Under the pieces are notes generated by a model. It made no database searches, was not told where the DNA came from, and was given only the letters and a program-made list of their open reading frames with translations. From Ruegeria sp. TM1040 (lineage in GTDB: Bacteria; Pseudomonadota; Alphaproteobacteria; Rhodobacterales; Rhodobacteraceae), in the NCBI RefSeq assembly GCF_000014065.1, contig NC_008044.1, forward strand, positions 1,449,501 to 1,513,500: a stretch of DNA of 64,000 bases, written 5' to 3'. Below, piece after piece: positions 1 through 64,000 of the stretch. Both the position numbers and the translations under genes were made by a program. The number at the start of each line of letters is the position of its first letter. Position 1 is the first letter of the stretch.

Positions 1-467
1 GCTGAGGCCGCAATCCACATGAACATGCCGCCAAGCCACGCCACCAGAACCCGCCACAGGTGCACCGAGTCCGGCACCCGTCCAGGACGGTCAAAAATAT
101 CGGCCCCCGTGGTCGTTAGCGCCGAGACCATATCGAAATAGGCATTGAGATAGCTTGTGTTTTTCAACGCATCCTGCAGCGGAATGGCGAGGTAGAGCGG
201 CAAAAGCACAAAAGTCGCGAGCAGGGTCATAAGCTGCCCTGGCATCCCGTAACGCGGCACGCGGTTCGAAACCGAAAGCCCCACAAAGGCCACCAACGTG
301 AGCCCGACAATCCCGGAATAAAAGAAGCTCTGCGATGTCTGGTGGTCATCCACAATCACCGCATGTACGGCCGGGATCCACATCGCAATGGCAAACACCC
401 CCCAGATGAGCAGCAGCAGCGGCAAGCGCAGCACACCGCGCACTTGTTTCAGGGGGCGGCGTATCAT
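1..467 (-). CDS. trkH: Trk potassium uptake protein TrkH (N-terminal part; gene continues past left edge)
   Basis: Membrane-embedded, ion-conducting subunit of the Trk K+ uptake system, gated by the cytoplasmic protein TrkA. The reading frame is open from an ATG at 467 down to base 1, giving about 155 residues. They show a basic N-terminus, several hydrophobic segments (about residues 13-37, 50-65, 75-97) and a TTTGAD stretch near residue 121 that matches the first selectivity-filter loop of Trk/Ktr channels. It starts 1 bp after the trkA stop codon, so the two are almost certainly co-transcribed and co-translated. Only the C-terminal part is missing, because of the window edge. The family call rests on the filter motif, the membrane pattern and the trkA neighbour. 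Confidence 0.9.
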   Translation of the reverse strand, partial: MIRRPLKQVRGVLRLPLLLLIWGVFAIAMWIPAVHAVIVDDHQTSQSFFYSGIVGLTLVAFVGLSVSNRVPRYGMPGQLMTLLATFVLLPLYLAIPLQDALKNTSYLNAYFDMVSALTTTGADIFDRPGRVPDSVHLWRVLVAWLGGMFMWIAAS

Positions 468-468
468 C

Positions 469-1845
469 CTAGAAGTAGTCGATCGAGACTTGCATCAGGC
501 GCTCGACCTCCCGCACATCAGCGGCCATCGCAAAGAGGGCAATCGTGTCCCCCGCCTCGATCCGAAGCCCGCCACTGGGGCGCATGACCTCGCCGTTCTT
601 GGATACAGCGCCCACCAGCACACCTTCGGGGAAATCAATGTCCCGAATGGCCTGCCCCGCCATGGGAGAGGTAGAAAGCACTTCGGTTTCAATAACTTCC
701 GCTTCGGCGTCGCCAATGGAATAAACCTGCCGGATACGGCCATAGCGGATGTGACGCAGGATAGAACTGACGGTGGTGGCGCGCGGATTGATATGCGCGT
801 CAATCCCGAGGTGCGGCAGCAGCGGCAGCAGCGTCGGGTCGTTGATCAGGGCGATTGCAAACGGGCAGCCTTCGGTCTTGGCACGCACCGCTGCCAGCAT
901 GTTGGTCTTGTCGTCATCGGTCACCGCCAGCATGGCATCGGCCTTGTCGATGCCCGCCTCGATCATCAGCCCCCGATCCAGACCATCGCCATTCAGAACG
1001 ATCGTGCGTTCCAGAGCCTCTGCGGCAACCTCGGCGTTTTTGCGGTTCTTTTCGATCATCTTGGCCCGCGTGCGCCGGGTGCGCGCCTCGAGCGCTTTGG
1101 CAACTTCAAGGCCGACATTGCCGCCGCCGACGATCACCACGCGCTCCTGACGTTTCTCAGTCTTTCCAAAGACTTCCATCGTGCGGCTCACGTCGTCTGC
1201 ATGGCAAAACACATAGGCCGCATCGCCCACAAACAGTTGATCCCCTGGCTCCGGCGCAAACAGCGATCCGTCGCGGCGAATGCCAACCACAATGGCACGC
1301 AACGTCGAGAAGAGCTCCGTCAACTGGCGCAGCGGCGTGTTTACAACGGGGCAGTCTGCCTCCACGTTGATGCCCAACAGCTGCGCACGTCCGTCCATGA
1401 ATACTTCGGTGTCAAAAGCTGCCGGCGCGCGCAGACGCTGCATAGCCGCCGCCGCAACTTCCCGCTCCGGGCTGATCACCACATCGATCGGCAGATGGTC
1501 CCGGCGATAGAGATCGGAATAAATCGCGTTCAGATAGCTCTTGGCCCGCAGACGCGCGATCTTGCGCTGGATGGCAAACACGGAATGCGCCACTTGGCAG
1601 GTGACCATGTTCACCTCGTCCGAGTGCGTGGCGGCGATGATCATATCCGCGTCCCGCGCCCCGGCCCGATCAAGAACATCCGGATATGAGGCAAAGCCCG
1701 CAATGCCTTGAACATCAAGCGTATCTGTCGCGCGGCGCACAAGGTCAGGATTGTTGTCGACAACCGTCACGTCGTTGTGTTCGCCGGACAAATGCCGTGC
1801 GATCTGCCAACCGACCTGCCCGGCTCCACAGATGATAACTTTCAT
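469..1845 (-). CDS. trkA: Trk system potassium transporter TrkA
   Basis: Cytoplasmic gating subunit of Trk potassium uptake that binds NAD(H) and other nucleotides and attaches to TrkH. The protein is 458 aa, the usual length. It contains two Rossmann/RCK modules: the first opens with MKVIICGAGQVGW (GxGxxG) at residues 1-13, the second with VVIVGGGNVGLEVA at about residue 234, each followed by a TrkA-C type domain. The gene lies 99 bp downstream of ntrX on the same strand. The order ntrYX-trkAH is common in alphaproteobacteria, so the gene may be read from the nitrogen-regulation operon as well as from a promoter in the 99 bp gap. Confidence 0.96.
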   Translation of the reverse strand: MKVIICGAGQVGWQIARHLSGEHNDVTVVDNNPDLVRRATDTLDVQGIAGFASYPDVLDRAGARDADMIIAATHSDEVNMVTCQVAHSVFAIQRKIARLRAKSYLNAIYSDLYRRDHLPIDVVISPEREVAAAAMQRLRAPAAFDTEVFMDGRAQLLGINVEADCPVVNTPLRQLTELFSTLRAIVVGIRRDGSLFAPEPGDQLFVGDAAYVFCHADDVSRTMEVFGKTEKRQERVVIVGGGNVGLEVAKALEARTRRTRAKMIEKNRKNAEVAAEALERTIVLNGDGLDRGLMIEAGIDKADAMLAVTDDDKTNMLAAVRAKTEGCPFAIALINDPTLLPLLPHLGIDAHINPRATTVSSILRHIRYGRIRQVYSIGDAEAEVIETEVLSTSPMAGQAIRDIDFPEGVLVGAVSKNGEVMRPSGGLRIEAGDTIALFAMAADVREVERLMQVSIDYF

Positions 1846-1944
1846 AGATCCGCTCTCCGGGCGCTGGACTGCCTGATTTGCATGCCAGATGGTGCGAAGG
1901 GGGTCAATTCAATTGTCCCGCCGCAGCCCTGGCCTACACCTGAT

Positions 1945-3363
1945 TTACGCTGTCTCTTCCGTGGCTTCCTCGCTCTCGACCCGCGCCACCCGCGCGCCCG
2001 CCTTGTTCGATGTGACAACGCCGAGCGATTTCAGTTTGCGGTGGAGCGCCGAGCGTTCCATGCCCACAAAGGAGGCCGTGCGGCTGATGTTGCCGCCAAA
2101 GCGATTGATCTGCGTCAGAAGATATTCGCGTTCAAAGGCCTCGCGTGCCTCGCGCAAAGGCAGCGTAGCCAAGGCGCCAGAGAGCACGACGCGACCTTCT
2201 GTTTCGACCTTTTCTTCTTCGCTCGGCAGATCCTTTGCCTGAATGGGACCGGAGGTTTCTCCAAGGATCAGAACGCGTTCCACCAGATTCTTCAGCTGGC
2301 GCACATTGCCCGGCCAGGTCATCGTCTGCATCAAGGCCACGGCGTCTTCGCTAAGGGCGCGCAGTGGCAGGCCCTGCGTCTGGTTGAAGCCTTGGATGAA
2401 ATACTCCGCCAGCAGCGGGATGTCCTCGCGCCGGTCCGAGAGCGATGGCACGCAGATCGGAACCACATTCAGACGGTGATACAATTCCTGACGGAAGTTG
2501 CCATCCTTGATCTCCTGTTCGAGATCGCGATTTGTGGCCGAGATCACCCGTAGGTCCACCTTGACCTTCTCGGTGCCGCCAACGCGCACAAACTGCTGAT
2601 CCACCAGCACGCGCAGGATCTTGGATTGGGTGCCGGGGGGCATATCCGCCACTTCGTCAAAAAAGACGACGCCCCCATCTGCCTGCTCCAGCAGCCCCGG
2701 CTCGACGCCGCGTTCGCTGCTCTCACGCCCAAAGAGCACATCTTCCATGCGCTCGGGCTCAATGCTGGCGCAATTCACGGTGACAAAAGGCTCACTGGCG
2801 CGGTGGGAGTTTGCGTGAATATAGCGGGCTGCTACTTCCTTGCCGCTGCCCGCAGGCCCGGTGAGCATGACGCGCCCATTGGATTTCGTCACCTTGTCAA
2901 GCTGGCTGGTCAAGGCACGAAACGCGGGCGACGTCCCGACCATATCGGTTGCACCTACATCCTTGCGGCGCAGATCCGTGTTTTCGCGACGCAGGCGAGA
3001 GGTCTCCATCGCGCGCCGGATCACAACCATCAACTGGTCGATATTAAAGGGCTTCTCGATGAAGTCATAAGCGCCCTGCTTGATCGCCGCGACCGCAATT
3101 TCGATATTCCCGTGCCCCGAGATGATGACCACCGGAACCTCCGGGTAATCCCGCTTTACGGTTTTCAGGATGTCGATCCCATCCATCTGGCTGTCTTTGA
3201 GCCAGATGTCCAAAATCAGCAGCGCAGGCGGAGCGTCTTCAAAGGCGGCCATGCATTCTTCGGAGTTGGCCGCTTTGCGCGTGGCATAGCTTTCGTCCTC
3301 CAGGATGTCTGAAACCAGCTCCCGGATGTCACGTTCATCATCAACAATCAGAATATCACTCAT
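1945..3363 (-). CDS. ntrX: Nitrogen regulation response regulator NtrX
   Basis: DNA-binding response regulator paired with the sensor kinase NtrY, linked in alphaproteobacteria to nitrogen metabolism, redox and envelope control. The 472-aa protein has a receiver domain (residues 1-125; DD at 8-9 and phospho-acceptor D52 in LLILDIW), an AAA+ domain (about 145-375; Walker A GPAGSGKE, Walker B VVFFDEVAD) and a C-terminal Fis-type helix-turn-helix (about 415-455). The loop that normally carries GAFTGA, the sigma-54 contact, reads FGRESSERGVEPG instead, so classical sigma-54 activation is unlikely. The start codon overlaps the ntrY stop by 4 bp, which points to translational coupling. Confidence 0.95.
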   Translation of the reverse strand: MSDILIVDDERDIRELVSDILEDESYATRKAANSEECMAAFEDAPPALLILDIWLKDSQMDGIDILKTVKRDYPEVPVVIISGHGNIEIAVAAIKQGAYDFIEKPFNIDQLMVVIRRAMETSRLRRENTDLRRKDVGATDMVGTSPAFRALTSQLDKVTKSNGRVMLTGPAGSGKEVAARYIHANSHRASEPFVTVNCASIEPERMEDVLFGRESSERGVEPGLLEQADGGVVFFDEVADMPPGTQSKILRVLVDQQFVRVGGTEKVKVDLRVISATNRDLEQEIKDGNFRQELYHRLNVVPICVPSLSDRREDIPLLAEYFIQGFNQTQGLPLRALSEDAVALMQTMTWPGNVRQLKNLVERVLILGETSGPIQAKDLPSEEEKVETEGRVVLSGALATLPLREAREAFEREYLLTQINRFGGNISRTASFVGMERSALHRKLKSLGVVTSNKAGARVARVESEEATEETA

Positions 3364-5639
3364 GTCAGCCCTGCTACTATAGTTTGTTTCTGGACGGCAT
3401 TTCCTGGCGCCAGCGCCGGGAGACGGATCACCGCCATTGCGCCTTGGTGGCTCATCCCGTCAAAGATGGGCGCGTCTTCCAGCACCAAACTGCCACCATG
3501 CTCTTCGATAATTTTCTTTACGATCGGCAGGCCGAGGCCTGTGCCCTCGTCACGGGTGGTGACATAGGGTTCAAACAGCCGGGCGCGATCTGCGGGCAAG
3601 CCGATCCCATTGTCCGCAATCGTAATGACAAACCCGCTATCATCGCTGCTCACATCGACCCGGATCTCCGGCGCGTAGCCCGGCTCTACGCCTTTCTTGC
3701 GCAAGGTCTCCGTGGCTTCGCCAGCGTTCTTGATAAGATTGGTCAGCGCCTGCCCGATCATTGTGGCGTCAACATCCACGTTCAGCGGATGATCCGGGAT
3801 CTGCGCGTGGATCTTGAGATCAGGTTGCCCGGCTTGCTGCAGCAACACGGCACTATGCACCAGCGCGCCTAGGTCTTCTTCGTGTCGATCGGGTTCCGGC
3901 ATCCGTGCAAATTTTGAAAACTCATCAACGATGCGACGCAAGTCGTTGGTTTGACGCACAATAACATCGGTCATCGACTGCAGTTGATCGCTCTGCTCTT
4001 CGCTGAGTTTTGGAGCAAACTTGCGCTTGATCCGCTCCGCGCTGAGCTGGATCGGGGTGAGCGGGTTCTTGATCTCATGGGCGATCCGGCGCGCCACGTC
4101 ACCCCATGCCGCCATGCGCTGCGCACTCACGAGATCGGTGACATCGTCAAAGGCAACCACATAGCCCTCGAGCGTATTGTCATCGCCGTGTCGGCGCGAC
4201 ATCCGCACAAGGAGGTTCTCCAACTGCCCTTGTCGGGTTACTTTGATCTCACCCTGGGCATTGTTGCTGCCGCCTTTGACGAGATCGTCAAACAGCGGAC
4301 CAAACTCCGGAATGGCCACCGCAAGTGCAAGTGACTTTTGGTCCTCACGCCAATCCAGCAAGCGCTTGGCCGAGGTGTTCACAAAGGTCACGCAGCCCTT
4401 TGCATCAAGCCCCACAACGCCAGAGGTCACCGACGACAGCACCGAGTCAAACAGACGACGGCGCTGCTCGATCTGATGCGTGTTCTGTAGCAAGGTTTCA
4501 CGTTGTGCCTGAAGTTGCTGCGTCATCTGATTGAAATAACGCCCTAATTGCGCAATTTCGTCGTCGCCGTTCTCTTCTACCACCTGCACACTCAGATTGC
4601 CACCGCCCACACGCTGCGCCGCAACCGTCAAGCGCCCGACCGGGCGTGAAAGGCGCTCCGCAAACCACATGCCAAGCCACATCGCCGCAAGGATCAGGAT
4701 CACTGCAAAGCCGAGATACAACAGGCCGAATTCAAATAGCACCCGCCCGCGCTCACTCTCGAGTTGTTGATAAAGATGCGCAGTTTCCTGAGTGTCGTCG
4801 AGCAGGTTCAACAGTTCACCGTCGACTTCACGACTGACGTAGAGATACCGATCCACAAAGGCGTTGAGACGCACCAGGGCGCGAAACTCGCTATTGTCCC
4901 AATCCTGGATCAGGTGCAGCCCCTCGGATTCGGCGGCTGCGATCTGTGCATCAGTGGGTTCTTCGAAGTCAAACTCGTAGGATCGCTCCCCGCGGGTTTG
5001 GATCGCCCCGATCCCATTGATCACATAGGCCTCTTGCAGGCCGCGCTGGATCTGCAGCTGGCCTTGCGACAGAACCTGCCGCAACTGCCCGTCGCTCATG
5101 AAGAAATTCTTGTTCCGGCTTCGATCCAGAAAACGCGCCAGCGCCAGCGCATCCTGTTCGAGATCCTGACGCTGCTGGCGTTCATAGGCTTCTGCAGCCT
5201 TGACCGAGTTGCCAATCACATCGCGCACGCGCTCGGAAAACCAGCCCTCAAGACCCACATTCACCGTCAAGACAGCAAAGACCGCAACCGTCACGGTGGG
5301 CACCAGCGCGAGGAAGGCAAAGGCGCCGATCAATCGCAGGTGCAGACGCGAGCCCGCCGACTTCTCACGCCGCGCGGCGATCAGACGTCCGATCTGGCTG
5401 AGGACCAGCGCTGCAATCGACAGCACATAGACAAGATCAGCGAGCAGGATCAGGCGCAGCGCCGGGGAGCTCGCATTCTGGCCAAAGGGACCGATCACAA
5501 GAAATGTCACCAAAGCCATGATGGGCCCGAGCAACACCAGCCCCAAGGTGGTGATGTTGCGCGCGCGGCGCGTCTTACGCCAGCGATCCAGGGCGCCAAG
5601 CCACAGATACACCGAACGGATATGTGACAACTGTGCCAC
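3360..5639 (-). CDS. ntrY: Nitrogen regulation sensor histidine kinase NtrY
   Basis: Membrane sensor kinase that phosphorylates NtrX. The 759-aa protein shows several N-terminal membrane segments (about residues 28-60, 65-88, 103-130) and a long extracytoplasmic region. A further transmembrane helix near 305-325 is followed by a HAMP domain (RLSRPVGRLTVAAQRV), a PAS domain (about 390-490), a HisKA domain with the phospho-acceptor histidine in [13 protein letters not shown] (about 520), and a HATPase domain with N (LIKNAGEA), G1 (DNGIGLP) and G2 (GTGLGLPI) boxes. The size and the multi-pass N-terminus are typical of NtrY and unlike the soluble NtrB. It overlaps ntrX and lies 99 bp after ntrC. 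Confidence 0.95.
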   Translation of the reverse strand: MAQLSHIRSVYLWLGALDRWRKTRRARNITTLGLVLLGPIMALVTFLVIGPFGQNASSPALRLILLADLVYVLSIAALVLSQIGRLIAARREKSAGSRLHLRLIGAFAFLALVPTVTVAVFAVLTVNVGLEGWFSERVRDVIGNSVKAAEAYERQQRQDLEQDALALARFLDRSRNKNFFMSDGQLRQVLSQGQLQIQRGLQEAYVINGIGAIQTRGERSYEFDFEEPTDAQIAAAESEGLHLIQDWDNSEFRALVRLNAFVDRYLYVSREVDGELLNLLDDTQETAHLYQQLESERGRVLFEFGLLYLGFAVILILAAMWLGMWFAERLSRPVGRLTVAAQRVGGGNLSVQVVEENGDDEIAQLGRYFNQMTQQLQAQRETLLQNTHQIEQRRRLFDSVLSSVTSGVVGLDAKGCVTFVNTSAKRLLDWREDQKSLALAVAIPEFGPLFDDLVKGGSNNAQGEIKVTRQGQLENLLVRMSRRHGDDNTLEGYVVAFDDVTDLVSAQRMAAWGDVARRIAHEIKNPLTPIQLSAERIKRKFAPKLSEEQSDQLQSMTDVIVRQTNDLRRIVDEFSKFARMPEPDRHEEDLGALVHSAVLLQQAGQPDLKIHAQIPDHPLNVDVDATMIGQALTNLIKNAGEATETLRKKGVEPGYAPEIRVDVSSDDSGFVITIADNGIGLPADRARLFEPYVTTRDEGTGLGLPIVKKIIEEHGGSLVLEDAPIFDGMSHQGAMAVIRLPALAPGNAVQKQTIVAGLT

Positions 5640-5738
5640 CGCCTGCCCCCAGTTGATGTTGAGCCTTCTTGGCTCACCACACTATCTCGCGTTGCCCCAT
5701 GGGCCTATTGACCTCCGGGCAACGCTGCTGTGGCGATA

Positions 5739-7118
5739 TTACATCAGTTTGCGGCGGCGTGTCACCTCTATATCGAGATCAGTGATTTTCTTGCGCAGCG
5801 TATTTCGGTTGATCCCGAGGAGATCGGCACATTTCGCCTGATTTCCGCCGGTTGCAGCAAGCGAGATCTCGATCAACGGCGCTTCGACTTCGCGCAGCAG
5901 CCGCGCATACAGCCCCGGTGGTGGCAGCATGTCGCCATGCAGATCGAAATATCGCTGCAGATGGCGCGCCACAGATTCGGAGAGCTTTTCATTGCTTGCC
6001 CCGCCCCCCATGACGGGCGCAACTCCGGTGCTCTGCGGCCCAAGCGCTGCGGCGACTTCTGACTTGCTGATTGTATCTCCGCGCGCTGTAAGCGCCAGTC
6101 TTTTCACGATATTTTCAAGCTGACGCACGTTCCCAGGCCAAGAATAGTGCCGCAAGAGATCCCGCGCTTCGTCGCTCAGCATGCGTCGCGGCCCCCCTTC
6201 GGCGTCCGCGCGGGTCAGGAAATGCTCACACAAAAGTGCGATGTCCTCGACCCGTTCGCGCAACGCAGGCACCGCAAGCTCCGTACCGCAAATCCGGTAG
6301 TAGAGATCCTGACGCAGTTTGCCGGCTTCGATCTGTTCAGCAAGATCTTGCTGACTGGAGGTCGCAATAAAGCGCGGTGCGTGGTCTCCGGGCGAATCCA
6401 TCATCCGCACAAGCCGCGCCTGAGCCTCATCGGTCAGATCAACCAGCTCATCGACCAGCAAGGTGCCGCCCTTCACTTGACTGAGCAGGCGCGAGGGGCC
6501 TTCAAGCTCGATGAGATCAGACGCCTCAGCGACCACAAATGGCAGGGTCCTGCGGTCCGAGAAATCGTGTATTGCCTTGGCAATTAAGGACTTCCCAGAC
6601 CCGCTCTCGCCCGTGATCAAAAGCGGCATATCGGTGTTCATAACCCGCGCAATCAGACGATAGAGCGTCTGCATCACCTCTGTGCGCCCCACCAGCGGCA
6701 GCTCATCGGGTCGCTCCTCGACGACCTCGACATGGCTGGTGCTCTGGGCGCTGCGCTTTTCGGTGAGGGCCTTGGCCGTGCGCTTCATCAGCTCAGGCAG
6801 GTCAAAAGGTTTGGGCAGATAATCATAGGCTTCGGCTTCGGCAGCCTTGATGGCGGTCATGATCGTATTCTGCGCCGAGATCACGATGACCGGCAGCCCG
6901 GGCCGGTCCTGGGCAATCTTGGGGAGCATCTCCAGCCCATTGCCGTCCGGCATCATCACGTCGGAGATCACAACATCGCCTTTGCCTTCGCCAACCCAGC
7001 GCATCAACGTTGTGAGAGAGGACGTCGCATGGACCTTGCACCCCGCCCGCGTCAGCGCCTGTGTGAGCACAGTGCGGATCGTACGGTCATCATCTGCAAC
7101 AAGAACGGTGCCATCCAT
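5739..7118 (-). CDS. ntrC: Nitrogen regulation protein NR(I), NtrC
   Basis: Response regulator of nitrogen assimilation, phosphorylated by NtrB. The start chosen is the ATG at 7118, giving [11 protein letters not shown] with an AGGAG ribosome site 9 bases upstream; an in-frame upstream ATG at 7214 would add 32 residues that overlap ntrB. The 459-aa protein has a receiver (phospho-acceptor D53), an AAA+ domain (Walker A GESGSGKS at about 168) and a Fis-type HTH at the C-terminus ([20 protein letters not shown]). Between Walker A and Walker B the GAFTGA region is absent and the domain is shortened. This matches the known Rhodobacter capsulatus NtrC, which works with the housekeeping sigma factor instead of sigma-54. 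Confidence 0.95.
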
Positions 7119-7135
7119 GTCTTTGGTCTCCTGAG

Positions 7136-8224
7136 TTATTTCTGCTCTCGCGGAACGCGCGAAAGCGACAGTCTGAAGGTCGTGTTGCCGGGCTCTGAGC
7201 GCACGGAAATCCAACCGTTATGGTCGCCGATGATCTTGCTGACCAAGGCCAGGCCAAGACCTGTTCCGTTCTCCTTGCCAGAGACAAAAGGCTCAAAGAT
7301 ATCGTCGCGGATCTTCTCCGGCAGCCCTGGCCCATCGTCGCTGATCTCGATCTGCAAGGGCAGCAGCTTGCCCTGTCCGTCGCTGCGACGCAGGCGGAAG
7401 GAGTGTTCATAAAAGGTGCGTACCGTAATGGTGCCACCCGCGCTGCCTGCGGCCTCTGAGGCATTCTTGAGAAGGTTCAAAACCACCTGCAACAGCTGAT
7501 CCGGGTCGCCCCAGGCCAGCGGCAGCGAGGGGTCGTATTTCTCGACAATCTTCATATGTGCGCCGAAGCCCAGCAGCGCGGAGCGGCGCGCGCGGTCCAG
7601 AACATCATGCAGATTGACCGGTTTGAAGTCCGGCTCGGAGAGATTTCCAAACTGCTCCACCTGCTCCAGCAGCTTCACGATCCGGCGGCTCTCACTCACG
7701 ATTAGATCCGTAAGTTCAAGGTCATCCGTGGAGAGGTTCATGCTCAAAAGCTGCGCGGCACCGGTGATCCCCGCCAAAGGGTTCTTGATTTCATGCGCCA
7801 GCATCTCTGCCATGCCGATCGCCGATTGCGCGGCCGATTTGGCGGAGTGGGTCTGCGTCATCCGCCCCGCAAGCTCTCGCGGCGAGAGCATCAGCAGCAT
7901 ATGACCAGGATGCCCGTGGAGCGGCGCAATCTGCACAGCACATTGCAACGGTGCGCGTTCGCGGGCGCCGACATCGACATCATTCACAAATAGGGGCGTG
8001 CCCTGCTCTCGAGCCTTGTCAAAGGCCAGTTCGATCGAGGACTCAATCGCGACCTTCTGCCAGATTTTCTTACCAATCAGGGACTTGCGCGAGGAGTTGA
8101 TAAAGCCCTCAGCAGCTGAGTTCACATCTTCAATGCAATTATGCTCATCGACCAGAAACGCGGGTACCGGCAGCGAAGCCCAGATGTCGCAGTCGTTGCT
8201 GTGAGGATTCGAGGCATCATTCAT
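7136..8224 (-). CDS. ntrB: Nitrogen regulation sensor histidine kinase NtrB
   Basis: Soluble kinase/phosphatase that sets the phosphorylation state of NtrC, normally under PII (GlnB) control. The 362-aa protein has an N-terminal PAS domain (about 14-125, starting [19 protein letters not shown]), a HisKA domain with the histidine in [15 protein letters not shown] (about 143), and a HATPase domain with [16 protein letters not shown] and GTGLGLAL boxes. No membrane segments are seen, which separates it from NtrY. It overlaps dusB by 4 bp upstream and is followed 17 bp later by ntrC, so dusB-ntrB-ntrC form one operon, as in Rhodobacter nifR3-ntrB-ntrC. Confidence 0.96.
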
Positions 8225-9207
8225 GCGGCAGTCTCCTGCTCAGTTCCCTGAAGCGCACTCGGGAGCAATCGCAACACATCAGAGGGGGATTTGGCCGTCA
8301 GAACCTCGCGCCGCAGGGCCGCAGGTGTCCCGGCCTCATCCATATACCAGCCTAGGTGCTTGCGCGCGACGCGGAGGCCCAACTCCGCCCCATAAAAGGC
8401 AAGCATCGCCTCGTAGTGCTTTGAAACCAGATCAATAAATGCGCGCCCTTCGGGAACGTCCGGAGCAGCCGTGCCCCAGAGATCATGCGCGATCTGAGCC
8501 AGAAGCCAGGGTCTTCCCTGCACACCGCGCCCGATCATGACGCCATCCGCTCCGGAGTCTGAGAGCGCCTTGCCCGCGCTTTTTGCATCGACAATATCGC
8601 CATTGGCCAGCAAGGGAACAGAGATCGCATTCTTGATCTCCGAGATCGCAGCCCAGTCAGCATGACCTTTGTAAAACTGGCACCGGGTACGACCATGGAT
8701 AGTGACCATCTGGACACCCGCGGCTTCGGCGCGGCGCGCCACATCAGCGGCATTGAGACAGTTATCGTCCCACCCCAACCGGGTCTTGAGCGTGACAGGC
8801 ACATCCACCGCCTGAACGACTGCCTCAATCAACGACAGCGCGTGATCGGGGGTCTTCAGGAGCGCAGAGCCCGAATAGCCGTTGGTCACTTTCTTTGCCG
8901 GACATCCCATGTTGATGTCGATCATCCGCGCCCCACGATCTGCCACCTGACGCGCGGCCTCTGCCATCCAATACGCGTCGCGCCCGGCGATCTGAACCGA
9001 GGTATTCTCCACATCGGCGCTCAGTTCCGCCTTCTCGCGCACGCCGGGCTTGGCTTGAACCATCTCCTGACTGGCGACCATCTCGCTCACCACTAGGCCC
9101 GCCCCGAAAGAGCGCACCAGATCCCGAAACGGGCGGTCAGTGATCCCGGCCATGGGCGCCAGAGCGACGGGGGGATCGAGATGTGTGGGTCCAACTGAAA
9201 AGGACAA
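8221..9207 (-). CDS. dusB: tRNA-dihydrouridine synthase DusB (NifR3)
   Basis: FMN- and NADPH-dependent enzyme that reduces uridine to dihydrouridine in the D-loop of tRNAs. The 328-aa protein has the TIM-barrel opening VALAPMAGITDRPFRDL, the catalytic-cysteine motif MGCPAKKVTNGYSGSALL (about 100-117), HGRTR near 170 and the FMN phosphate-binding DGVMIGRGVQGRPW (about 223-236). It is the first gene of the nitrogen-regulation operon; the same order named it nifR3 in Rhodobacter. The promoter should lie in the 194 bp gap shared with divergent ispDF. Confidence 0.96.
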   Translation of the reverse strand: MSFSVGPTHLDPPVALAPMAGITDRPFRDLVRSFGAGLVVSEMVASQEMVQAKPGVREKAELSADVENTSVQIAGRDAYWMAEAARQVADRGARMIDINMGCPAKKVTNGYSGSALLKTPDHALSLIEAVVQAVDVPVTLKTRLGWDDNCLNAADVARRAEAAGVQMVTIHGRTRCQFYKGHADWAAISEIKNAISVPLLANGDIVDAKSAGKALSDSGADGVMIGRGVQGRPWLLAQIAHDLWGTAAPDVPEGRAFIDLVSKHYEAMLAFYGAELGLRVARKHLGWYMDEAGTPAALRREVLTAKSPSDVLRLLPSALQGTEQETAA

Positions 9208-9249
9208 CTGCTTAATCCTTATGCATACGAGTGTTTTTTAGCTTGAATC

Positions 9250-9262
9250 GGAGCTATGCTCC
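9250..9262. promoter_or_regulatory. Short palindrome in the dusB/ispDF divergent promoter region
   Basis: GGAGC-TAT-GCTCC lies 43 bp upstream of the dusB start in the 194 bp divergent gap. It is a perfect 5-bp inverted repeat with a 3-bp centre and no U-run, so it resembles a small operator more than a terminator. The arms are short and chance is possible. No clear -35/-10 pair could be fixed for either gene. Confidence 0.25.
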
Positions 9263-9401
9263 ATTCCAACACGCCATTCCAGCCCTGCTCATGACACTGT
9301 ATGCCTATTTTTTAATCACACCTGCTCGAAACATTGCTACTTTATCCGCCGCAGCTTAAACACGCCGGCAAGTTGCTCATGCACAGGACGAACACCGCGC
9401 C

Positions 9402-10550
9402 ATGACCCTCGCCGTATTGATCGTTGCCGCCGGCAAAGGCACCCGCGCAGGCGGTGGTCTCGCCAAGCAATGGCGCCCACTGGCCGGGCGACTGGTCATC
9501 GACTGGACGATCGAGGCCTTTCAACGTGCGGGGTGCGGCACCATCATGGTTGTGCGCGATCCCGACAATGAGCACGCGATCGAGGCGCTTGCGCCCTACC
9601 CTGAATTATTGCTCGCAGATGGCGGTCCCTCGCGGTCTGAATCCGTGCGTAACGGTTTGATTGCGCTCCAAGAGATCGGTGTCGAACGCGTTCTTATTCA
9701 TGACGCGGCGCGTCCATGTGTGTGTCCTCAGGTGATCCAACAGGTGCTCGACGCACTTGATGACACGCCTGCTGCCGCGCCAGGACTTGCGGTGACAGAT
9801 GCGCTTTGGACCGGGGCCGATGGCCATGTCACAGGCACGCAGGACCGAAGCGCGCTCTTTGCGGCGCAAACGCCGCAAGGCTTTCATTTTGACGCGATCC
9901 TTGCGGCGCATATGCGCCACGACGGCACCGCAGCGGATGATGTCGAGGTTGCCCGTCAAGCGGGGCTCGCGGTCCGTATCACGCCGGGTGACGTCAATAA
10001 TATCAAGATCACCCGGCCCGAAGATTTCTCCCGCGCCGAGCACATATTGAGGAGCACCATGGACAACATTCCTGACATCAGGCTTGGAAATGGCTATGAC
10101 GTTCACCGGTTCGGACCCGGGGATCATGTCATGCTCTGTGGGGTTCAAGTGCCGCATGAGCGCGGTCTGCAAGGCCATTCCGATGCGGATGTGGGCATGC
10201 ACGCGGTCACCGACGCACTCTACGGGGCGATGGCAGAGGGCGACATCGGCCGCCACTTCCCGCCAAGCGACCCTCAGTGGAAAGGCGCGGCGTCGGACAT
10301 CTTCCTGCGCCATGCGGTCGAATTGGCACGCTCCAAAGGGTTCACCATCAATAACGTGGATTGCACCCTCGTCTGTGAATACCCCAAAGTCGGCCCCCAC
10401 GCAGAGGCGATGCGCGCCCGGATGGCAGAGATCATGGGCATGGATATGGGACGCCTCTCGATCAAGGCGACAACTTCAGAGCGGCTTGGGTTCACCGGTC
10501 GCAAAGAAGGCATCGCGGCACTGGCGACAGCAACATTGGTGCGGGCATGA
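9402..10550 (+). CDS. ispDF: Bifunctional IspD/IspF isoprenoid synthesis enzyme
   Basis: Catalyses two steps of the non-mevalonate (MEP) pathway: 2-C-methyl-D-erythritol 4-phosphate cytidylyltransferase and 2-C-methyl-D-erythritol 2,4-cyclodiphosphate synthase. The 382-aa protein is a fusion. Residues 1 to about 222 are IspD ([14 protein letters not shown] nucleotide-binding start, [11 protein letters not shown] near 95). Residues about 227-382 are IspF ([11 protein letters not shown] with the metal ligands Asp and His, [10 protein letters not shown], and [19 protein letters not shown] at the C-terminus). The fusion is common in alphaproteobacteria. The stop codon overlaps pgpA by 4 bp. Another gene of the same pathway, dxr, lies at 54251-55423. 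Confidence 0.97.
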
Positions 10551-11044
10551 CACTTCCACAACTTCTCGGAACCTGTTGCGGAATAGGGTATTTTCGCCCT
10601 GCGCCCGGAACCTGGGGGTCACTGGCCGCGCTGCCGTTGACCTATGTGTTGCATGTCACGGGTGGCTTTCCTCTGCTCGCCGTTTTTACCGTGGCCTCTG
10701 TTCTTGTGGGCCTGTGGGCGGCCAAGGAAATGACCCGCGGCCAGGAAGATCTGGACCCTTCGGAATTCGTGCTGGATGAGCTCGCGGGGCAGATGCTTGC
10801 GCTCTGGGCCATATCTCTGCCGGCCTGGTTGCATGGACTGGAGATCACCGCGCTCTGGCCCGGTTGGGTCGCAGGATTTTTGCTGTTTCGGCTCTTTGAT
10901 ATCTGGAAGCCCGGGCCGGTGGGCTGGGCGGACCGCAAGAAAGGTCCCTTTGGCGTTGTCATGGACGATGTCATAGCCGGTGGTATGGCCGCGGTAGGGG
11001 TCGCGATGCTTGCAGGCCTCTCCCATGGGGTGCTTGGGCTATGA
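10547..11044 (+). CDS. pgpA: Phosphatidylglycerophosphatase A
   Basis: Inner-membrane phosphatase that removes the phosphate from phosphatidylglycerophosphate to give phosphatidylglycerol. The 165-aa protein shows the family signature [18 protein letters not shown] near residues 12-29, the acidic motif [10 protein letters not shown] (about 73-82) and [17 protein letters not shown] (about 116-132), with hydrophobic segments between. It is the middle gene of a three-gene overlapping operon: ATGA overlaps link it to ispDF upstream and to the CinA-type gene downstream. Confidence 0.94.
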
Positions 11045-11520
11045 ATATCAAAGACTTACTTCGCGCAGCTCAATCAAAGAATGCCACCATCGCCACAGCC
11101 GAAAGCTGCACCGGAGGCATGGTTGCGGCGGCGCTCACGGATATTCCCGGCTCCTCTGCGGTGGTGGATCGTGGGTTTGTGACCTATTCCAACGCCGCGA
11201 AGATGCAGATGCTCGGCGTCCGTCCCGAGACGCTTCGGGAGTTTGGCGCCGTGAGCGAAGAAACCGCGCGCGAGATGGCAGATGGGGCGCTGAAGGAAGC
11301 CGGAACGCAACTGGCCATCTCTGTCACCGGCATCGCAGGTCCCGGTGGCTCGGAGCATAAGCCCGAAGGGCGCGTCTGCTTCGGTCTGGCACAAATCGGG
11401 GCCGAGACCAGAACGGAACTGGTGGAGTTTGGCGCGCTAGGCCGGGACAAGGTGCGCCTCGCCAGCCGCGATCATGCGCTGGCGATGTTGATGCAGGCGC
11501 TCAGCGACAGCGGCGCCTGA
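11041..11520 (+). CDS. CinA C-terminal family protein, likely nicotinamide-nucleotide amidase
   Basis: Stand-alone CinA C-terminal domain (159 aa). The family (PncC) deamidates nicotinamide mononucleotide to nicotinate mononucleotide in pyridine-nucleotide salvage. Motifs seen are TAESCTGGMVAAALTDIPGSS (residues about 19-39, with the nucleophile serine), VTYSNAAKMQMLGV, and SVTGIAGPGGSEHKPEGRVCFGLA (about 96-119). The N-terminal molybdopterin-like domain of full-length CinA is absent, which is common in proteobacteria. It overlaps pgpA by 4 bp and ends the operon. Activity on NMN is inferred from the family. Confidence 0.92.
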   Translation: MNIKDLLRAAQSKNATIATAESCTGGMVAAALTDIPGSSAVVDRGFVTYSNAAKMQMLGVRPETLREFGAVSEETAREMADGALKEAGTQLAISVTGIAGPGGSEHKPEGRVCFGLAQIGAETRTELVEFGALGRDKVRLASRDHALAMLMQALSDSGA

Positions 11521-11553
11521 CGGCGCAATCCGCCTTGTTAGAGCCTGATGTGG

Positions 11554-12000
11554 TCAGCCATAAAGCTCTGCCGCGCGCCGCTCAAATGCGCGCACGATCC
11601 GCTGCATCGCCTCGTTGAAGACGACCCCGATGATCCCCTGTAGCACGGCGTTCTTGAATTCAAAGTCGACAAAGAAACTGACATCGCAGCCCCCATCCGC
11701 GCGGTCCTGAAACGCCCAGTTTGACTTCATGTAGCGAAACGGCCCGTCAAGATATTCGGTGTCGATCTTGTGCTCATTGGGATGCAGGACCACACGGCTG
11801 CCAAAGCGTTCTCGGAACACCTTGAAGGAAATCACCAGATCCGCCTCCATCACCTCGGATGCGCCCTGCGGTGTGCGGCTGCGGATGCGCGCTGCAGCGC
11901 ACCACGGCAGGAATTTCGGGTATGATCCCACATCGGCCACCAGATCATACATCTGCTGGGCGCTATAGGGCATCGGTCGGGTTTCCGAATGTGTTGGCAT
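11554..12000 (-). CDS. COQ10/RatA-like polyketide cyclase (START-like) protein
   Basis: Small START/SRPBCC-fold protein of 148 aa. The family includes yeast Coq10, which binds ubiquinone and supports respiration, and E. coli RatA, reported to block 70S ribosome assembly. Visible features are the opening PYSAQQMYDLVADVGSYPKFLPWC, a central WAFQDRADGGCDVSFFVDFEF beta region, and the terminal helix EAMQRIVRAFERRAAELYG that closes the lipid pocket. In alphaproteobacteria a quinone-related role is more likely than a toxin role. No antitoxin-like partner is adjacent: the convergent neighbour is the CinA-domain gene and the divergent neighbour is hpt. Confidence 0.85.
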   Translation of the reverse strand: MPTHSETRPMPYSAQQMYDLVADVGSYPKFLPWCAAARIRSRTPQGASEVMEADLVISFKVFRERFGSRVVLHPNEHKIDTEYLDGPFRYMKSNWAFQDRADGGCDVSFFVDFEFKNAVLQGIIGVVFNEAMQRIVRAFERRAAELYG

Positions 12001-12074
12001 CGCGGGTCCATTCGTCTTCTGTACAGGTGGCGCGTGGTGTCCTATGAACGCGTGCGAAATTCAAGGGGGCAAGC

Positions 12075-12617
12075 ATGTCAGAGCGACCATATGTCATTGA
12101 TGTAATGATCTCGGCCAAGGCCATCGCTGCACGAATCGAAGAGCTATGCGGCGACATCACGGCCGAGTTTGGCGATACCGACAAGCTCGTGGTCGTGGGC
12201 CTGCTGCGCGGAAGTTTTGTCTTTATCGCGGATCTGGTGCGTGAGCTGGATCTCCCGATCGAGGTCGACTTCCTTGAGGCGTCCTCTTATGGCGACGGCA
12301 TGGAAAGCAGCCGAGAAGTGCGCATTCTCAAAGACTTGCGTGGCGCTATTGAAGGGCGCGATGTGCTGGTGGTTGAGGATATCGTCGACACGGGCCATAC
12401 CCTGAACCATGTGATCTCGCTCCTGAAGAGCCGCAAGCCTGCGCGTCTCAAATCCATTGCGCTTCTGGACAAACCCTCGCGTCGCGAAGTCGACTTTCGC
12501 GCAGATTGGATCGGCTTTGAGATCCCGGATGAATTTGTCGTGGGCTACGGAATCGACTTTGCCCAACGCAACCGCAACCTGCCTCACATTGGCAAAGTGC
12601 GCTTCACCGAAGTGTGA
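12075..12617 (+). CDS. hpt: Hypoxanthine phosphoribosyltransferase
   Basis: Purine salvage enzyme that joins hypoxanthine (often also guanine) to PRPP to give the nucleotide. The 180-aa protein has the type I PRTase fold: [19 protein letters not shown] (about residues 39-57), the flexible-loop region [12 protein letters not shown], the PRPP-binding signature [14 protein letters not shown] (about 97-110) and the C-terminal [18 protein letters not shown] that fits purine PRTases. An AAGGGGGCAAG ribosome site precedes the ATG. It is divergent from the COQ10-like gene across 74 bp. Confidence 0.92.
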
Positions 12618-12637
12618 CCCCAGACCAGCAAAGCCTT

Positions 12638-12662
12638 GCCGGTTTGCCTTGATGCAACCGGC
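12638..12662 (+). other. Stem-loop downstream of hpt
   Basis: GCCGGTT-t-GC / GC-AACCGGC forms a 9-bp stem around a 6-nt loop, 20 bases after the hpt stop codon. No U-run follows, so it may be a 3' mRNA-stabilising stem or a weak terminator ahead of the RcnB-like gene. Confidence 0.35.
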
Positions 12663-12742
12663 GGCATCTGGCGCATGAGATTTGGCTCCGAACGGCCTGT
12701 GCGACATATACTGACGCAACCTACCGTTCAAAGGAGCGTCGC

Positions 12743-13069
12743 ATGTCATATTCAAAGCTCATCCCCAGCCTTGCGATTGCAGGGCTGACCCTCGCACCGC
12801 TCGCCGCGCTGGCCGGTCCACCCAAATGGGCACCAGGTCATAAAAACAGCGCCGCGCATTACGCGCCGGGACAAGTCAAGAAGCTTCACGCGCACGACCA
12901 GTATCTGAGCGGGGCTTGGGACTATGTCACTGACTATCAGCGCTGGGGACTGCAGCCCCCTGCTCCCGGCCATCACTATGTGCGCAAGGATGGGGAAATC
13001 CTTGAGGTGGTCAAAGACACGCTCGCCATCGTGGGCGCGGTCGCCGTTGTCGATGCCCTGATCGACTGA
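12743..13069 (+). CDS. RcnB-like periplasmic protein
   Basis: Small exported protein of 108 aa. The N-terminus has a signal peptide: basic start, hydrophobic core LIPSLAIAGLTLAPLAALA (about residues 6-24), likely cut after ALA. The mature part is rich in His, Pro and Lys and carries the RcnB-family pattern YQRWGLQPPAPGHHYVRKDGEILEV, followed by a hydrophobic C-terminal stretch DTLAIVGAVAVVDALID. E. coli RcnB works with the RcnA nickel/cobalt efflux pump in the periplasm, but no rcnA or metal pump is nearby, so a role in metal homeostasis is only a family inference. An AAAGGAG ribosome site precedes the ATG. Confidence 0.8.
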   Translation: MSYSKLIPSLAIAGLTLAPLAALAGPPKWAPGHKNSAAHYAPGQVKKLHAHDQYLSGAWDYVTDYQRWGLQPPAPGHHYVRKDGEILEVVKDTLAIVGAVAVVDALID

Positions 13070-13101
13070 TCACACGACCGCATTCTGGCAGAGCGCTGAG
13101 C

Positions 13102-14244
13102 CTACCCCAACAGCTGACGGATCGCGCGAATAAAAATTCCGGACCCGATTGGGATGAGAGCATCCGGAAAATCATAATCGGGATTGTGCAATTGGGGATG
13201 GCTCTCTCCTGCCCCCAACCAGAACATCGCGGTCCGGGCAGATTTCCCAAACTGGCCGAAGTCTTCGGAAAACGCCTGCGGGCTCTCGGTCAGGGTGATT
13301 GGAACCGCGCCTGCGTGGCAAGCGGCTTCGATCACCTGAACCGCATCAGGAGCGTTTGTACAGGCGTCAAAAACATCGTGATAGGTGATCACATGACCAA
13401 GCCCAAGATCCGCGGTGGCGCTCTCGACCATGATCTGCACAGCTTCGATGAGCTCTTGCATCTTGCGATCCGTCGCGGTCCGAAGAGTCACCCAAACCTC
13501 ACCCACCCCGGGTGCGATCCCAAAAGTGGGCTCGCCCAAAGTGGCGTGTGTTACGGTGGTTAGGGCGTAGTCTTCATCCAACGCGCTGCCCGTCGCCAGC
13601 GCTGCAAGCTTCTGCATCAGCTGCGCAATCGCCAGCGCAGGAGAGCGCCCATCTTGTGGCGCAGCGGCATGGGAGGTCCGGCCCGTCAACCGGATCCGCG
13701 CGCCGCGCGAGGCGCAATTGGCAGGTCCCACCGGCAAAGAGACATGCCCAAGCTCCAGCCCCGGCAGATTGTGCAGCGACAGAACCATGTCGGGTCGGAT
13801 CTCGGGGAACTTTGTATCTTCCCGATAGGCTTTCGCCCCCTGACCGGTCTCTTCTGCTGGTTGAAAGATCAACACAACACGCCCTGAGGCTGGCCGCTGA
13901 CGCGTCATCTCCTCGGCCACGGCCAGAACCATGACCATATGCCCGTCATGCCCACAAAGATGTGCTTTGCCAGGGGCTTGAGAGATGTAACTGAGGCTGC
14001 TTTCTTCCTGGATCGGCAGCGCGTCCAGCTCACAGCGGATTGCAACAGTTGCGCCGGGCGCGACGCCGTCAAAGATGGCAGCGATCCCATGGCCGCCAAT
14101 GTCTGTTAGGATCTGATCAGGGTTGAGGCGCTGCAACTCGGACAGGATGCGGGCAGCCGTTTCCTGTTCAGCGCCAGAGAGTTCCGGCGCTGAATGAAGT
14201 GCATGGCGCAGTGCGATCAACCGATCCAGTTCGTCAGGCGTCAT
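13102..14244 (-). CDS. M20-family amidohydrolase (hippurate/N-acyl-amino-acid hydrolase type)
   Basis: Metal-dependent amidohydrolase of peptidase family M20D, which cleaves N-acyl amino acids and similar amides. The 380-aa protein has [18 protein letters not shown] (about 12-29), [11 protein letters not shown], the metal-site motif [17 protein letters not shown] (about 93-109), [13 protein letters not shown] (about 128-140, catalytic Glu pair) and a C-terminal SEDFGQFG with a metal-ligand position. The physiological substrate cannot be read from sequence. Its start overlaps the lipA stop by 4 bp, so it is translationally coupled downstream of lipoyl synthase, with no obvious pathway link. 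Confidence 0.9.
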
Positions 14245-15191
14245 GCAAGCCCAAGCTTGGCATTCCGCGCCGCGCGCAGCTTGGCGAAATCATCGCCCGC
14301 GTGATAGGACGACCGGGTCAGCGGTGTTGCCGACACCATCAGAAAGCCTTTGCCATAGGCTGCTTTTTCGTATGACTCAAACTCTTCCGGTGTCACGAAC
14401 CGATCCACCGCATGGTGCTTGGGCGTCGGCTGCAGATATTGGCCGATGGTCAGGAAATCAACATCCGCCGCACGCATGTCATCCATCACCTGTTTCACCT
14501 GAGGCGCCTGCTCTCCCAGCCCCACCATGATGCCCGATTTGGTAAAGATGCTCGGATCGAGCTCTTTGACGCGCTGCAACAACCGCAGCGAGTGGAAATA
14601 ACGCGCACCTGGCCGCACCTCGGGATAGAGCCCGGGAACGGTTTCGAGGTTGTGGTTGAACACGTCTGGCTTGGCCTCGACAACCGTTTCCAGCACCTCA
14701 GGGGCACATTTCAGAAAGTCCGGGGTGAGGATCTCGATCGTGGTCTGCGGCGAGCGATGACGCACCGCGCGGATCGTTTGCGCAAAGTGATCGGCACCGC
14801 CATCCTCTAGATCGTCGCGGTCCACGGATGTGATCACAACATGGTTGAGGCCGAGTTTTTGCACCGCATGCGCCACGCGCCCAGGCTCAAACGCATCCAG
14901 AGTGTCGGGGCGACCGGTTGCAATATTGCAGAAGGTGCAGCCACGAGTACAGATTTCACCCATGATCATCATGGTTGCGTGGCCCTGGCTCCAGCATTCG
15001 CCCACATTGGGGCAGCCCGCCTCTTCGCACACGGTTACGAGGTTGTTTTCCCTCATAATTTTATGCGTCTCGGCATAGCCCTTGCCACCTGGCGCCTTGA
15101 CGCGAATCCAGCTTGGCTTTTTGGGCTGAGCATTATCGGGACGGTGCGCCTTTTCCGGGTGGCGCTGTTCCGGGATTTTCAGATCTCTCAC
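14241..15191 (-). CDS. lipA: Lipoyl synthase
   Basis: Radical-SAM enzyme that inserts two sulfur atoms into octanoyl groups on lipoyl domains. The 316-aa protein shows both iron-sulfur sites: the auxiliary cluster [12 protein letters not shown] (CX4CX5C) and the radical-SAM [13 protein letters not shown] (CX3CX2C), plus the C-terminal RSSYHAGD serine motif. The start chosen is GTG at 15191 ([14 protein letters not shown]), preceded by AAGGAAG at good spacing; the 36 extra residues from an upstream ATG at 15299 do not look like LipA. It heads a two-gene unit with the M20 amidohydrolase. Confidence 0.95.
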
Positions 15192-15382
15192 AGGGTCTTC
15201 CTTGTGACTGCGACAGGTATTTGGGCGCAACATAACAGTCCCTGCCCTGCTCCACCAGTGCCGCTTCGCAATAACGATGTGTCGCTCTTGGTTCTGCAAC
15301 GGACTTGGAACTCAGGCGCGCGGACACTTGCCCGAAACTTTTACCACCCAAGGCAGAATGAAATCCGCATTTGAAACAGCAA

Positions 15383-16429
15383 TCATCCGATCATTTGGGT
15401 TTGCGGCGGCAAAGATTCATAGTGGTGATGCAATTGCTGAAGCGCAATTCTGAGAACGATCTTGCCCGACCTTGCGGACCAGCCGAGTTCGCGTTCCGCC
15501 ACCTCGAGCCCCTCGAGATGACAGCAGCAGCGCAGGGCAATATCGCTCAAGCCCGGCCCGAGTGCACACAGCGCGGTTGTGGCGCGCTGGAAGGCGTCGC
15601 GGCTGAGGGCGTTTGTCGGACCCGTAGCATGCTCTGCCGCGCGCGGATTGTCGTCAAAAACCCGGCGCTCCGTGGCGACATGCTGACCAATCTGCGCGAG
15701 TTCGAAATCTTCTCTTAATCGTTCACCTGCGCGTACCATCTCTTTGCTCAGAAAAGAATTTCCATCACGGTCTACCAACCGCGCAAGGGTTTGCAACGGT
15801 GTGTCCTGCTGGCCATACCGCGCTCGTTTTGCGTTAAGAGCGTCAGACTGTGAAAACTCCGCAATCTGTCCTGCAAGGCCCGATTGCGTTGTCGTTTCCA
15901 TGCGTGAACGGTGACACGCCTCGGCCTTTGCTGTCAGCTGGGCAAGTGCGCTACGACCGTCCTTGCTGAGCCGATAGCGATAGACGCGGCCAGAGGAAAA
16001 ACAGCTGACCCAATCGCGCAGCGCAAGGATTTCGGCAAGGCTACGCTCTATGACGGTTTTGTGCACCTCGGACCCGACCTCGCGCAGGATCACCGCCTTG
16101 GGCATATCCCGCCCAACCGCAAGCACCGCACCACCATATGAGAGAAGCGTTAAACTTCGCACTGCATCTTCTTCTTTGTAATGGGAAATTTCCCCAGATG
16201 GATCTGAATCCGCATCACAGAGTTCAGACAAGCGCTGCAATGCGCCGTCCATCAATGGATCTTCGCGCAGTTGCTCGACACGGTGGATCTGGCGCATAAC
16301 GGTCGACGGGTGACACGCCGCGCTGCGCGCCAGTTCGCGGATCGAAATCTGAGAGACCGTGTGCGCGAGATAACGAGAGATTTCAACAGGTACCCAATCC
16401 GGCAGACACGGCCGGGTTACTCCATTCAT
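15383..16429 (-). CDS. DUF6456 domain protein, helix-turn-helix type
   Basis: 348-aa cytoplasmic protein. The N-terminal third (about residues 20-55, ISIRELARSAACHPSTVMRQIHRVE) reads as a helix-turn-helix, and about 125-175 holds a second DNA-binding-like segment. The C-terminal about 140 residues match what I recall as DUF6456, including GNSFLSKEMVRAGERLREDFE and DIALRCCCHLEGLEVAERELGWSARSGKIVLRIALQQLHHHY. The latter has the character of phage-like RinA/Arp regulators. A DNA-binding regulator is likely but the target is unknown. It is divergent from the DUF6477 gene across 234 bp. Confidence 0.75.
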   Translation of the reverse strand: MNGVTRPCLPDWVPVEISRYLAHTVSQISIRELARSAACHPSTVMRQIHRVEQLREDPLMDGALQRLSELCDADSDPSGEISHYKEEDAVRSLTLLSYGGAVLAVGRDMPKAVILREVGSEVHKTVIERSLAEILALRDWVSCFSSGRVYRYRLSKDGRSALAQLTAKAEACHRSRMETTTQSGLAGQIAEFSQSDALNAKRARYGQQDTPLQTLARLVDRDGNSFLSKEMVRAGERLREDFELAQIGQHVATERRVFDDNPRAAEHATGPTNALSRDAFQRATTALCALGPGLSDIALRCCCHLEGLEVAERELGWSARSGKIVLRIALQQLHHHYESLPPQTQMIG

Positions 16430-16663
16430 AGCTGACCCCTAGCTTTGCCCAGGCCCACGCCACCGATCACCGGCCGGATGACACGCATCATGACCTTGAT
16501 CTCTCCCCATTCCTGAACGTTAAAACTTCGGCAATTTCAAAATATTGCCACAAATTGTCAAAGCTATTGGAAATGGACCGTTCGCTCACATGCTGATTTG
16601 CGCAACACCCGTTTAGGTTGTTTACTATTGCCCCTGTTGTTCACTCAGGCTCGGGGAATTGTC

Positions 16664-16996
16664 ATGCAGGATCTTAGAACACGGCTTACCACGCTTCATC
16701 GCCCACGTCTGCTGGCGCGGACCGCGCGTATTGGGGCGGATGACTATATCCGTCAGCGCGATCTTAAACGCCTGCTGCCGTCGACGCCATCGCAGGGCAC
16801 CGGCGCAATCCTGATGCAGCTTTTGGACCTCGAAGCCACGCAGGAGCGCGCGCGCTTAGGGCAGAATCCCGGCTATTCCTTTGCCCGTCATGTCGCAGTC
16901 CTCACGGCGTTGAGCGCCGAAAGCCGTCTCTATCTGGCGTCGCGCTCGCAGCCCCGACGCGCAACAAAAAACGGCGCCCCGCAGGACGCCGTTTGA
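16664..16996 (+). CDS. DUF6477 family small protein
   Basis: 110-aa hypothetical protein. The ATG at 16664 (MQDLRTRLTTLHRPRLLARTAR) is chosen because it follows a GGGGAA ribosome site; the upstream in-frame ATG at 16598 gives 22 residues of low plausibility. The core motif is RPRLLARTARIGADDYIRQRDLKRLL, then a helical ERARLGQNPGYSFARHVAVLTALSAESRL. I associate this with DUF6477, found in Rhodobacterales; no function is known to me. It is divergent from the DUF6456 regulator. Its last codons and stop lie inside the hairpin that terminates mttB from the other strand. Confidence 0.7.
   Translation: MQDLRTRLTTLHRPRLLARTARIGADDYIRQRDLKRLLPSTPSQGTGAILMQLLDLEATQERARLGQNPGYSFARHVAVLTALSAESRLYLASRSQPRRATKNGAPQDAV
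16969..16994 (-). terminator. Intrinsic terminator for mttB, overlapping the DUF6477 3' end
   Basis: AACGGCG...CGCCGTT arms close a GC-rich loop; on the minus strand the stem is followed by six T residues, 22 bp after the mttB stop. The plus strand reads three T residues after the stem, so some two-way function is possible. The hairpin lies within the last codons of the DUF6477 gene. Confidence 0.75.
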
Positions 16997-17015
16997 ACTC
17001 AATACCACGGATCGC

Positions 17016-18560
17016 TTACATAAAGGCGTCGGGCATCGAGGCTTTCTTTTCTGCGATGTAAGCCATCAGCGCCTCACGGATCGCGGGATCCAGTTCGGGC
17101 TGTTTGTAGGTGGCGAGCAGATGTTCCACACGCGCCGAGGCAAGTTTGTAGGTGTCGCGCGCGCCTTCTTCTTCCCACTGCTCAAAAGGCTTGTAATCCA
17201 GGAGGTTGGACTTCCAGAACGCCGTTTTGAAGTTCGCTTGCGTATGGGCACATCCTAGGTAGTGACCTCCCGGGCCAACCTCACGGATCGCATCAAGGCC
17301 CTGCCCGTTTTCATCCATCTGGATGCCTTTGGCCAGTCCATGCAGCACGCCGAGCTGATCGGCGTCCATCACGAATTTCTCAAAATCGGCCACCAGACCG
17401 CCTTCGAGCCAGCCGCAAGAATGCAGCATGAAGTTCACGCCGGACAAGAGCCCCATGTTGAGCGAGTTCGCCGTCTCATAGGCCGCCTGCGCATCGGGGA
17501 GTTTGGAGCCGCAGAACGACCCCGCCGAGCGGAAGGGCAGATTGAGGCGCCGCGCCAGCTGCCCGGCGCCATAGGTCACCATCGAGGCTTCGGGCGTGCC
17601 AAAGGTCGGCGCACCGGAGTTCATATCGATCGACGACACAAAGGCCCCGAAGATCACCGGCGCACCGGGACGGATCAGCTGGCTATAGGCCACACCGGCC
17701 AGAACTTCTGCCAGGACCTGTGTCAATGTGCCCGCGATGGTGACCGGAGCCATTGCACCGCCCACGATGAAGGGCGAAATGATGCAGGCCTGGTTGTTCT
17801 TGGCATAAACCTCAAGCGCGCCCATCATCACATCGTCAAACGTCATTGGCGAGTTGATGTTGATCAGCGAGGTGGTGACAGTATTTTCCTGCACGAAATC
17901 CTTGCCGAACAGGATGCCGCACATATCAACGGTGTCCTGCGCACGGCTCGGTTCCGTAACCGACCCCATGAAGGGTTTATCCGAGAGCTCGATATGCGCC
18001 ATCAACATGTCGAGGTGGCGTTTGTTCACCGGAACATCGGTGGGCTCGCAGACGGTCCCGCCAGAGTGATGCAGCCATTTCGACATATAGCCGAGCTTCA
18101 CGAACTTCTGGAAATCCTCCAGCGTTGCGTAGCGCCGGCCACCATTGGCATCGCGCACAAACGGCGGGCCGTAGATCGGCGCGAGCACGAGGTTCTTGCC
18201 GCCGATCTCAACGGATTTCTCGGGGTTGCGCGCGTGCTGGGTAAACTGGCTCGGCGCAGTTTCGCAGAGTTTGCGCGCCAGACCACGCGGGATCCGGACC
18301 CGCTCGCCCTGAACATCGGCGCCCGCGTCGCGCCAGCGTTCAAGCGCGGCCGGGTTATCCACGAAATTGACGCCAACCTCCTCGAGGATGGTCTCGGCGT
18401 TTGTCTCGATGACCTCGAGCGCCTCTTCTGTCAGCACCTCGTAGTTCGGGATATTGCGCTCGATATACTTCGCTGTCTCGATCTTGACGCTGGTGCGTTC
18501 GGCACGACGGGCGGCGCCACCGCCACCCCGGCTTCGACGACGCGGTGCTGCATCCGTCAT
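17016..18560 (-). CDS. Trimethylamine methyltransferase (MttB) family protein, non-pyrrolysine type
   Basis: 514-aa member of the MttB superfamily, TIM-barrel enzymes that move a methyl group from a quaternary or tertiary amine to a corrinoid protein. Seen: a basic low-complexity N-terminus (RRRSRGGGGAARRAERT), then MttB-type segments such as YEVLTEEALEVIETNAETILEEVGV, HHSGGTVCEPTDVPV and a C-terminal GHYLGCAHTQANFKTAFWKS. The frame has no internal amber codon, so it is not the pyrrolysine enzyme. Relatives act on glycine betaine, proline betaine or carnitine, but the substrate is unknown here. No corrinoid protein or reductive activase gene is adjacent. Confidence 0.88.
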   Translation of the reverse strand: MTDAAPRRRSRGGGGAARRAERTSVKIETAKYIERNIPNYEVLTEEALEVIETNAETILEEVGVNFVDNPAALERWRDAGADVQGERVRIPRGLARKLCETAPSQFTQHARNPEKSVEIGGKNLVLAPIYGPPFVRDANGGRRYATLEDFQKFVKLGYMSKWLHHSGGTVCEPTDVPVNKRHLDMLMAHIELSDKPFMGSVTEPSRAQDTVDMCGILFGKDFVQENTVTTSLININSPMTFDDVMMGALEVYAKNNQACIISPFIVGGAMAPVTIAGTLTQVLAEVLAGVAYSQLIRPGAPVIFGAFVSSIDMNSGAPTFGTPEASMVTYGAGQLARRLNLPFRSAGSFCGSKLPDAQAAYETANSLNMGLLSGVNFMLHSCGWLEGGLVADFEKFVMDADQLGVLHGLAKGIQMDENGQGLDAIREVGPGGHYLGCAHTQANFKTAFWKSNLLDYKPFEQWEEEGARDTYKLASARVEHLLATYKQPELDPAIREALMAYIAEKKASMPDAFM

Positions 18561-18643
18561 TGTTCTTCCTCACGACAGTATGAATTCTGTGCATTCTGAT
18601 TATCGGAGCAAGACTGGGCCGCGCCGAAGGATAACGGCTATTC

Positions 18644-18681
18644 TCGCATAAATGCGACATTCCGGAGTAGAATTTCCGGAC
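18644..18681. promoter_or_regulatory. Candidate operator in the mttB/guaA divergent promoter region
   Basis: A perfect palindrome TCGCAT-AA-ATGCGA (18644-18657) is followed by two copies of TTCCGGA (18661-18667 and 18675-18681) 14 bp apart. The segment TAAATGCGACATT (18649-18661) recurs exactly, on the other strand, at 60635-60647 upstream of the ABC importer. The site is 84-121 bp upstream of the mttB start. It is a sequence observation only; no regulator is identified. Confidence 0.4.
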
Positions 18682-18756
18682 TCGGAGAGAGAATTTGCCC
18701 CGCCACAGCCCATCTGACCTCTTGCCAGACGTCCCGCCAGACCCTAAGAGCCAAGC

Positions 18757-20319
18757 ATGACCGAGACAGCCCATGACCGCCTTTTAATTATAGACTTCGG
18801 CAGCCAGGTAACGCAGCTGATTGCGCGCCGCCTGCGCGAGTTGAACGTCTATTGTGAAATCCACCCCTATCAGAATGTCACCATGGACTTCGTGCGCGAG
18901 TTCGCGCCCAAGGCGGTGATCTTCTCTGGTGGTCCCGACAGCGTGACGCGCGAAGGCTCTCCCCGCGCGCCGCAAGAGATTTTTGACTACGGCGTGCCGA
19001 TCCTTGGCATCTGTTATGGCCAGCAAGTGATGATGCATCAGCTTGGCGGCACTGTTCAATCCGGCCATGGAACCGCCGAATTTGGCCGCGCCTATGTGAC
19101 ACCCACCGAAGAGCGCATCGACATGCTCAGCGGCTGGTTCCTGGATCAGACGGAACAGGTCTGGATGAGCCACGGCGACCATGTCTCTGAAATCGCACCC
19201 GGTTTCAAGGTCTACGGCACCTCGCCCAACGCGCCATTTGCGATCACGGCGGATCTGGAGCGCAACTTCTACGCTGTTCAGTTCCACCCCGAGGTTCATC
19301 ACACTCCCAACGGCAAGACGCTCTATGAAAACTTCGTGCGTCTGGCCGGGTTCAGCGGTGACTGGACCATGGGCGCCTATCGCGAGCAGATGGTCGAAAC
19401 CATCCGCGAGCAGGTCGGCGACAAGAAAGTCATCTGTGCCCTTTCGGGTGGCGTCGACAGTTCCGTTGCGGCGGCTCTGATCCACGAGGCGATCGGCGAT
19501 CAGCTGACCTGTGTGTTTGTGGACCATGGTCTTCTGCGCAAGAACGAGGCGGAAGAAGTCGTCGGCATGTTCCGCGACCACATGAACCTGCAGGTCATCC
19601 ACGCGGATGAGACCGAGCTCTTTCTCGGTGAGCTAGAAGGTCAGTCCGACCCCGAAACCAAGCGCAAGATTATCGGCAAGCTGTTCATCGACGTGTTCCA
19701 GAAATACGCCGATCAGATCGAAGGCGCGGAGTTCCTGGCCCAAGGTACGCTCTACCCGGATGTCATCGAGTCGGTCTCGTTCTCTGGTGGCCCTTCGGTG
19801 ACGATCAAGTCGCACCACAACGTCGGTGGTCTGCCCGAAAAAATGGGCCTGAAACTGGTGGAGCCGCTGCGCGAGCTCTTCAAGGACGAAGTGCGCGCGC
19901 TCGGGCGTGAACTTGGCCTGCCCGACAGCTTTATTGGACGGCACCCCTTCCCCGGACCGGGTCTGGCGATCCGTTGCCCCGGCGAGATCACCCGCGACAA
20001 GCTGGACATCCTGCGCGAAGCGGATGCCATCTATATCGACCAGATCCGCAAACACGGTCTTTATGATGAGATCTGGCAGGCCTTTGTGGCGATCCTGCCG
20101 GTGCGCACCGTGGGCGTGATGGGCGACGGTCGCACCTATGACTACGCCTGTGCCCTGCGCGCGGTCACCTCGGTCGATGGGATGACGGCGGATTACTACC
20201 CGTTCAGCCATGAGTTCCTTGGTGAGACCGCAACGCGGATCATCAATGAAGTCAAAGGCATCAACCGTTGCACCTATGACATCACCTCAAAGCCTCCGGG
20301 CACGATCGAGTGGGAATGA
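18757..20319 (+). CDS. guaA: GMP synthase (glutamine-hydrolysing)
   Basis: Converts XMP to GMP using glutamine and ATP. The 520-aa protein has an N-terminal class I glutamine amidotransferase domain (residues 1 to about 200; [20 protein letters not shown], nucleophile Cys in ILGICYGQQ at about 86, FHPEVHHT with His and Glu near 178). The ATP pyrophosphatase domain follows ([17 protein letters not shown]-loop at about 233). The C-terminal dimerisation domain ends in [17 protein letters not shown]. Length and motifs are standard. A strong terminator follows 23 bp after the stop codon, so it is probably transcribed alone. Confidence 0.98.
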
Positions 20320-20341
20320 TCTCAGGCCCAAGTCTGATACG

Positions 20342-20366
20342 AGCCCCGGTGCTGCGCACCGGGGCT
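20342..20366 (+). terminator. Intrinsic terminator of guaA
   Basis: AGCCCCGGTG-ctgcg-CACCGGGGCT is a perfect 10-bp stem with a 5-nt loop followed by TTTC, immediately downstream of guaA. Confidence 0.85.
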
Positions 20367-20494
20367 TTTCATTTCTGACCCCCACGGGCTCCGCCTCAAA
20401 AGACCGAGGAGCGCGAAGCGCCAGGATGTCATCCCCCGGGGGTTGACCTCCCGCGCTTTTTGTCGCCTCTCTGCACCAAACAAACCGGTGCACC

Positions 20495-21388
20495 ATGACC
20501 CAAACCGCAACAGACTCCGCCGCTGCCCAGCAAAACGCGCTTCTGCGCGCTGCGATCTGGATGATCGGGGCGATTCTGTCGTTTTCTGCCATGGCTATCG
20601 CGGGGCGCGAGGCGGGGCTCACGCTCGATACCTTTGAAATCATGATGTATCGCAGCCTTGTCGGGGTGCTCGTCGTTGCCGGCGCGATCACGCTGATGCG
20701 GCGCTGGCACTTGGTCAGCTCCGAGCGGCTCACGCAGCACGGCCTGCGCAACATGGCGCATTTCACCGGACAGAACCTGTGGTTTTACGCGGTGTCCGTG
20801 ATCCCTCTGGCGCAAGTCTTTGCGCTGGAATTCACCTCTCCGATCTGGGTGATCCTGCTGGCGCCGCTGTTTCTGGGCGAAAAGCTGACCCGGATGCGTG
20901 CGCTGGCTGTCGCGCTTGGCTTTGTGGGCATCCTCATCGTGGCCCGACCAAGCCCGCAGACATTCAACATTGGTCTGGCCTGTGCGGCGGGATCGGCGGT
21001 GTTCTTTGCGCTGACCAACATCGCGACCAAACGCCTGACCCGCAGCGAGAGCATCTGGTCGATCATGTTTTGGCTCACCGCTATGCAGCTGGTGCTTGGG
21101 ATTGTCTTTGCGGGCTGGGACATGGATATCGCCCTGCCCGATGCCCAGAGCCTGCCGTATCTTCTGGTGATCGGCTGCGCCGGTCTCAGCGCCCATTTCT
21201 GCATCACCAACGCGCTTTCGCTGGCGCCCGCTGCATTGGTGGTGCCGATTGATTTTGCCCGATTGCCCTTCATCGCCCTTCTGGCCTGGCTCATTTACGG
21301 CGAGTCGGTAGAGATCTGGCTCTTTGTGGGTGCGGCACTTATTCTCATCGGGAATTTCATAAATATTGTATCCTCTCGGCAACAGTAG
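20495..21388 (+). CDS. DMT-superfamily (EamA) inner-membrane transporter
   Basis: 297-aa integral membrane protein with about ten hydrophobic segments in two repeated halves, the EamA/drug-metabolite transporter pattern. Typical pieces are IAGREAGLTLDTFEIMMYRSLVGVLVV (first repeat), IPLAQVFALEFTSPIWVILLAPLFLGEKLTRMRALAVALGFVGILIVARP, and in the second half APAALVVPIDFARLPFIALLAWLIYGE. Substrates in this family range from amino acids to metabolites and cannot be read from sequence. It stands alone between the guaA terminator and the FadL-like gene. Confidence 0.88.
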   Translation: MTQTATDSAAAQQNALLRAAIWMIGAILSFSAMAIAGREAGLTLDTFEIMMYRSLVGVLVVAGAITLMRRWHLVSSERLTQHGLRNMAHFTGQNLWFYAVSVIPLAQVFALEFTSPIWVILLAPLFLGEKLTRMRALAVALGFVGILIVARPSPQTFNIGLACAAGSAVFFALTNIATKRLTRSESIWSIMFWLTAMQLVLGIVFAGWDMDIALPDAQSLPYLLVIGCAGLSAHFCITNALSLAPAALVVPIDFARLPFIALLAWLIYGESVEIWLFVGAALILIGNFINIVSSRQQ

Positions 21389-21520
21389 GCCATGTGACGC
21401 ACAGTCGCGCCACAAGCTGCCGCCCCGTCAACATTGCGAGATTTGTGACATTTCTTTTACGATTTTCCCCAGTAAGCGCTGCGCAACATCGTTTCGCGAC
21501 GCGCCTGAGGGAGGATCTTT

Positions 21521-22660
21521 ATGAAACATTATATCGCGGCATCCGTTGCTTCGACGCTTCTGGCGACCACGGCGATGGCGAGCGGCTTGGACCGCACCGG
21601 ACAGCCGATCGGACTGATTTTCGAGGAAGGCACCTATGCGGAGTTTTCCTTTGCCACGACATCGGTTGACCTGAGCGGCAACGACCGCACAAGCCTCAAC
21701 CCGGCCGGTTCCGCAAGCGGCGACGTTGGCGAGCGTTTCAACATGCTTAGCGGCGGCTTCAAGACCGACATCAATGATGAGCTGTCTCTGGCCATCATCT
21801 ACGACCAGCCCTGGGGCGTGGACGTGGACTATCCGACCACCAACGGATCCGCACTGCTCGGCGGCACCATGGCGCAAGCGGATTCCAATGCCATCACCGC
21901 TCTGCTGCGCTATAAGCTCAATGATCGCTTCAGCGTGCACGGCGGTCTGCGCTATCAGGAGATCGACGGCGAGATCACCCTGGCAGGCGCAGCCTATAAC
22001 GCCACGGTTCCCCTCTCCGGCTACAACGTGAAAGTGGACCGCGAAGGCGGCTTTGGCTGGGTTGCCGGTGTTGCCTACGAGATCCCAGACATCGCGCTGC
22101 GGTTTGCCCTGACCTACCAGTCCGAAATCGAGCATGATTTCAATCTCACCGAAACAACGCCTGCAGGCGTTCCGGTGATCGGCGGCACGACGCTGAATAC
22201 TACCACCACCACCAAGACTCCTCAGTCTGTGAACCTCGACTTCCAGTCCGGCGTTGCCAAGGACACCATCGTCTTTGGTGGCATCCGCTGGGCCGAGCAC
22301 AGTGTCACCGATCTTGTGGTGCTTAGTGCGCTTGGTGGCCGTGATCTGATCGATCTGGATGACTCCATAACCTACACCATCGGTGTGGGACGCCGCTTCA
22401 ACCAGAACTGGTCCGCATCGCTCGCGTATATCTATGAGGACGCGGATGGCGACAACCTCGTGTCTCCGCTGGCGCCGACCCACGGGATGGAAGCGATCCG
22501 CCTTGGTGTGCAGTACCAGACCGAGAAAATGAAAATCGGCGCGGGCGTGCGCTACACCAAGCTTGGGGATGCGGTTGCATCGCCGGGTGGTACGCCGGTT
22601 GCGAATTTCAACGACAACGATGCGCTGAGCTTTGCCGTCAAGGTTGGCTTTTACTTCTAA
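21521..22660 (+). CDS. OmpP1/FadL-family outer-membrane transport protein
   Basis: 379-aa beta-barrel that takes up long-chain fatty acids or other hydrophobic compounds across the outer membrane. A signal peptide is seen (MKHYIAASVASTLLATTAMA, cut near residue 20). Next comes the short GLDRTGQPIGLIFEEGTYAEFSFA, the FadL-like N-terminal hatch start in this group. Many alternating polar/hydrophobic strands follow, such as LSLAIIYDQPWGVDVDYP, and the C-terminus is ALSFAVKVGFYF, an aromatic beta-signal read by BamA. A GGGAGGA ribosome site precedes the ATG and an intrinsic terminator follows. The substrate is unknown. Confidence 0.88.
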   Translation: MKHYIAASVASTLLATTAMASGLDRTGQPIGLIFEEGTYAEFSFATTSVDLSGNDRTSLNPAGSASGDVGERFNMLSGGFKTDINDELSLAIIYDQPWGVDVDYPTTNGSALLGGTMAQADSNAITALLRYKLNDRFSVHGGLRYQEIDGEITLAGAAYNATVPLSGYNVKVDREGGFGWVAGVAYEIPDIALRFALTYQSEIEHDFNLTETTPAGVPVIGGTTLNTTTTTKTPQSVNLDFQSGVAKDTIVFGGIRWAEHSVTDLVVLSALGGRDLIDLDDSITYTIGVGRRFNQNWSASLAYIYEDADGDNLVSPLAPTHGMEAIRLGVQYQTEKMKIGAGVRYTKLGDAVASPGGTPVANFNDNDALSFAVKVGFYF

Positions 22661-22685
22661 ACGCCGCATCAAAGGACACGGAACT

Positions 22686-22713
22686 GCCCCGCCCTCACTG
22701 GCGGGGCTTTTTT
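22686..22713 (+). terminator. Intrinsic terminator of the FadL-like gene
   Basis: GCCCCGCC and GGCGGGGC arms (22686-22693, 22700-22707) with a 6-nt loop are followed by six T residues, 25 bp after the stop codon. Confidence 0.9.
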
Positions 22714-22819
22714 GTGGGTGACGCCGCGCCGCTTGGCGTCTGGCGTCGCGCCTGTGATTGACCTGTCGCTTCTGCCTGTCTAGCAAGGCAGCGTAGACCG
22801 CGAATAAGGCAGCAGTTTC

Positions 22820-23692
22820 ATGCTATATACCTCCGCTCAGGCGTGGCGCGACGCGCCCTCAAAACGGGTTCTTTTCTTCGGCATGTCCGGGCTTGGAAAA
22901 ACCTATATCAGCAACATCCTGCGCCGCTCCGGTCAGTGGTTTCATTACTCTGCCGATTACCGCATCGGGACGCGCTATATGGGCGAATATATCGCGGACA
23001 ATGCCAAGGCGGAGGCGATGAAAGTCCCGTTTCTGCGCGATCTGCTGCTGTCGGATTCGATTGATATTTCCTCCAATATCACCTTTGAAAACCTGAGCGC
23101 CGTAACCGCCTATCTCGGGGTGCCGGGTGACGCCCAAAAGGGCGGCCTGCCCATCGAGGAGTACCGCACCCGCCAGGACCAGTTCCGCCGCGCCGAAATC
23201 GACGCGCTGCTGGATACGCGCTATTTCATCGACCGTTCCGACCGCATTTACGGCTATCCGCATTTCATCTGCGATTCCGGGGGCTCGATCTGCGAGTGGG
23301 TCGATGCAAATGACCCCAATGATCCGCTCTTGAGCGAACTCAGCGCGCATACGCTTCTGGTCTGGATCAAAGGCACCGAGGATCACACGCAAGAGCTCAT
23401 TCGTCGGTTTGATCGCGCCCCAAAGCCAATGGCCTATCAGCCCGCCTTCCTCACCCGTGTTTGGGAGGAATATCTGAATGAAAACAACATCACAGACGCA
23501 GATGTTGATCCTCATGCCTTCTTGCGCTGGACCTATGCGCAGGCGCTTGCGCACCGTCAGCCCCGCTATGAGGCGATGGCCGCACATTGGGGCGTGACGG
23601 TCACGGCAGATCAGGTGGCACACGTCCAGAACACAAGCGATTTCGAGGAGTTGATTGCATCCGCTCTTGAGACACGAGCGGAACAGACTTAA
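22820..23692 (+). CDS. P-loop ATPase of unknown function upstream of metA
   Basis: 290-aa cytoplasmic protein with a Walker A motif FFGMSGLGKTYISNIL (about residues 19-34). The next segment (SGQWFHYSADYRIGTRYMGE) resembles nucleotide or shikimate kinases, where it would hold the acceptor site. A second block HFICDSGGSICEWVD (about 151-165) may be Walker B-like, followed by LLVWIKGTEDHTQELIRRF. I do not recognise a named family. The gene ends only 45 bp before metA on the same strand and no terminator separates them, so a link with methionine synthesis is possible but unproven. Confidence 0.7.
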   Translation: MLYTSAQAWRDAPSKRVLFFGMSGLGKTYISNILRRSGQWFHYSADYRIGTRYMGEYIADNAKAEAMKVPFLRDLLLSDSIDISSNITFENLSAVTAYLGVPGDAQKGGLPIEEYRTRQDQFRRAEIDALLDTRYFIDRSDRIYGYPHFICDSGGSICEWVDANDPNDPLLSELSAHTLLVWIKGTEDHTQELIRRFDRAPKPMAYQPAFLTRVWEEYLNENNITDADVDPHAFLRWTYAQALAHRQPRYEAMAAHWGVTVTADQVAHVQNTSDFEELIASALETRAEQT

Positions 23693-23737
23693 TTAACGGC
23701 ACCCTGCTACTTTTAGCGCACCCACAAAGGACACGAC

Positions 23738-24676
23738 ATGCCTATCAAGATCCCCGCTGACCTGCCCGCCTACTCCGTCCTGTCGGACGAGGGCGTCATG
23801 GTCATGTCGCCGGATCAAGCGGCGCGTCAGGACATCCGACCGATCAAGATTGGCCTGCTCAACTTGATGCCGAAGAAAATTCAGACGGAAAACCAGTTTG
23901 CCCGTCTGATTGGGGCGACGCCGCTGCAGATCGAGTTCTCCTTGATCCGCATGACCGAGCATCAGACCAAGAACACCGCCGCCGCCCACATGGAAGAGTT
24001 TTATCGCCCCTTTCAGGAGGTGCGCGACGAGAAATTCGATGGTCTGATCATCACCGGTGCTCCGATTGAGCATCTGCCGTTCGAGGACGTCACCTATTGG
24101 CAGGAGCTCTGCGAGGTCTTTGAGTGGACGCAGACCAATGTGCATTCCACCTTTGGCGTTTGCTGGGGCGGCATGGCGATGATCAATTACTTTCACGGCG
24201 TGCGCAAACATATGCTGGATCACAAGGCCTTTGGCTGTTTCCGGCATCAGAACCTGCAGCCGACCTCGCCCTATCTGCGCGGGTTTTCGGATGATTTTGT
24301 GATCCCCGTGTCGCGCTGGACCGAAATGAGCCAGAGCGAGATCGACGCCGCACCGGGTCTGACCACGCTCTTGGGCAGCGCCGATGTCGGCCCCTGCCTC
24401 GTTGAGGACAAGGCGCACCGTGCGCTCTATATCTTCAACCACTTTGAATATGACAGCGACACGCTGAAACAAGAATATGACCGAGATGTCGCCAGCGGCA
24501 CCGAGATCAACGTGCCGATCAACTACTACCCGGACGACGATCCAAGCCAGCGCCCGCTCAACCGTTGGCGCAGCCACGCGCATCTGCTCTATGGCAACTG
24601 GGTGTCTGAAATCTATCAGACGACCCCATATGATGTGGAGCGCATCGGTCTCGACACGACGGACCTTCGGGCCTGA
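23738..24676 (+). CDS. metAA: Homoserine O-acetyltransferase, MetA type (MetAA)
   Basis: Activates homoserine in methionine synthesis. The 312-aa protein belongs to the MetA family. By count, the nucleophile is C142 in FGVCWGGMA, and H235 and E237 lie in IFNHFEYD, the known catalytic set. Residue 111 is Glu ([12 protein letters not shown]). In this family Glu at 111 favours acetyl-CoA and Gly favours succinyl-CoA (work on the Bacillus cereus enzyme), so an acetyltransferase is predicted even though such genes are often labelled succinyltransferase. An AAAGGAC ribosome site precedes the ATG. The upstream 45 bp is too short to hold a complete, convincing SAM riboswitch. Confidence 0.92.
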
Positions 24677-24685
24677 TCTTTGCGG

Positions 24686-25651
24686 ATGAGTGCCATCCTT
24701 GCTCTTGCCGTGACGCTTGGCTTTGCTGGGGTTGCGGGCTTTACCGCCCTGCGCGCCCCACTGCGCGAGGCCGAGAGTATCGCCAATCATCCGCCTCAAG
24801 GACAGTTCCTGAACGTGGACGGCCATCAGATCCATGTGGTCGAGCGCGGCCAGCCGCAAGGCAGCGCCCCTGATCTGGTGCTGATTCATGGGTCCAACGG
24901 CAGCATCCGGGACATGACGTTCCGACTGTCGCCCGCGCTCGAAGAGGCCTATCGCATCTTGATCTTTGATCGACCTGGGCTTGGCTATTCCGATGCAATC
25001 TCCGCTGATGGGACCAGCATCCAAACCCAGGCGGCCATTTTGCAAAAAGCCAGCGCGCGCCTCGGCGCACAGCGCCCGATCGTGCTGGGCCAAAGCTACG
25101 GGGGCGCCGTGGCGCTCGCCTGGGCGACGGAGTTTCCGCAGCATACCGCAGCCGTTGTCAGCGTTTCTGGTGTATCGCACCCTTGGGACGCGGAACTACC
25201 GACCTTTTACAAACTGACCTCGTCGCGCTTTGGCAGCGCGGTCATCGTCCCGCTGCTCACCGCCTTTGTGCCCAAGAGCTATGTACGCGACTCGCTCAAG
25301 GACGTCTTTGCCCCGCAGGCGGTGCCCGACGGGTTTGCAGATCATTTTGGGCTCGCCATGAGCCTGCGCCGCAGTTCCTTGCGGGCCAATGCCAAGCAGC
25401 GCGCCAATCTTCTGACCGAGGTCGAGGCGATGGCGCCAAAGTATCCTGACCTCAGCATGCCCATCGAAGTGGTGCACGGCACCGCCGACACCACCGTGGG
25501 CATATCAATTCATGCCGAGCGCCTTGTTGCGGACAGCCGGACCGCGCGTCTCACGCCGTTGCCGGATGTTGGACATATGCCGCATCAGACCCACACGCAG
25601 GAGGTGGTGGCAGCGGTCCATCGAGCGGCAACGCGGGCAAACTTGCGTTAA
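24686..25651 (+). CDS. Alpha/beta-hydrolase fold protein
   Basis: About 321 residues. An N-terminal hydrophobic segment (MSAILALAVTLGFAGVAGFTAL) suggests a membrane anchor or uncleaved signal. The fold motifs are clear: LVLIHGSNGSIRD (oxyanion region), FDRPGLGYSD, and the nucleophile elbow VLGQSYGGAVALAW with GxSxG near residue 131. The acid and His follow in EVVHGTADTTV and LPDVGHMPHQTH. The ATG at 24686 is preferred; a TTG two codons earlier would also work and would place the start 3 bases after metAA. The substrate is unknown. It is probably read together with metAA. Confidence 0.85.
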   Translation: MSAILALAVTLGFAGVAGFTALRAPLREAESIANHPPQGQFLNVDGHQIHVVERGQPQGSAPDLVLIHGSNGSIRDMTFRLSPALEEAYRILIFDRPGLGYSDAISADGTSIQTQAAILQKASARLGAQRPIVLGQSYGGAVALAWATEFPQHTAAVVSVSGVSHPWDAELPTFYKLTSSRFGSAVIVPLLTAFVPKSYVRDSLKDVFAPQAVPDGFADHFGLAMSLRRSSLRANAKQRANLLTEVEAMAPKYPDLSMPIEVVHGTADTTVGISIHAERLVADSRTARLTPLPDVGHMPHQTHTQEVVAAVHRAATRANLR

Positions 25652-25706
25652 TCGCTTTAACATTGAACAGTGACAGGGCAAGTGTGGGCGGGCGAGAAAG
25701 GACAGG

Positions 25707-26582
25707 GTGGAAATGACTTTGCCATTTGACGGCGCAATCAGCCAGTATTTCGAGAATGAAGCCCCCAAAGAGGTGCGTAAGGCGATCGAGGATGCTGGCA
25801 AGGATGACATTCTGAGCCCCAGCTACCCTTATGACGAAGAGCTCTCCAAGGGCGACTACAAGGATCAATACAGGGCGCTGCAGGTCGAGCTGGTCAAGCT
25901 TCAAGCGTCGCTCAAGGCGTCTGGTCAGCGCGTCGCGATTGTCTTTGAGGGGCGCGACGCTGCTGGAAAAGGCGGTACAATCAAACGCTTCCGCGAGAAC
26001 CTGAACCCCCGCGGGGCCCGCGTTGTGGCGCTTGGCAAACCCACCGAAACCGAGGCAACGCAATGGTATTTCCAGCGCTACATCTCTCAGCTGCCGGCGG
26101 GCGGAGAGATCGTCTTTTTTGACCGCAGCTGGTACAATCGCGGAGTCGTCGAGAAGGTTTTTGACTTTTGCACTGACAGCCAGCGCAGGCACTTCTTTTC
26201 GCAAGTCACTGACTTTGAAAAGATGCTGGTCGACGAAGGGATCCAACTGTTCAAATTCTGGCTGAATGTGGGGCGTGCCGAACAATTGCGCCGTTTTCTG
26301 GCCCGCGAGAGCGATCCACTCAAACAGTGGAAACTCAGCTGGATCGATGTTGAAGGGCTGAAACGCTGGGACGCCTATTCAGAGGCAATCCAGGAAACGC
26401 TCACCCTGAGTCACCGCCCCGAGGCCCCCTGGACCATCGTGCGCTCTGATGACAAGAAACGTGCGCGGCTTGAGGCCATCCGGCATGTGCTGCTGTCTGT
26501 CGACTACGCCAACAAGGATCGCGCTGCGCTCGGCAGCGCTGACCCGCTGATTTGTGGAGGCCCCGAGATCTGGGATGGCTAA
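25707..26582 (+). CDS. ppk2: Polyphosphate kinase 2 (PPK2 family)
   Basis: Transfers phosphate between polyphosphate and nucleotides, usually making ATP or GTP from the diphosphate. The 291-aa single-domain protein has Walker [17 protein letters not shown] (about residues 78-93), Walker B-type [17 protein letters not shown] (about 135-151) and the lid region with [29 protein letters not shown]. The pattern fits the one-domain PPK2 class I. The start is GTG at 25707 or ATG at 25713; AAGGAC lies close to the GTG and better spaced from the ATG. The last 8 bases overlap the start of the TetR gene. Confidence 0.92.
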
Positions 26583-27192
26583 ACGTGGCTATCATCACGG
26601 TAATCTCCGCCAGGCTCTGGTGGAATCCGCCCTGCGCCTCATCGAGGTCAAGGGGCCGACGGGGTTTACGCTTTCGGAGGCCGCCAAACAGGCTGGCGTC
26701 ACCCCGGCTGCCGTTTACCGCCATTTCGAGGGGCGCGAAGATCTGATTGCAGAAGCCGCACGGCAGGGCTTTTTGATGTTTGCGGACTTGTTGCAGCACG
26801 CCTATGATAAATATCAGTCGTCTGCGCTGGCCGCGTTTGAAGCGACCGGACGTGCCTATCTCGCCTTCGCGCGCAAACACCCCGGTCACTATATCGCGAT
26901 GTTTGAAAGCGGCATTTCGGCCAATCGCACGCCCGAGCTGGCAGAAGCCGCGAGCCGCGCGCGCGGAGTGCTCGAACAAGCCGCCGCCAAACTCAGCCAA
27001 CATATACCGGCCGAAAAACGCCCGCCTGCCTCCATGTTCTCGGCCCATGTCATGGCCATGAGCCACGGTGTCGTGGAACTTTATGCGCGCAACGCGCCGG
27101 GCACTGCCTCGCCTTATGCGCCAGAGGATCTCTTGGAGAGCGGCATTGGCGTGTACCTGCGGGGCCTTGGATTGATTGATCCAGATAGCTGA
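26575..27192 (+). CDS. TetR-family transcriptional regulator
   Basis: 205-aa one-component repressor. The N-terminal HTH is clear ([38 protein letters not shown], about residues 20-57); the C-terminus is a helical ligand domain. The start [15 protein letters not shown] at 26575 fits the family, in which YHHGNLR is a common opening. It overlaps the last 8 bases of ppk2, so the two are translationally coupled, and ppk2 or its own operon is a plausible target. The effector cannot be read from the sequence. Confidence 0.9.
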
Positions 27193-27347
27193 GTGATTGA
27201 GGGCGCTCTTGTCCGTGCCCGGTGCCTCTTTTATCCGTGCGCGCTTAATCCGCTGCCTTTTAATGATCGCCGCATTCCCGTTTCAGGATGAGTTAACCAT
27301 CGCCTCCTAGATTGTTCTAAGTTTGCGCTGTTTACGAGGATGAGTCT

Positions 27348-29465
27348 ATGCGACTGCGATTGGTTATGCTGTTGGTCATTGGGCCAATGATGGCATTGTC
27401 GAGCTATCTTGCTTATGACGAGCTGCACATTCAGTGGGACAAATACGCACACGCAAGGTTAACCAAAGAGAAAACTCTCGAAGAATCCCTCATGAACGAT
27501 GTGGTTCACGAGATGCAAAAAGAGCGCGGCTTCTCTGCCGGTTTCATCGCTTCGCAGGGCAAGAACTTCCCCACTGAACTCACGGAACAGCGGCGCCTCA
27601 CCGACGAAGCCATTGCAGACTCCATGTCGCGGATTCCGGTGATTGAGGTCGCTAAACCGGACATGACCGCTGCGGTGCGCGAGCGGATCGGCCAGCTTCA
27701 GGATATGCGCCAACGCGTGGACAGCTTGGGCCTCTCGGTGCCTGAAATGGCCAAGTTCTACACCTCGACCATCGGCTTGATGCTTGAAATGGCGCGCCCA
27801 GCGACAGAGGGCGAGCCCGCAGAGCGGCTGCGTCTTCTCGAAGAAGCTCGGGTCTTGCTCGCCTCAGCCAAGGAGGCCGCAGGGCTTGAGCGCGCTATGG
27901 GGGCAACCGGCCTCGGGAAAGGCTTTGACCTTGCGTTGCACGATCGCTTTGTCCACCTCGGCGGCGAACAGGGGGCCTATCTCCACGAGGTCGATGCGCT
28001 GGTAGATCTCAATGTGTGGTTGTCAGAACTGCTTTCGACCGATGCCTACAAAGAGATTGCAGAAACGCGCAGCACGCTCGTGCGGGGATATTCCACCGGG
28101 GACTTCGGCGGGCTGACCGCAGGGGAGTGGTTTCAGATTTCAACGAACTGGATCAACACCTTGCGCGAACAAGAGATCGAGATTGGCGCCCTGATTGACA
28201 GAATTGCGACCGACATCGAAAGCAGTTCCCAAACCGCGTTCCGCGCGTTTGCAGCCGTGACTCTGATTTCACTTCTGCTGGCGTTCAGCATTGCGGTTTA
28301 TATGTTTGGGCGTGTCATCAAACGCGTGGGCGAGCTCACCGATGTTGTCAAAGCCTTCACGCGTGGAGATTACAGCGTCTTTGTACAGGGTATCGAAGGC
28401 AAGGATGAGCTCAGCGTCATGGCGCATGCAATCTATTCCTTCAAGCAAGAAACCCTCAAGACCCTGCGCGAGGCCGAAGCGCTTGAGGCTGAGCAAGATA
28501 AGCGCAAAAAGGAACAGGATCACATCGTTGGCGAACTTCGCGGTGCCTTCACGCGTCTTTCCGTGGGCGACCTGACGGTTGAATTCACCGAGCCCTTCCC
28601 CGAGGACTACGAAGATGTCCGCGCCGATTTCAATCAGACCATCGGTCGACTGCGTGAATCTATGGAGGAACTGGTCGATACAGCTGGCAGCCTCTGCACC
28701 GGTGCCGCTGAAATCGACCAGGCGGCCAGCGATCTGTCACAGCGCACAGAGAGCCAGGCGGCCACGCTTGAGGAAACGGCGGCTGCGCTCGAGGAAATGA
28801 CGGCCAGCGTCAAATCCGCAGCAGATGGCGCCCGCAACGCAGAGCGCACCACCGAAGAGGCAAGATCAGAAGCAACTCAGAGCGGCACTGTCGTAAAAGA
28901 CGCGGTTGAGGCCATGTCCGAGATCGAAAAGGGTTCCCAGCAGATTGCGCAGATCATCAGTGTGATCGACGACATCGCATTTCAGACAAATCTCCTTGCG
29001 TTGAATGCCGGCGTCGAAGCCGCGCGCGCAGGCGAAGCCGGTCGTGGATTTGCTGTGGTGGCCTCCGAAGTCCGCGCCTTGGCGCTGCGTTCCTCGGATG
29101 CGGCAATGGAGATCAAATCGCTGATCGGCAACAGCTCCGAACAGGTGGAGCGTGGCGTGGATCTGGTGCGCCATGCAGGCGAGGCGCTTGAGAGCATCGT
29201 TGGCCAGGTGACCCATATCTCGACGCTTGTCACCGAGATCACCAAAGGTGCGGTTGAACAGTCCACTGGGCTCGAAGAGATCAACACAGGTGTGGTTCAG
29301 CTTGATCAGGTGACCCAGCAGAACGCCGCGATGGTCGAGGAAACTACTGCCGCCAGCAGCATCCTCAACTCCAACGCACGCCAGCTTGGCGAAATCGTCC
29401 AGCGTTTCAAGATCCGCGGCGACCAGGCGGCGGACAATATGCCTCAGCTCTCGCGCGCTAGCTGA
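27348..29465 (+). CDS. Methyl-accepting chemotaxis protein with NIT sensor domain
   Basis: 705-aa chemoreceptor. A transmembrane helix at residues 3-22 is followed by a mostly helical external domain containing the NIT signature [16 protein letters not shown] (about residues 50-65). NIT domains are predicted to sense nitrate or nitrite. A second transmembrane helix lies near 304-323, then HAMP segments (about 325-380 and 400-440). The cytoplasmic signalling domain has the hairpin tip [40 protein letters not shown] (about 543-582). A C-terminal CheR pentapeptide is not apparent. No other chemotaxis genes are in the window. A bidirectional terminator follows. Confidence 0.92.
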
Positions 29466-29512
29466 CCCTGCGCGCAGGTTCGCCTGCGACGGTGGACGCT
29501 ATCCTACAACAG

Positions 29513-29539
29513 AAAAGGCCGCCCAAGAGGCGGCCTTTT
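29513..29539. terminator. Bidirectional terminator between the chemoreceptor gene and rpsI
   Basis: AAAAGGCCGCC-CAAGA-GGCGGCCTTTT is a perfect 11-bp stem with A and T runs built into the arms, so it can terminate both convergent genes. Confidence 0.9.
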
Positions 29540-29562
29540 GCGTATTCGTAAGTTCCGGAAGC

Positions 29563-30048
29563 TTAACGCTTGGAGAACTGGAAGGAGCGACGGGCCTTGC
29601 GGCGGCCGAACTTCTTACGTTCCACAACGCGGCTGTCGCGGGTCAGGAAGCCTGCGGCTTTGAGAGCGCCACGCAGGGAGGGATCATAAAGCTGCAGCGC
29701 TTTGGAGATACCGTGCTTGACCGCGCCGGCCTGACCGGAGAGACCACCGCCTTTGACGGTTGCGTAGACGTCGAACTGGTCTTCGACACCGGCAACCGTG
29801 AACGGCTGGCGCAGGATCATCTGCAGCACCGGACGTGCGAAATACTTGTTGATCTCTTTGCCGTTCACTTCGACCTTGCCGGAACCCGGCTTGATCCAAA
29901 CGCGGGCAATTGCGTCTTTCCGCTTGCCGGTGGCGTAGGAACGACCCAGCTCGTCACGAACGGGCTCGCGCGGGGCCAGCTCTTCGGCTGCGGTTTCGAC
30001 GCCTGCGACGGCGCCCAGCTCTTCGAGAGTGTTGATCTGATCAGCCAT
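29563..30048 (-). CDS. rpsI: 30S ribosomal protein S9
   Basis: Small-subunit protein whose C-terminal tail reaches the P-site tRNA. About 161 residues: an alphaproteobacterial acidic N-terminal extension ([17 protein letters not shown]), then the S9 core [54 protein letters not shown], and the conserved basic tail [18 protein letters not shown] ending in KR. ATG at 30048 is chosen; an ATG two codons earlier (30054) overlaps the rplM stop codon as TAATG and is equally possible. It is co-transcribed with rplM, as in most bacteria. Confidence 0.97.
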
Positions 30049-30053
30049 CGTCA

Positions 30054-30512
30054 TTAGCTCCGGGTGTTTTTCTTGTTCATGGATTTGACATCCAGAACTT
30101 CGGGGCTCTGGGCTTCATGCGGGTGCTCGGCACCAGCATAGATGCGCAGGTTGGTCATCTGCTGACGGGACAGGCGGTTGCCCGGCAGCATGCGCTTGAC
30201 GGCCTGCATGACCACGCGCTCGGGGTGTGCACCCTCGAGGATCTGCTGCTTGGTGCGGGATTTGATGCCGCCCGGATGGCCAGTGTGCCAGTAGAAGTTC
30301 TCTTCGCGCTTCTTACCGGTCATCTGGATTTTTTCAGCGTTGATGACGATTACGTTGTCACCCATGTCCATGTGGGGGGTGAACGACGGTTTATGCTTGC
30401 CGCGCAGGCGGGTGGCAACGATCGACGCCAGACGGCCCAGCACCACGCCCTCGGCGTCGATGATGATCCACTTCTTGTCGATGTCTGCCGGAGTAGCAGA
30501 GAAGGTTTTCAT
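30054..30512 (-). CDS. rplM: 50S ribosomal protein L13
   Basis: Early-assembling large-subunit protein of 152 aa. Core motifs are [50 protein letters not shown] (about residues 13-62), [11 protein letters not shown] (about 74-84) and [24 protein letters not shown] (about 104-127). It is the first gene of the rplM-rpsI operon. A hairpin in the leader 44 bases upstream of the start could be a regulatory site, since L13 controls this operon in some bacteria. Confidence 0.97.
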
Positions 30513-30555
30513 GTCAGGTCAATCCTGTTTGTCGTGACGATGGCGCCGTGGACGA

Positions 30556-30576
30556 CTCCATCTGAATTCGATGGAG
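30556..30576 (-). promoter_or_regulatory. Inverted repeat in the rplM-rpsI leader
   Basis: CTCCATC-tgaattc-GATGGAG is a perfect 7-bp inverted repeat, 44 bases upstream of the rplM start. No U-run follows on the minus strand. It may be a leader hairpin for ribosomal-protein autoregulation or a protein-binding site; function is unproven. Confidence 0.4.
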
Positions 30577-30655
30577 GGGGTTTACGGCGCTGTTACACAA
30601 CAGTCAATACAGCCAAACCACATAAAACCCATTGATTACAGGGGGTTACAAAATA

Positions 30656-30669
30656 GGTATCAAAATACC
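30656..30669 (-). terminator. Weak terminator-like hairpin after the MocR gene
   Basis: On the minus strand GGTAT-TTTG-ATACC is followed by TATTTTG, 27 bases after the MocR stop codon and ahead of rplM. The stem is only 5 bp, so confidence is modest. Confidence 0.4.
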
Positions 30670-30695
30670 CCAATGATCTGGAGCCGATTATGCCC

Positions 30696-32114
30696 TCAGA
30701 CGCTGATTTGCTCTGGTGGGTTGTCCAATAGCATGCGCAAACGCAGCATGGCATCCTCAAATCGCGCCAGCGTGACATGCCCATTGACGGCGATGCGCAC
30801 TGCATTGGGCGCACGCCCGTCCCTCAGGGCAAACTCATCTGCAGAGCGCAGTTGCACCCCCTGCCCTTCGGCCGCACGTGTAAACGCACCCGCTCGCCAG
30901 CCCGAAGGCAGCCGCAGCCAAAGGAACGGCACCTGCGAGTCCCAGGTGAGTTCAAAGGCTCCGAGGGCGTTTACGGCGACACGGACATATTCCGCCATCT
31001 CGTCGCGCACGGTCTGGACCAGCTTCTTGCTGCGCGGGTCCGACAATAGCAGGCGTGTCACCTCGGCGAGCGGCTGCGCAAGCCCAAAGAAACCGTATTC
31101 CGCAACGCGGCGCAGATCTGCGGATTTGCCGACGGGGGCGATTGCAAACCCCACCCGCAGCGCCGGGGTGAGCGATTTGGAAATCGATGTCACATGCCAG
31201 CTGAGCTCCGGCGCGAGCGCGCGATAGGTCGGCGCGCGGGCCTCCCCCATGCGATAACAATCGTCCTCGATCAATTGTACATTGTGTCGTCTCAATATGG
31301 CGAGGATCTCTTTGCGCCGTTCAAGCGGGGTAAAAGCGCCGGTTGGATTGTGCACTTCGGGACTGGTACAAAGTACAGATGCACCCGATTTCTTGATCGC
31401 AGCCTCCAACGCCTCTGGCACAATGCCGTTTTCGTCGATCGCAACACCGACCACTTTGGCACGCAGGATCTCTGCAGCGCGCCTGAACCCGGCATAAGAG
31501 AGGTCCTCGACCAAGATGGTGGGATTGCTCTCTTTCAGGATCGCTTGCATCACCGTCATGACGGCATTCTGGCCCCCATGGGTCAAGACCACATCGCGCT
31601 CACTCAGTGGCCCGAGCGGGGTATCGGATAGCCAGTCGACAACCGCTTGGCGCACCGGCTGATAGGCGTCGCGCGTCGGATAATTCAACAACGCCAAGCG
31701 GTCGCAATCAGCGGCTTTTCGGAGCGCTTCGCGGATCAGCTTGACTTGACCCACGTCGACAAGACGCGGGCTGAACAGAGAGACGTGATTGGGGTTGCTG
31801 CGTTCAAGAAGATGCAACTGCCGCGACCAGACGTCATCCATCACAGCCGTTTCGCGTTCGGCCACAAAGGTTCCGCGTCCGACCTCGGCCTGCAAGATGC
31901 CCTCGTCTGTCAGGATCGTGTAGGCCCGCGCGACGGTGCCAGGCGTGATACTGAGCTGATAGGCGAGCTCGCGGACAGGCGGCAGCTTTGCGCCCACCTG
32001 CAATGTACCACTCTCCACCGCCAATCGTATCGTATCAGCCACGCGCTTGTACTTGGGCCCCGGCTTTTCGGTCAGGGACCCGGTCAGGGTGGAGGGCCAA
32101 ATTGTACCCATCAC
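30696..32114 (-). CDS. MocR-type transcriptional regulator (GntR HTH plus aminotransferase domain)
   Basis: 472-aa one-component regulator with an N-terminal winged HTH of the GntR family (about 20-85; YKRVADTIRLAVESGTLQVGAKLPPVRELAYQLSITPGTVARAYTIL) fused to a fold-type I aminotransferase domain (about 110-460). The PLP-binding lysine is in SISKSLTPALRVGFAIAP (about residue 304). Family members use PLP or a PLP-amino-acid adduct as effector. It is divergent from the DUF1127 gene, with repeated CAATACA motifs between them, so control of that gene and itself is likely. True aminotransferase activity is unlikely but not excluded. Confidence 0.9.
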   Translation of the reverse strand: MMGTIWPSTLTGSLTEKPGPKYKRVADTIRLAVESGTLQVGAKLPPVRELAYQLSITPGTVARAYTILTDEGILQAEVGRGTFVAERETAVMDDVWSRQLHLLERSNPNHVSLFSPRLVDVGQVKLIREALRKAADCDRLALLNYPTRDAYQPVRQAVVDWLSDTPLGPLSERDVVLTHGGQNAVMTVMQAILKESNPTILVEDLSYAGFRRAAEILRAKVVGVAIDENGIVPEALEAAIKKSGASVLCTSPEVHNPTGAFTPLERRKEILAILRRHNVQLIEDDCYRMGEARAPTYRALAPELSWHVTSISKSLTPALRVGFAIAPVGKSADLRRVAEYGFFGLAQPLAEVTRLLLSDPRSKKLVQTVRDEMAEYVRVAVNALGAFELTWDSQVPFLWLRLPSGWRAGAFTRAAEGQGVQLRSADEFALRDGRAPNAVRIAVNGHVTLARFEDAMLRLRMLLDNPPEQISV

Positions 32115-32144
32115 AATCTCCGCTTAGACAATCCGTATCACGCT

Positions 32145-32187
32145 TTGTATTCAATACATGCCAGTACATTCAAATTGCATCAATACA
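32145..32187. promoter_or_regulatory. Candidate MocR operator with repeated CAATACA motifs
   Basis: The 89 bp divergent gap holds TGTATT-C-AATACA, a perfect inverted repeat at 32146-32158, a near copy CAGTACA (32162-32168) and another exact CAATACA (32181-32187). Repeated short motifs between a MocR gene and its divergent neighbour are typical of this regulator family (for example PdxR sites). The spacing suggests several bound HTH domains. Confidence 0.55.
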
Positions 32188-32203
32188 AAATGTGAGACAG
32201 ACC

Positions 32204-32434
32204 ATGACAAATGTGACAGAACACCCGACGCATCTCGCTTATCTGACCAACCGCCCGGCCCTGCCGATGATTGCGGAAGCAGCGATTGGATTTGCGGTTC
32301 TGGTCACCAAATGGTCGGTCCGAAAACGCACCCGCCGCCAGCTGAGCCGCCTCGATGCTCATCAGTTGCGCGATATTGGCCTCCATCGCGAGGAAGCCAT
32401 GCGCGAAGGAACTCTTCCGTTCTGGAGACCCTGA
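32204..32434 (+). CDS. DUF1127 domain small protein
   Basis: 76-aa protein. Residues 1-38 include a moderately hydrophobic segment (ALPMIAEAAIGFAVLVT). The C-terminal half is the basic DUF1127 (YjiS-like) motif RRQLSRLDAHQLRDIGLHREEAM. Some alphaproteobacterial DUF1127 proteins bind RNA (for example CcaF1 of Rhodobacter), so RNA binding is a reasonable guess. The start ATG at 32204 is placed after the operator repeats. A strong terminator follows 27 bp after the stop, so it forms a single-gene unit divergent from the MocR gene. Confidence 0.85.
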   Translation: MTNVTEHPTHLAYLTNRPALPMIAEAAIGFAVLVTKWSVRKRTRRQLSRLDAHQLRDIGLHREEAMREGTLPFWRP

Positions 32435-32460
32435 TCCCCGGGGCACAGAACCAACTGGCA

Positions 32461-32487
32461 GGCCGGAGCTCGTCTCCGGCCTTTTTT
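32461..32487 (+). terminator. Intrinsic terminator of the DUF1127 gene
   Basis: GGCCGGAG-ctcgt-CTCCGGCC is a perfect 8-bp stem followed by six T residues. Confidence 0.9.
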
Positions 32488-32665
32488 ATGTCGCCACTTC
32501 ACATCCTGATGCCGAATTCAAGTTTCATAAATTTTTGCCTTGATCGAATCTCTGCGCTTTCCTATCTGCGCCTCACTTTCGGTACCGATCCCAACCCTGA
32601 ACTCTTATTCGGGGGGGCGCTAAGGACCGTCTGGATTGTCATCTACTGGAACGAAGGGGAGTGTC

Positions 32666-33172
32666 ATGTCGGACGCCAACCTCTTCCAACTGGGGATCGG
32701 TCTGGAGACAGGCGCCCATGAGGAAGATACCGCCCGCGGTGTACCCACCGCTATTGTTAACTCTTTGGTCGAAGCCGACCGGGAGGATCACTTTATCCGT
32801 CGCGACGGCAAGGTCTTTGCCGGGACCCATCTGATCATCGAAGTGATGAAAGGCTCCGGACTGGATTGTCAGGCCCGGATCGAAGACGCGTTTCGCAAGA
32901 TGGTCGAGGTCTGCGGCGCAACCCTGCTGCATATCCATACCCATAAATTCTCGCCTCAGGGTGTGTCGGGTGTGGCCGTGCTCGCCGAGAGCCACATCTC
33001 TGTGCACACCTGGCCCGAGATCGGCTACGGCGCATTTGACGTCTTCATGTGTGGCGATGCACAGCCTTGGAAAGCCGTCGATGTGCTAAAAGCCGCCTTT
33101 GAGACCGATGTGGTAGAAGTGCGCGAATTGCTGCGCGGCGAGGAAATCGTCGCCAAGGAGATCGCAGCATGA
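32666..33172 (+). CDS. speD: S-adenosylmethionine decarboxylase proenzyme
   Basis: Makes decarboxylated AdoMet, the aminopropyl donor for spermidine. The 168-aa proenzyme should cut itself between E108 and S109 (VLAES-HISVHTWPE), turning the serine into the pyruvoyl cofactor. Other family marks are GTHLIIEV and the catalytic-Cys region FDVFMCGDA. The size fits the short bacterial class with an N-terminal extension. The ATG at 32666 follows a GAAGGGGAG ribosome site. It overlaps speE by 4 bp, so both spermidine enzymes are made together. Confidence 0.94.
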   Translation: MSDANLFQLGIGLETGAHEEDTARGVPTAIVNSLVEADREDHFIRRDGKVFAGTHLIIEVMKGSGLDCQARIEDAFRKMVEVCGATLLHIHTHKFSPQGVSGVAVLAESHISVHTWPEIGYGAFDVFMCGDAQPWKAVDVLKAAFETDVVEVRELLRGEEIVAKEIAA

Positions 33173-34023
33173 CGAAAGAGGTCTGGAACACAGAACGCCT
33201 GCACGATCATTTCGCCCAATCCCTGCGCGTGAGCGAGATGTATTATGACAGCAAGACCGAGCACCAGCGGCTCAAGGTCTTTCAGAATGGCACCTTCGGG
33301 CGCGTTCTGACGCTGGACGATGTGGTACAGACCACCGAAGGCGACAACTTCATCTATCATGAAATGCTGACCCATGTGCCGATCCTGGCACATGGGGCCG
33401 CCAAACGTGTGCTCATCATCGGTGGCGGCGACGGTGGCATTGCGCGCGAGGTGCTGAAACACGCCTCCGTCGAGCATGTCACCATGGTGGAAATCGACGC
33501 TGGCGTTGTCGATTTTTCCAAGGAATACCTGCCGATGCTGAGCCAGGGCGCATTTGACGATGCGCGTCTCAACCTGGTGATCAATGACGGTGCGGTCTTT
33601 ATGAAAGAGACCGAAGATAAATTCGACGTCATCATTGTCGACTCGACCGACCCCATCGGCCCCGGCGAAGTGCTGTTTACCGATACATTCTATGGCCATG
33701 CAGCGCGTGCGCTAACCGAGGATGGCATCATCGTCACCCAGAACGGCGTGCCGTTCATGCAGGGCGATGAGCTGACCAACACGATGCGGGCCTTTCAAGC
33801 GCTGTTTCAGGATGCGACCTGCTATCTCGCGACGATTCCGACCTACGTCGGCGGCCCGATGGCATTGGGCTGGGGTAGCCACTCCACAAAGGCGCGTTCG
33901 GTGGATCTGACAACGCTTGAAGCTCGGTTTGCAGCGGCAGGCCTTTCGCCGGACTACTACACCCCAGAGGTGCACAAGGCGGCATTCGCGCTGCCCGGAT
34001 ACGTCAAGAAACTGTTTCCATAA
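33169..34023 (+). CDS. speE: Spermidine synthase (polyamine aminopropyltransferase)
   Basis: Transfers the aminopropyl group from decarboxylated AdoMet to putrescine. The 284-aa protein has the SpeE core: FGRVLTLDDVVQTTEGDNFIYHEMLTHVP (about 43-71), the nucleotide motif VLIIGGGDGGIAREVLKH (about 81-98), VEIDAGVVDFSKEYLP, and the catalytic region DVIIVDSTDPIGPGEVLFTDTFY (about 150-172). It is coupled to speD by an ATGA overlap. A terminator shared with the convergent thioesterase gene follows. Confidence 0.95.
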   Translation: MTKEVWNTERLHDHFAQSLRVSEMYYDSKTEHQRLKVFQNGTFGRVLTLDDVVQTTEGDNFIYHEMLTHVPILAHGAAKRVLIIGGGDGGIAREVLKHASVEHVTMVEIDAGVVDFSKEYLPMLSQGAFDDARLNLVINDGAVFMKETEDKFDVIIVDSTDPIGPGEVLFTDTFYGHAARALTEDGIIVTQNGVPFMQGDELTNTMRAFQALFQDATCYLATIPTYVGGPMALGWGSHSTKARSVDLTTLEARFAAAGLSPDYYTPEVHKAAFALPGYVKKLFP

Positions 34024-34050
34024 GGTAGCTTACTTAGCGACCTTAAAGCA

Positions 34051-34082
34051 AACGCGTCCCGGTTCCTACCTCGGGCGCGTTT
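34051..34082. terminator. Terminator between speE and the thioesterase gene
   Basis: AACGCG-t-CCCG pairs with CGGG-CGCGTT (34051-34061 and 34072-34081), one bulged base, followed by TTTA on the plus strand and preceded by AAA. It lies between convergent genes and touches the thioesterase stop codon. Confidence 0.65.
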
Positions 34083-34503
34083 AGCGTTTCGGCGGGATGG
34101 AATAGGTCATGGTTGAGCGCGCGACCGGGGCCTCCATCCCTTCGGAGAACAACAGGATATCCCCGACTGCCAATGTGCGCCCCAGTTTCAACAGGCGTGC
34201 TTGCCCCAAGAGATCGCGTCCGCTTTCGGGTTTGCGCATAAAATCGAGCGAGGCATTGGTCGTGACCGCCAGCGCCTCTCGTCCGAGGTGCGCCAAAACC
34301 AAGGCGTAGACCGAGACATCAGCGAGCGCGAACATCGACGGGCCTGAAACCGTTCCTCCCGGACGCAAATGCCGCTCCTGCACGTTGAGGCGCATGGTGA
34401 TCTCGCCTTTTGCAAGCGCATCGATGCTGAACTCGCCCTGTATCTGAGGAAAGACCTCCTCGAGATAGGCGCTGAGGCCGTCTTTATCAAACACCAGTTC
34501 CAT
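34081..34503 (-). CDS. PaaI-like hotdog-fold thioesterase
   Basis: 140-aa acyl-CoA thioesterase-like protein. The ATG at 34503 (MELVFDKDGLSAYLEEVFPQ) follows GGAAGAGG; the longer frame adds 17 unlikely residues. Hotdog features: LNVQERHLRPGGTVSGPSMFALADVSVYALVLAHLG (about 44-79, with the Asp/Gly-rich central helix of PaaI enzymes) and SLDFMRKPESGRDLLGQARLLKLGRTLAVGDILLF (about 87-121). The acyl substrate is unknown, and no pathway genes are adjacent. Confidence 0.85.
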   Translation of the reverse strand: MELVFDKDGLSAYLEEVFPQIQGEFSIDALAKGEITMRLNVQERHLRPGGTVSGPSMFALADVSVYALVLAHLGREALAVTTNASLDFMRKPESGRDLLGQARLLKLGRTLAVGDILLFSEGMEAPVARSTMTYSIPPKR

Positions 34504-34899
34504 GTTGCCTCTTCCACTTAATGCCGTATCAGTCTGCACGCCCGAACCAGCCACTCAAGAGGCAAAGATAAAAACGCCACGGCATTTTTATGAGACAAAT
34601 CAGATCGCTGAGTGTTCTGACGTTTTTCCTAAAATTTTCGGATAATTTAGTCTTTGTTTACGAATGGCGCGATATTGTTTCCGTATTGAGGCTTCTAAAG
34701 AAGGCAAGAAAGTGGCAAGAGTTGGGCAAGCCAACCGGCTACACGCTATTGGGGCTGCAGCTTTGGATCGTCCCTCCTACCGGATCTCTCACCCGGATTT
34801 GACGTCCTCGAAGCTGCGGCCCAAATAATTTCCCCTCAGAGACAACGTGCGCGCACGACGATATTGCGCCCGAAGGCCGCCTGCCCTATGTGGCCTTTC
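34504..34899. other. 396 bp intergenic region with an AT-rich core
   Basis: Between the thioesterase and trmFO starts. Bases about 34560-34700 are clearly richer in A and T than the surroundings. A 70-codon open frame (34590-34802) exists but has no ribosome site and no recognisable protein features. Promoters for both divergent genes should lie here; no clear -35/-10 pair, repeat or RNA motif was identified. Confidence 0.5.
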
Positions 34900-36240
34900 A
34901 TGACACAAGAGCTTCATATCGTCGGCGGCGGAATGGCCGGATCGGAAGCCGCCTGGCAGGCGGCGCACATGGGCGTTGACGTGGTGATCCACGAGATGCG
35001 GCCCAAGGTTGAAACCTTTGCCCATCAGACCGGCAACCTCGCCGAGATGGTCTGCTCCAACTCGTTCCGCTCGGATGATGACGAGCAGAATGCAGTGGGG
35101 CTTTTGCATTGGGAAATGCGCGCGGCCAACAGTCTCATTATGACCACCGCAGGTGAACACCGGCTTCCGGCTGGGGGTGCGTTGGCCGTGGATCGCGATC
35201 CCTTTGCGGAATCCGTGACCGCCAAACTCAAGGCGCTGCCCAATGTGCGCGTGTCCTACGAGGAAGTCACAGACCTCCCCACCGAGGGGCACTGGATCTT
35301 TGCCACCGGTCCCCTCACCTCGCCCGCGCTTGGCGAAGCGATCCAGCGCGAAACTGGGGCAGAACGGTTGGCATTCTTTGATGCCATCGCGCCCATCGTC
35401 TATGCCGAGAGTATCGACATGTCCCAAGCCTGGATGCAGTCGCGCTATGACAAGGGCGAAACCGAGGAAGAGCGCACCGCCTACCTCAACTGCCCGATGA
35501 CCAAGGACCAATACGAGGCCTTCATCGACGCGCTTCTGGCCGCAGACAAGACCGAGTTCCATGAGGGCGAAACCGCTGGCTATTTCGACGGCTGCCTCCC
35601 GATCGAGGTGATGGCAGAACGCGGCCGCGAGACCCTGCGCCATGGCCCGATGAAGCCCGTTGGCCTTACCAATCCGCACAAGCCGGACGAAAAGGCCTGG
35701 GCCGTGGTGCAGTTGCGCCGTGACAATGCGCTCGGGACGCTTTTCAACATCGTTGGTTTTCAGACCAAGATGAAATACGGCGCGCAAACGGATGTCTTCC
35801 GGATGATCCCCGGCCTCGAGAACGCCAAATTTGCGCGGCTCGGCGGCATTCATCGCAACACCTTCCTGAACTCTCCGACGCTGCTCGATCATGAGATGCG
35901 CCTGAAATCAAAGCCGAACATTCGGTTTGCCGGACAGGTGACGGGCGTTGAGGGCTATGTGGAAAGTGCGGCGATGGGCTTGTTGGCCGGGCGTATGGCC
36001 GCCGCTGAGATCCTCGGCAAGGACCTGCCTCAGGTGCCGCAGGACAGCGCCATGGGGGCCTTGATCCACCACATCACCGGCGGCGCCGAAGCCAAGACTT
36101 TTCAGCCGATGAACGTCAATTTTGGCCTGTTCCGCCCGGTCGAGGGGCTGAAAGGTGGACGTCGTGGCCGCAAGGACCGCTACAAGGCCTATACCGATCG
36201 CGCCAAGGTGGCATGGCAGGAATGGCTCACAAATTTTTGA
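34900..36240 (+). CDS. trmFO: Methylenetetrahydrofolate-tRNA-(uracil-5-)-methyltransferase TrmFO
   Basis: Folate- and FAD-dependent enzyme that makes m5U54 in the T-loop of tRNA. The 446-aa protein opens with the FAD site [21 protein letters not shown], followed by HEMRP, the cysteine motif [11 protein letters not shown] (about 48-58), [15 protein letters not shown] (about 228-242), and [12 protein letters not shown] with [16 protein letters not shown] in the C-terminal FAD region. ATG at 34900 ([11 protein letters not shown]) is chosen; in-frame ATGs at 34864 and 34888 would add short N-termini that do not match the FAD-fold opening. Confidence 0.95.
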
Positions 36241-36276
36241 TGGACGCACTCATGATCCCGGCTCTAGACTGGGATC

Positions 36277-36891
36277 ATGAGTGATACATTCCTCGAGAAA
36301 ACATATGAGTTGAACACAGTCGAAGAGACTGTCGATCATTACAACCGCTGGGCCGAGAGCTACGACACGGAGATTGCGGAGAACAACTACGCAACGCCGG
36401 GTCGCATTGCAGATGCACTTTGGTCCGTTCTACCGGACGCAGAGGCGCCCCTCCTCGATTTTGGATGTGGCACCGGGCTTTCGGGGATCGCGCTGCGACG
36501 CGTCGGCTATGAGCAGATCGACGGGATGGACCCTTCGTCAGAGATGCTGAAGGTCGCCCAAGGCAAAGGCGCCCATCGTCACCTCTCCGTTGTGGACCCC
36601 GACAGCCGCAAACCGTTCAAATCCGGCGTCTACAAGGCCGTGGTCGCCTGCGGCGTGCTTGGGACCGGAGCCGCACCTGCCTCGGTCTTTGGGCATCTGA
36701 TGCACTGCCTCAATCGTGGCGATCTGCTGGCGTTTTCGCTGAACGATCATGCCCTTGCCGACCCCTCATATATCGGTGCCATGAACGAATGGCTTGATTG
36801 CGGGGCTGCGCGGTTGCTATTCAAGGAACATGGCCCCCACCTGCCGGGCCTCAACCTGAACGCCTGCGTCTATGTGATTGAAAAAGTGTGA
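36277..36891 (+). CDS. Class I SAM-dependent methyltransferase
   Basis: 204-aa soluble methyltransferase. YNRWAESYDTEIAENNYATP opens the fold and LLDFGCGTGLSGIAL (about residues 64-78) is the SAM-binding motif I. DGMDPSSEMLKVA (about 88-100) is motif II, and DLLAFSLNDHALADP is the later beta strand. The opening YxxWAxxYD resembles UbiE/Williams-Beuren-type small-molecule methyltransferases. The substrate is unknown. It overlaps gluQ by 4 bp and lies 36 bp after trmFO, so it may be part of a tRNA-modification operon; a tRNA-related role is only inferred from position. Confidence 0.85.
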   Translation: MSDTFLEKTYELNTVEETVDHYNRWAESYDTEIAENNYATPGRIADALWSVLPDAEAPLLDFGCGTGLSGIALRRVGYEQIDGMDPSSEMLKVAQGKGAHRHLSVVDPDSRKPFKSGVYKAVVACGVLGTGAAPASVFGHLMHCLNRGDLLAFSLNDHALADPSYIGAMNEWLDCGAARLLFKEHGPHLPGLNLNACVYVIEKV

Positions 36892-37736
36892 CATTCACAA
36901 CTCGTTTTGCCCCTTCTCCGACGGGGCCTCTGCACTTGGGCCATGCCTATTCCGCGTTGCTCGCTTCTGATTTTGCGCGCCAGCAGAACGGTCGATTTCT
37001 GCTGAGGATCGAAGACATCGATCAGACGCGCGCCCGAGCCTCTTGGGAAGAGCAGATCTATCAGGATCTTGCCTGGCTTGGTCTCAGTTGGCCGGAGCCG
37101 GTCTTGCGCCAATCTTCACGCTTGCCCCGATACCGCGCCGCGCTGGAACGCCTGAGCGCATTGGGGCTGACCTATCCCTGTCGCTGCAATCGCGCCGATA
37201 TTGAGGCCGCGGCAGGCGCACCTCAGGAGGGTGTGCCGCAGTTTGGCCCCGACGGGCGCATCTACCCCGGCACATGCCGCCAGCGACCGCTCTCGGATGC
37301 ACGCCCAACCGACGTGATCCGCCTCAATATGAAGGCGGCGCTCGCACGGCTCCCAGCCCTGAGTTTTATTGAGACATCCGAGGAACTTGGCGGCCATATC
37401 TCGCTTGATCCCGAAGAACTTGTGCAAGCAGTCGGCGATATCATCCTGGTGCGCCGCAATATGGGCAGTTCCTATCACCTCTCGGTGGTGGTGGATGACG
37501 CCGATCAGGGCATCACGGATGTGGTGCGCGGTGCGGATCTCTTTGAAAGCACGCAGATCCATGTGGTGCTGCAGACGCTTCTGGATCTGCCAGTCCCGCG
37601 CTACCATCATCACCGCCTGATCCGGGACGATCAGGGCAAGAGACTTGCCAAACGCGATGATGCCCGCGCCATTTCAAAATACCGTTCCGAGGGCGCCAGC
37701 CCGCAAGATATCAGACAACTCGTCGGGCTAGATTAG
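36888..37736 (+). CDS. gluQ: Glutamyl-Q tRNA(Asp) synthetase
   Basis: Paralogue of the glutamyl-tRNA synthetase catalytic domain that attaches glutamate to queuosine at position 34 of tRNA(Asp). The 282-aa protein starts at GTG 36888, overlapping the methyltransferase stop by 4 bp. It has the HIGH-type motif FAPSPTGPLHLGHAYSAL (about 7-24), zinc-type cysteines (CRCNR near 98 and GTCRQR near 128), and a KMSK-like GKRLAKRDDARAI (about 250-262). The anticodon-binding domain of full GluRS is absent, as expected for GluQRS. Being beside trmFO, it fits a tRNA-modification group. Confidence 0.92.
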   Translation: MTFTTRFAPSPTGPLHLGHAYSALLASDFARQQNGRFLLRIEDIDQTRARASWEEQIYQDLAWLGLSWPEPVLRQSSRLPRYRAALERLSALGLTYPCRCNRADIEAAAGAPQEGVPQFGPDGRIYPGTCRQRPLSDARPTDVIRLNMKAALARLPALSFIETSEELGGHISLDPEELVQAVGDIILVRRNMGSSYHLSVVVDDADQGITDVVRGADLFESTQIHVVLQTLLDLPVPRYHHHRLIRDDQGKRLAKRDDARAISKYRSEGASPQDIRQLVGLD

Positions 37737-37745
37737 CATTTTAGA

Positions 37746-38117
37746 TCAGGATATTGGCGTCATGATCTCATGCTCTTCGCCATCCCGAATAGCCGTGTAG
37801 AAACAGCTGCGGCGATTGGTGTGGCAAGCAGGCCCGGTCTGACGCACCATTGCCAAAAGCGCATCACGGTCGCAATCGACGCGCAGTTCGACCAGTTCCT
37901 GCACATGGCCCGAACTCTCCCCCTTGATCCAGAACGACTGGCGCGAGCGCGACCAATAGGTCACCCGCCCGGTCTCGAGCGTTTTGGCGACGCTCTCCGC
38001 GTTCATCCAGGCCATCATCAGAATCTCGCCGCTTTCCACATCCTGAGCAATACAGGGCACAAGGCCAGCTTCGTTGTATTTGAGCGTCTCGGGCGAGAAC
38101 TTCACCAAATCGTGCAT
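37746..38117 (-). CDS. hisI: Phosphoribosyl-AMP cyclohydrolase
   Basis: Third step of histidine synthesis: opens the purine ring of phosphoribosyl-AMP. The 123-aa protein has the family motifs MMAWMNAESVAKTLETGRVTYWSRSRQSFWIKGESSGHVQ and the metal-site cluster VDCDRDALLAMV and GPACHTNRRSCFY. There is no fused HisE domain, as is usual in alphaproteobacteria. ATG at 38117 is preferred because AAAAGG lies at good spacing; an ATG six codons earlier (38135) has a weaker site. It is divergent from the U-type scaffold gene. Confidence 0.94.
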   Translation of the reverse strand: MHDLVKFSPETLKYNEAGLVPCIAQDVESGEILMMAWMNAESVAKTLETGRVTYWSRSRQSFWIKGESSGHVQELVELRVDCDRDALLAMVRQTGPACHTNRRSCFYTAIRDGEEHEIMTPIS

Positions 38118-38194
38118 GTTAAAAACCTTTTGCATCTCAGGGGCACGCCCCTATGTATGAGGAACACGGTGCAAGGGAAACCCAGGAACACGAC

Positions 38195-38647
38195 ATGTCC
38201 GGCGAAACCGATCTGATCAAGCTCTACTCCACCAAGATCCTCGCACTGGCGGCTGATATTCCCCATCTTGGGCATCTCGAGCAGGCCGATGCCACGGTAA
38301 AACGCCGCTCGCCGCTTTGCGGATCAACAGTGACGGTGGATGTGACCCTTGAGGACGGAAAAGTCGCGCAGTTTGCGCAGGACGTCAAAGCCTGCGCTTT
38401 GGGTCAGGCTGCAGCTGCCGTTGTGGGCGCCGCCATCATCGGACGCAGCGCTGCCGAGGTGGAGCGGGCCCGTGATCAGCTGAAGGCAATGCTCACCGAA
38501 GGCGGGCCGGTGCCGGAGGCTCCGTTCGACGGGCTCGAAGTACTGATCCCTGCGCGGGACTTCAAAAACCGTCACGCCTCGATCATGTTGGCGCTAGAGG
38601 CCACGCTGGAGGCGATGCAAACGGCGCAAAAAGCAGACTGCGCCTGA
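38195..38647 (+). CDS. IscU/SufU-like iron-sulfur scaffold family protein
   Basis: 150-aa protein with the U-type scaffold fold: LIKLYSTKILALAADIPHLG, C42 in RRSPLCGSTVTVDV, and C67 in DVKACALGQAAAAVVGAAI. The third cluster ligand of classical IscU/SufU, a Cys at the start of the last helix, appears to be replaced: the segment reads NRHASIMLALEATLEAM with Ala in place. The only other Cys is near the C-terminus. It may therefore hold a cluster differently or act as a transfer protein. The start MSGETDLIKLY follows AGGAAC. It is divergent from hisI and not in an isc/suf operon. Confidence 0.85.
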   Translation: MSGETDLIKLYSTKILALAADIPHLGHLEQADATVKRRSPLCGSTVTVDVTLEDGKVAQFAQDVKACALGQAAAAVVGAAIIGRSAAEVERARDQLKAMLTEGGPVPEAPFDGLEVLIPARDFKNRHASIMLALEATLEAMQTAQKADCA

Positions 38648-38685
38648 TCCGGTTGACCTGCAACATCCCACGTTAACAGAAAAAA

Positions 38686-38714
38686 CCGCCGCTCATCCGG
38701 GCAGATGGCGGCGG
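38686..38714 (-). terminator. Intrinsic terminator of the SOS-box microprotein unit
   Basis: CCGCCGC-t-CATC pairs with GATG-GCGGCGG around a short loop; on the minus strand it is followed by six T residues. It lies 16 nt after the branched fold at 38730-38836 and 170 nt after the 40-aa gene. The plus strand has no T-run, so it serves the minus strand. Confidence 0.85.
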
Positions 38715-38729
38715 CAAGTGATCGCGCGG

Positions 38730-38836
38730 TCATGCGGGACCCGGTGGGCACCAATCACCAGAAACGAAGTTTCTGGTGCGGATCGAACAGGCAATCGATC
38801 CTAACACGGGACTTGAGGCTGGTGCCCCCGGCATGA
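38730..38836 (-). ncRNA. Candidate structured RNA element (three-way junction)
   Basis: A long closing helix is formed by TCATG, CCGG and GGGCACCA (38730-38753) pairing with TGGTGCCC, CCGG and CATGA (38820-38836), with one bulged T and one 6-nt bulge. Inside it sit two perfect hairpins: a 10-bp stem CACCAGAAAC/GTTTCTGGTG with a 3-nt loop (38756-38778) and a 6-bp stem GGATCG/CGATCC with a 10-nt loop (38780-38801). The minus-strand terminator just after it suggests it is the 3' part of the SOS-box transcript or a separate small RNA. I do not recognise a known RNA family; strand is inferred from the terminator. Confidence 0.55.
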
Positions 38837-38883
38837 CAGCACAGAAGAAACTGAGAACGGGTTACGAAACTGAAAAACGTCGC

Positions 38884-39006
38884 TCAGACGAGACCCGGAA
38901 GATGCAGGCCCACGATCAACATCACGACCAAAGCGGCCGCACCGAGAGTATCCTGCAGCAATGTGGATTGTGCGTTGCGCAGCGCGGTTTTGAATTGCGT
39001 GACCAT
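38884..39006 (-). CDS. 40-aa single-span membrane microprotein under a LexA-type box
   Basis: Too short for normal gene calling. The frame runs from ATG at 39006 to TGA at 38884. An AGGAGG ribosome site lies 7 bases before the ATG, the best seen in this window. Residues 1-18 (MVTQFKTALRNAQSTLLQ) are polar and helical; residues 21-38 form a hydrophobic segment suited to one transmembrane helix. A GAACN7GAAC box (the alphaproteobacterial LexA site) lies 81 bp upstream. Size, topology and control recall SidA of Caulobacter, a 29-aa SOS-induced membrane inhibitor of division, but I cannot show homology. It could also be a small toxin. No other promoter is evident. Confidence 0.75.
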   Translation of the reverse strand: MVTQFKTALRNAQSTLLQDTLGAAALVVMLIVGLHLPGLV

Positions 39007-39086
39007 CTGAAAACCTCCTCGATCTCTGTCTGACGTTTGCAACGTCTTGTTGTCCTTTTGTTCTCATTTTAAGCGAGTCGTGTAAA

Positions 39087-39121
39087 GAACTTTCTAAGAA
39101 CATTTGCGAACAAACTGGAAC
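39087..39121 (-). promoter_or_regulatory. LexA (SOS) box with two extra half-sites
   Basis: GAAC-N7-GAAC at 39087-39101 is the exact alphaproteobacterial LexA operator (GTTCN7GTTC on the minus strand). Two further GAAC half-sites follow at 39108-39111 and 39118-39121 with 6-bp gaps. A TTTACA that could be a -35 element abuts the box at 39081-39086, and a near-match GTTG-N7-GTTC lies at 39049-39063 nearer the gene. The site sits between the recG stop and the 40-aa gene, and points at the latter. Confidence 0.7.
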
Positions 39122-39152
39122 AAAAATCTGTCAGGATAGGAACACAGGCCAA

Positions 39153-41243
39153 TTAGCCGACTGAAATCAACCGGATAGCCTCATCCTGACGCAACAACCA
39201 CAAGAGCGTTCTTGCTGCGCGCCCGCGCGCACTGGAGAGATCGGGATCCGAGGTCATCAATGCGCGCGCATCGCTTTGCGCGATTGCCATCAGATCCGAC
39301 TGACGCTCGAGATCCGCGATATGGAACCGTGGCAAACCAGATTGTGCCGTGCCGATGACGTCTCCGGCACCGCGCATTTGCAGATCGGTTTCGGCGATGA
39401 CAAATCCATCTTCGCTCTCGCGCAGCACCTCGAGCCGCTTGCGTCCGCCTTCGGTCAGGGGCGGCTGATACATCAGCAAACAGGTGGACTGCGCCTCGCC
39501 GCGCCCCACCCGTCCCCGCAATTGGTGCAGTTGGGCAAGGCCAAAGATCTCGGCACGTTCGATCACCATGATCGACGCGTTGGGGACATTGACCCCGACC
39601 TCGATCACGGTGGTCGCCACCAGAACACGGGTGCGGCCTTCTTGAAACGCGAGCATGGCGGCATCTTTTTCCGCTGGCGGCATTTGGCCATGCACCAGCC
39701 CCACCACCTCCTCGCCCAAGACCGCGCGCAGGTGTTTGAACCGCTCGTCCGCAGCGGTCAGATCCATCACCTCGGATTCCTCAACCAGCGGGCAGACCCA
39801 ATAACACTGCCGTCCCTCGTCGATGGCACGACGCAGGTGGTCCACAACCTCGGACATCCGCTCTGTGCTCAGAATCGCAGTCTTGATCGGTTTGCGTCCT
39901 GGCGGTTTTTCATCGAGGATCGAGACCTCCATATCGCCATATTGGGTCAACGCCAGCGAGCGCGGAATCGGCGTCGCGGTCATGACAAGAACATCCGCGC
40001 GCTTGCCTTTTTCAGCCAGTTCCATGCGTTGCCGCACGCCAAAGCGGTGCTGTTCATCGACGATCACGAGGCGCAGATCGTCAAAGACGACATCTTGCTG
40101 GAACACCGCATGAGTGCCGACAAGAATATGGATGTCGCCCCGCGCGAGGGACTCCAGTTTGGCGCGACGGTCCTTGCCCTTGTCGCGTCCGGTCAGGATC
40201 TCAAGAACGACACCGGCGTCTTCGGCAAGCGGCTTGAGCCCTTCAAGATGTTGCCGCGCAAGGATTTCTGTCGGCGCCATCATCACACCCTGACCGCCAG
40301 CCTCGACCGCAACCAGAAGCGCCATGAAACCGACCAGCGTTTTCCCCGCTCCCACGTCGCCTTGCAGCAAACGGTTCATGCGCCGCTCAGAGCCCATATC
40401 GGCGGTGATCTCTTCTATGGCTCGCCCCTGCGCCCCGGTGGGGCGATAGGGCAATGTGGCAAGCACCTTTCTCTGCAGCGTGCCCGTCGCGACTGACCGC
40501 CGTCCCGGCAGGTCCCGCTCCACCGAGCGGGCAATCGCAAGTGTAAGCTGGTGCGCAAAAAGCTCGTCATAGGCAAGGCGCGCGCGCGCCGGGGCCTGTG
40601 CGCCTAGATCCTCCAGCGTCGCGGGCGCATGTGCGGCAGAAATCGCCGCGTGCCAATCCGGCCAGCCCTGTTTCGTTTTTTGCGCGGGATCCATCCACTC
40701 TGTGAGATCCGGCACCCGCGCAAGGGCGCTCTGGACGGCCTTGTACATGGTTTTTTGGGTGATGCCGTGTGTCAGATGATAGACCGGCTCAAAGTCCGGA
40801 ATGTCCCCGGCTTCTTCTAGCGGCAGCATGTGTTCGGGGTGGACCATCTGAGCCATGCCATCAAATAGCTCAAGCTTGCCCGAAACCACACGCCGCGCGC
40901 CTTCCGGCAATTGCGCGGTCAGATACCGGCTTCGGCCGTGGAAAAAGACCAGCTGAAACTCAGTCTCCTGGTCCGTCACGTCGATGCGATAGGCACCGCC
41001 CCGGTTGCGGGCCGGACGATGGCGCCCCACGGTGACTTCGACCGTTGCGGTCGTCGGCAGATCCAACCCCCGGATGGTTTCGCGCCTACGCCGGTCAACA
41101 ACGCTGTATGGCAGCGAGAACAGAAGATCGCGGGGGGCCGTGATATGCAGCTGCGCAAAATGCTCGGCAATCTTTGGTCCGACGCCTTGCAAGGTCTCAA
41201 GTTCCGCGAAAAGCGGGAACAATTGTTCTGGGCGACCGCTCAT
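39153..41243 (-). CDS. recG: ATP-dependent DNA helicase RecG
   Basis: Branch-migrating helicase that regresses stalled replication forks. The 696-aa protein has an N-terminal wedge domain (about 1-250). Its helicase core has Walker A LLQGDVGAGKTLVGFMAL (about 292-309), motif Ia MAPTEILARQH, the DEAD-type VIVDEQHRFGVRQR (about 388-401), motif III VMTATPIPRSLALT, and the C-terminal QLRGRVGRGEAQSTCLL with the RecG tail. It begins 7 bp downstream of ligA on the same strand, so two DNA-repair genes are linked. Confidence 0.97.
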   Translation of the reverse strand: MSGRPEQLFPLFAELETLQGVGPKIAEHFAQLHITAPRDLLFSLPYSVVDRRRRETIRGLDLPTTATVEVTVGRHRPARNRGGAYRIDVTDQETEFQLVFFHGRSRYLTAQLPEGARRVVSGKLELFDGMAQMVHPEHMLPLEEAGDIPDFEPVYHLTHGITQKTMYKAVQSALARVPDLTEWMDPAQKTKQGWPDWHAAISAAHAPATLEDLGAQAPARARLAYDELFAHQLTLAIARSVERDLPGRRSVATGTLQRKVLATLPYRPTGAQGRAIEEITADMGSERRMNRLLQGDVGAGKTLVGFMALLVAVEAGGQGVMMAPTEILARQHLEGLKPLAEDAGVVLEILTGRDKGKDRRAKLESLARGDIHILVGTHAVFQQDVVFDDLRLVIVDEQHRFGVRQRMELAEKGKRADVLVMTATPIPRSLALTQYGDMEVSILDEKPPGRKPIKTAILSTERMSEVVDHLRRAIDEGRQCYWVCPLVEESEVMDLTAADERFKHLRAVLGEEVVGLVHGQMPPAEKDAAMLAFQEGRTRVLVATTVIEVGVNVPNASIMVIERAEIFGLAQLHQLRGRVGRGEAQSTCLLMYQPPLTEGGRKRLEVLRESEDGFVIAETDLQMRGAGDVIGTAQSGLPRFHIADLERQSDLMAIAQSDARALMTSDPDLSSARGRAARTLLWLLRQDEAIRLISVG

Positions 41244-41250
41244 GATGCGT

Positions 41251-43615
<2,365 letters not shown>

Positions 43616-43647
43616 AAATGAATGGGCTATGATGGCCCGTCTGACGT

Positions 43648-44367
43648 TCAGGCGCCGACCGCCATGCGTGGCCCACCAGCGGAGAGATCTTCTTGCGGAT
43701 CTCGCAGCACATAGCCACGGCCCCAGACGGTTTCGATATAGTTCTCGCCGTCGGTTGCTGTGCTGAGCTTTTTGCGCAGCTTGCAGATAAAGACGTCGAT
43801 AATCTTGAGCTCGGGCTCGTCCATTCCGCCATAGAGGTGGTTCAGGAACATCTCTTTGGTCAGGGTTGTGCCCTTGCGCAACGAGAGCAGCTCGAGCATC
43901 TGGTATTCCTTACCAGTGAGATGCACAGATTTCCCTTCGACATCAACGGTCTTGGCGTCAAGGTTAACCGAGATCTTGCCCGTCTTGATGATCGACTGCG
44001 AATGCCCTTTCGAGCGACGAATGATCGCGTGGATCCGGGCGACCAGCTCTTCACGATGGAAGGGTTTGGTCAGATAGTCATCCGCGCCAAAGCCAAAGCC
44101 TTTGATCTTGTTCTCGGTGTCATCAGCACCGGAGAGGATCAGGATCGGGGTCTCGATACGCGACAAACGCAGCTGACGCAGAACCTCATGGCCGTTCATA
44201 TCCGGCAGACCAAGATCCAGAAGGATCAGGTCGTAGTCATAGAGCTTGGCCAGGTCTATGCCCTCTTCGCCAAGATCCGTGGTATAAACGTTCAGGTTCG
44301 CATGAGTCAGCATCAGCTCGATGCTTTTCGCTGTCGTGGGATCATCCTCGACCAGAAGAATGCGCAT
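43648..44367 (-). CDS. ctrA: Cell-cycle response regulator CtrA
   Basis: OmpR-family master regulator. In Caulobacter it controls the cell cycle; in Rhodobacterales it mainly drives motility, gene-transfer-agent and related genes. The 239-aa protein has a receiver domain (DD at 8-9, phospho-acceptor D51 in [14 protein letters not shown] near 103 in [13 protein letters not shown]) and a winged-helix effector domain (about 125-225) with [41 protein letters not shown] and WGRGYVL. It is downstream of sciP on the same strand across 125 bp that contains several TTAA half-sites. Confidence 0.97.
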
Positions 44368-44426
44368 ATTAGGTCTCCGCCTGTACTCTGTTGTCCTCAG
44401 GTTGCGTTAACCTTGCTGCGAAAAGG

Positions 44427-44441
44427 TTAATGTCTCGTTAC
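44427..44441. promoter_or_regulatory. Candidate CtrA binding site upstream of ctrA
   Basis: TTAA-TGTCTCG-TTAC matches the CtrA consensus TTAA-N7-TTAA at 7 of 8 positions, 60 bp upstream of the ctrA start. Additional lone TTAA motifs lie at 44407, 44450 and 44473. Autoregulation of ctrA is known in Caulobacter; here it is a sequence-based guess. Confidence 0.4.
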
Positions 44442-44492
44442 CATGTTGGTTAATTTTTTAGGATCACACAAGTTAACGCGGCGGTTTTTACC

Positions 44493-44771
44493 TTAAGGAT
44501 TACGGAAATCCTTTAGGCGCGTGGTTTTCAATGCGTCTTCGCCATGATCAGCAACGGCGGCAACCCAGCTTCTGAACTCCTCTTCACTGAGGTTGTAGAG
44601 GCGCAATGCCTCGGTCTGGGGAATCAATCCGTACAAAACTCCGCGCACAACGGCCGCCTTGCGCGAGGCAACCCAGCGTTTCGTGGTCTGAGGCGGCAAA
44701 TCCGCCCGAGTCATGACTGTTCCGTCCGGCAGAGTGACCGCACGGGGGCCATCAACTTTCTTTAAAAACAT
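44493..44771 (-). CDS. sciP: CtrA inhibitor SciP (DUF1153 protein)
   Basis: 92-aa helix-turn-helix protein of the DUF1153 family. In Caulobacter SciP binds CtrA and blocks its recruitment of RNA polymerase. The body is KKVDGPRAVTLPDGTVMTRADLPPQTTKRWVASRKAAVVRGVLYGLIPQTEALRLYNLSEEEFRSWVAAV, the basic helix-turn-helix conserved in SciP. The C-terminal tail is GEDALKTTRLKDFR. It lies directly upstream of ctrA on the same strand, so regulator and inhibitor can be tied in expression. Its divergent neighbour is mnmA. Confidence 0.92.
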   Translation of the reverse strand: MFLKKVDGPRAVTLPDGTVMTRADLPPQTTKRWVASRKAAVVRGVLYGLIPQTEALRLYNLSEEEFRSWVAAVADHGEDALKTTRLKDFRNP

Positions 44772-44928
44772 CGCTATGCCCTTACTAGGATGCGTATTCA
44801 GCTTGATACGGGCAGAGTGGCGCGGAGGCCTTAACGCGAAGTGAAATCGGCCCCTTGAGAATACTTAGCATTTTCCTATATTCTTCGATGCTTTCCATCT
44901 TCCCCACTCGACTCGTAAGGAGTACGCC

Positions 44929-46074
44929 ATGGCGCTGGACAACGAGGCACCAGTGAATTCGCTAGGTTTTGCAAAATCTCCCGCCGAGACGCGTGTCGTC
45001 GTCGCCATGTCTGGCGGCGTAGATAGCTCTGTTGTGGCAGCATATTTGGCCGATCAGGGCTATGATGTGGTGGGTGTGACGTTGCAGCTTTATGATCACG
45101 GCGCGGCGCTTGCGAAAAAAGGCGCCTGCTGTGCGGGCATCGATATTCACGACGCACGCCGTGTCGCAGAGGAACGCGGCTTTCCGCACTATGTTCTGGA
45201 TTATGAGAACATTTTTAAGGATGCCGTCATCGACGAGTTTGCTGACAGCTATCTGGCGGGCGCAACGCCGGTGCCCTGCATCCGCTGTAATGAGCGTGTG
45301 AAGTTCAAGGACCTGCTGGAAACGGCCAAGGATCTGGAGGCTGACTGCATGGCAACCGGCCACTATATCCAGCGCAAGATGGGGGAACACGGGCCGGAGT
45401 TGCATTCTGCCGAGGATGCCAACCGCGATCAGAGCTATTTCCTGTTCTCCACCACACCAGAGCAGCTCGATTTTCTGCGATTCCCGCTAGGCCATTTGCC
45501 TTCCAAGGACGCAACCCGCGAGATGGCGGCGCAGTATGGCCTGTCGGTTGCTGATAAACCGGACAGTCAGGATATCTGCTTTGTGCCCAATGGCGATTAC
45601 GCTTCGGTCATCCAGAAACTGCGCCCTGGTGCTGCTGAACCCGGACAGATCGTGCATGCTGATGGCCGCGTGTTGGGGGAACACAACGGGGTGATTCACT
45701 ACACCATCGGTCAACGCCGCGGTCTTGGCATCGGGGGGCTCAGCGAGCCGCTCTACGTGGTGAAGCTTGATGTGGACCAGAAACAGGTGATCGTCGGCCC
45801 CAAGGAAATGCTGGCCACCCGCCGGGTGCCTGTACGCGAAATCAACTGGTTGGGCGATGCACCTTTTACCAGCCGTGACGAATGGCACCTGAGCGTCAAA
45901 GTGCGCTCTACCCGCCCGCCGCGCGACGCGATCATCCGCCCGATCTCAGAGACAGAGGCCGAGGTGGAGCTCTTTTCTGCCGAAGAAGGCATCTCGCCCG
46001 GTCAGGCCTGCGTGTTCTACGACCCCAATGGCAGCCGAATTTATGGCGGCGGTTGGATCTGGAAGGGTCAGTAA
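44929..46074 (+). CDS. mnmA: tRNA 2-thiouridine(34) synthase MnmA
   Basis: Thiolates U34 of tRNA-Lys, -Glu and -Gln, with sulfur delivered by a relay. The 381-aa protein has the PP-loop ATP motif [17 protein letters not shown] (about residues 24-40), the first catalytic Cys in [12 protein letters not shown] (about 119), and the second in [13 protein letters not shown] (about 218). C-terminal beta-barrel motifs include [13 protein letters not shown] and [20 protein letters not shown]. An AAGGAGT ribosome site precedes the ATG. A bidirectional terminator follows 12 bp after the stop codon. Confidence 0.97.
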
Positions 46075-46086
46075 ACCAAAAAATGC

Positions 46087-46104
46087 GGGAGCCTTCGGGC
46101 TCCC
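46087..46104. terminator. Bidirectional terminator between mnmA and lpxB
   Basis: GGGAGCC-TTCG-GGCTCCC is a 7-bp stem with a UUCG tetraloop, followed by TTTTCTTTT on the plus strand; the minus strand reads GCATTTTTT after the stem. Confidence 0.9.
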
Positions 46105-46141
46105 TTTTCTTTTGCTTGATACAAAAAGGGCCGGCTCAGGC

Positions 46142-47302
46142 TTATGGGAGCCGCGCGAGAACTGCGCGGGCGGCACGTAGACCCGGCGCTTCACCGCCTT
46201 CCCCCACCCGTTCCATCGTGAGGCGCATGGCATCTTGCTGCGCCTCGGGTGCCATCGACACCTGATCGAGACGCGCCGCAATGGTTTCGGCGGTGCAATT
46301 GGGACCAAGGCATTCCGGCACCACGCGGGTGTCGCTCACCAGATTGACCAATGTCACCGTATCAATCAGCGCCATGCGCTTCATGATCTGCCAGGTGAGC
46401 CAGTTGAACCGATAGGCAATCACCATCGGTGTACGCGCCGCGGCCAATTCGAGCGAGACAGTCCCAGACGCAGCCAGCGCCAGATCGGCAGTGGCAAAGG
46501 CTGCGCGCTTGTGCGCGGCAAACACTGCGGGCGCATGATCCGCCGGATCCAGCACGAGGCTGTCCGCAGGCCAATTCGCCAGTGCCTCGCGCACCATAGG
46601 CGCCACATGTGATGCGGATGGGACAACGATCCGGTGGTCGGGGTGTTTGGCTTTGAACTGTGCAAGTGCTGCACCGAACACATCAGCAAGGCGCTCCACC
46701 TCGGACCGCCGCGAGCCCGGCAGCGCCAAGAGAACGGGCGCATCGCCCAGATCAAACGCCGCGCGAAACGTTGCAATTTCCGCCTCGCTCGCCTTGGGCT
46801 CAGCCACAACCGGATGGCCGACAAAATCGCACTCCATCCCGGCGGCTTCCATATAAGGCGGCTCGAACGGCAACAGTGCCAGCACATGATCGATGACCTT
46901 CGCCATCTTTGTCGCGCGCCCCGGCCGCCACGCCCAGACGGAGGGCGCAACATAATGAACGGTTCGAATATCGCTGGCGTCTTTCACCAACTTTGCCACC
47001 CGCAGAGAAAAATCAGGGCTGTCGATGGTGATCATTACGTCAGGCTTCATCGCCACCACCGCATCGGCGGTTTCCTGAATGCGGCGCTTGAGGTCGAAAT
47101 ACTTCGGCAAGACCTCGGCAATCCCCATCACGGACAGCTCTTCCATGGGAAATTGCGACTTCAGCCCCTCGGTCTGCATCAGACTGCCGCCGACGCCTTC
47201 AAAGGAAACGTCGGGCGCGAGCGTTTTGAGGCCCCGCATGAGCGCCGCGCCAAGGCGGTCACCCGAAGGCTCCCCCGCAAGGACAAACACCCTGAGGCCC
47301 AA
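46142..47302 (-). CDS. lpxB: Lipid-A-disaccharide synthase LpxB
   Basis: Membrane-associated glycosyltransferase that condenses UDP-diacylglucosamine with lipid X to make the lipid A disaccharide. The 386-aa protein has LRVFVLAGEPSGDRLGAALMRGL (residues 2-24), EGVGGSLMQTEGL, MITIDSPDFSLRVAKLVK (about 92-109), HYVAPSVWAWRPGRA (about 117-131), LPGSRRSEVERL and the acceptor-site ASGTVSLELAAARTPMVIAYR. It begins 3 bp after lpxI. It is the last gene of the bamA-ompH-fabZ-lpxA-lpxI-lpxB cluster and is followed by a terminator. Confidence 0.96.
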   Translation of the reverse strand: MGLRVFVLAGEPSGDRLGAALMRGLKTLAPDVSFEGVGGSLMQTEGLKSQFPMEELSVMGIAEVLPKYFDLKRRIQETADAVVAMKPDVMITIDSPDFSLRVAKLVKDASDIRTVHYVAPSVWAWRPGRATKMAKVIDHVLALLPFEPPYMEAAGMECDFVGHPVVAEPKASEAEIATFRAAFDLGDAPVLLALPGSRRSEVERLADVFGAALAQFKAKHPDHRIVVPSASHVAPMVREALANWPADSLVLDPADHAPAVFAAHKRAAFATADLALAASGTVSLELAAARTPMVIAYRFNWLTWQIMKRMALIDTVTLVNLVSDTRVVPECLGPNCTAETIAARLDQVSMAPEAQQDAMRLTMERVGEGGEAPGLRAARAVLARLP

Positions 47303-47305
47303 GGC

Positions 47306-48094
47306 TCAGGCCTCGCGCAACCAGAGGAACAGGCCGTGGCGGTCGCAGGCGGCCACTACCTCTTCTCGGTCGAGCACAATCACGCCCTCCGCCTCGAGCA
47401 CAATCCCGTTGAGACCAGCGCGTGCTGCACCTGCGACGGTTGCCGGTCCGATGGTGGGCAGATCCGCGCGTCTGTCCTGCCCGGCCTTTGGGGCCTTGTA
47501 GAACAGACCGCCCTGCCCGTCCGGGCGTTGCGCAAGGCTTTCGAGCATCCAGTCGGTGCCAAAAAGCGTCTCAATCGCAATCGCTTGCCCGGAGCGCACG
47601 GCACAGGCTTGACCGATGTCTGCGGCGCTAAGACCAAAGGCAATCACGGCGGCACGTTCAGCATCCGCCTTGTCGATCTCGCCAGGTTTGACCTTGGTAG
47701 GCACGCCCTCGGGCATCAGAAGATCCGGCGCGATCTCATGTGCGGCCTTCACCTCAAAACCGCTCTGTTCGAGAATGCCGATCACCGCACGCAAGGCACC
47801 GTCGTCGCCTGCGGCGATGGCCGCTTGCAACACGGGCACCAGCGGCAAGGTTGCGCCATCAATCGCGCTTGGGTCGATCTGTGGCCGCGTCACTGCCCCG
47901 GCCATGCAGACCTGCGTGATCCCTTTGGACTTCAGCTCCTCCAGAAAGCTGCCAAGCTGTTCGAGGCGAAAGGTCACATCCGCCTCGACCTGATCCGGTT
48001 CTGATCCGGACATGGCGCAAACCATTGGGCGCTCGGGCAGACGTGCGATGAGCTCCGCAGGCAAGGCACCGCGACCAGCAATGAGTGCAATCAT
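47306..48094 (-). CDS. lpxI: UDP-2,3-diacylglucosamine pyrophosphatase LpxI
   Basis: Hydrolyses UDP-2,3-diacylglucosamine to lipid X, the step done by LpxH in E. coli; LpxI is the alphaproteobacterial form. The 262-aa protein has MIALIAGRGALPAELIARLPERP at the N-terminus. The C-terminal DUF1009-type domain includes KAPKAGQDRRADLPTIGPATVAGAARAGLNGIVLEAEGVIVLDREEVV (about 205-252). The order lpxA-lpxI-lpxB is standard. It follows lpxA by 13 bp and is 3 bp before lpxB. Confidence 0.94.
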   Translation of the reverse strand: MIALIAGRGALPAELIARLPERPMVCAMSGSEPDQVEADVTFRLEQLGSFLEELKSKGITQVCMAGAVTRPQIDPSAIDGATLPLVPVLQAAIAAGDDGALRAVIGILEQSGFEVKAAHEIAPDLLMPEGVPTKVKPGEIDKADAERAAVIAFGLSAADIGQACAVRSGQAIAIETLFGTDWMLESLAQRPDGQGGLFYKAPKAGQDRRADLPTIGPATVAGAARAGLNGIVLEAEGVIVLDREEVVAACDRHGLFLWLREA

Positions 48095-48107
48095 AATCGG
48101 ACCTTTC

Positions 48108-48893
48108 TCAGCCGCCGGGAGTCAGGAAGTGGCGGTCGCTCTGACCGGTGATAAAGGCCACGATTTCCTGCACATATTCGCTGTCGTTTTCATCGCCCAA
48201 GCGGCGGGCGCGTTCGGAGAACGTCCCCTCGCCCTGCGCCAGCATCTGAAAGGCTGCACGAAGGGCGGTGATGTCCGCGCGACTCACACCGCGCCGTTTC
48301 AGGCCCACAAGATTGAGCCCATCCAATTCGCCGCGCGAGGCCTGCACGAGACCGTAGGGAATAACGTCATTCGTCACCATGGTGACAGCGCCGATGATTG
48401 CGCCGCGGCCGATGCGCACCCATTGATGGATGCCCGACAGCCCGCCGATGATCACGTCATCCTCAAGCACACAATGCCCTGCAATTGCGGCAGAATTCAC
48501 CACGATCACACGGTCGCCCACCTGCGCGTCATGGGCGATGTGGCAGCCAGCCATGAACAGCCCGTCATCCCCGATCCGGGTCACGCCGCCGCCGCCTTCG
48601 GTGCCCGCGTTCACGGTCACGTGCTCGCGGATGCGGTTGCGCTTGCCAATCACGGTGCGGCACTTCTCGCCCTTGAACTTCAGATCCTGCGGGATCTCGC
48701 CCAGCACAGAGAAGGAAAACACAACCGTGTCATCGCCGATCTCCGTGTCGCCGGTCACGACCACATGGGACTTCAGCACCACGCGGTCGCCCAACACCAC
48801 CTCAGCGCCGACGATGCAAAAGGGGCCGATTTCGCAGCCTTCGCCGATTTTGGCGCCATCCTCGATAATGGCGCTGGGGTGAATCGTGCTCAT
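48108..48893 (-). CDS. lpxA: Acyl-ACP-UDP-N-acetylglucosamine O-acyltransferase LpxA
   Basis: First step of lipid A synthesis, adding a 3-hydroxyacyl chain to UDP-GlcNAc. The 261-aa protein has the left-handed beta-helix hexapeptide pattern through about residue 190 (IHPSAIIEDGAKIGEGCEIGPFCIVGAEVVLGD..., HDAQVGDRVIVVNSAAIAGHCVLEDDVIIGGLSGIHQWVRIGRGAIIGA). Catalytic His is in the MAGCHIAHDAQVG region. The C-terminus is helical. Its start overlaps the fabZ stop by one base. Confidence 0.96.
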   Translation of the reverse strand: MSTIHPSAIIEDGAKIGEGCEIGPFCIVGAEVVLGDRVVLKSHVVVTGDTEIGDDTVVFSFSVLGEIPQDLKFKGEKCRTVIGKRNRIREHVTVNAGTEGGGGVTRIGDDGLFMAGCHIAHDAQVGDRVIVVNSAAIAGHCVLEDDVIIGGLSGIHQWVRIGRGAIIGAVTMVTNDVIPYGLVQASRGELDGLNLVGLKRRGVSRADITALRAAFQMLAQGEGTFSERARRLGDENDSEYVQEIVAFITGQSDRHFLTPGG

Positions 48894-49375
48894 CAGCCGT
48901 CCTTTCCGTCCCGGTCGATCATCGCGGTGAACTCGGCCTCAGCGGCGAGTTCGCCATCAACGGTGGCGCGACCGGAAAACTTGAAGATCTTGCCACCGGG
49001 TTTGCCGCGCACCGTCTCCACATGCATTTCCAGCACATCACCGGGAACAACCTTGCGGCGGAATTTGCATTTGTCGATATTCATGAAATAGATCAGCATA
49101 TCGGTGCCGATCAGATCCATGCCAACCCCGAGCATCACACCAGAGGTCTGCGCCATCGCTTCGACGATGGTCACACCGGGCATGATCGGAGTACCGGGGA
49201 AATGGCCCTGAAAATGCGGCTCGTTCATGGTGACATTCTTGATGCCGCGCGCGGATTGATAGCCGTCGATATCGACCACCTTGTCCACCAGCAAAAACGG
49301 ATAGCGATGCGGCAGAATCTGTTGAATCAAGCCGATATCGGCGCTCTTGAGGTCGGGATTGGCGTCAGCACTCAT
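48893..49375 (-). CDS. fabZ: 3-hydroxyacyl-ACP dehydratase FabZ
   Basis: Dehydrates 3-hydroxyacyl-ACP in fatty-acid synthesis and competes with LpxA for the same pool. The 160-aa hotdog protein has the active-site His in [18 protein letters not shown] (about 20-37), [26 protein letters not shown] with the catalytic Glu (about 53-78), and [17 protein letters not shown]. It lies between ompH and lpxA, as in many proteobacteria. Confidence 0.96.
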
Positions 49376-49438
49376 GGGTCACGTTCCATTGGTTTCGTCA
49401 GATATGTGTGGTAGCAATTGCCGCCCCTTCGGGCAAGT

Positions 49439-50074
49439 TCAGGGCTGATTGCTGTCCGGTTCGCTGGCATCGAGGCCTTCGCCGAGGATGGTGTCGATCC
49501 GCGTGATGGCGAGGTCGGTGACATCAATGGCGTCAGCACTCAGAAGCACGGTCGATTGTTCAAGGATCGCAGCAGCTCCGGTTTCTGCCATGATCTGCTC
49601 GAGGATCGGGATCGACGTCTGTCGAAACGCCCGCCGTGCCTCGTCTCTGGCGGTGGTGATTTCCACAAACTTTGCTTCTTGGGTCGTGCGGGTTTCCTGC
49701 ACCTTCTGATCAAAGGCCTGCGCCAAGGCGCGGAACGCCTCCGGGTCGGTGGTGGCGCGTCGCTCTGCCAAATCCAGTTCCTCGGCTCTGAGCTCAGCTT
49801 CGATTCGACGGTTTTCCGCCATCAACACGGCGCTGCGTCCTTCCATCTCCCGCGCGATCCGCTGGCCATAGGCGCTCTCGGAATAGAGCCGATCGGAATG
49901 GATGGTCAGGATCAGGCTTTTGGGAATGCCGAGATTCTGCTCGGGGGAGAATCCCCCAAGGCCAATCCCCGGCACGGTGGCCACAGGAGGTTCCTGTGCC
50001 GTCAAAGTTGCTGCGGGCAGCAGGGCACTCAGCCCCACTGCCCAAAGCAGATGTGTTGAGATCAGACGTCGCAA
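49439..50074 (-). CDS. OmpH/Skp-family periplasmic chaperone
   Basis: 211-aa exported protein with a signal peptide (LISTHLLWAVGLSALLPAATLTAQ, cut near residue 27). A long helical coiled-coil region follows (about 60-170; ELRAEELDLAERRATTDPEAFRALAQAFDQKVQETRTTQEAKFVEITTARDEARRAF), the arms of Skp that hold unfolded outer-membrane proteins. The position just downstream of bamA supports the call. The C-terminal tail is Asp/Glu-rich and may be flexible. It starts 5 bp after the bamA stop codon. Confidence 0.88.
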   Translation of the reverse strand: MRRLISTHLLWAVGLSALLPAATLTAQEPPVATVPGIGLGGFSPEQNLGIPKSLILTIHSDRLYSESAYGQRIAREMEGRSAVLMAENRRIEAELRAEELDLAERRATTDPEAFRALAQAFDQKVQETRTTQEAKFVEITTARDEARRAFRQTSIPILEQIMAETGAAAILEQSTVLLSADAIDVTDLAITRIDTILGEGLDASEPDSNQP

Positions 50075-50079
50075 CGGGA

Positions 50080-52416
50080 TTAGAACCGCGCCTGAATGGT
50101 CAGGTCGAAGTTCCGCTCCTTGTCGAAGTCTTCCTTGACCAGTGCCTTGGAGAAGTTGAACCGCAATGGTCCAAGGCCCGTGGTCCAGAGAAGCGAAAAG
50201 CCGACGACATGGCGGAAGGAGCCGTCGCGTCCGACGACATTGCTGCCGAAATCAGCGTTGGAATCTTCCAGCCCCCAGAGGTTGCCGACGTCATAAAAGA
50301 GACCGCCACGCAGGCCGAGCTCTTCCGGCAGGCCCAGAGGGAACTCCGCATCAAAACGCGCGACCGCATAAAGGTTGCCGCCGAGCGCGTCGTCGTAAGA
50401 GCCGCTCATATCACGCGGACCAATCCCGCCAGGCTCAAAGCCACGCAGAGTGTCCGAAGTCAGAAGAAAGCGATCGATGGTGCGGCTGCGATTGTCACCG
50501 AGCCAGCCAAGATAGCCTGCTTCCACGGTGGCGCGCAGAGTGACCTCTTCGTTGAACACAAGCTTCTGCGCCACGATCTTGCTGGTGGCACGGATGTATT
50601 CATTGTCCCCACCAAGACCCGCATAATCGATGCCGCTCTGGACAAGGAACCCGGCCGTTGGGTTGAGACCGGTGCGACGGCTGTCATAGGTGAAGGTCGC
50701 CCCGATGGAGCTTGTCGTGCGCTTGCCTTCTGCGATCTCGCGCTGAAGCACCGGACCAACCAGAGGTTGATTGTTGCTGTCGAGACCACGGCTTTCCATC
50801 TCGTCCTGCTCAAACCCATACCGCAACTGCAACGATGTGGTTTCGCTGGCATCAAAGGTGATGGATGGGCGGAAGACCACCTCTTTGGTGTCATACTCGG
50901 AGTAGCTCGACTCTGTTTCGCTCAGACCGAGGTCGATGGCGAACTGCAGATCACGGCCGAGAAGCTTGGGCTCGCCAAAGCGCAGATTGTAGGCTTCGGT
51001 GTCTTCTGTGGTCGAAATATTGAACGACAGTTGCTGACCGCGTCCAAGGAAGTTTTTTTCGGAAATCCCGATTGCCACCCCGATCCCGTCGTCCACCGAG
51101 TAGGAACCACCAAGGTTGAACGAACCGGTGGGTTGCTCGACCACATCGACATCAACAATGACCTCGCTTGGCGTGCTGCCCTGACGCACATCCACCTCGG
51201 ATTCCGAGAAGAAGCCCAGAGCCTTGATACGTTCGGCGCTGTTGCGGATTTCGCGCTGATTGAGAGGGTCGCCCTCAACGATGCGGAACTGTCGACGGAT
51301 CACCCGGTCGAGAGTGGTGGTGTTGCCTTCAATGTCGATGCGCTCGACAAAGACCCGCGGTCCGCGGACCATTGCAAATTCAACATCGAGTGTCAGATCC
51401 CGATCATTGCGCGTGACACGCGGCTCCACCCGCAGGAAATCAATCCCCTGACGCACCGCGAGTTGCTCGAGAGTCTCAATCGCATTTTCGATCAACAGCG
51501 GCGAGTAGGTCACGCCCGGCTTCAGGCGCAATTTACTGCGGTAGAGATCCGGATCTGCATCGGCAAACTCGCTGGTGACGGTGATCTCGCCAAACTCAAA
51601 CTGCTGGCCTTCGGTCACATCCACCACGAGGAAAGCCGCATCGCGCTCCTTTGTAACTTCGGCATTGACGCTGTTGACCCGGAAATCGACATAGCCGCGC
51701 GAGCGGTAGAAATCAGTCAACACCTGACGGTCGAACTGGATACGATCCTCGATCAGCGTATCCCGGTTGATCAGAGCCCGCAGGAATGTGGCCTGTTTGG
51801 TCTCAAGGATGCGCCGCAAACGCCGATCCGAGAACGCGCGGTTGCCGACAAAGGAGACGCGCTCGACTTCGACGGTATCGCCTTCGGAGATCTCAAAGAT
51901 GAGATCGACGCGATTGTCGCTGCGGCGGATGATGCGCGGCGTCACCCGAGAGGCCAGACGGCCCTGCGCGCGATAGAGTTCAGCAATTGCGCCCGCATCG
52001 CGTTCTGCCTGATCGGCGCTGAACACACGGCGCGGCGAGGATTCAATCACCTCGCCAAGTGCGTCGTCCTTCAGACGTTTGTTGCCCTCAAAACTGATCC
52101 GGCTGATGGTGGGAAATTCCACCACTTTGATGACGAGCGTATTGCCACGGGGCACCAGTTCGACAGACTCGAACAAACCGCTGTCAAACACGCCGCGGTA
52201 GGCATCGTTGAGCTCACCACCGCTCACCCGCTCTCCTCGCGAGAGGCCCGTATAGGCCACGATGGTCGAGCTTTGAATGCGCTGGTTTCCCTCGACGCGT
52301 ACATTGGTGAACCGGAATTCCTGAGACTGCGCCGGCAGCGGCGCGATCCCAAGCCCGATCGCCAGCACCGCAGAAAGCGCGGTGGTTCCCAGAAAGCCCT
52401 TAAAAGAAACGGACAT
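50080..52416 (-). CDS. bamA: Outer-membrane protein assembly factor BamA
   Basis: Central subunit of the BAM complex, inserting beta-barrels into the outer membrane. ATG at 52416 (MSVSFKGFLGTTALSAVLAIGLG) gives a 778-aa precursor with a signal peptide cut near AQSQ (about residue 30). The longer upstream frame adds 19 residues before the signal. POTRA repeats span about 32-440 (for example GDTVEVERVSFVGNRAFSDRRLRRIL and FEFGEITVTSEFADADPDLY). The C-terminal barrel includes a VRGF-type lid motif, read here as LRGFEPGGIGPRD, and ends in the beta-signal aromatic FDLTIQARF. A terminator upstream separates it from the rseP unit. Confidence 0.97.
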   Translation of the reverse strand: MSVSFKGFLGTTALSAVLAIGLGIAPLPAQSQEFRFTNVRVEGNQRIQSSTIVAYTGLSRGERVSGGELNDAYRGVFDSGLFESVELVPRGNTLVIKVVEFPTISRISFEGNKRLKDDALGEVIESSPRRVFSADQAERDAGAIAELYRAQGRLASRVTPRIIRRSDNRVDLIFEISEGDTVEVERVSFVGNRAFSDRRLRRILETKQATFLRALINRDTLIEDRIQFDRQVLTDFYRSRGYVDFRVNSVNAEVTKERDAAFLVVDVTEGQQFEFGEITVTSEFADADPDLYRSKLRLKPGVTYSPLLIENAIETLEQLAVRQGIDFLRVEPRVTRNDRDLTLDVEFAMVRGPRVFVERIDIEGNTTTLDRVIRRQFRIVEGDPLNQREIRNSAERIKALGFFSESEVDVRQGSTPSEVIVDVDVVEQPTGSFNLGGSYSVDDGIGVAIGISEKNFLGRGQQLSFNISTTEDTEAYNLRFGEPKLLGRDLQFAIDLGLSETESSYSEYDTKEVVFRPSITFDASETTSLQLRYGFEQDEMESRGLDSNNQPLVGPVLQREIAEGKRTTSSIGATFTYDSRRTGLNPTAGFLVQSGIDYAGLGGDNEYIRATSKIVAQKLVFNEEVTLRATVEAGYLGWLGDNRSRTIDRFLLTSDTLRGFEPGGIGPRDMSGSYDDALGGNLYAVARFDAEFPLGLPEELGLRGGLFYDVGNLWGLEDSNADFGSNVVGRDGSFRHVVGFSLLWTTGLGPLRFNFSKALVKEDFDKERNFDLTIQARF

Positions 52417-52545
52417 TGCGCCCTCTCGGCGCGCATCGCGGGCACATGCCGCGTTTTTCCCCCAGACCATCAATTATACCCAATTATTATAGCAGCTTGA
52501 TAAGCTGCGTACCGGGTTTGAACCCCGTTGTCAAAAACAAGAAAA

Positions 52546-52567
52546 GCAGCAGGCGTGGAGCCGCTGC
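52546..52567 (-). terminator. Terminator between the 42-aa gene and bamA
   Basis: GCAGC...GCTGC arms in a 22-nt hairpin (minus strand GCAGCGG/CCTGCTGC type pairing) followed on the minus strand by TTTTCTTGTTTTT. It suggests bamA has its own promoter. Confidence 0.8.
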
Positions 52568-52625
52568 TTTGAAATTTTGCCTAAGCTGTTTTGGCTTCGC
52601 AGAAATCTGCGGCTGCGCCCTCTGA

Positions 52626-52754
52626 TCAGAGAAAAGAGCCGATCCAGACCCCGGCAAAAATAGCAAAAGAGATCGCCCCCACAAACAGGACGCGGTCGAT
52701 GTTCAGGCGGACCAGAAGGTCCAGACCTTCATAAGATCGCTGCAGCGTATGCAT
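52626..52754 (-). CDS. 42-aa single-span membrane protein between rseP and bamA
   Basis: Too short for routine gene calling. The frame runs from ATG 52754 to TGA 52626, with GGGGAA as ribosome site about 8 bases upstream. Residues 1-22 (MHTLQRSYEGLDLLVRLNIDRV) are polar and helical; about 23-41 (LFVGAISFAIFAGVWIGSF) form one hydrophobic helix. Codon use matches neighbours. A terminator follows 58 bp after the stop, so it may be the last gene of the pyrH...rseP operon or a separate unit. It may assist RseP or the BAM system, but there is no direct evidence. I do not recognise it as a named family. Confidence 0.72.
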   Translation of the reverse strand: MHTLQRSYEGLDLLVRLNIDRVLFVGAISFAIFAGVWIGSFL

Positions 52755-52893
52755 GAAAGTTCCCCAGATTCACTTATGGTCCGGCAGCCGCCGGAATCAC
52801 TCACCCAAAGAGAAGCTAGGAAAGATTTGTGGCGAGATCTGGGCGGGAACGAGGCAAGGCTGCCCCATCCCGCCCAAGCGCCATGGCGCAGTC

Positions 52894-54246
52894 TCAGCAG
52901 AACAAAAGATCGTTGCTGACGGAAAAGATCATCAGACCAAGGATCAGGGTCAGGCCGATGGTCATCAGGATCTGCATCGCGCGATCATTCGGGGGCTTCC
53001 CGGTCACGGCCTCATAGGCAAAGAAAACCAGGTGACCGCCATCCAGCACCGGCACTGGAAAAAGGTTCAAAAGACCAATCCCTGTCGACAGCGCCGCAAT
53101 CAACCAGATGAAATTCATCGCCCCCTGGCTTGCCAGAGTTCCGGAAATCTCGGCGATCGCAACCGGGCCAGAGAGGTTGCAGGTGCTGATCTGACCCGTG
53201 ATCATGTGTTTCAGACCCGAAAGGGATTGTTCAATCATGATCCAGACCTGTGTCACCCCCTGCCCGACGGCGGCCACAGGCGAGACCGACTCGCGCGCAG
53301 GCTCAAAGGCAAGCCCGCCGGCGATCCCGATCCGCCAATTGGTCTGGAACCCGCCATCGGCTGTCGGTTCATCGGTTCGGCGTGGCGTTAGTGTCACCTC
53401 GCGTGTCTGGCCCGCGTTCCAGACGGTCAACTCCAAGGGCGCACCCGCACCGGTCTCGACACGTTCCTTCAAGTGGGAGAAGGCAAAGATCTCTTCACCA
53501 TCGACCCCTACGATCACATCGCCTTCGCGCAGGCCTGCGTCAGATGCCGCGCTGCGCGGCGCCACACCGGAGACGAGGCTTGGGGTCAGATAGGGCCCGC
53601 GGGCGATCATTTCCTGACCGTCGCGCACAACGCGATACTCCAGAACCTTTTCCACTGGCAGGCCGCCCTCGAAGGCGCCCCAAGCAACGGCGTCAGAAAA
53701 ATCTGGCGTCACGATCCCTGCGACCGACAGAATTTCGTCACCGGGCTGCAGGGTGTAGCTCTCTGCGGGCAGTGGCTTGATTTCGCCTACTGCAAAAGGC
53801 TCCTGCATCTGGCCCCGGCTCAGATTGACGCCGGTGAAGATCACTGCCGCAAGGACGAAGTTGAAAATCGGACCCGCCGCCACGGTTGCCGCCCGCGCCC
53901 AGAGCGGCGCGCCATGCATGGTTTTGCGCAGCAGTTCAGGGTCGCGCTCGGCCGCCGAAATCGCGCTGGCATCCTTGCCAGAGGCCGCGTCCGCGTCGCC
54001 CAGAAATTTCACAAACCCGCCAAACGGAAAGGCCGCCAGCTGCCATCGGGTGCCGCGCTTGTCGACCCGGCTGGCCAGCACCGGGCCAAACCCCAGCGAG
54101 AAGACCTCCGGATGAATGCCGCACCAACGTCCCACGATGTAATGACCGTATTCATGCACGAACACGATGATCGAAAGCACCACGACAAAGCTGCCGATCG
54201 TGTAAAGGAGCCCGCCCAGTTGCGAGACCAAAAATACTGCGTCCAA
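52894..54246 (-). CDS. rseP: RIP metalloprotease RseP
   Basis: Membrane site-2 protease that cuts anti-sigma factors and old signal peptides within the membrane. The 450-aa protein has the zinc motif VFVHEYGHYIVGRW (HEYGH, about residues 27-40) in the first transmembrane helix. Tandem PDZ regions follow (ILSVAGIVTPDFSDAV and DVIVGVDGEEIFAFSHL). The second catalytic element NLFPVPVLDGGHL (about 383-395, Asp ligand) lies near the C-terminus. FPFGGFVKFLGDADA, typical of the family, is also present. It begins 5 bp after dxr. Confidence 0.96.
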   Translation of the reverse strand: MDAVFLVSQLGGLLYTIGSFVVVLSIIVFVHEYGHYIVGRWCGIHPEVFSLGFGPVLASRVDKRGTRWQLAAFPFGGFVKFLGDADAASGKDASAISAAERDPELLRKTMHGAPLWARAATVAAGPIFNFVLAAVIFTGVNLSRGQMQEPFAVGEIKPLPAESYTLQPGDEILSVAGIVTPDFSDAVAWGAFEGGLPVEKVLEYRVVRDGQEMIARGPYLTPSLVSGVAPRSAASDAGLREGDVIVGVDGEEIFAFSHLKERVETGAGAPLELTVWNAGQTREVTLTPRRTDEPTADGGFQTNWRIGIAGGLAFEPARESVSPVAAVGQGVTQVWIMIEQSLSGLKHMITGQISTCNLSGPVAIAEISGTLASQGAMNFIWLIAALSTGIGLLNLFPVPVLDGGHLVFFAYEAVTGKPPNDRAMQILMTIGLTLILGLMIFSVSNDLLFC

Positions 54247-54250
54247 AACT

Positions 54251-55423
54251 CTATCCTGTTCGTTGCGTCACGACCTGATCCACCGCCCTACGCGCCAGAT
54301 CGTCAACTCGGGTGACGTTTTCAAGTGTCATTGAGGCATCAATAAGGCCCGGTTGGGCCTCGAGCGTCGCCAGTCCTTCTTCAGTTAGGCTGGCCATGTC
54401 CAGAAAACCAATGCGCCCCGCGATAAAGTGATCGAGCGCGCGTTCCTTGGCGCCGTTGAAGGCCGCCCCGCTCAGCCCGCCACGCCGCATGACCTCTTGC
54501 GCAAGCCTCAGCGCCGGATAGCGCTGAAGATCGGGCGCGCGAAATTCCAGCTGGCCGATTGCGGCCAGATCGAGCCGCGCCACCGGCAGCGCATTGCGGT
54601 CCGGCCAGTGCAACGCATAGCCGATGGCATGGCGCATATCCGGCGCGCCAAGGTGGCTCATGAGCGCACCATCGCGAAATCCGACCAGCGCATGAACCAG
54701 CGACTGGGGATGCACCAATACCTCGATCTGCTCAGGCGCAACACCAAAGAATTCTCTGGTTTCAATGACTTCAAGCGCCTTGTTGAACATCGACGCACTG
54801 TCGATCGTGATCCGCTGCCCCATGTCCCAATTGGGATGAGAAGAGGCCTCGGCCAATGATGCCGTTTTTAACCGTTCCAGCGGCCAGTCCCGAAAGGCAC
54901 CGCCCGACGCAGTGATGATGATACGCTCGACCTCTTCGATACGTTCGCCGACAAGCGCCTGAAACACAGCTGAGTGCTCACTGTCCACGGGCAAAATCCG
55001 CGCGCCGTGATCTGCAGCGGTCTGCATCAAAAGCGCGCCCGCACAGACGAGGGATTCCTTGTTGGCCAGCGCCAGCGTCGTGCCCTGCTCCAGCGCTTTG
55101 AGGCCCGGCGCAAGACCCGCAGCGCCCACGATGGCCGACATGATCCAATCCGCAGGACGGCTTGCGGCCTCCACCAGGGCCGCCGCGCCCGAGGCCGCTT
55201 CAACGCCACTGCCCGCAAGCGCGGAGCGCAGCTCCTCAAGCCGGGCGTCATGCGCCGTGATCGCTATATCTGCTTGCAGTTCTATGGCGTCCCGCGCCAG
55301 CTGCGCCACATTATGCCCACCGCTGAGCGCCACCACGTCATAGGCGTCGGGGGCGCGGCGGATCAGGTCAATGGTGCTCTGCCCGATTGATCCCGTTGCC
55401 CCAAAAATCGATATCTTTTTCAT
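54251..55423 (-). CDS. dxr: 1-deoxy-D-xylulose 5-phosphate reductoisomerase
   Basis: NADPH-dependent enzyme making 2-C-methyl-D-erythritol 4-phosphate, the committed MEP step that precedes IspD. The 390-aa protein opens with ISIFGATGSIGQSTIDLIRR (NADPH fold), then LALANKESLVCAG (about 114-126) and LPVDSEHSAVFQAL with the metal-binding DSE (about 140-153). TASGGAFRDWP follows, and HPNWDMGQRITIDSASMFNKALEVIE is near 202-228. ATG at 55423 is used; an in-frame ATG at 55441 adds MMHGVT. It sits between cdsA and rseP. Confidence 0.96.
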   Translation of the reverse strand: MKKISIFGATGSIGQSTIDLIRRAPDAYDVVALSGGHNVAQLARDAIELQADIAITAHDARLEELRSALAGSGVEAASGAAALVEAASRPADWIMSAIVGAAGLAPGLKALEQGTTLALANKESLVCAGALLMQTAADHGARILPVDSEHSAVFQALVGERIEEVERIIITASGGAFRDWPLERLKTASLAEASSHPNWDMGQRITIDSASMFNKALEVIETREFFGVAPEQIEVLVHPQSLVHALVGFRDGALMSHLGAPDMRHAIGYALHWPDRNALPVARLDLAAIGQLEFRAPDLQRYPALRLAQEVMRRGGLSGAAFNGAKERALDHFIAGRIGFLDMASLTEEGLATLEAQPGLIDASMTLENVTRVDDLARRAVDQVVTQRTG

Positions 55424-55469
55424 AGTGACCCCATGCATCACCCGCCCCGCGCCCCGCGTTGGGGCAGGT

Positions 55470-56267
55470 TCATCCCCAGATGATGGCGATCAAGAAACAG
55501 AGTGCCCCAGCGCCCAGCATGCCATCAAAACGGTCAAAAACACCGCCGTGGCCCGGGATGATCTGGCTTGAATCCTTGACATTGCGGTAGCGTTTGACCG
55601 CGCTTTCCACGATGTCACCAGCCTGGCTTGCCATCGACACAAAAACCGAGATCCAAACGAGGCTCCAGGGAAGACCGACAAAGAGCGCAAAGACCAGCCC
55701 CACGCCTGCTGCAGCGCCCCAGCCGCCAGAGGTGCCGGACCAGGTCTTCTTTGGGCTGACGGCAGGCCAGAGTTTCGGTCCGCCGAACGTCTTTCCAGCA
55801 AAGTACCCTGCCACATCCGTCGCAACGACGACGGAAATCAGCCAGATGGTCCAGGTGACTCCCATGCCCTCACGCATCCAAATCAGTCCAAAACCGCCAA
55901 GAAGCACCCAGACCAGGATCGCCAGAAACGAGAGGTTGCGCTCTTCGAGGATGCGGGTTCCTACCACCATCGGCACCGCGAGAACCAAGAGCGCGAGAAA
56001 CAGCGGCACGATTGACGCAACGCACACCGCAGCTGCAGCCAGCGCGCCAAAGCCAAGCGCAAGGAGGCTCCCATCGGTACGATACATCCGGGTGACTTCC
56101 CAGAAAACCGCGCCCACGCTCAGGGACACAAACAGGGCAAACGCAAGGTTGCCGAGATAAATCGCAGCGCCGCCCAACAGGGCCAGCACAACCGCAGAGG
56201 CAGTGCGCGGTCCGAGATCGGCCCAACGGTTCGCCTTGGAGGCATGCGCGCTAAGAGGTGTTTTCAT
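55470..56267 (-). CDS. cdsA: Phosphatidate cytidylyltransferase
   Basis: Makes CDP-diacylglycerol, the precursor of all phospholipids. The 265-aa integral membrane protein has about seven hydrophobic segments and the C-terminal family signature AKRYRNVKDSSQIIPGHGGVFDRFDGMLGAGALCFLI (about 223-259). GKTFGGPKLWPAVSPKKTWSGTSGG (about 158-182) is the cytoplasmic catalytic loop. It overlaps uppS by 4 bp and precedes dxr. Confidence 0.96.
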   Translation of the reverse strand: MKTPLSAHASKANRWADLGPRTASAVVLALLGGAAIYLGNLAFALFVSLSVGAVFWEVTRMYRTDGSLLALGFGALAAAAVCVASIVPLFLALLVLAVPMVVGTRILEERNLSFLAILVWVLLGGFGLIWMREGMGVTWTIWLISVVVATDVAGYFAGKTFGGPKLWPAVSPKKTWSGTSGGWGAAAGVGLVFALFVGLPWSLVWISVFVSMASQAGDIVESAVKRYRNVKDSSQIIPGHGGVFDRFDGMLGAGALCFLIAIIWG

Positions 56268-57034
56268 TTCTTGGTGGCCCCGAACCGTCTGTCTCGATTG
56301 CCGAAGTTACGACACAGGCGCGCCAGTTCTTCGGATGAAAAATCGGGCCACAGCGTGTCGATGAACTCGTATTCAGAATAGGCGGACTGCCACAGCAAGA
56401 AATTCGAGATCCGCGCCTCACCTGAGGTACGGATCACCAGATCCGGATCCGGCAGCACATGGGTGTCGAGATAGCGCGGCAGGGTTTCTTCATCGACGTC
56501 CCTGGGGTCCAGCCGCCCATCCGCAACATCCTGTGCCAGACGCTGAGTTGCGCGTGCCACCTCATCCCGCCCGCCGTAATTCAGCGCAATGGTGAGGTGA
56601 GTGCCGTCATTGCCTGCGGTCTCGAGCTCGAGCGCATCCATCAGCTGCACCAGTTTGGTGTCGAGCCGCACGCGGTCTCCGATGAAACGAACGCGCACAT
56701 TCTTTGCCGCCAGCGCCTTCATTTCCTTGGAGATATAGCGCCGGAACAAGCTCATCAGGCCTGCGACCTCGACCTGTGTGCGTTTCCAGTTTTCAGTCGA
56801 GAAGGCAAAAATCGTGAGATACTTGATCCCAAGCGACGGACAGCATTCCACCACTTCGCGCACGCGCCGCGCGCCCGCATGATGCCCGAACAGCCGTGGC
56901 CGCCCGCGCGCCTGCGCCCAGCGGCCGTTGCCATCCATGATGATCGCTACATGTTTCGGCCCGTCACCAACGCCCGGTGCAGGATCTCCCGCACCAGCCG
57001 CACGCGGCGTTGCGCTATCTGTGACGAGTGACAT
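56264..57034 (-). CDS. uppS: Undecaprenyl diphosphate synthase (isoprenyl transferase)
   Basis: Extends farnesyl diphosphate with isopentenyl units to the C55 carrier used in cell-wall and LPS synthesis. The 256-aa protein has HVAIIMDGNGRWAQARGRPRLFGHHAGARRVREV (about 28-61, metal and diphosphate site), YLTIFAFSTENWKR (about 72-85), and the C-terminal RTSGEARISNFLLWQSAYSEYEFIDTLWPDFS with the R...R...S diphosphate contacts. The N-terminal about 27 residues (rich in Ala, Gly and Pro) are a disordered extension. It begins 10 bp after frr. Confidence 0.96.
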   Translation of the reverse strand: MSLVTDSATPRAAGAGDPAPGVGDGPKHVAIIMDGNGRWAQARGRPRLFGHHAGARRVREVVECCPSLGIKYLTIFAFSTENWKRTQVEVAGLMSLFRRYISKEMKALAAKNVRVRFIGDRVRLDTKLVQLMDALELETAGNDGTHLTIALNYGGRDEVARATQRLAQDVADGRLDPRDVDEETLPRYLDTHVLPDPDLVIRTSGEARISNFLLWQSAYSEYEFIDTLWPDFSSEELARLCRNFGNRDRRFGATKK

Positions 57035-57043
57035 CTGAGCTGA

Positions 57044-57607
57044 TCAAACCTGCATGATTTCGGCTTGCTTGGTCTCCAGCGCAGCGTCCACGGCCTTGAT
57101 CATCTTGTCGGTCAGTTCCTGAACCTCGGTCTCCCAGAATTTCTGGTCGTCCTCGGACATGCCGTCGGCTTTGGCTTTCTTGATCTGATCCATCCCGTCG
57201 CGGCGCACATTGCGGATCGACACGCGGGCGTGTTCGGCATATTGGCCGGCAACCTTGGTCAACTCGCGGCGGCGTTCCTCGTTCAACTCGGGGATCGGCA
57301 GCATGATGATGGTGCCATTAAGCTGCGGGTTGATACCGAGGCCCGACTCGCGGATCGCTTTTTCAACTTTGCCAACGAGACCCTTGTCCCAGACATTGAT
57401 GGTCACCATACGCGGCTCGGGCACGTTCACGGTGCCCACTTGGTTGATCGGAGTCATCGACCCGTAGGCATCCACCATCACCGGTTCCAGCATCGACGCG
57501 GAGGCGCGACCGGTGCGCAGCGACGCGAATTCTGTTTTGAGATTCGCCATCGCGCCGTCCATGCGGCGTTTCAGATCATCGGTGTCCAGTTCAAACTCTT
57601 CAGACAT
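57044..57607 (-). CDS. frr: Ribosome recycling factor
   Basis: Splits post-termination ribosomes together with EF-G. The 187-aa protein has the three-helix bundle pattern: [65 protein letters not shown] (about 9-73), then [54 protein letters not shown]. It is downstream of pyrH across 176 bp that holds a hairpin. The order pyrH-frr-uppS is widely conserved. Confidence 0.97.
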
Positions 57608-57729
57608 TCTGCTCTCCCCTTGCTTGAGGCGGTCTTGAGGATGGCTCTTACGCCATCATGTATAGATTGTATAGCGATCTCGGCGGACAAACACCCGCGA
57701 AACCTTCGGAACTTGGTGAAATTGCACGC

Positions 57730-57758
57730 AAAACACGCGCCTCTGCGGTTGGCGCGTG
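57730..57758 (-). terminator. Attenuator-like hairpin between pyrH and frr
   Basis: CACGCGCC and GGCGCGTG arms with a 9-nt loop lie 26 bp after the pyrH stop and are followed by TTTT on the minus strand. The T-run is short, so partial read-through into frr is likely. Confidence 0.5.
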
Positions 57759-57783
57759 CTGCAAGTTCTCGCCCGATGCCGGT

Positions 57784-58533
57784 TTAACCGTGTACCTTGG
57801 TATAGGTGCCCTCGCCCGCAAGCACGCCGCGGAATCCGCCAGGCTCGTCCAGGCCAAAGACAATCAACGGCAGGTTGTTGTCCCGCGCCAGCGCGATGGC
57901 CGAGGCGTCCATGACCTTCAGGCGTTTGGCGAGTACATCGTCATAGCTCACGCTGTCATAGCGCTTGGCGTCCTCGTTGGTTTTGGGGTCCTTGTCATAG
58001 ACCCCGTCCACCCCGTTCTTGCCCATAAAGATCGCTTCGCAATTCATCTCATTGGCGCGCAGGGTCGCGGCGGTATCGGTGGTGAAATAGGGGTTGCCGG
58101 TGCCCGCGGCAAAAATGCAGACCCGTTTCTTTTCCAGGTGGCGCACGGCGCGGCGGCGGATGTAGGGCTCTGCGACCTCATCCATGCGGATGGCCGAGAT
58201 CACGCGGGTAAACACCCCGAGATCCTCTAGCGCGGACTGCATCCCCAGCGCGTTCATCACGGTTGCGAGCATCCCCATGTAGTCAGCGGTGGTCCGCTCC
58301 ATCCCCTGTGCCGAGCCCGAAAGCCCGCGAAAGATGTTGCCACCCCCGATCACCATGCAAATCTCGACGCCGAGATCATGCACAGATTTCACTTCTTCGG
58401 CGATTCTGCGCACGGTCGGCGGATGCAGACCAAACCCTTGCGTTCCCATAAGGGCCTCGCCGGAAATTTTCAGCATCACACGGTTATAACTTACGGTCGA
58501 TGAGACGTCCGGCTGCTCTGGGCTCTGGGGCAT
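57784..58533 (-). CDS. pyrH: UMP kinase
   Basis: Phosphorylates UMP to UDP in pyrimidine synthesis. The 249-aa protein has the bacterial UMP-kinase pattern: [19 protein letters not shown] (about 18-36), [13 protein letters not shown] (about 58-70), [51 protein letters not shown], and a C-terminal [26 protein letters not shown]. It is the first gene of the envelope cluster; its promoter should lie in the 150 bp gap shared with miaA. Confidence 0.97.
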
Positions 58534-58683
58534 GTTGCGCTCCGCGATATGTCGGGGTTAAAACTCGCGGCAAAATGAAGCAAAACCCGCCGAGGATCAA
58601 TCCGGCCAGCCGGATAATTGCCGATCTTCTTAAGTAGAGCGACCTCATCGCGGCAACGGCAAGCAAAGGCGCAGGGCAAAACC

Positions 58684-59550
58684 TTGTTGGATATTGATAA
58701 AATCCCAGCTGATCAGCCCGTGCTGATTGCCGGTCCAACCGCATCTGGCAAATCCGAGCTGGCGCTGCGCATCGCCGAACACAGCGGTGGCGTGATCGTC
58801 AATGCCGACGCAAGCCAGGTCTATGACTGCTGGCGGGTTGTGACCGCGCGCCCCTCGGCAGAAGACGAATCCCGCGCAGCGCACGCGCTTTATGGTCATC
58901 TGAGCTATGACACACTTTATTCCGCCGGGCACTGGCTGCGCGATGTCACACCGCTCTTGAAGGGCACGAAGCGCCCCATCATTGTTGGGGGCACCGGGCT
59001 TTATTTTCTGACACTCACAGAGGGGATGGCAGATATTCCCGCAACCCCGCCCGAAGTGCGCGCCGAAGCGGATACTCTGTCGCTCGAAACGCTCGCCGCA
59101 GATCTCGATCCAGAGACGCGCGCCCGCATCGACATGCAGAACCGCGCGCGTGTGCAACGCGCCTGGGAGGTATTGCGCGCCACCGGACGCCCGCTCGCCG
59201 AATGGCAGGATGACACGCCGCCACCGCTCTTGCCTGCCAAGGATTGCACCGCGCTGGTGGTCGAAGCAGAGCGCGACTGGCTCGAAACGCGCATTCGGCG
59301 TCGGTTTTCTATGATGATTGCCCAAGGCGCGCTCGAGGAGGCGCGCGCCATGCAGGACAGGTATGATCCCGCGCTTCCCTCCTGCAAAGCGATCGGCGTC
59401 CCGGAGCTGATGGCGCATCTGAGTGGCGCACTCACCCTAGAGCAAGCAGAGGAACGCGCCTCAGTTGCGACCCGGCAATATGCCAAGCGGCAGCGCACTT
59501 GGTTCCGCGCCCGAATGAAATCTTGGCAGAGGGTCTCGCCGCAGGCATGA
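58684..59550 (+). CDS. miaA: tRNA dimethylallyltransferase MiaA
   Basis: Adds the dimethylallyl group to N6 of A37 in tRNAs reading U-starting codons. About 288 residues: Walker [18 protein letters not shown] (about 16-32), [19 protein letters not shown] (tRNA/substrate Asp near 41), [16 protein letters not shown] (about 102-117), and the C-terminal [15 protein letters not shown]. Start: TTG at 58684 or the next codon TTG is preferred (GCAGGGC upstream); another TTG at 58618 would add 22 residues rich in Arg and Ser that do not match the family. Confidence 0.94.
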
Positions 59551-59628
59551 TCTGAGCCTAGACAATCTGAACCCGCTTTCGCGCGGCGTGATCCAAAGCT
59601 TGCACAGAATTCAGCAGCCCGGCGCACA

Positions 59629-59656
59629 CTTTTCCGCCTGCTCTTTTCCGCCTGCT
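59629..59656. repeat. Two perfect tandem copies of a 14-bp unit
   Basis: CTTTTCCGCCTGCT occurs twice in direct tandem in the gap between miaA and the AraC gene, 88 bp upstream of the AraC ATG. It probably arose by slippage; a role in spacing or regulator binding is possible. Confidence 0.6.
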
Positions 59657-59743
59657 CTGGCCAAATCCTGCAAAGAATTTGATCGAATCAGCCGCAGGCG
59701 TCACTCTCGGGCCGATCACGCTAGGAATTTAAGACTGCTCATA

Positions 59744-60574
59744 ATGCCATTTGACCCCAAGATCCGTGGACCGCTGGACGTACGACCGCTTTTGCAGCTG
59801 ATGTCCGCAGGGTCCTGGCAGGTTGAATTGGCCCACGAGCGCGACTGCCATCTGGTGATCTGGATCACCCGCGGTCAAGGCCGCGTGTTGTTGGATGGGC
59901 AGTGTCGCGGCTTTGGTCCTCATACGGCCCTGTGCATACCAGCGCGAACATTGTTCTCGCTCGAGTTGGGCCGACAATGCATTGGGCAAGTCCTGCGCAT
60001 CGGCGAAGACATCCCCTGCGGCCTTCCTGAAACCCCGATGCAGATCCGCATAAACGACATGCAGGAGCAGGGGCGGATCAATGCGCTCTTTGACGCGGCC
60101 TTGCGCGAGCAGCAGGTCGCGGATGACCACACCGCCAAAGCTATCACGAGCTATGCTGATCTGGTGGGCATCCACCTGCAACGGCTTTGGGTCAGAGCGC
60201 CCGAGAACCGAAAACCCACGGCCGCGCGCAGGCTCTGCCGCGCCTATTGTGCGCGGCTGGCGCAAGACGCCGAAGGGGCGTTTAACATGGCGGGCCATGC
60301 GTCAGAGCTTGGCGTGACACCGACGCATCTGACACGCGTTTGCAAGCAGGAGACCGGAAAGACCGCCGCAGCGCTGCTCACCGAGCGGCAGTTACACGCG
60401 GCGCGGAGCCTCCTCGCCTCGACACGTTTGCCAATGCGCGACATTGCGCAAAGTCTCGGTTTCGGAAGCGCCGCCTATTTCACCCGTTTTATTACCCAGC
60501 ACACGGGCAGCACCCCAAGCGATCTGCGCAAGAAGGCACATGGCGCTCAGCTTGCCTCTGGTCGGAATCCCTGA
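59744..60574 (+). CDS. AraC-family transcriptional regulator
   Basis: 276-aa regulator. The ATG at 59744 (MPFDPKIRGPLDVRPLLQLM) is preferred over the longer frame starting at 59588. The N-terminal half is a cupin-like effector domain (DCHLVIWITRGQGRVLLDGQCRGFGPHTALCIPARTLF). The C-terminal about 95 residues are the double HTH: ASELGVTPTHLTRVCKQETGKTAAALLTERQLHAARSLLASTRLPMRDIAQSLGFGSAAYFTRFITQHTGSTPSDLR. It stands 260 bp upstream of the ABC importer operon on the same strand and is a likely, though unproven, local regulator. Confidence 0.9.
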   Translation: MPFDPKIRGPLDVRPLLQLMSAGSWQVELAHERDCHLVIWITRGQGRVLLDGQCRGFGPHTALCIPARTLFSLELGRQCIGQVLRIGEDIPCGLPETPMQIRINDMQEQGRINALFDAALREQQVADDHTAKAITSYADLVGIHLQRLWVRAPENRKPTAARRLCRAYCARLAQDAEGAFNMAGHASELGVTPTHLTRVCKQETGKTAAALLTERQLHAARSLLASTRLPMRDIAQSLGFGSAAYFTRFITQHTGSTPSDLRKKAHGAQLASGRNP

Positions 60575-60634
60575 ATCGCCTCAGAACGCCCAGTTTCTAG
60601 ACACAAGTGTCCTTTTATCAAAAGCGACGCTGAT

Positions 60635-60653
60635 AATGTCGCATTTAGACATT
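60635..60653. promoter_or_regulatory. Candidate operator upstream of the ABC importer operon
   Basis: AATGTC-GCATTTA-GACATT is a perfect 6-bp inverted repeat with a 7-bp centre, 181 bp before the substrate-binding protein start and 61 bp after the AraC gene. Its left 13 bases recur on the other strand at 18649-18661 before mttB. A smaller palindrome GACAC-AA-GTGTC lies at 60600-60611. Confidence 0.45.
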
Positions 60654-60720
60654 TTAATGCCGATACTGTGCATTGACCTGTCCGCCCAACTGGTGCCGTA
60701 TAGTGATGTTGGGGAACCAT

Positions 60721-60837
60721 ATGACAAATCAAACACCTCCGTATGATGCGTGCCTTTTGGATCGACCGCAGATCGCACCGCCGCCTCATGGGAAGGTCGC
60801 CGCCCAACGACGCTCTAGTACAGGGAGAAATATATGA
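60721..60837 (+). CDS. Possible 38-aa leader ORF overlapping the importer start codon
   Basis: ATG at 60721 follows GGGGAACC at usable spacing, and the frame closes at TGA 60835-60837, giving an ATGA overlap with the start of the substrate-binding protein. The predicted 38 aa ([18 protein letters not shown]...) are Pro- and Arg-rich with no known domain. The overlap is typical of translational coupling, so it may be a regulatory leader peptide. It could also be chance, because the downstream gene has its own GGGAGAA site. Confidence 0.4.
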
Positions 60838-62501
60838 CCACCACCAAACTCAAGAGCTCGACGACCCATCATTGGGCGGCTGAGATGCATGCGCAGGAAC
60901 TGAAGGCGGGCAAGATCTCGCGCCGCGAGTTCCTGACCCGTGCGACAGCGCTTGGTGTCTCGGCCACCGCCGCCTATGGGATGATCGGCCTGAGCGCCCC
61001 TGCCCGTGCGGCGGACAACATGAAAGAAGGCGGCACCCTGCGCGTGCAAATGAGCGTGCGCGGCCTCAAGGATCCCCGCACCTTCGACTGGTCCGAAATC
61101 GGCAACCAGGCGCGTGGCACGCTTGAATACCTGGTTGAATACAACAACGACGGCTCCTTCACCCCGATGCTCCTGGAGAGCTGGCAGGTGAATGACAGCG
61201 CCGATGAATACACCCTGAACGTTCGCAAGGGCGTCAAATGGAACAACGGCGACGACTTTACCGCCGAAGATGTGGCCCGCAACATCGAAGGTTGGTGCGA
61301 CAAGGACATGGAAGGCAACTCCATGGCTGGCCGCTTTGCCACGCTTGTCGATCCCGACACCGGCAAAGCCATCGAGGGCGCGATCGAGGTGGTAGACAGC
61401 CACACCGTGAAACTGAAACTGCCTAACTCCGACATTTCCATCATTCCGGGCATGGCGGATTATCCGGCAGCGATCACCCATGCGAGCTTTAGCGCGGATG
61501 ATGCGCAAAACGCCGTGGGCACCGGTCCCTATCTGATTTCCGAGCTCGAAGTCGGCGTCAAATGCGTGCTCACGCGCAATGAGAACCACAGCTGGTGGGG
61601 TGAAGCGATCTACGGCAAGCCGGCGCTCGACAGCATCGAATACATCGATTTCGGCACCGATCCGTCGTCGTGGCTGGCAGCGCTGGAATCCGAAGAAGTC
61701 GATATGCTCTATGAATCCGTTGGCGAATTCATCGACTTGATGGACTCGCTTGGCTTCGTGAAATCCGAAGTTGTCACCATGGCAACCATCGTCGTGCGTC
61801 CCAACCAGCTGGCCGAGGTGGACGGCATGTCCCCCTATGCCGACAAACGCGTGCGCAAGGCGCTGCAGATGGCGGTGGACAATGATGTCTGCCTGGAGCT
61901 TGGCTATGGCAACCGCGGTGTTGCTGCGGAAAACCATCACGTCGGCCCGGCGCATCCTGAATATGCCGAGCTCCCTAAAGAGGCGGCTGATCCCGATGGC
62001 GCCCGCGCGCTGATGGAAGAAGCCGGCATGATGGATTTCGAACATGAGCTCTTCTCCATCGACGATGACTGGCGCAAGAACACCACCGATGCGGTCGCTG
62101 CCCAGCTGCGTGACGCGGGGTTCAAGGTCAAGCGGACCGTGCTGCCGGGATCGACCTTCTGGAATGACTGGACCAAATATCCGTTCAGCTCGACCAACTG
62201 GAACCACCGTCCCTTGGGTGTTCAGATCTGGGCGCTGGCCTACCGTTCAGGTGAGGCCTGGAACGAATTCGGCTGGTCCAACCCCGAGTTCGACCAGATC
62301 CTGGCCGACGCGCTTGCCATCGCCGATGCCGACGCGCGCCGCGAAGTCGTCGCCAAAGGTCAGAAGATGATCCAGGACGAGGGTGTCACCATCCAGCCCT
62401 ATTGGAAATCCCTGTTCCGTCACATGCGCGAAGGCGTGCGCGGTGCCGATATGCATATCTCCTACGAGCACCATCACTACAAATGGGGCTGGGCTGCCTG
62501 A
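60834..62501 (+). CDS. ABC transporter periplasmic substrate-binding protein (family 5, Tat-exported)
   Basis: 555-aa solute-binding protein of the peptide/nickel/opine type. The N-terminus has a Tat signal: [33 protein letters not shown] (SRREF at about residues 27-31), cut near ARA. The mature protein has the family pattern: [88 protein letters not shown]. Tat export suggests folding before export. The substrate is unknown; peptides are only one possibility. A strong stem-loop follows, then two permease genes. Confidence 0.92.
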
Positions 62502-62521
62502 TCGCGCCCCCTTTACCTAAA

Positions 62522-62565
62522 GGCCTGTCCCCAATCCGTTTTTCGGACCGGATTGGGGGCAGGCC
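62522..62565 (+). other. Strong intra-operon stem-loop after the substrate-binding protein gene
   Basis: GGCCTG-t-CCCCAATCCG pairs with CGGATTGGGG-g-CAGGCC, a 16-bp stem with one mismatch and a 10-nt loop. No U-run follows. It sits 20 bp after the binding-protein stop and before the permease genes, and probably protects the upstream mRNA end so that binding protein exceeds permease, as in the E. coli malE-malF gap. Confidence 0.7.
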
Positions 62566-62669
62566 CAACGCACCACGCCTGAATTCAAAACAATAAAGGC
62601 CTCCGCGATTTGGACGACCCACGTCCAAATGTCTCAGGGCCAGCTGACCGCCAGTCTGCAGGGGAACAC

Positions 62670-63722
62670 ATGGGACCATTCATATTGCGCCGCACGGGTG
62701 TGATGATCATTACGGCTTTGTGCCTGACGTTCATCGTCTTCGTGATGACCAATCTCTATCCAAACCTCGAAAAACTCGCCAAGACCGAAGGCAACTTCCG
62801 CATGTCGGACGAAGCGGTTGCAAGCTGGCTTGATAAGAATGGCTACGGTCAGCCGATGCTGTTGAAATACGGCCAGTGGCTGGGCGTGGTTCCCGGTTGG
62901 CAGCGCAGCGGCGAGGAAGGCGTCACCGGGCGTTGCATTGATGGAACCGTCACCCCGGAAGAAGCCGCGCAGGCCGCGCGGTTTTGTGGCATTCTGCAAG
63001 GCGACTGGGGCTATTCCACACGTTTCAAAACAGACGTGAGCGAAATCATCCAGACCCGGCTGGGCAACACCGGCTATCTGATGATGTGGGTTTTGATCCT
63101 CATGGTGCCCTCGGCCCTGATCGTGGGCGTTCTGGCCGGGATGCGCGAAGGTTCGGCAACCGACAGGTCCCTGTCGACCGTGTCGATCATGACGACCGCG
63201 ACGCCGGAATATGTGTCGGGCGTGATCTTCATTGCGGTCTTTGCCTCCTCCACAGTGGGGCTCAAATGGTTCAAAGGCACCGCAACCGCTGCCATGGAGA
63301 ACCCGACGTTTGAGAATTTCTTCCTGCCGGTACTGACCATCGCGCTCTATGGCATGGGCTATATCGCCCGGATGACACGCGCCTCCATGACCGAAGTGAT
63401 GACGGCCCAATACATCCGGACTGCACGCCTTAAGGGGGTGAGTTTTCCAAACATCGTTCTGCGCCACGCGCTGCGCAATGCGTTGATTGCCCCCTTCACG
63501 GTAATCATGCTGCAGTTCCCCTGGTTGTTGAACGGAGTCGTGATTGTCGAAACCTTGTTTAACTACAAGGGCTTCGGCTGGGCACTGGTCGAGGCGGCCA
63601 GCAACAACGACATCGAGCTTCTGCTGGCGATTTCGGTCGTCTCCGTCATCGTGGTTCTGTTGACGCAGCTGATTTCCGACATCGGCTACATCTTCTTGAA
63701 CCCCCGTATCCGTATCTCGTAA
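62670..63722 (+). CDS. ABC transporter permease (DppB/OppB type)
   Basis: 350-aa inner-membrane permease. ATG at 62670 (MGPFILRRTGVMIITALCLTFIVFVMTNLYP) follows GCAGGGGAAC; the longer frame adds 20 residues. It has the OppB-like N-terminal helix and a periplasmic insert of about 80 residues (about 32-125) with cysteines in GRCIDGTV and RFCGILQGDWG. The C-terminal membrane domain carries the EAA-type loop TARLKGVSFPNIVLRHALRNALIAPFTVIML (about 271-301). It is co-transcribed with the binding protein and the next permease. Confidence 0.92.
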   Translation: MGPFILRRTGVMIITALCLTFIVFVMTNLYPNLEKLAKTEGNFRMSDEAVASWLDKNGYGQPMLLKYGQWLGVVPGWQRSGEEGVTGRCIDGTVTPEEAAQAARFCGILQGDWGYSTRFKTDVSEIIQTRLGNTGYLMMWVLILMVPSALIVGVLAGMREGSATDRSLSTVSIMTTATPEYVSGVIFIAVFASSTVGLKWFKGTATAAMENPTFENFFLPVLTIALYGMGYIARMTRASMTEVMTAQYIRTARLKGVSFPNIVLRHALRNALIAPFTVIMLQFPWLLNGVVIVETLFNYKGFGWALVEAASNNDIELLLAISVVSVIVVLLTQLISDIGYIFLNPRIRIS

Positions 63723-63738
63723 GGCAGGAGGCTTTTCA

Positions 63739-64000
63739 TGGACCCTTTGACTTGGACTGGCGCTCTTGGCTTTCTCACACCGATCCTGGTGATCGCGCTC
63801 ATCCTGCTGGCGGCGAGCATTGTGATCTGGATGTTGGCGTCCGCAATGAGCGCGGGCACACGCTATGTGGCAAATGCCGATGGCAGCCTCTCTCTTGCAG
63901 GCAATCCGCAGGCGATGGCCGCGCTGGCGGTGCGCGCCACATTCGGCGCGGTCGCGGCGATCGCACTCGCCTATCTCGTCCTGGGCCTGATCATGGGCAC
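63739..64000 (+). CDS. Second ABC transporter permease (DppC-like, N-terminal part; continues past right edge)
   Basis: Partial gene starting at ATG 63739, 16 bp after the first permease, with GGCAGGAGGC as ribosome site. The 87 visible residues hold a hydrophobic helix (about 9-33, GALGFLTPILVIALILLAASIVIW). A short polar region (SAGTRYVANADGSLSLAGNPQAM) and another hydrophobic helix near 70-87 follow. The position after an OppB-type permease predicts the second permease of a family-5 importer. ATPase genes would be expected beyond the window. Confidence 0.82.

What the first reader, a model, noticed from the sequence alone, without database searches (positions are those of the whole stretch)
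38884..39121. SOS-box-controlled 40-aa membrane microprotein, a possible SidA-like division inhibitor
The sequence shows a GAACN7GAAC LexA operator (39087-39101) with two further GAAC half-sites. It lies 81 bp upstream of a 40-codon ORF with an ideal AGGAGG site and one predicted transmembrane helix. Known biology: GTTCN7GTTC is the LexA site of alphaproteobacteria, and Caulobacter SidA is a LexA-controlled membrane microprotein that blocks FtsW/FtsN. Inference: this gene is a SOS-induced microprotein, perhaps a division checkpoint, next to recG. It is too short for normal annotation.
Basis: partly seen in the sequence, partly recalled or inferred. Interest (0 to 1): 0.75.

Follow-up and report, generated by a model that had tools for sequence, protein, structure and literature searches.

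The report
Conserved SOS membrane microprotein beside recG
A 40-amino-acid membrane protein that the protein-family libraries searched do not describe sits behind the repair gene recG across most of one bacterial family, under a promoter that looks controlled by the DNA-damage repressor LexA, and is probably a damage-induced brake, most likely on cell division.

Summary
Conservation decides it. The 40-aa ORF is matched in 260 of 296 genomes of its family, evolves as coding sequence (pN/pS 0.28), and follows recG on the same strand in 144 of 145 distinct loci within 400 bp. An exact GTTCN7GTTC lies upstream in 74 of 75 distinct protein-found loci. A LexA matrix trained only on lexA and mmcB promoters ranks these two boxes first and second in the 64-kb window. 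Of 13 readable recG loci in genomes where the protein model failed, 10 still carry LexA-type boxes and a one-helix ORF. No Pfam or NCBIfam family describes it. LexA control: about 90%. A SidA-like division inhibitor is the best explanation (about 50%): anatomy fits, but no target, binding or induction was tested, and SidA homology could not be examined.

The parts
38884..39006 (-). Microprotein gene, 40 codons plus stop; one predicted membrane helix
   Evidence: 260 of 296 family genomes match the profile; pN/pS 0.278 in 17 same-genus sequences; AlphaFold2 single helix 2-39, pLDDT 83
39014..39019 (-). Shine-Dalgarno AGGAGG, 7 nt before the ATG
   Evidence: sequence
39087..39101 (-). LexA-type box 1, GTTCTTAGAAAGTTC
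   Evidence: exact GTTCN7GTTC in 74 of 75 distinct protein-found loci; second-best LexA-matrix site in the window, 11.3 bits
39049..39063 (+). LexA-type box 2, opposed orientation, GTTGTCCTTTTGTTC, over the predicted -10 and start
   Evidence: best LexA-matrix site in the window, 14.3 bits; GAACN7CAAC on the coding strand in 68 of 74; perfect GAACN7GAAC in several diverged genomes
39108..39111 (-). Upstream half-site GTTC, 10 bp from box 1
   Evidence: GTTC here in 63 of 74 distinct protein-found loci
39118..39121 (-). Second upstream half-site GTTC; weakly conserved
   Evidence: sequence; low conservation in the profile
39081..39086 (-). -35 hexamer TTTACA
   Evidence: positions 15-20 of the profile; TTTACN in 69 of 74, TTG-type in 5 of 74; TTGACA-type variants
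39058..39063 (-). Predicted -10 region (GAACAA), 17 bp from the -35; poor match to TATAAT
   Evidence: inference from spacing and conservation; the consensus scan finds no promoter here
39051..39051 (-). Predicted transcription start (A of CAACA)
   Evidence: inference from position and conservation
39153..41243 (-). recG, directly upstream on the same strand
   Evidence: recG tail within 400 bp upstream, same strand, in 144 of 145 distinct loci

Best explanation
A one-gene SOS unit. In undamaged cells LexA occupies two opposed operators, one against the -35 and one over the -10 and start site, and keeps the promoter shut. After DNA damage RecA triggers LexA cleavage, and a short-leader mRNA with a good ribosome site makes a 40-residue membrane protein: a basic N-terminal half in the cytoplasm and one uncharged membrane helix ending a few residues after a conserved L-x-L-P. 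Its conserved face (D19, G22, L26, L34, P37) docks on a membrane partner. The likeliest partner is the septal cell-wall synthase (FtsW/FtsI/FtsN), so that division pauses until repair is done: the job that SidA does in Caulobacter, done here by an unrelated or unrecognisably diverged protein. Shown by sequence: gene, conservation, promoter anatomy, synteny. Inferred: LexA binding (about 90%), N-in single-pass topology (about 90%), division inhibition (about 50%), FtsW-type target (about 40%).
For: Frame conserved: pN/pS 0.278, entropy per codon position 0.67/0.25/1.30, 30% identity after the stop. 260 of 296 family genomes match. recG upstream in 144 of 145 distinct loci. Conserved promoter block; rigid pattern in 212 of 296 genomes, at most one each, none in the reversed control. 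LexA matrix trained on other genes: the two boxes rank 1 and 2 in the window; best site of the locus is box 1 in 63 and box 2 in 7 of 75 distinct protein-found loci, both in the top two in 58. Diverged genomes keep boxes and a one-helix ORF: 3 of 20 by promoter and 10 of 13 by recG. Helix and one conserved face. SOS-induced one-helix proteins SidA and YneA act at FtsW (passages seen).
Against: No binding, induction or phenotype data. Box 1 scores below typical lexA/mmcB boxes (median 15.0 against 21.0; the window's is 11.3), and shuffled windows give about one site of that score each. Box 2 is usually degenerate (CAAC for GAAC). The -10 is far from consensus and the promoter scan finds none. 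3 of 13 readable recG loci of profile-negative genomes have neither box nor ORF. The FtsW target rests on analogy; DinQ, also LexA-controlled with one helix, does not affect filamentation (passages seen).
Confidence: 0.5

Rival explanations
1. SOS-induced membrane-depolarising peptide of the TisB/DinQ type, which slows metabolism or favours persistence.
For: Small, one helix, LexA-type control; DinQ is a 27-aa LexA-controlled inner-membrane peptide that lowers membrane potential and ATP (passages seen).
Against: No sequence conservation in the leader after the start region or after the stop that would suggest an antisense RNA, no shared leader fold among 20 loci folded, no Rfam match above threshold. 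Near-universal single copy beside recG rather than patchy. The membrane helix has no polar face (hydrophobic moment p=0.55). TisB/DinQ leader features are partly recalled.
Confidence: 0.2
2. SOS-induced regulator of another membrane protein (transporter, protease, kinase or respiratory complex) rather than of division.
For: Many one-helix proteins under 50 aa work this way (general knowledge); one conserved face suggests a specific partner without naming it.
Against: The SOS-linked one-helix proteins with a known partner in the papers seen act on the divisome; nothing links this locus to another complex.
Confidence: 0.22
3. The boxes belong to another direct-repeat regulator, or LexA acts here mainly as an activator; the gene is not a classical SOS gene.
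For: Box 1 has an unusual right half (AGTTC, where lexA/mmcB boxes mostly have TGTTC) and sits just upstream of the -35 with extra repeats at 10-11-bp spacing, a place where activators also bind. Dual activity of R. sphaeroides LexA is recalled, not seen.
Against: The lexA/mmcB matrix still picks both boxes as best in most loci; diverged genomes show perfect GAACN7GAAC over the start region.
Confidence: 0.07
4. Chance ORF and chance box.
For: In the window alone the box is no more frequent than expected.
Against: Conservation of frame, promoter and synteny.
Confidence: 0.01

Closest known systems
SidA (Caulobacter crescentus)
   Same: LexA-controlled, very small, one inner-membrane helix, alphaproteobacterial (passages seen)
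   Different: 29 aa against 40; different order; no profile relative outside the family in the class sample; target of the present protein unknown; SidA sequence not compared
DidA (C. crescentus)
   Same: Small one-helix DNA-damage-induced division inhibitor
   Different: 71 aa and controlled by DriD, not LexA
YneA (Bacillus subtilis)
   Same: SOS-induced; one membrane helix that docks on FtsW
   Different: YneA has a LysM domain that it needs; no LysM or other domain here
SosA, ChiZ (Gram-positive)
   Same: SOS-induced small membrane division inhibitors
   Different: They have extracellular parts needed for or proposed in function; here only a few residues follow the helix
DinQ, TisB (E. coli)
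   Same: LexA-controlled one-helix peptides
   Different: Type I toxin-antitoxin loci with antisense RNAs; no such element seen here

Membership tests
LexA (SOS) regulon of alphaproteobacteria | GTTCN7GTTC operator in the promoter, conserved across relatives | tested here: met
   74 of 75 distinct protein-found loci
LexA (SOS) regulon of alphaproteobacteria | Operator resembles those of known LexA targets in the same family | tested here: met
   Matrix from 30 lexA and 22 mmcB boxes; best site of the locus is box 1 or box 2 in 70 of 75. Scores are lower than at lexA/mmcB
LexA (SOS) regulon of alphaproteobacteria | LexA binding and RecA-dependent induction | not testable with these tools
   needs footprint and expression data
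SidA | LexA-controlled protein with one inner-membrane helix, about 30 aa | tested here: met
   predicted only: helix 2-39, hydropathy and charge pattern; 40 aa in most members, 30-32 aa in two Paracoccus loci
SidA | Sequence relation to SidA | not testable with these tools
   SidA sequence not available; the 2011 paper is not held
SidA | Blocks division through FtsW/FtsN | not testable with these tools
   needs experiment or co-folding
DidA | SOS-independent control, about 71 aa | tested here: not met
   40 aa with LexA-type boxes
YneA | LysM domain | tested here: not met
   no Pfam LysM in 59 members; no room for one in 40 aa
Type I toxin-antitoxin (TisB/DinQ) | Antisense RNA antitoxin | tested here: inconclusive
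   no conserved element outside promoter and ORF, no Rfam match above threshold; RNA-seq needed
Any Pfam, NCBIfam or PHROGs family | Profile match | tested here: not met
   NCBIfam 0 of 59 members; Pfam 1 of 59, DUF826 at E 0.0077, taken as chance; PHROGs none for the window protein

The most novel reading that the evidence does not exclude
A family-wide SOS effector with no described relative, controlled by LexA through two opposed operators that clamp the core promoter (LexA perhaps also acting as an activator at the upstream repeats), whose membrane target is not the SidA site but a new control point linking DNA damage to division or envelope synthesis.
Probability: 0.25. Interest if true: 0.85.

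Novelty: new variant of a known kind. Interest (0 to 1): 0.72.

Why it matters
How the Rhodobacterales group (roseobacters, Rhodobacter, Paracoccus) holds back division after DNA damage did not come up in the papers that my searches listed. This names a specific, nearly universal gene of the family with a readable promoter, in a group with several laboratory species. If it is the checkpoint, it is one more independent way in which SOS stops septation through a membrane helix. It also shows that promoter plus synteny can find microproteins that have diverged beyond profile search.

Tried and rejected
Bare GTTCN7GTTC counts as evidence: rejected (94 in the genome; 1 against 2.05 expected in the window). 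L029 was a chance protein match inside a longer frame and was dropped. Relatives outside the family by profile: one partial match (model positions 1-19 in a 245-codon frame), judged chance. Hidden relatives behind recG elsewhere in the class: 0 of 64 readable loci had an exact box and none passed my matrix-plus-ORF filter (68 loci taken, of 101 genomes outside the family with recG; 4 loci had no readable recG tail). Plasmid or phage copies of the window protein: no match. Leader riboregulator: no shared fold in the 20 loci folded; one Rfam match far below threshold. No fold search was run: a single helix is uninformative. Papers: ten searches ran; none of the listed titles or abstracts describes this gene, but the library holds only CC-licensed papers and the lists are capped.

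Ascertainment: the 80 loci were fetched by a pattern that contains box 1, so box 1 counts that include them are biased; the counts given are for protein-found loci. Of these 75 distinct loci, those are the best-scoring ones and 20 were picked by me from the listed matches for spread. Sixteen of the 36 profile-negative genomes were not listed and not examined. Profile matches near E 0.01 were not checked one by one. Shine-Dalgarno statistics are not used, because start choice at the pattern-found loci used the SD score.

Full report
What is in the window. On the minus strand, between recG (39153-41243) and a convergent gene (38153-38647), lies a 40-codon ORF (38884-39006) with AGGAGG seven bases before its ATG. 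By itself it is not significant: one match in the window with 2.05 expected, 94 in the genome, where the reversed control pattern is at least as frequent.

The gene is real. The 40-aa sequence matched 36 of 61 genomes at E up to 1, the last hits weak; one of the 30 loci taken, L029, is false. A profile of 25 members matched 260 of 296 genomes of the family at E up to 0.01; the tally by genus is 259 of 295. In a class-wide sample of 387 genomes it matched the 6 of the family and one other, the latter over model positions 1-19 only. In 17 same-genus sequences pN/pS is 0.278 (0.86 and 3.1 in the two other frames), entropy per codon position is 0.67/0.25/1.30, and identity is 68% in the ORF and 30% after the stop. 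Of 75 distinct protein-found loci, 66 have exactly 40 residues. recG lies within 400 bp upstream on the same strand in 144 of 145 distinct loci; in the other, L196, it is upstream but further off. The convergent neighbour of the window is recognisable downstream, convergent, in 122 of 152 loci, duplicates included.

The promoter. Anchoring 74 distinct upstream regions on the box shows a conserved block from -11 to +53: GTTC-N6-GTTC-N7-GTTC-TTTACA, about 11 free bases, aaaTGAGAACAAA, four bases, CAACA. The hexamer is TTTACN in 69 of 74 and TTG-type in 5; TTGACA also occurs. I read it as a sigma-70 -35. At 17-bp spacing the -10 would be GAACAA and the start the A of CA; this is inference, and the consensus scan finds no promoter here. 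Promoters without T at -7 are the majority in Alphaproteobacteria (PMC8407463, abstract and passages seen). GAAC-N7-CAAC (68 of 74) across the -10 and start is a degenerate LexA-type box in the opposite orientation. The pattern GTTCN7GTTCTTTACN15TGAGAACAAA with at most 2 mismatches occurs in 212 of 296 genomes, at most once in each by the table, and not at all as reversed control. At 76 of these 80 my filter found a DxxG ORF of 32-42 aa behind the promoter. The other four, read by eye: two Paracoccus loci with a 30-32-aa form, one Planktomarina locus with a longer form, one cut at the locus end.

Is it LexA? The matrix comes from 52 boxes of lexA (30 of 30 loci with a box) and mmcB (22 of 30) promoters. 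In the window its two best sites of 127,962 scored are box 2 (14.3 bits) and box 1 (11.3); a third, unrelated site follows at 11.0. Ten windows shuffled in two-base blocks gave on average one site at or above 11.3 and one in all at or above 14.3, so each site alone is weak; the pair in one promoter is what counts. In the 75 distinct protein-found loci the best site is box 1 in 63, box 2 in 7, another site within 150 bp upstream in 4, elsewhere in 1; both are the top two in 58. Against: box 1 scores lower than lexA/mmcB boxes (median 15.0 against 21.0), mostly because of A instead of T before the second GTTC.

Genomes where the protein profile failed. Of 36, 20 were listed and examined. Three have the promoter and behind it ORFs of 38-43 aa with a helix-like stretch. 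In the other 17, recG proper was found in 14; one is cut at a contig end; of 13 readable, 10 have LexA-type boxes and a 36-42-aa one-helix ORF right after recG and 3 have neither. Seven of the 10 show a perfect GAACN7GAAC, in G068, G018 and G118 36-38 bp from box 1 as in the main group. This was not built into the search and supports both the box 2 reading and near-universality.

The protein. AlphaFold2 gives one helix, residues 2-39, mean pLDDT 83. D19 and G22 are present in 59 of 59 aligned members, L34 and P37 in 58, L26 in 56. Conservation in residues 19-37 has a helical face (p=0.014 by shuffling; 0.021 for 18-38; 0.059 for 2-18), hydrophobicity there has not (p=0.55); the N-terminal part is amphipathic (p=0.03). 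Residues 1-17 carry 2.4 K/R on average and the last 16 residues carry no charge in any of 139 distinct proteins of at least 38 aa. By the positive-inside rule this is N-in, C-out.

How it most likely works. LexA holds the promoter at both operators; damage releases it; the peptide inserts and binds a membrane partner by its conserved face. Near-universal single presence beside recG, a short leader (12-81 nt, median 31, from the predicted start), no conserved antisense element and no operon partner speak for a chromosomal checkpoint effector rather than a toxin-antitoxin module. The SOS-induced one-helix proteins with a known target in the papers seen block septal synthesis at FtsW: SidA (PMC4211646, passages seen) and YneA (PMC13396833, passages seen; it also reports low-confidence models placing SidA, SosA and ChiZ on FtsW). 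Division arrest is therefore the best bet, by analogy. DinQ (PMC3567139, passages seen) is the precedent for another role.

Literature. A Dinoroseobacter shibae study lists in-silico LexA sites at lexA, recA, dprA and others; the passages seen do not mention this locus, and the text has no occurrence of recG (PMC6473078). The listings of my ten searches show no description of it. The R. capsulatus lexA paper and the 2011 SidA paper are not held.

Organism. The window's genus contains Tritonibacter multivorans (G011 contig 43 and record NZ_CYSD01000043.1 both have 284,761 bases). The chromosome length 3,200,938 fits my recollection of Ruegeria sp. TM1040; recalled, not tested.

The odds did not need to change.

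Noticed in passing
L092 1501-1515 and L107 1501-1515 (own genome, contig C3): Strong LexA-matrix sites (21.6 and 18.7 bits) beside genes of 445 and 454 aa that match no Pfam family: possible further unknown SOS genes.
   Followed up: no
L054, L096, L103 around 1501 (own genome): High-scoring boxes (21.1, 19.1, 19.0 bits) near DJ-1/PfpI, GFA and radical-SAM genes.
   Followed up: no
window 39032-39046: Inverted repeat GACGTTTGCAACGTC in the predicted leader; no shared fold among the 20 leaders folded.
   Followed up: partly
window 38756-38778: Perfect inverted repeat CACCAGAAAC-GAA-GTTTCTGGTG between the microprotein gene and its convergent neighbour, without a T tail.
   Followed up: no
L197 and L264 (Paracoccus): Same promoter followed by a 30-32-aa version that lacks most of the N-terminal half (regions printed).
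   Followed up: partly
lexA promoters L131, L133-L135, L137, L147, L149, L150, L153, L155: Triple GAAC repeats with an 11-bp period (two overlapping boxes) in 10 of 30 lexA promoters.
   Followed up: no
window 39162-39230: Rfam RF02866 at 23 bits, far below its threshold of 48, inside the recG end; taken as chance.
   Followed up: no
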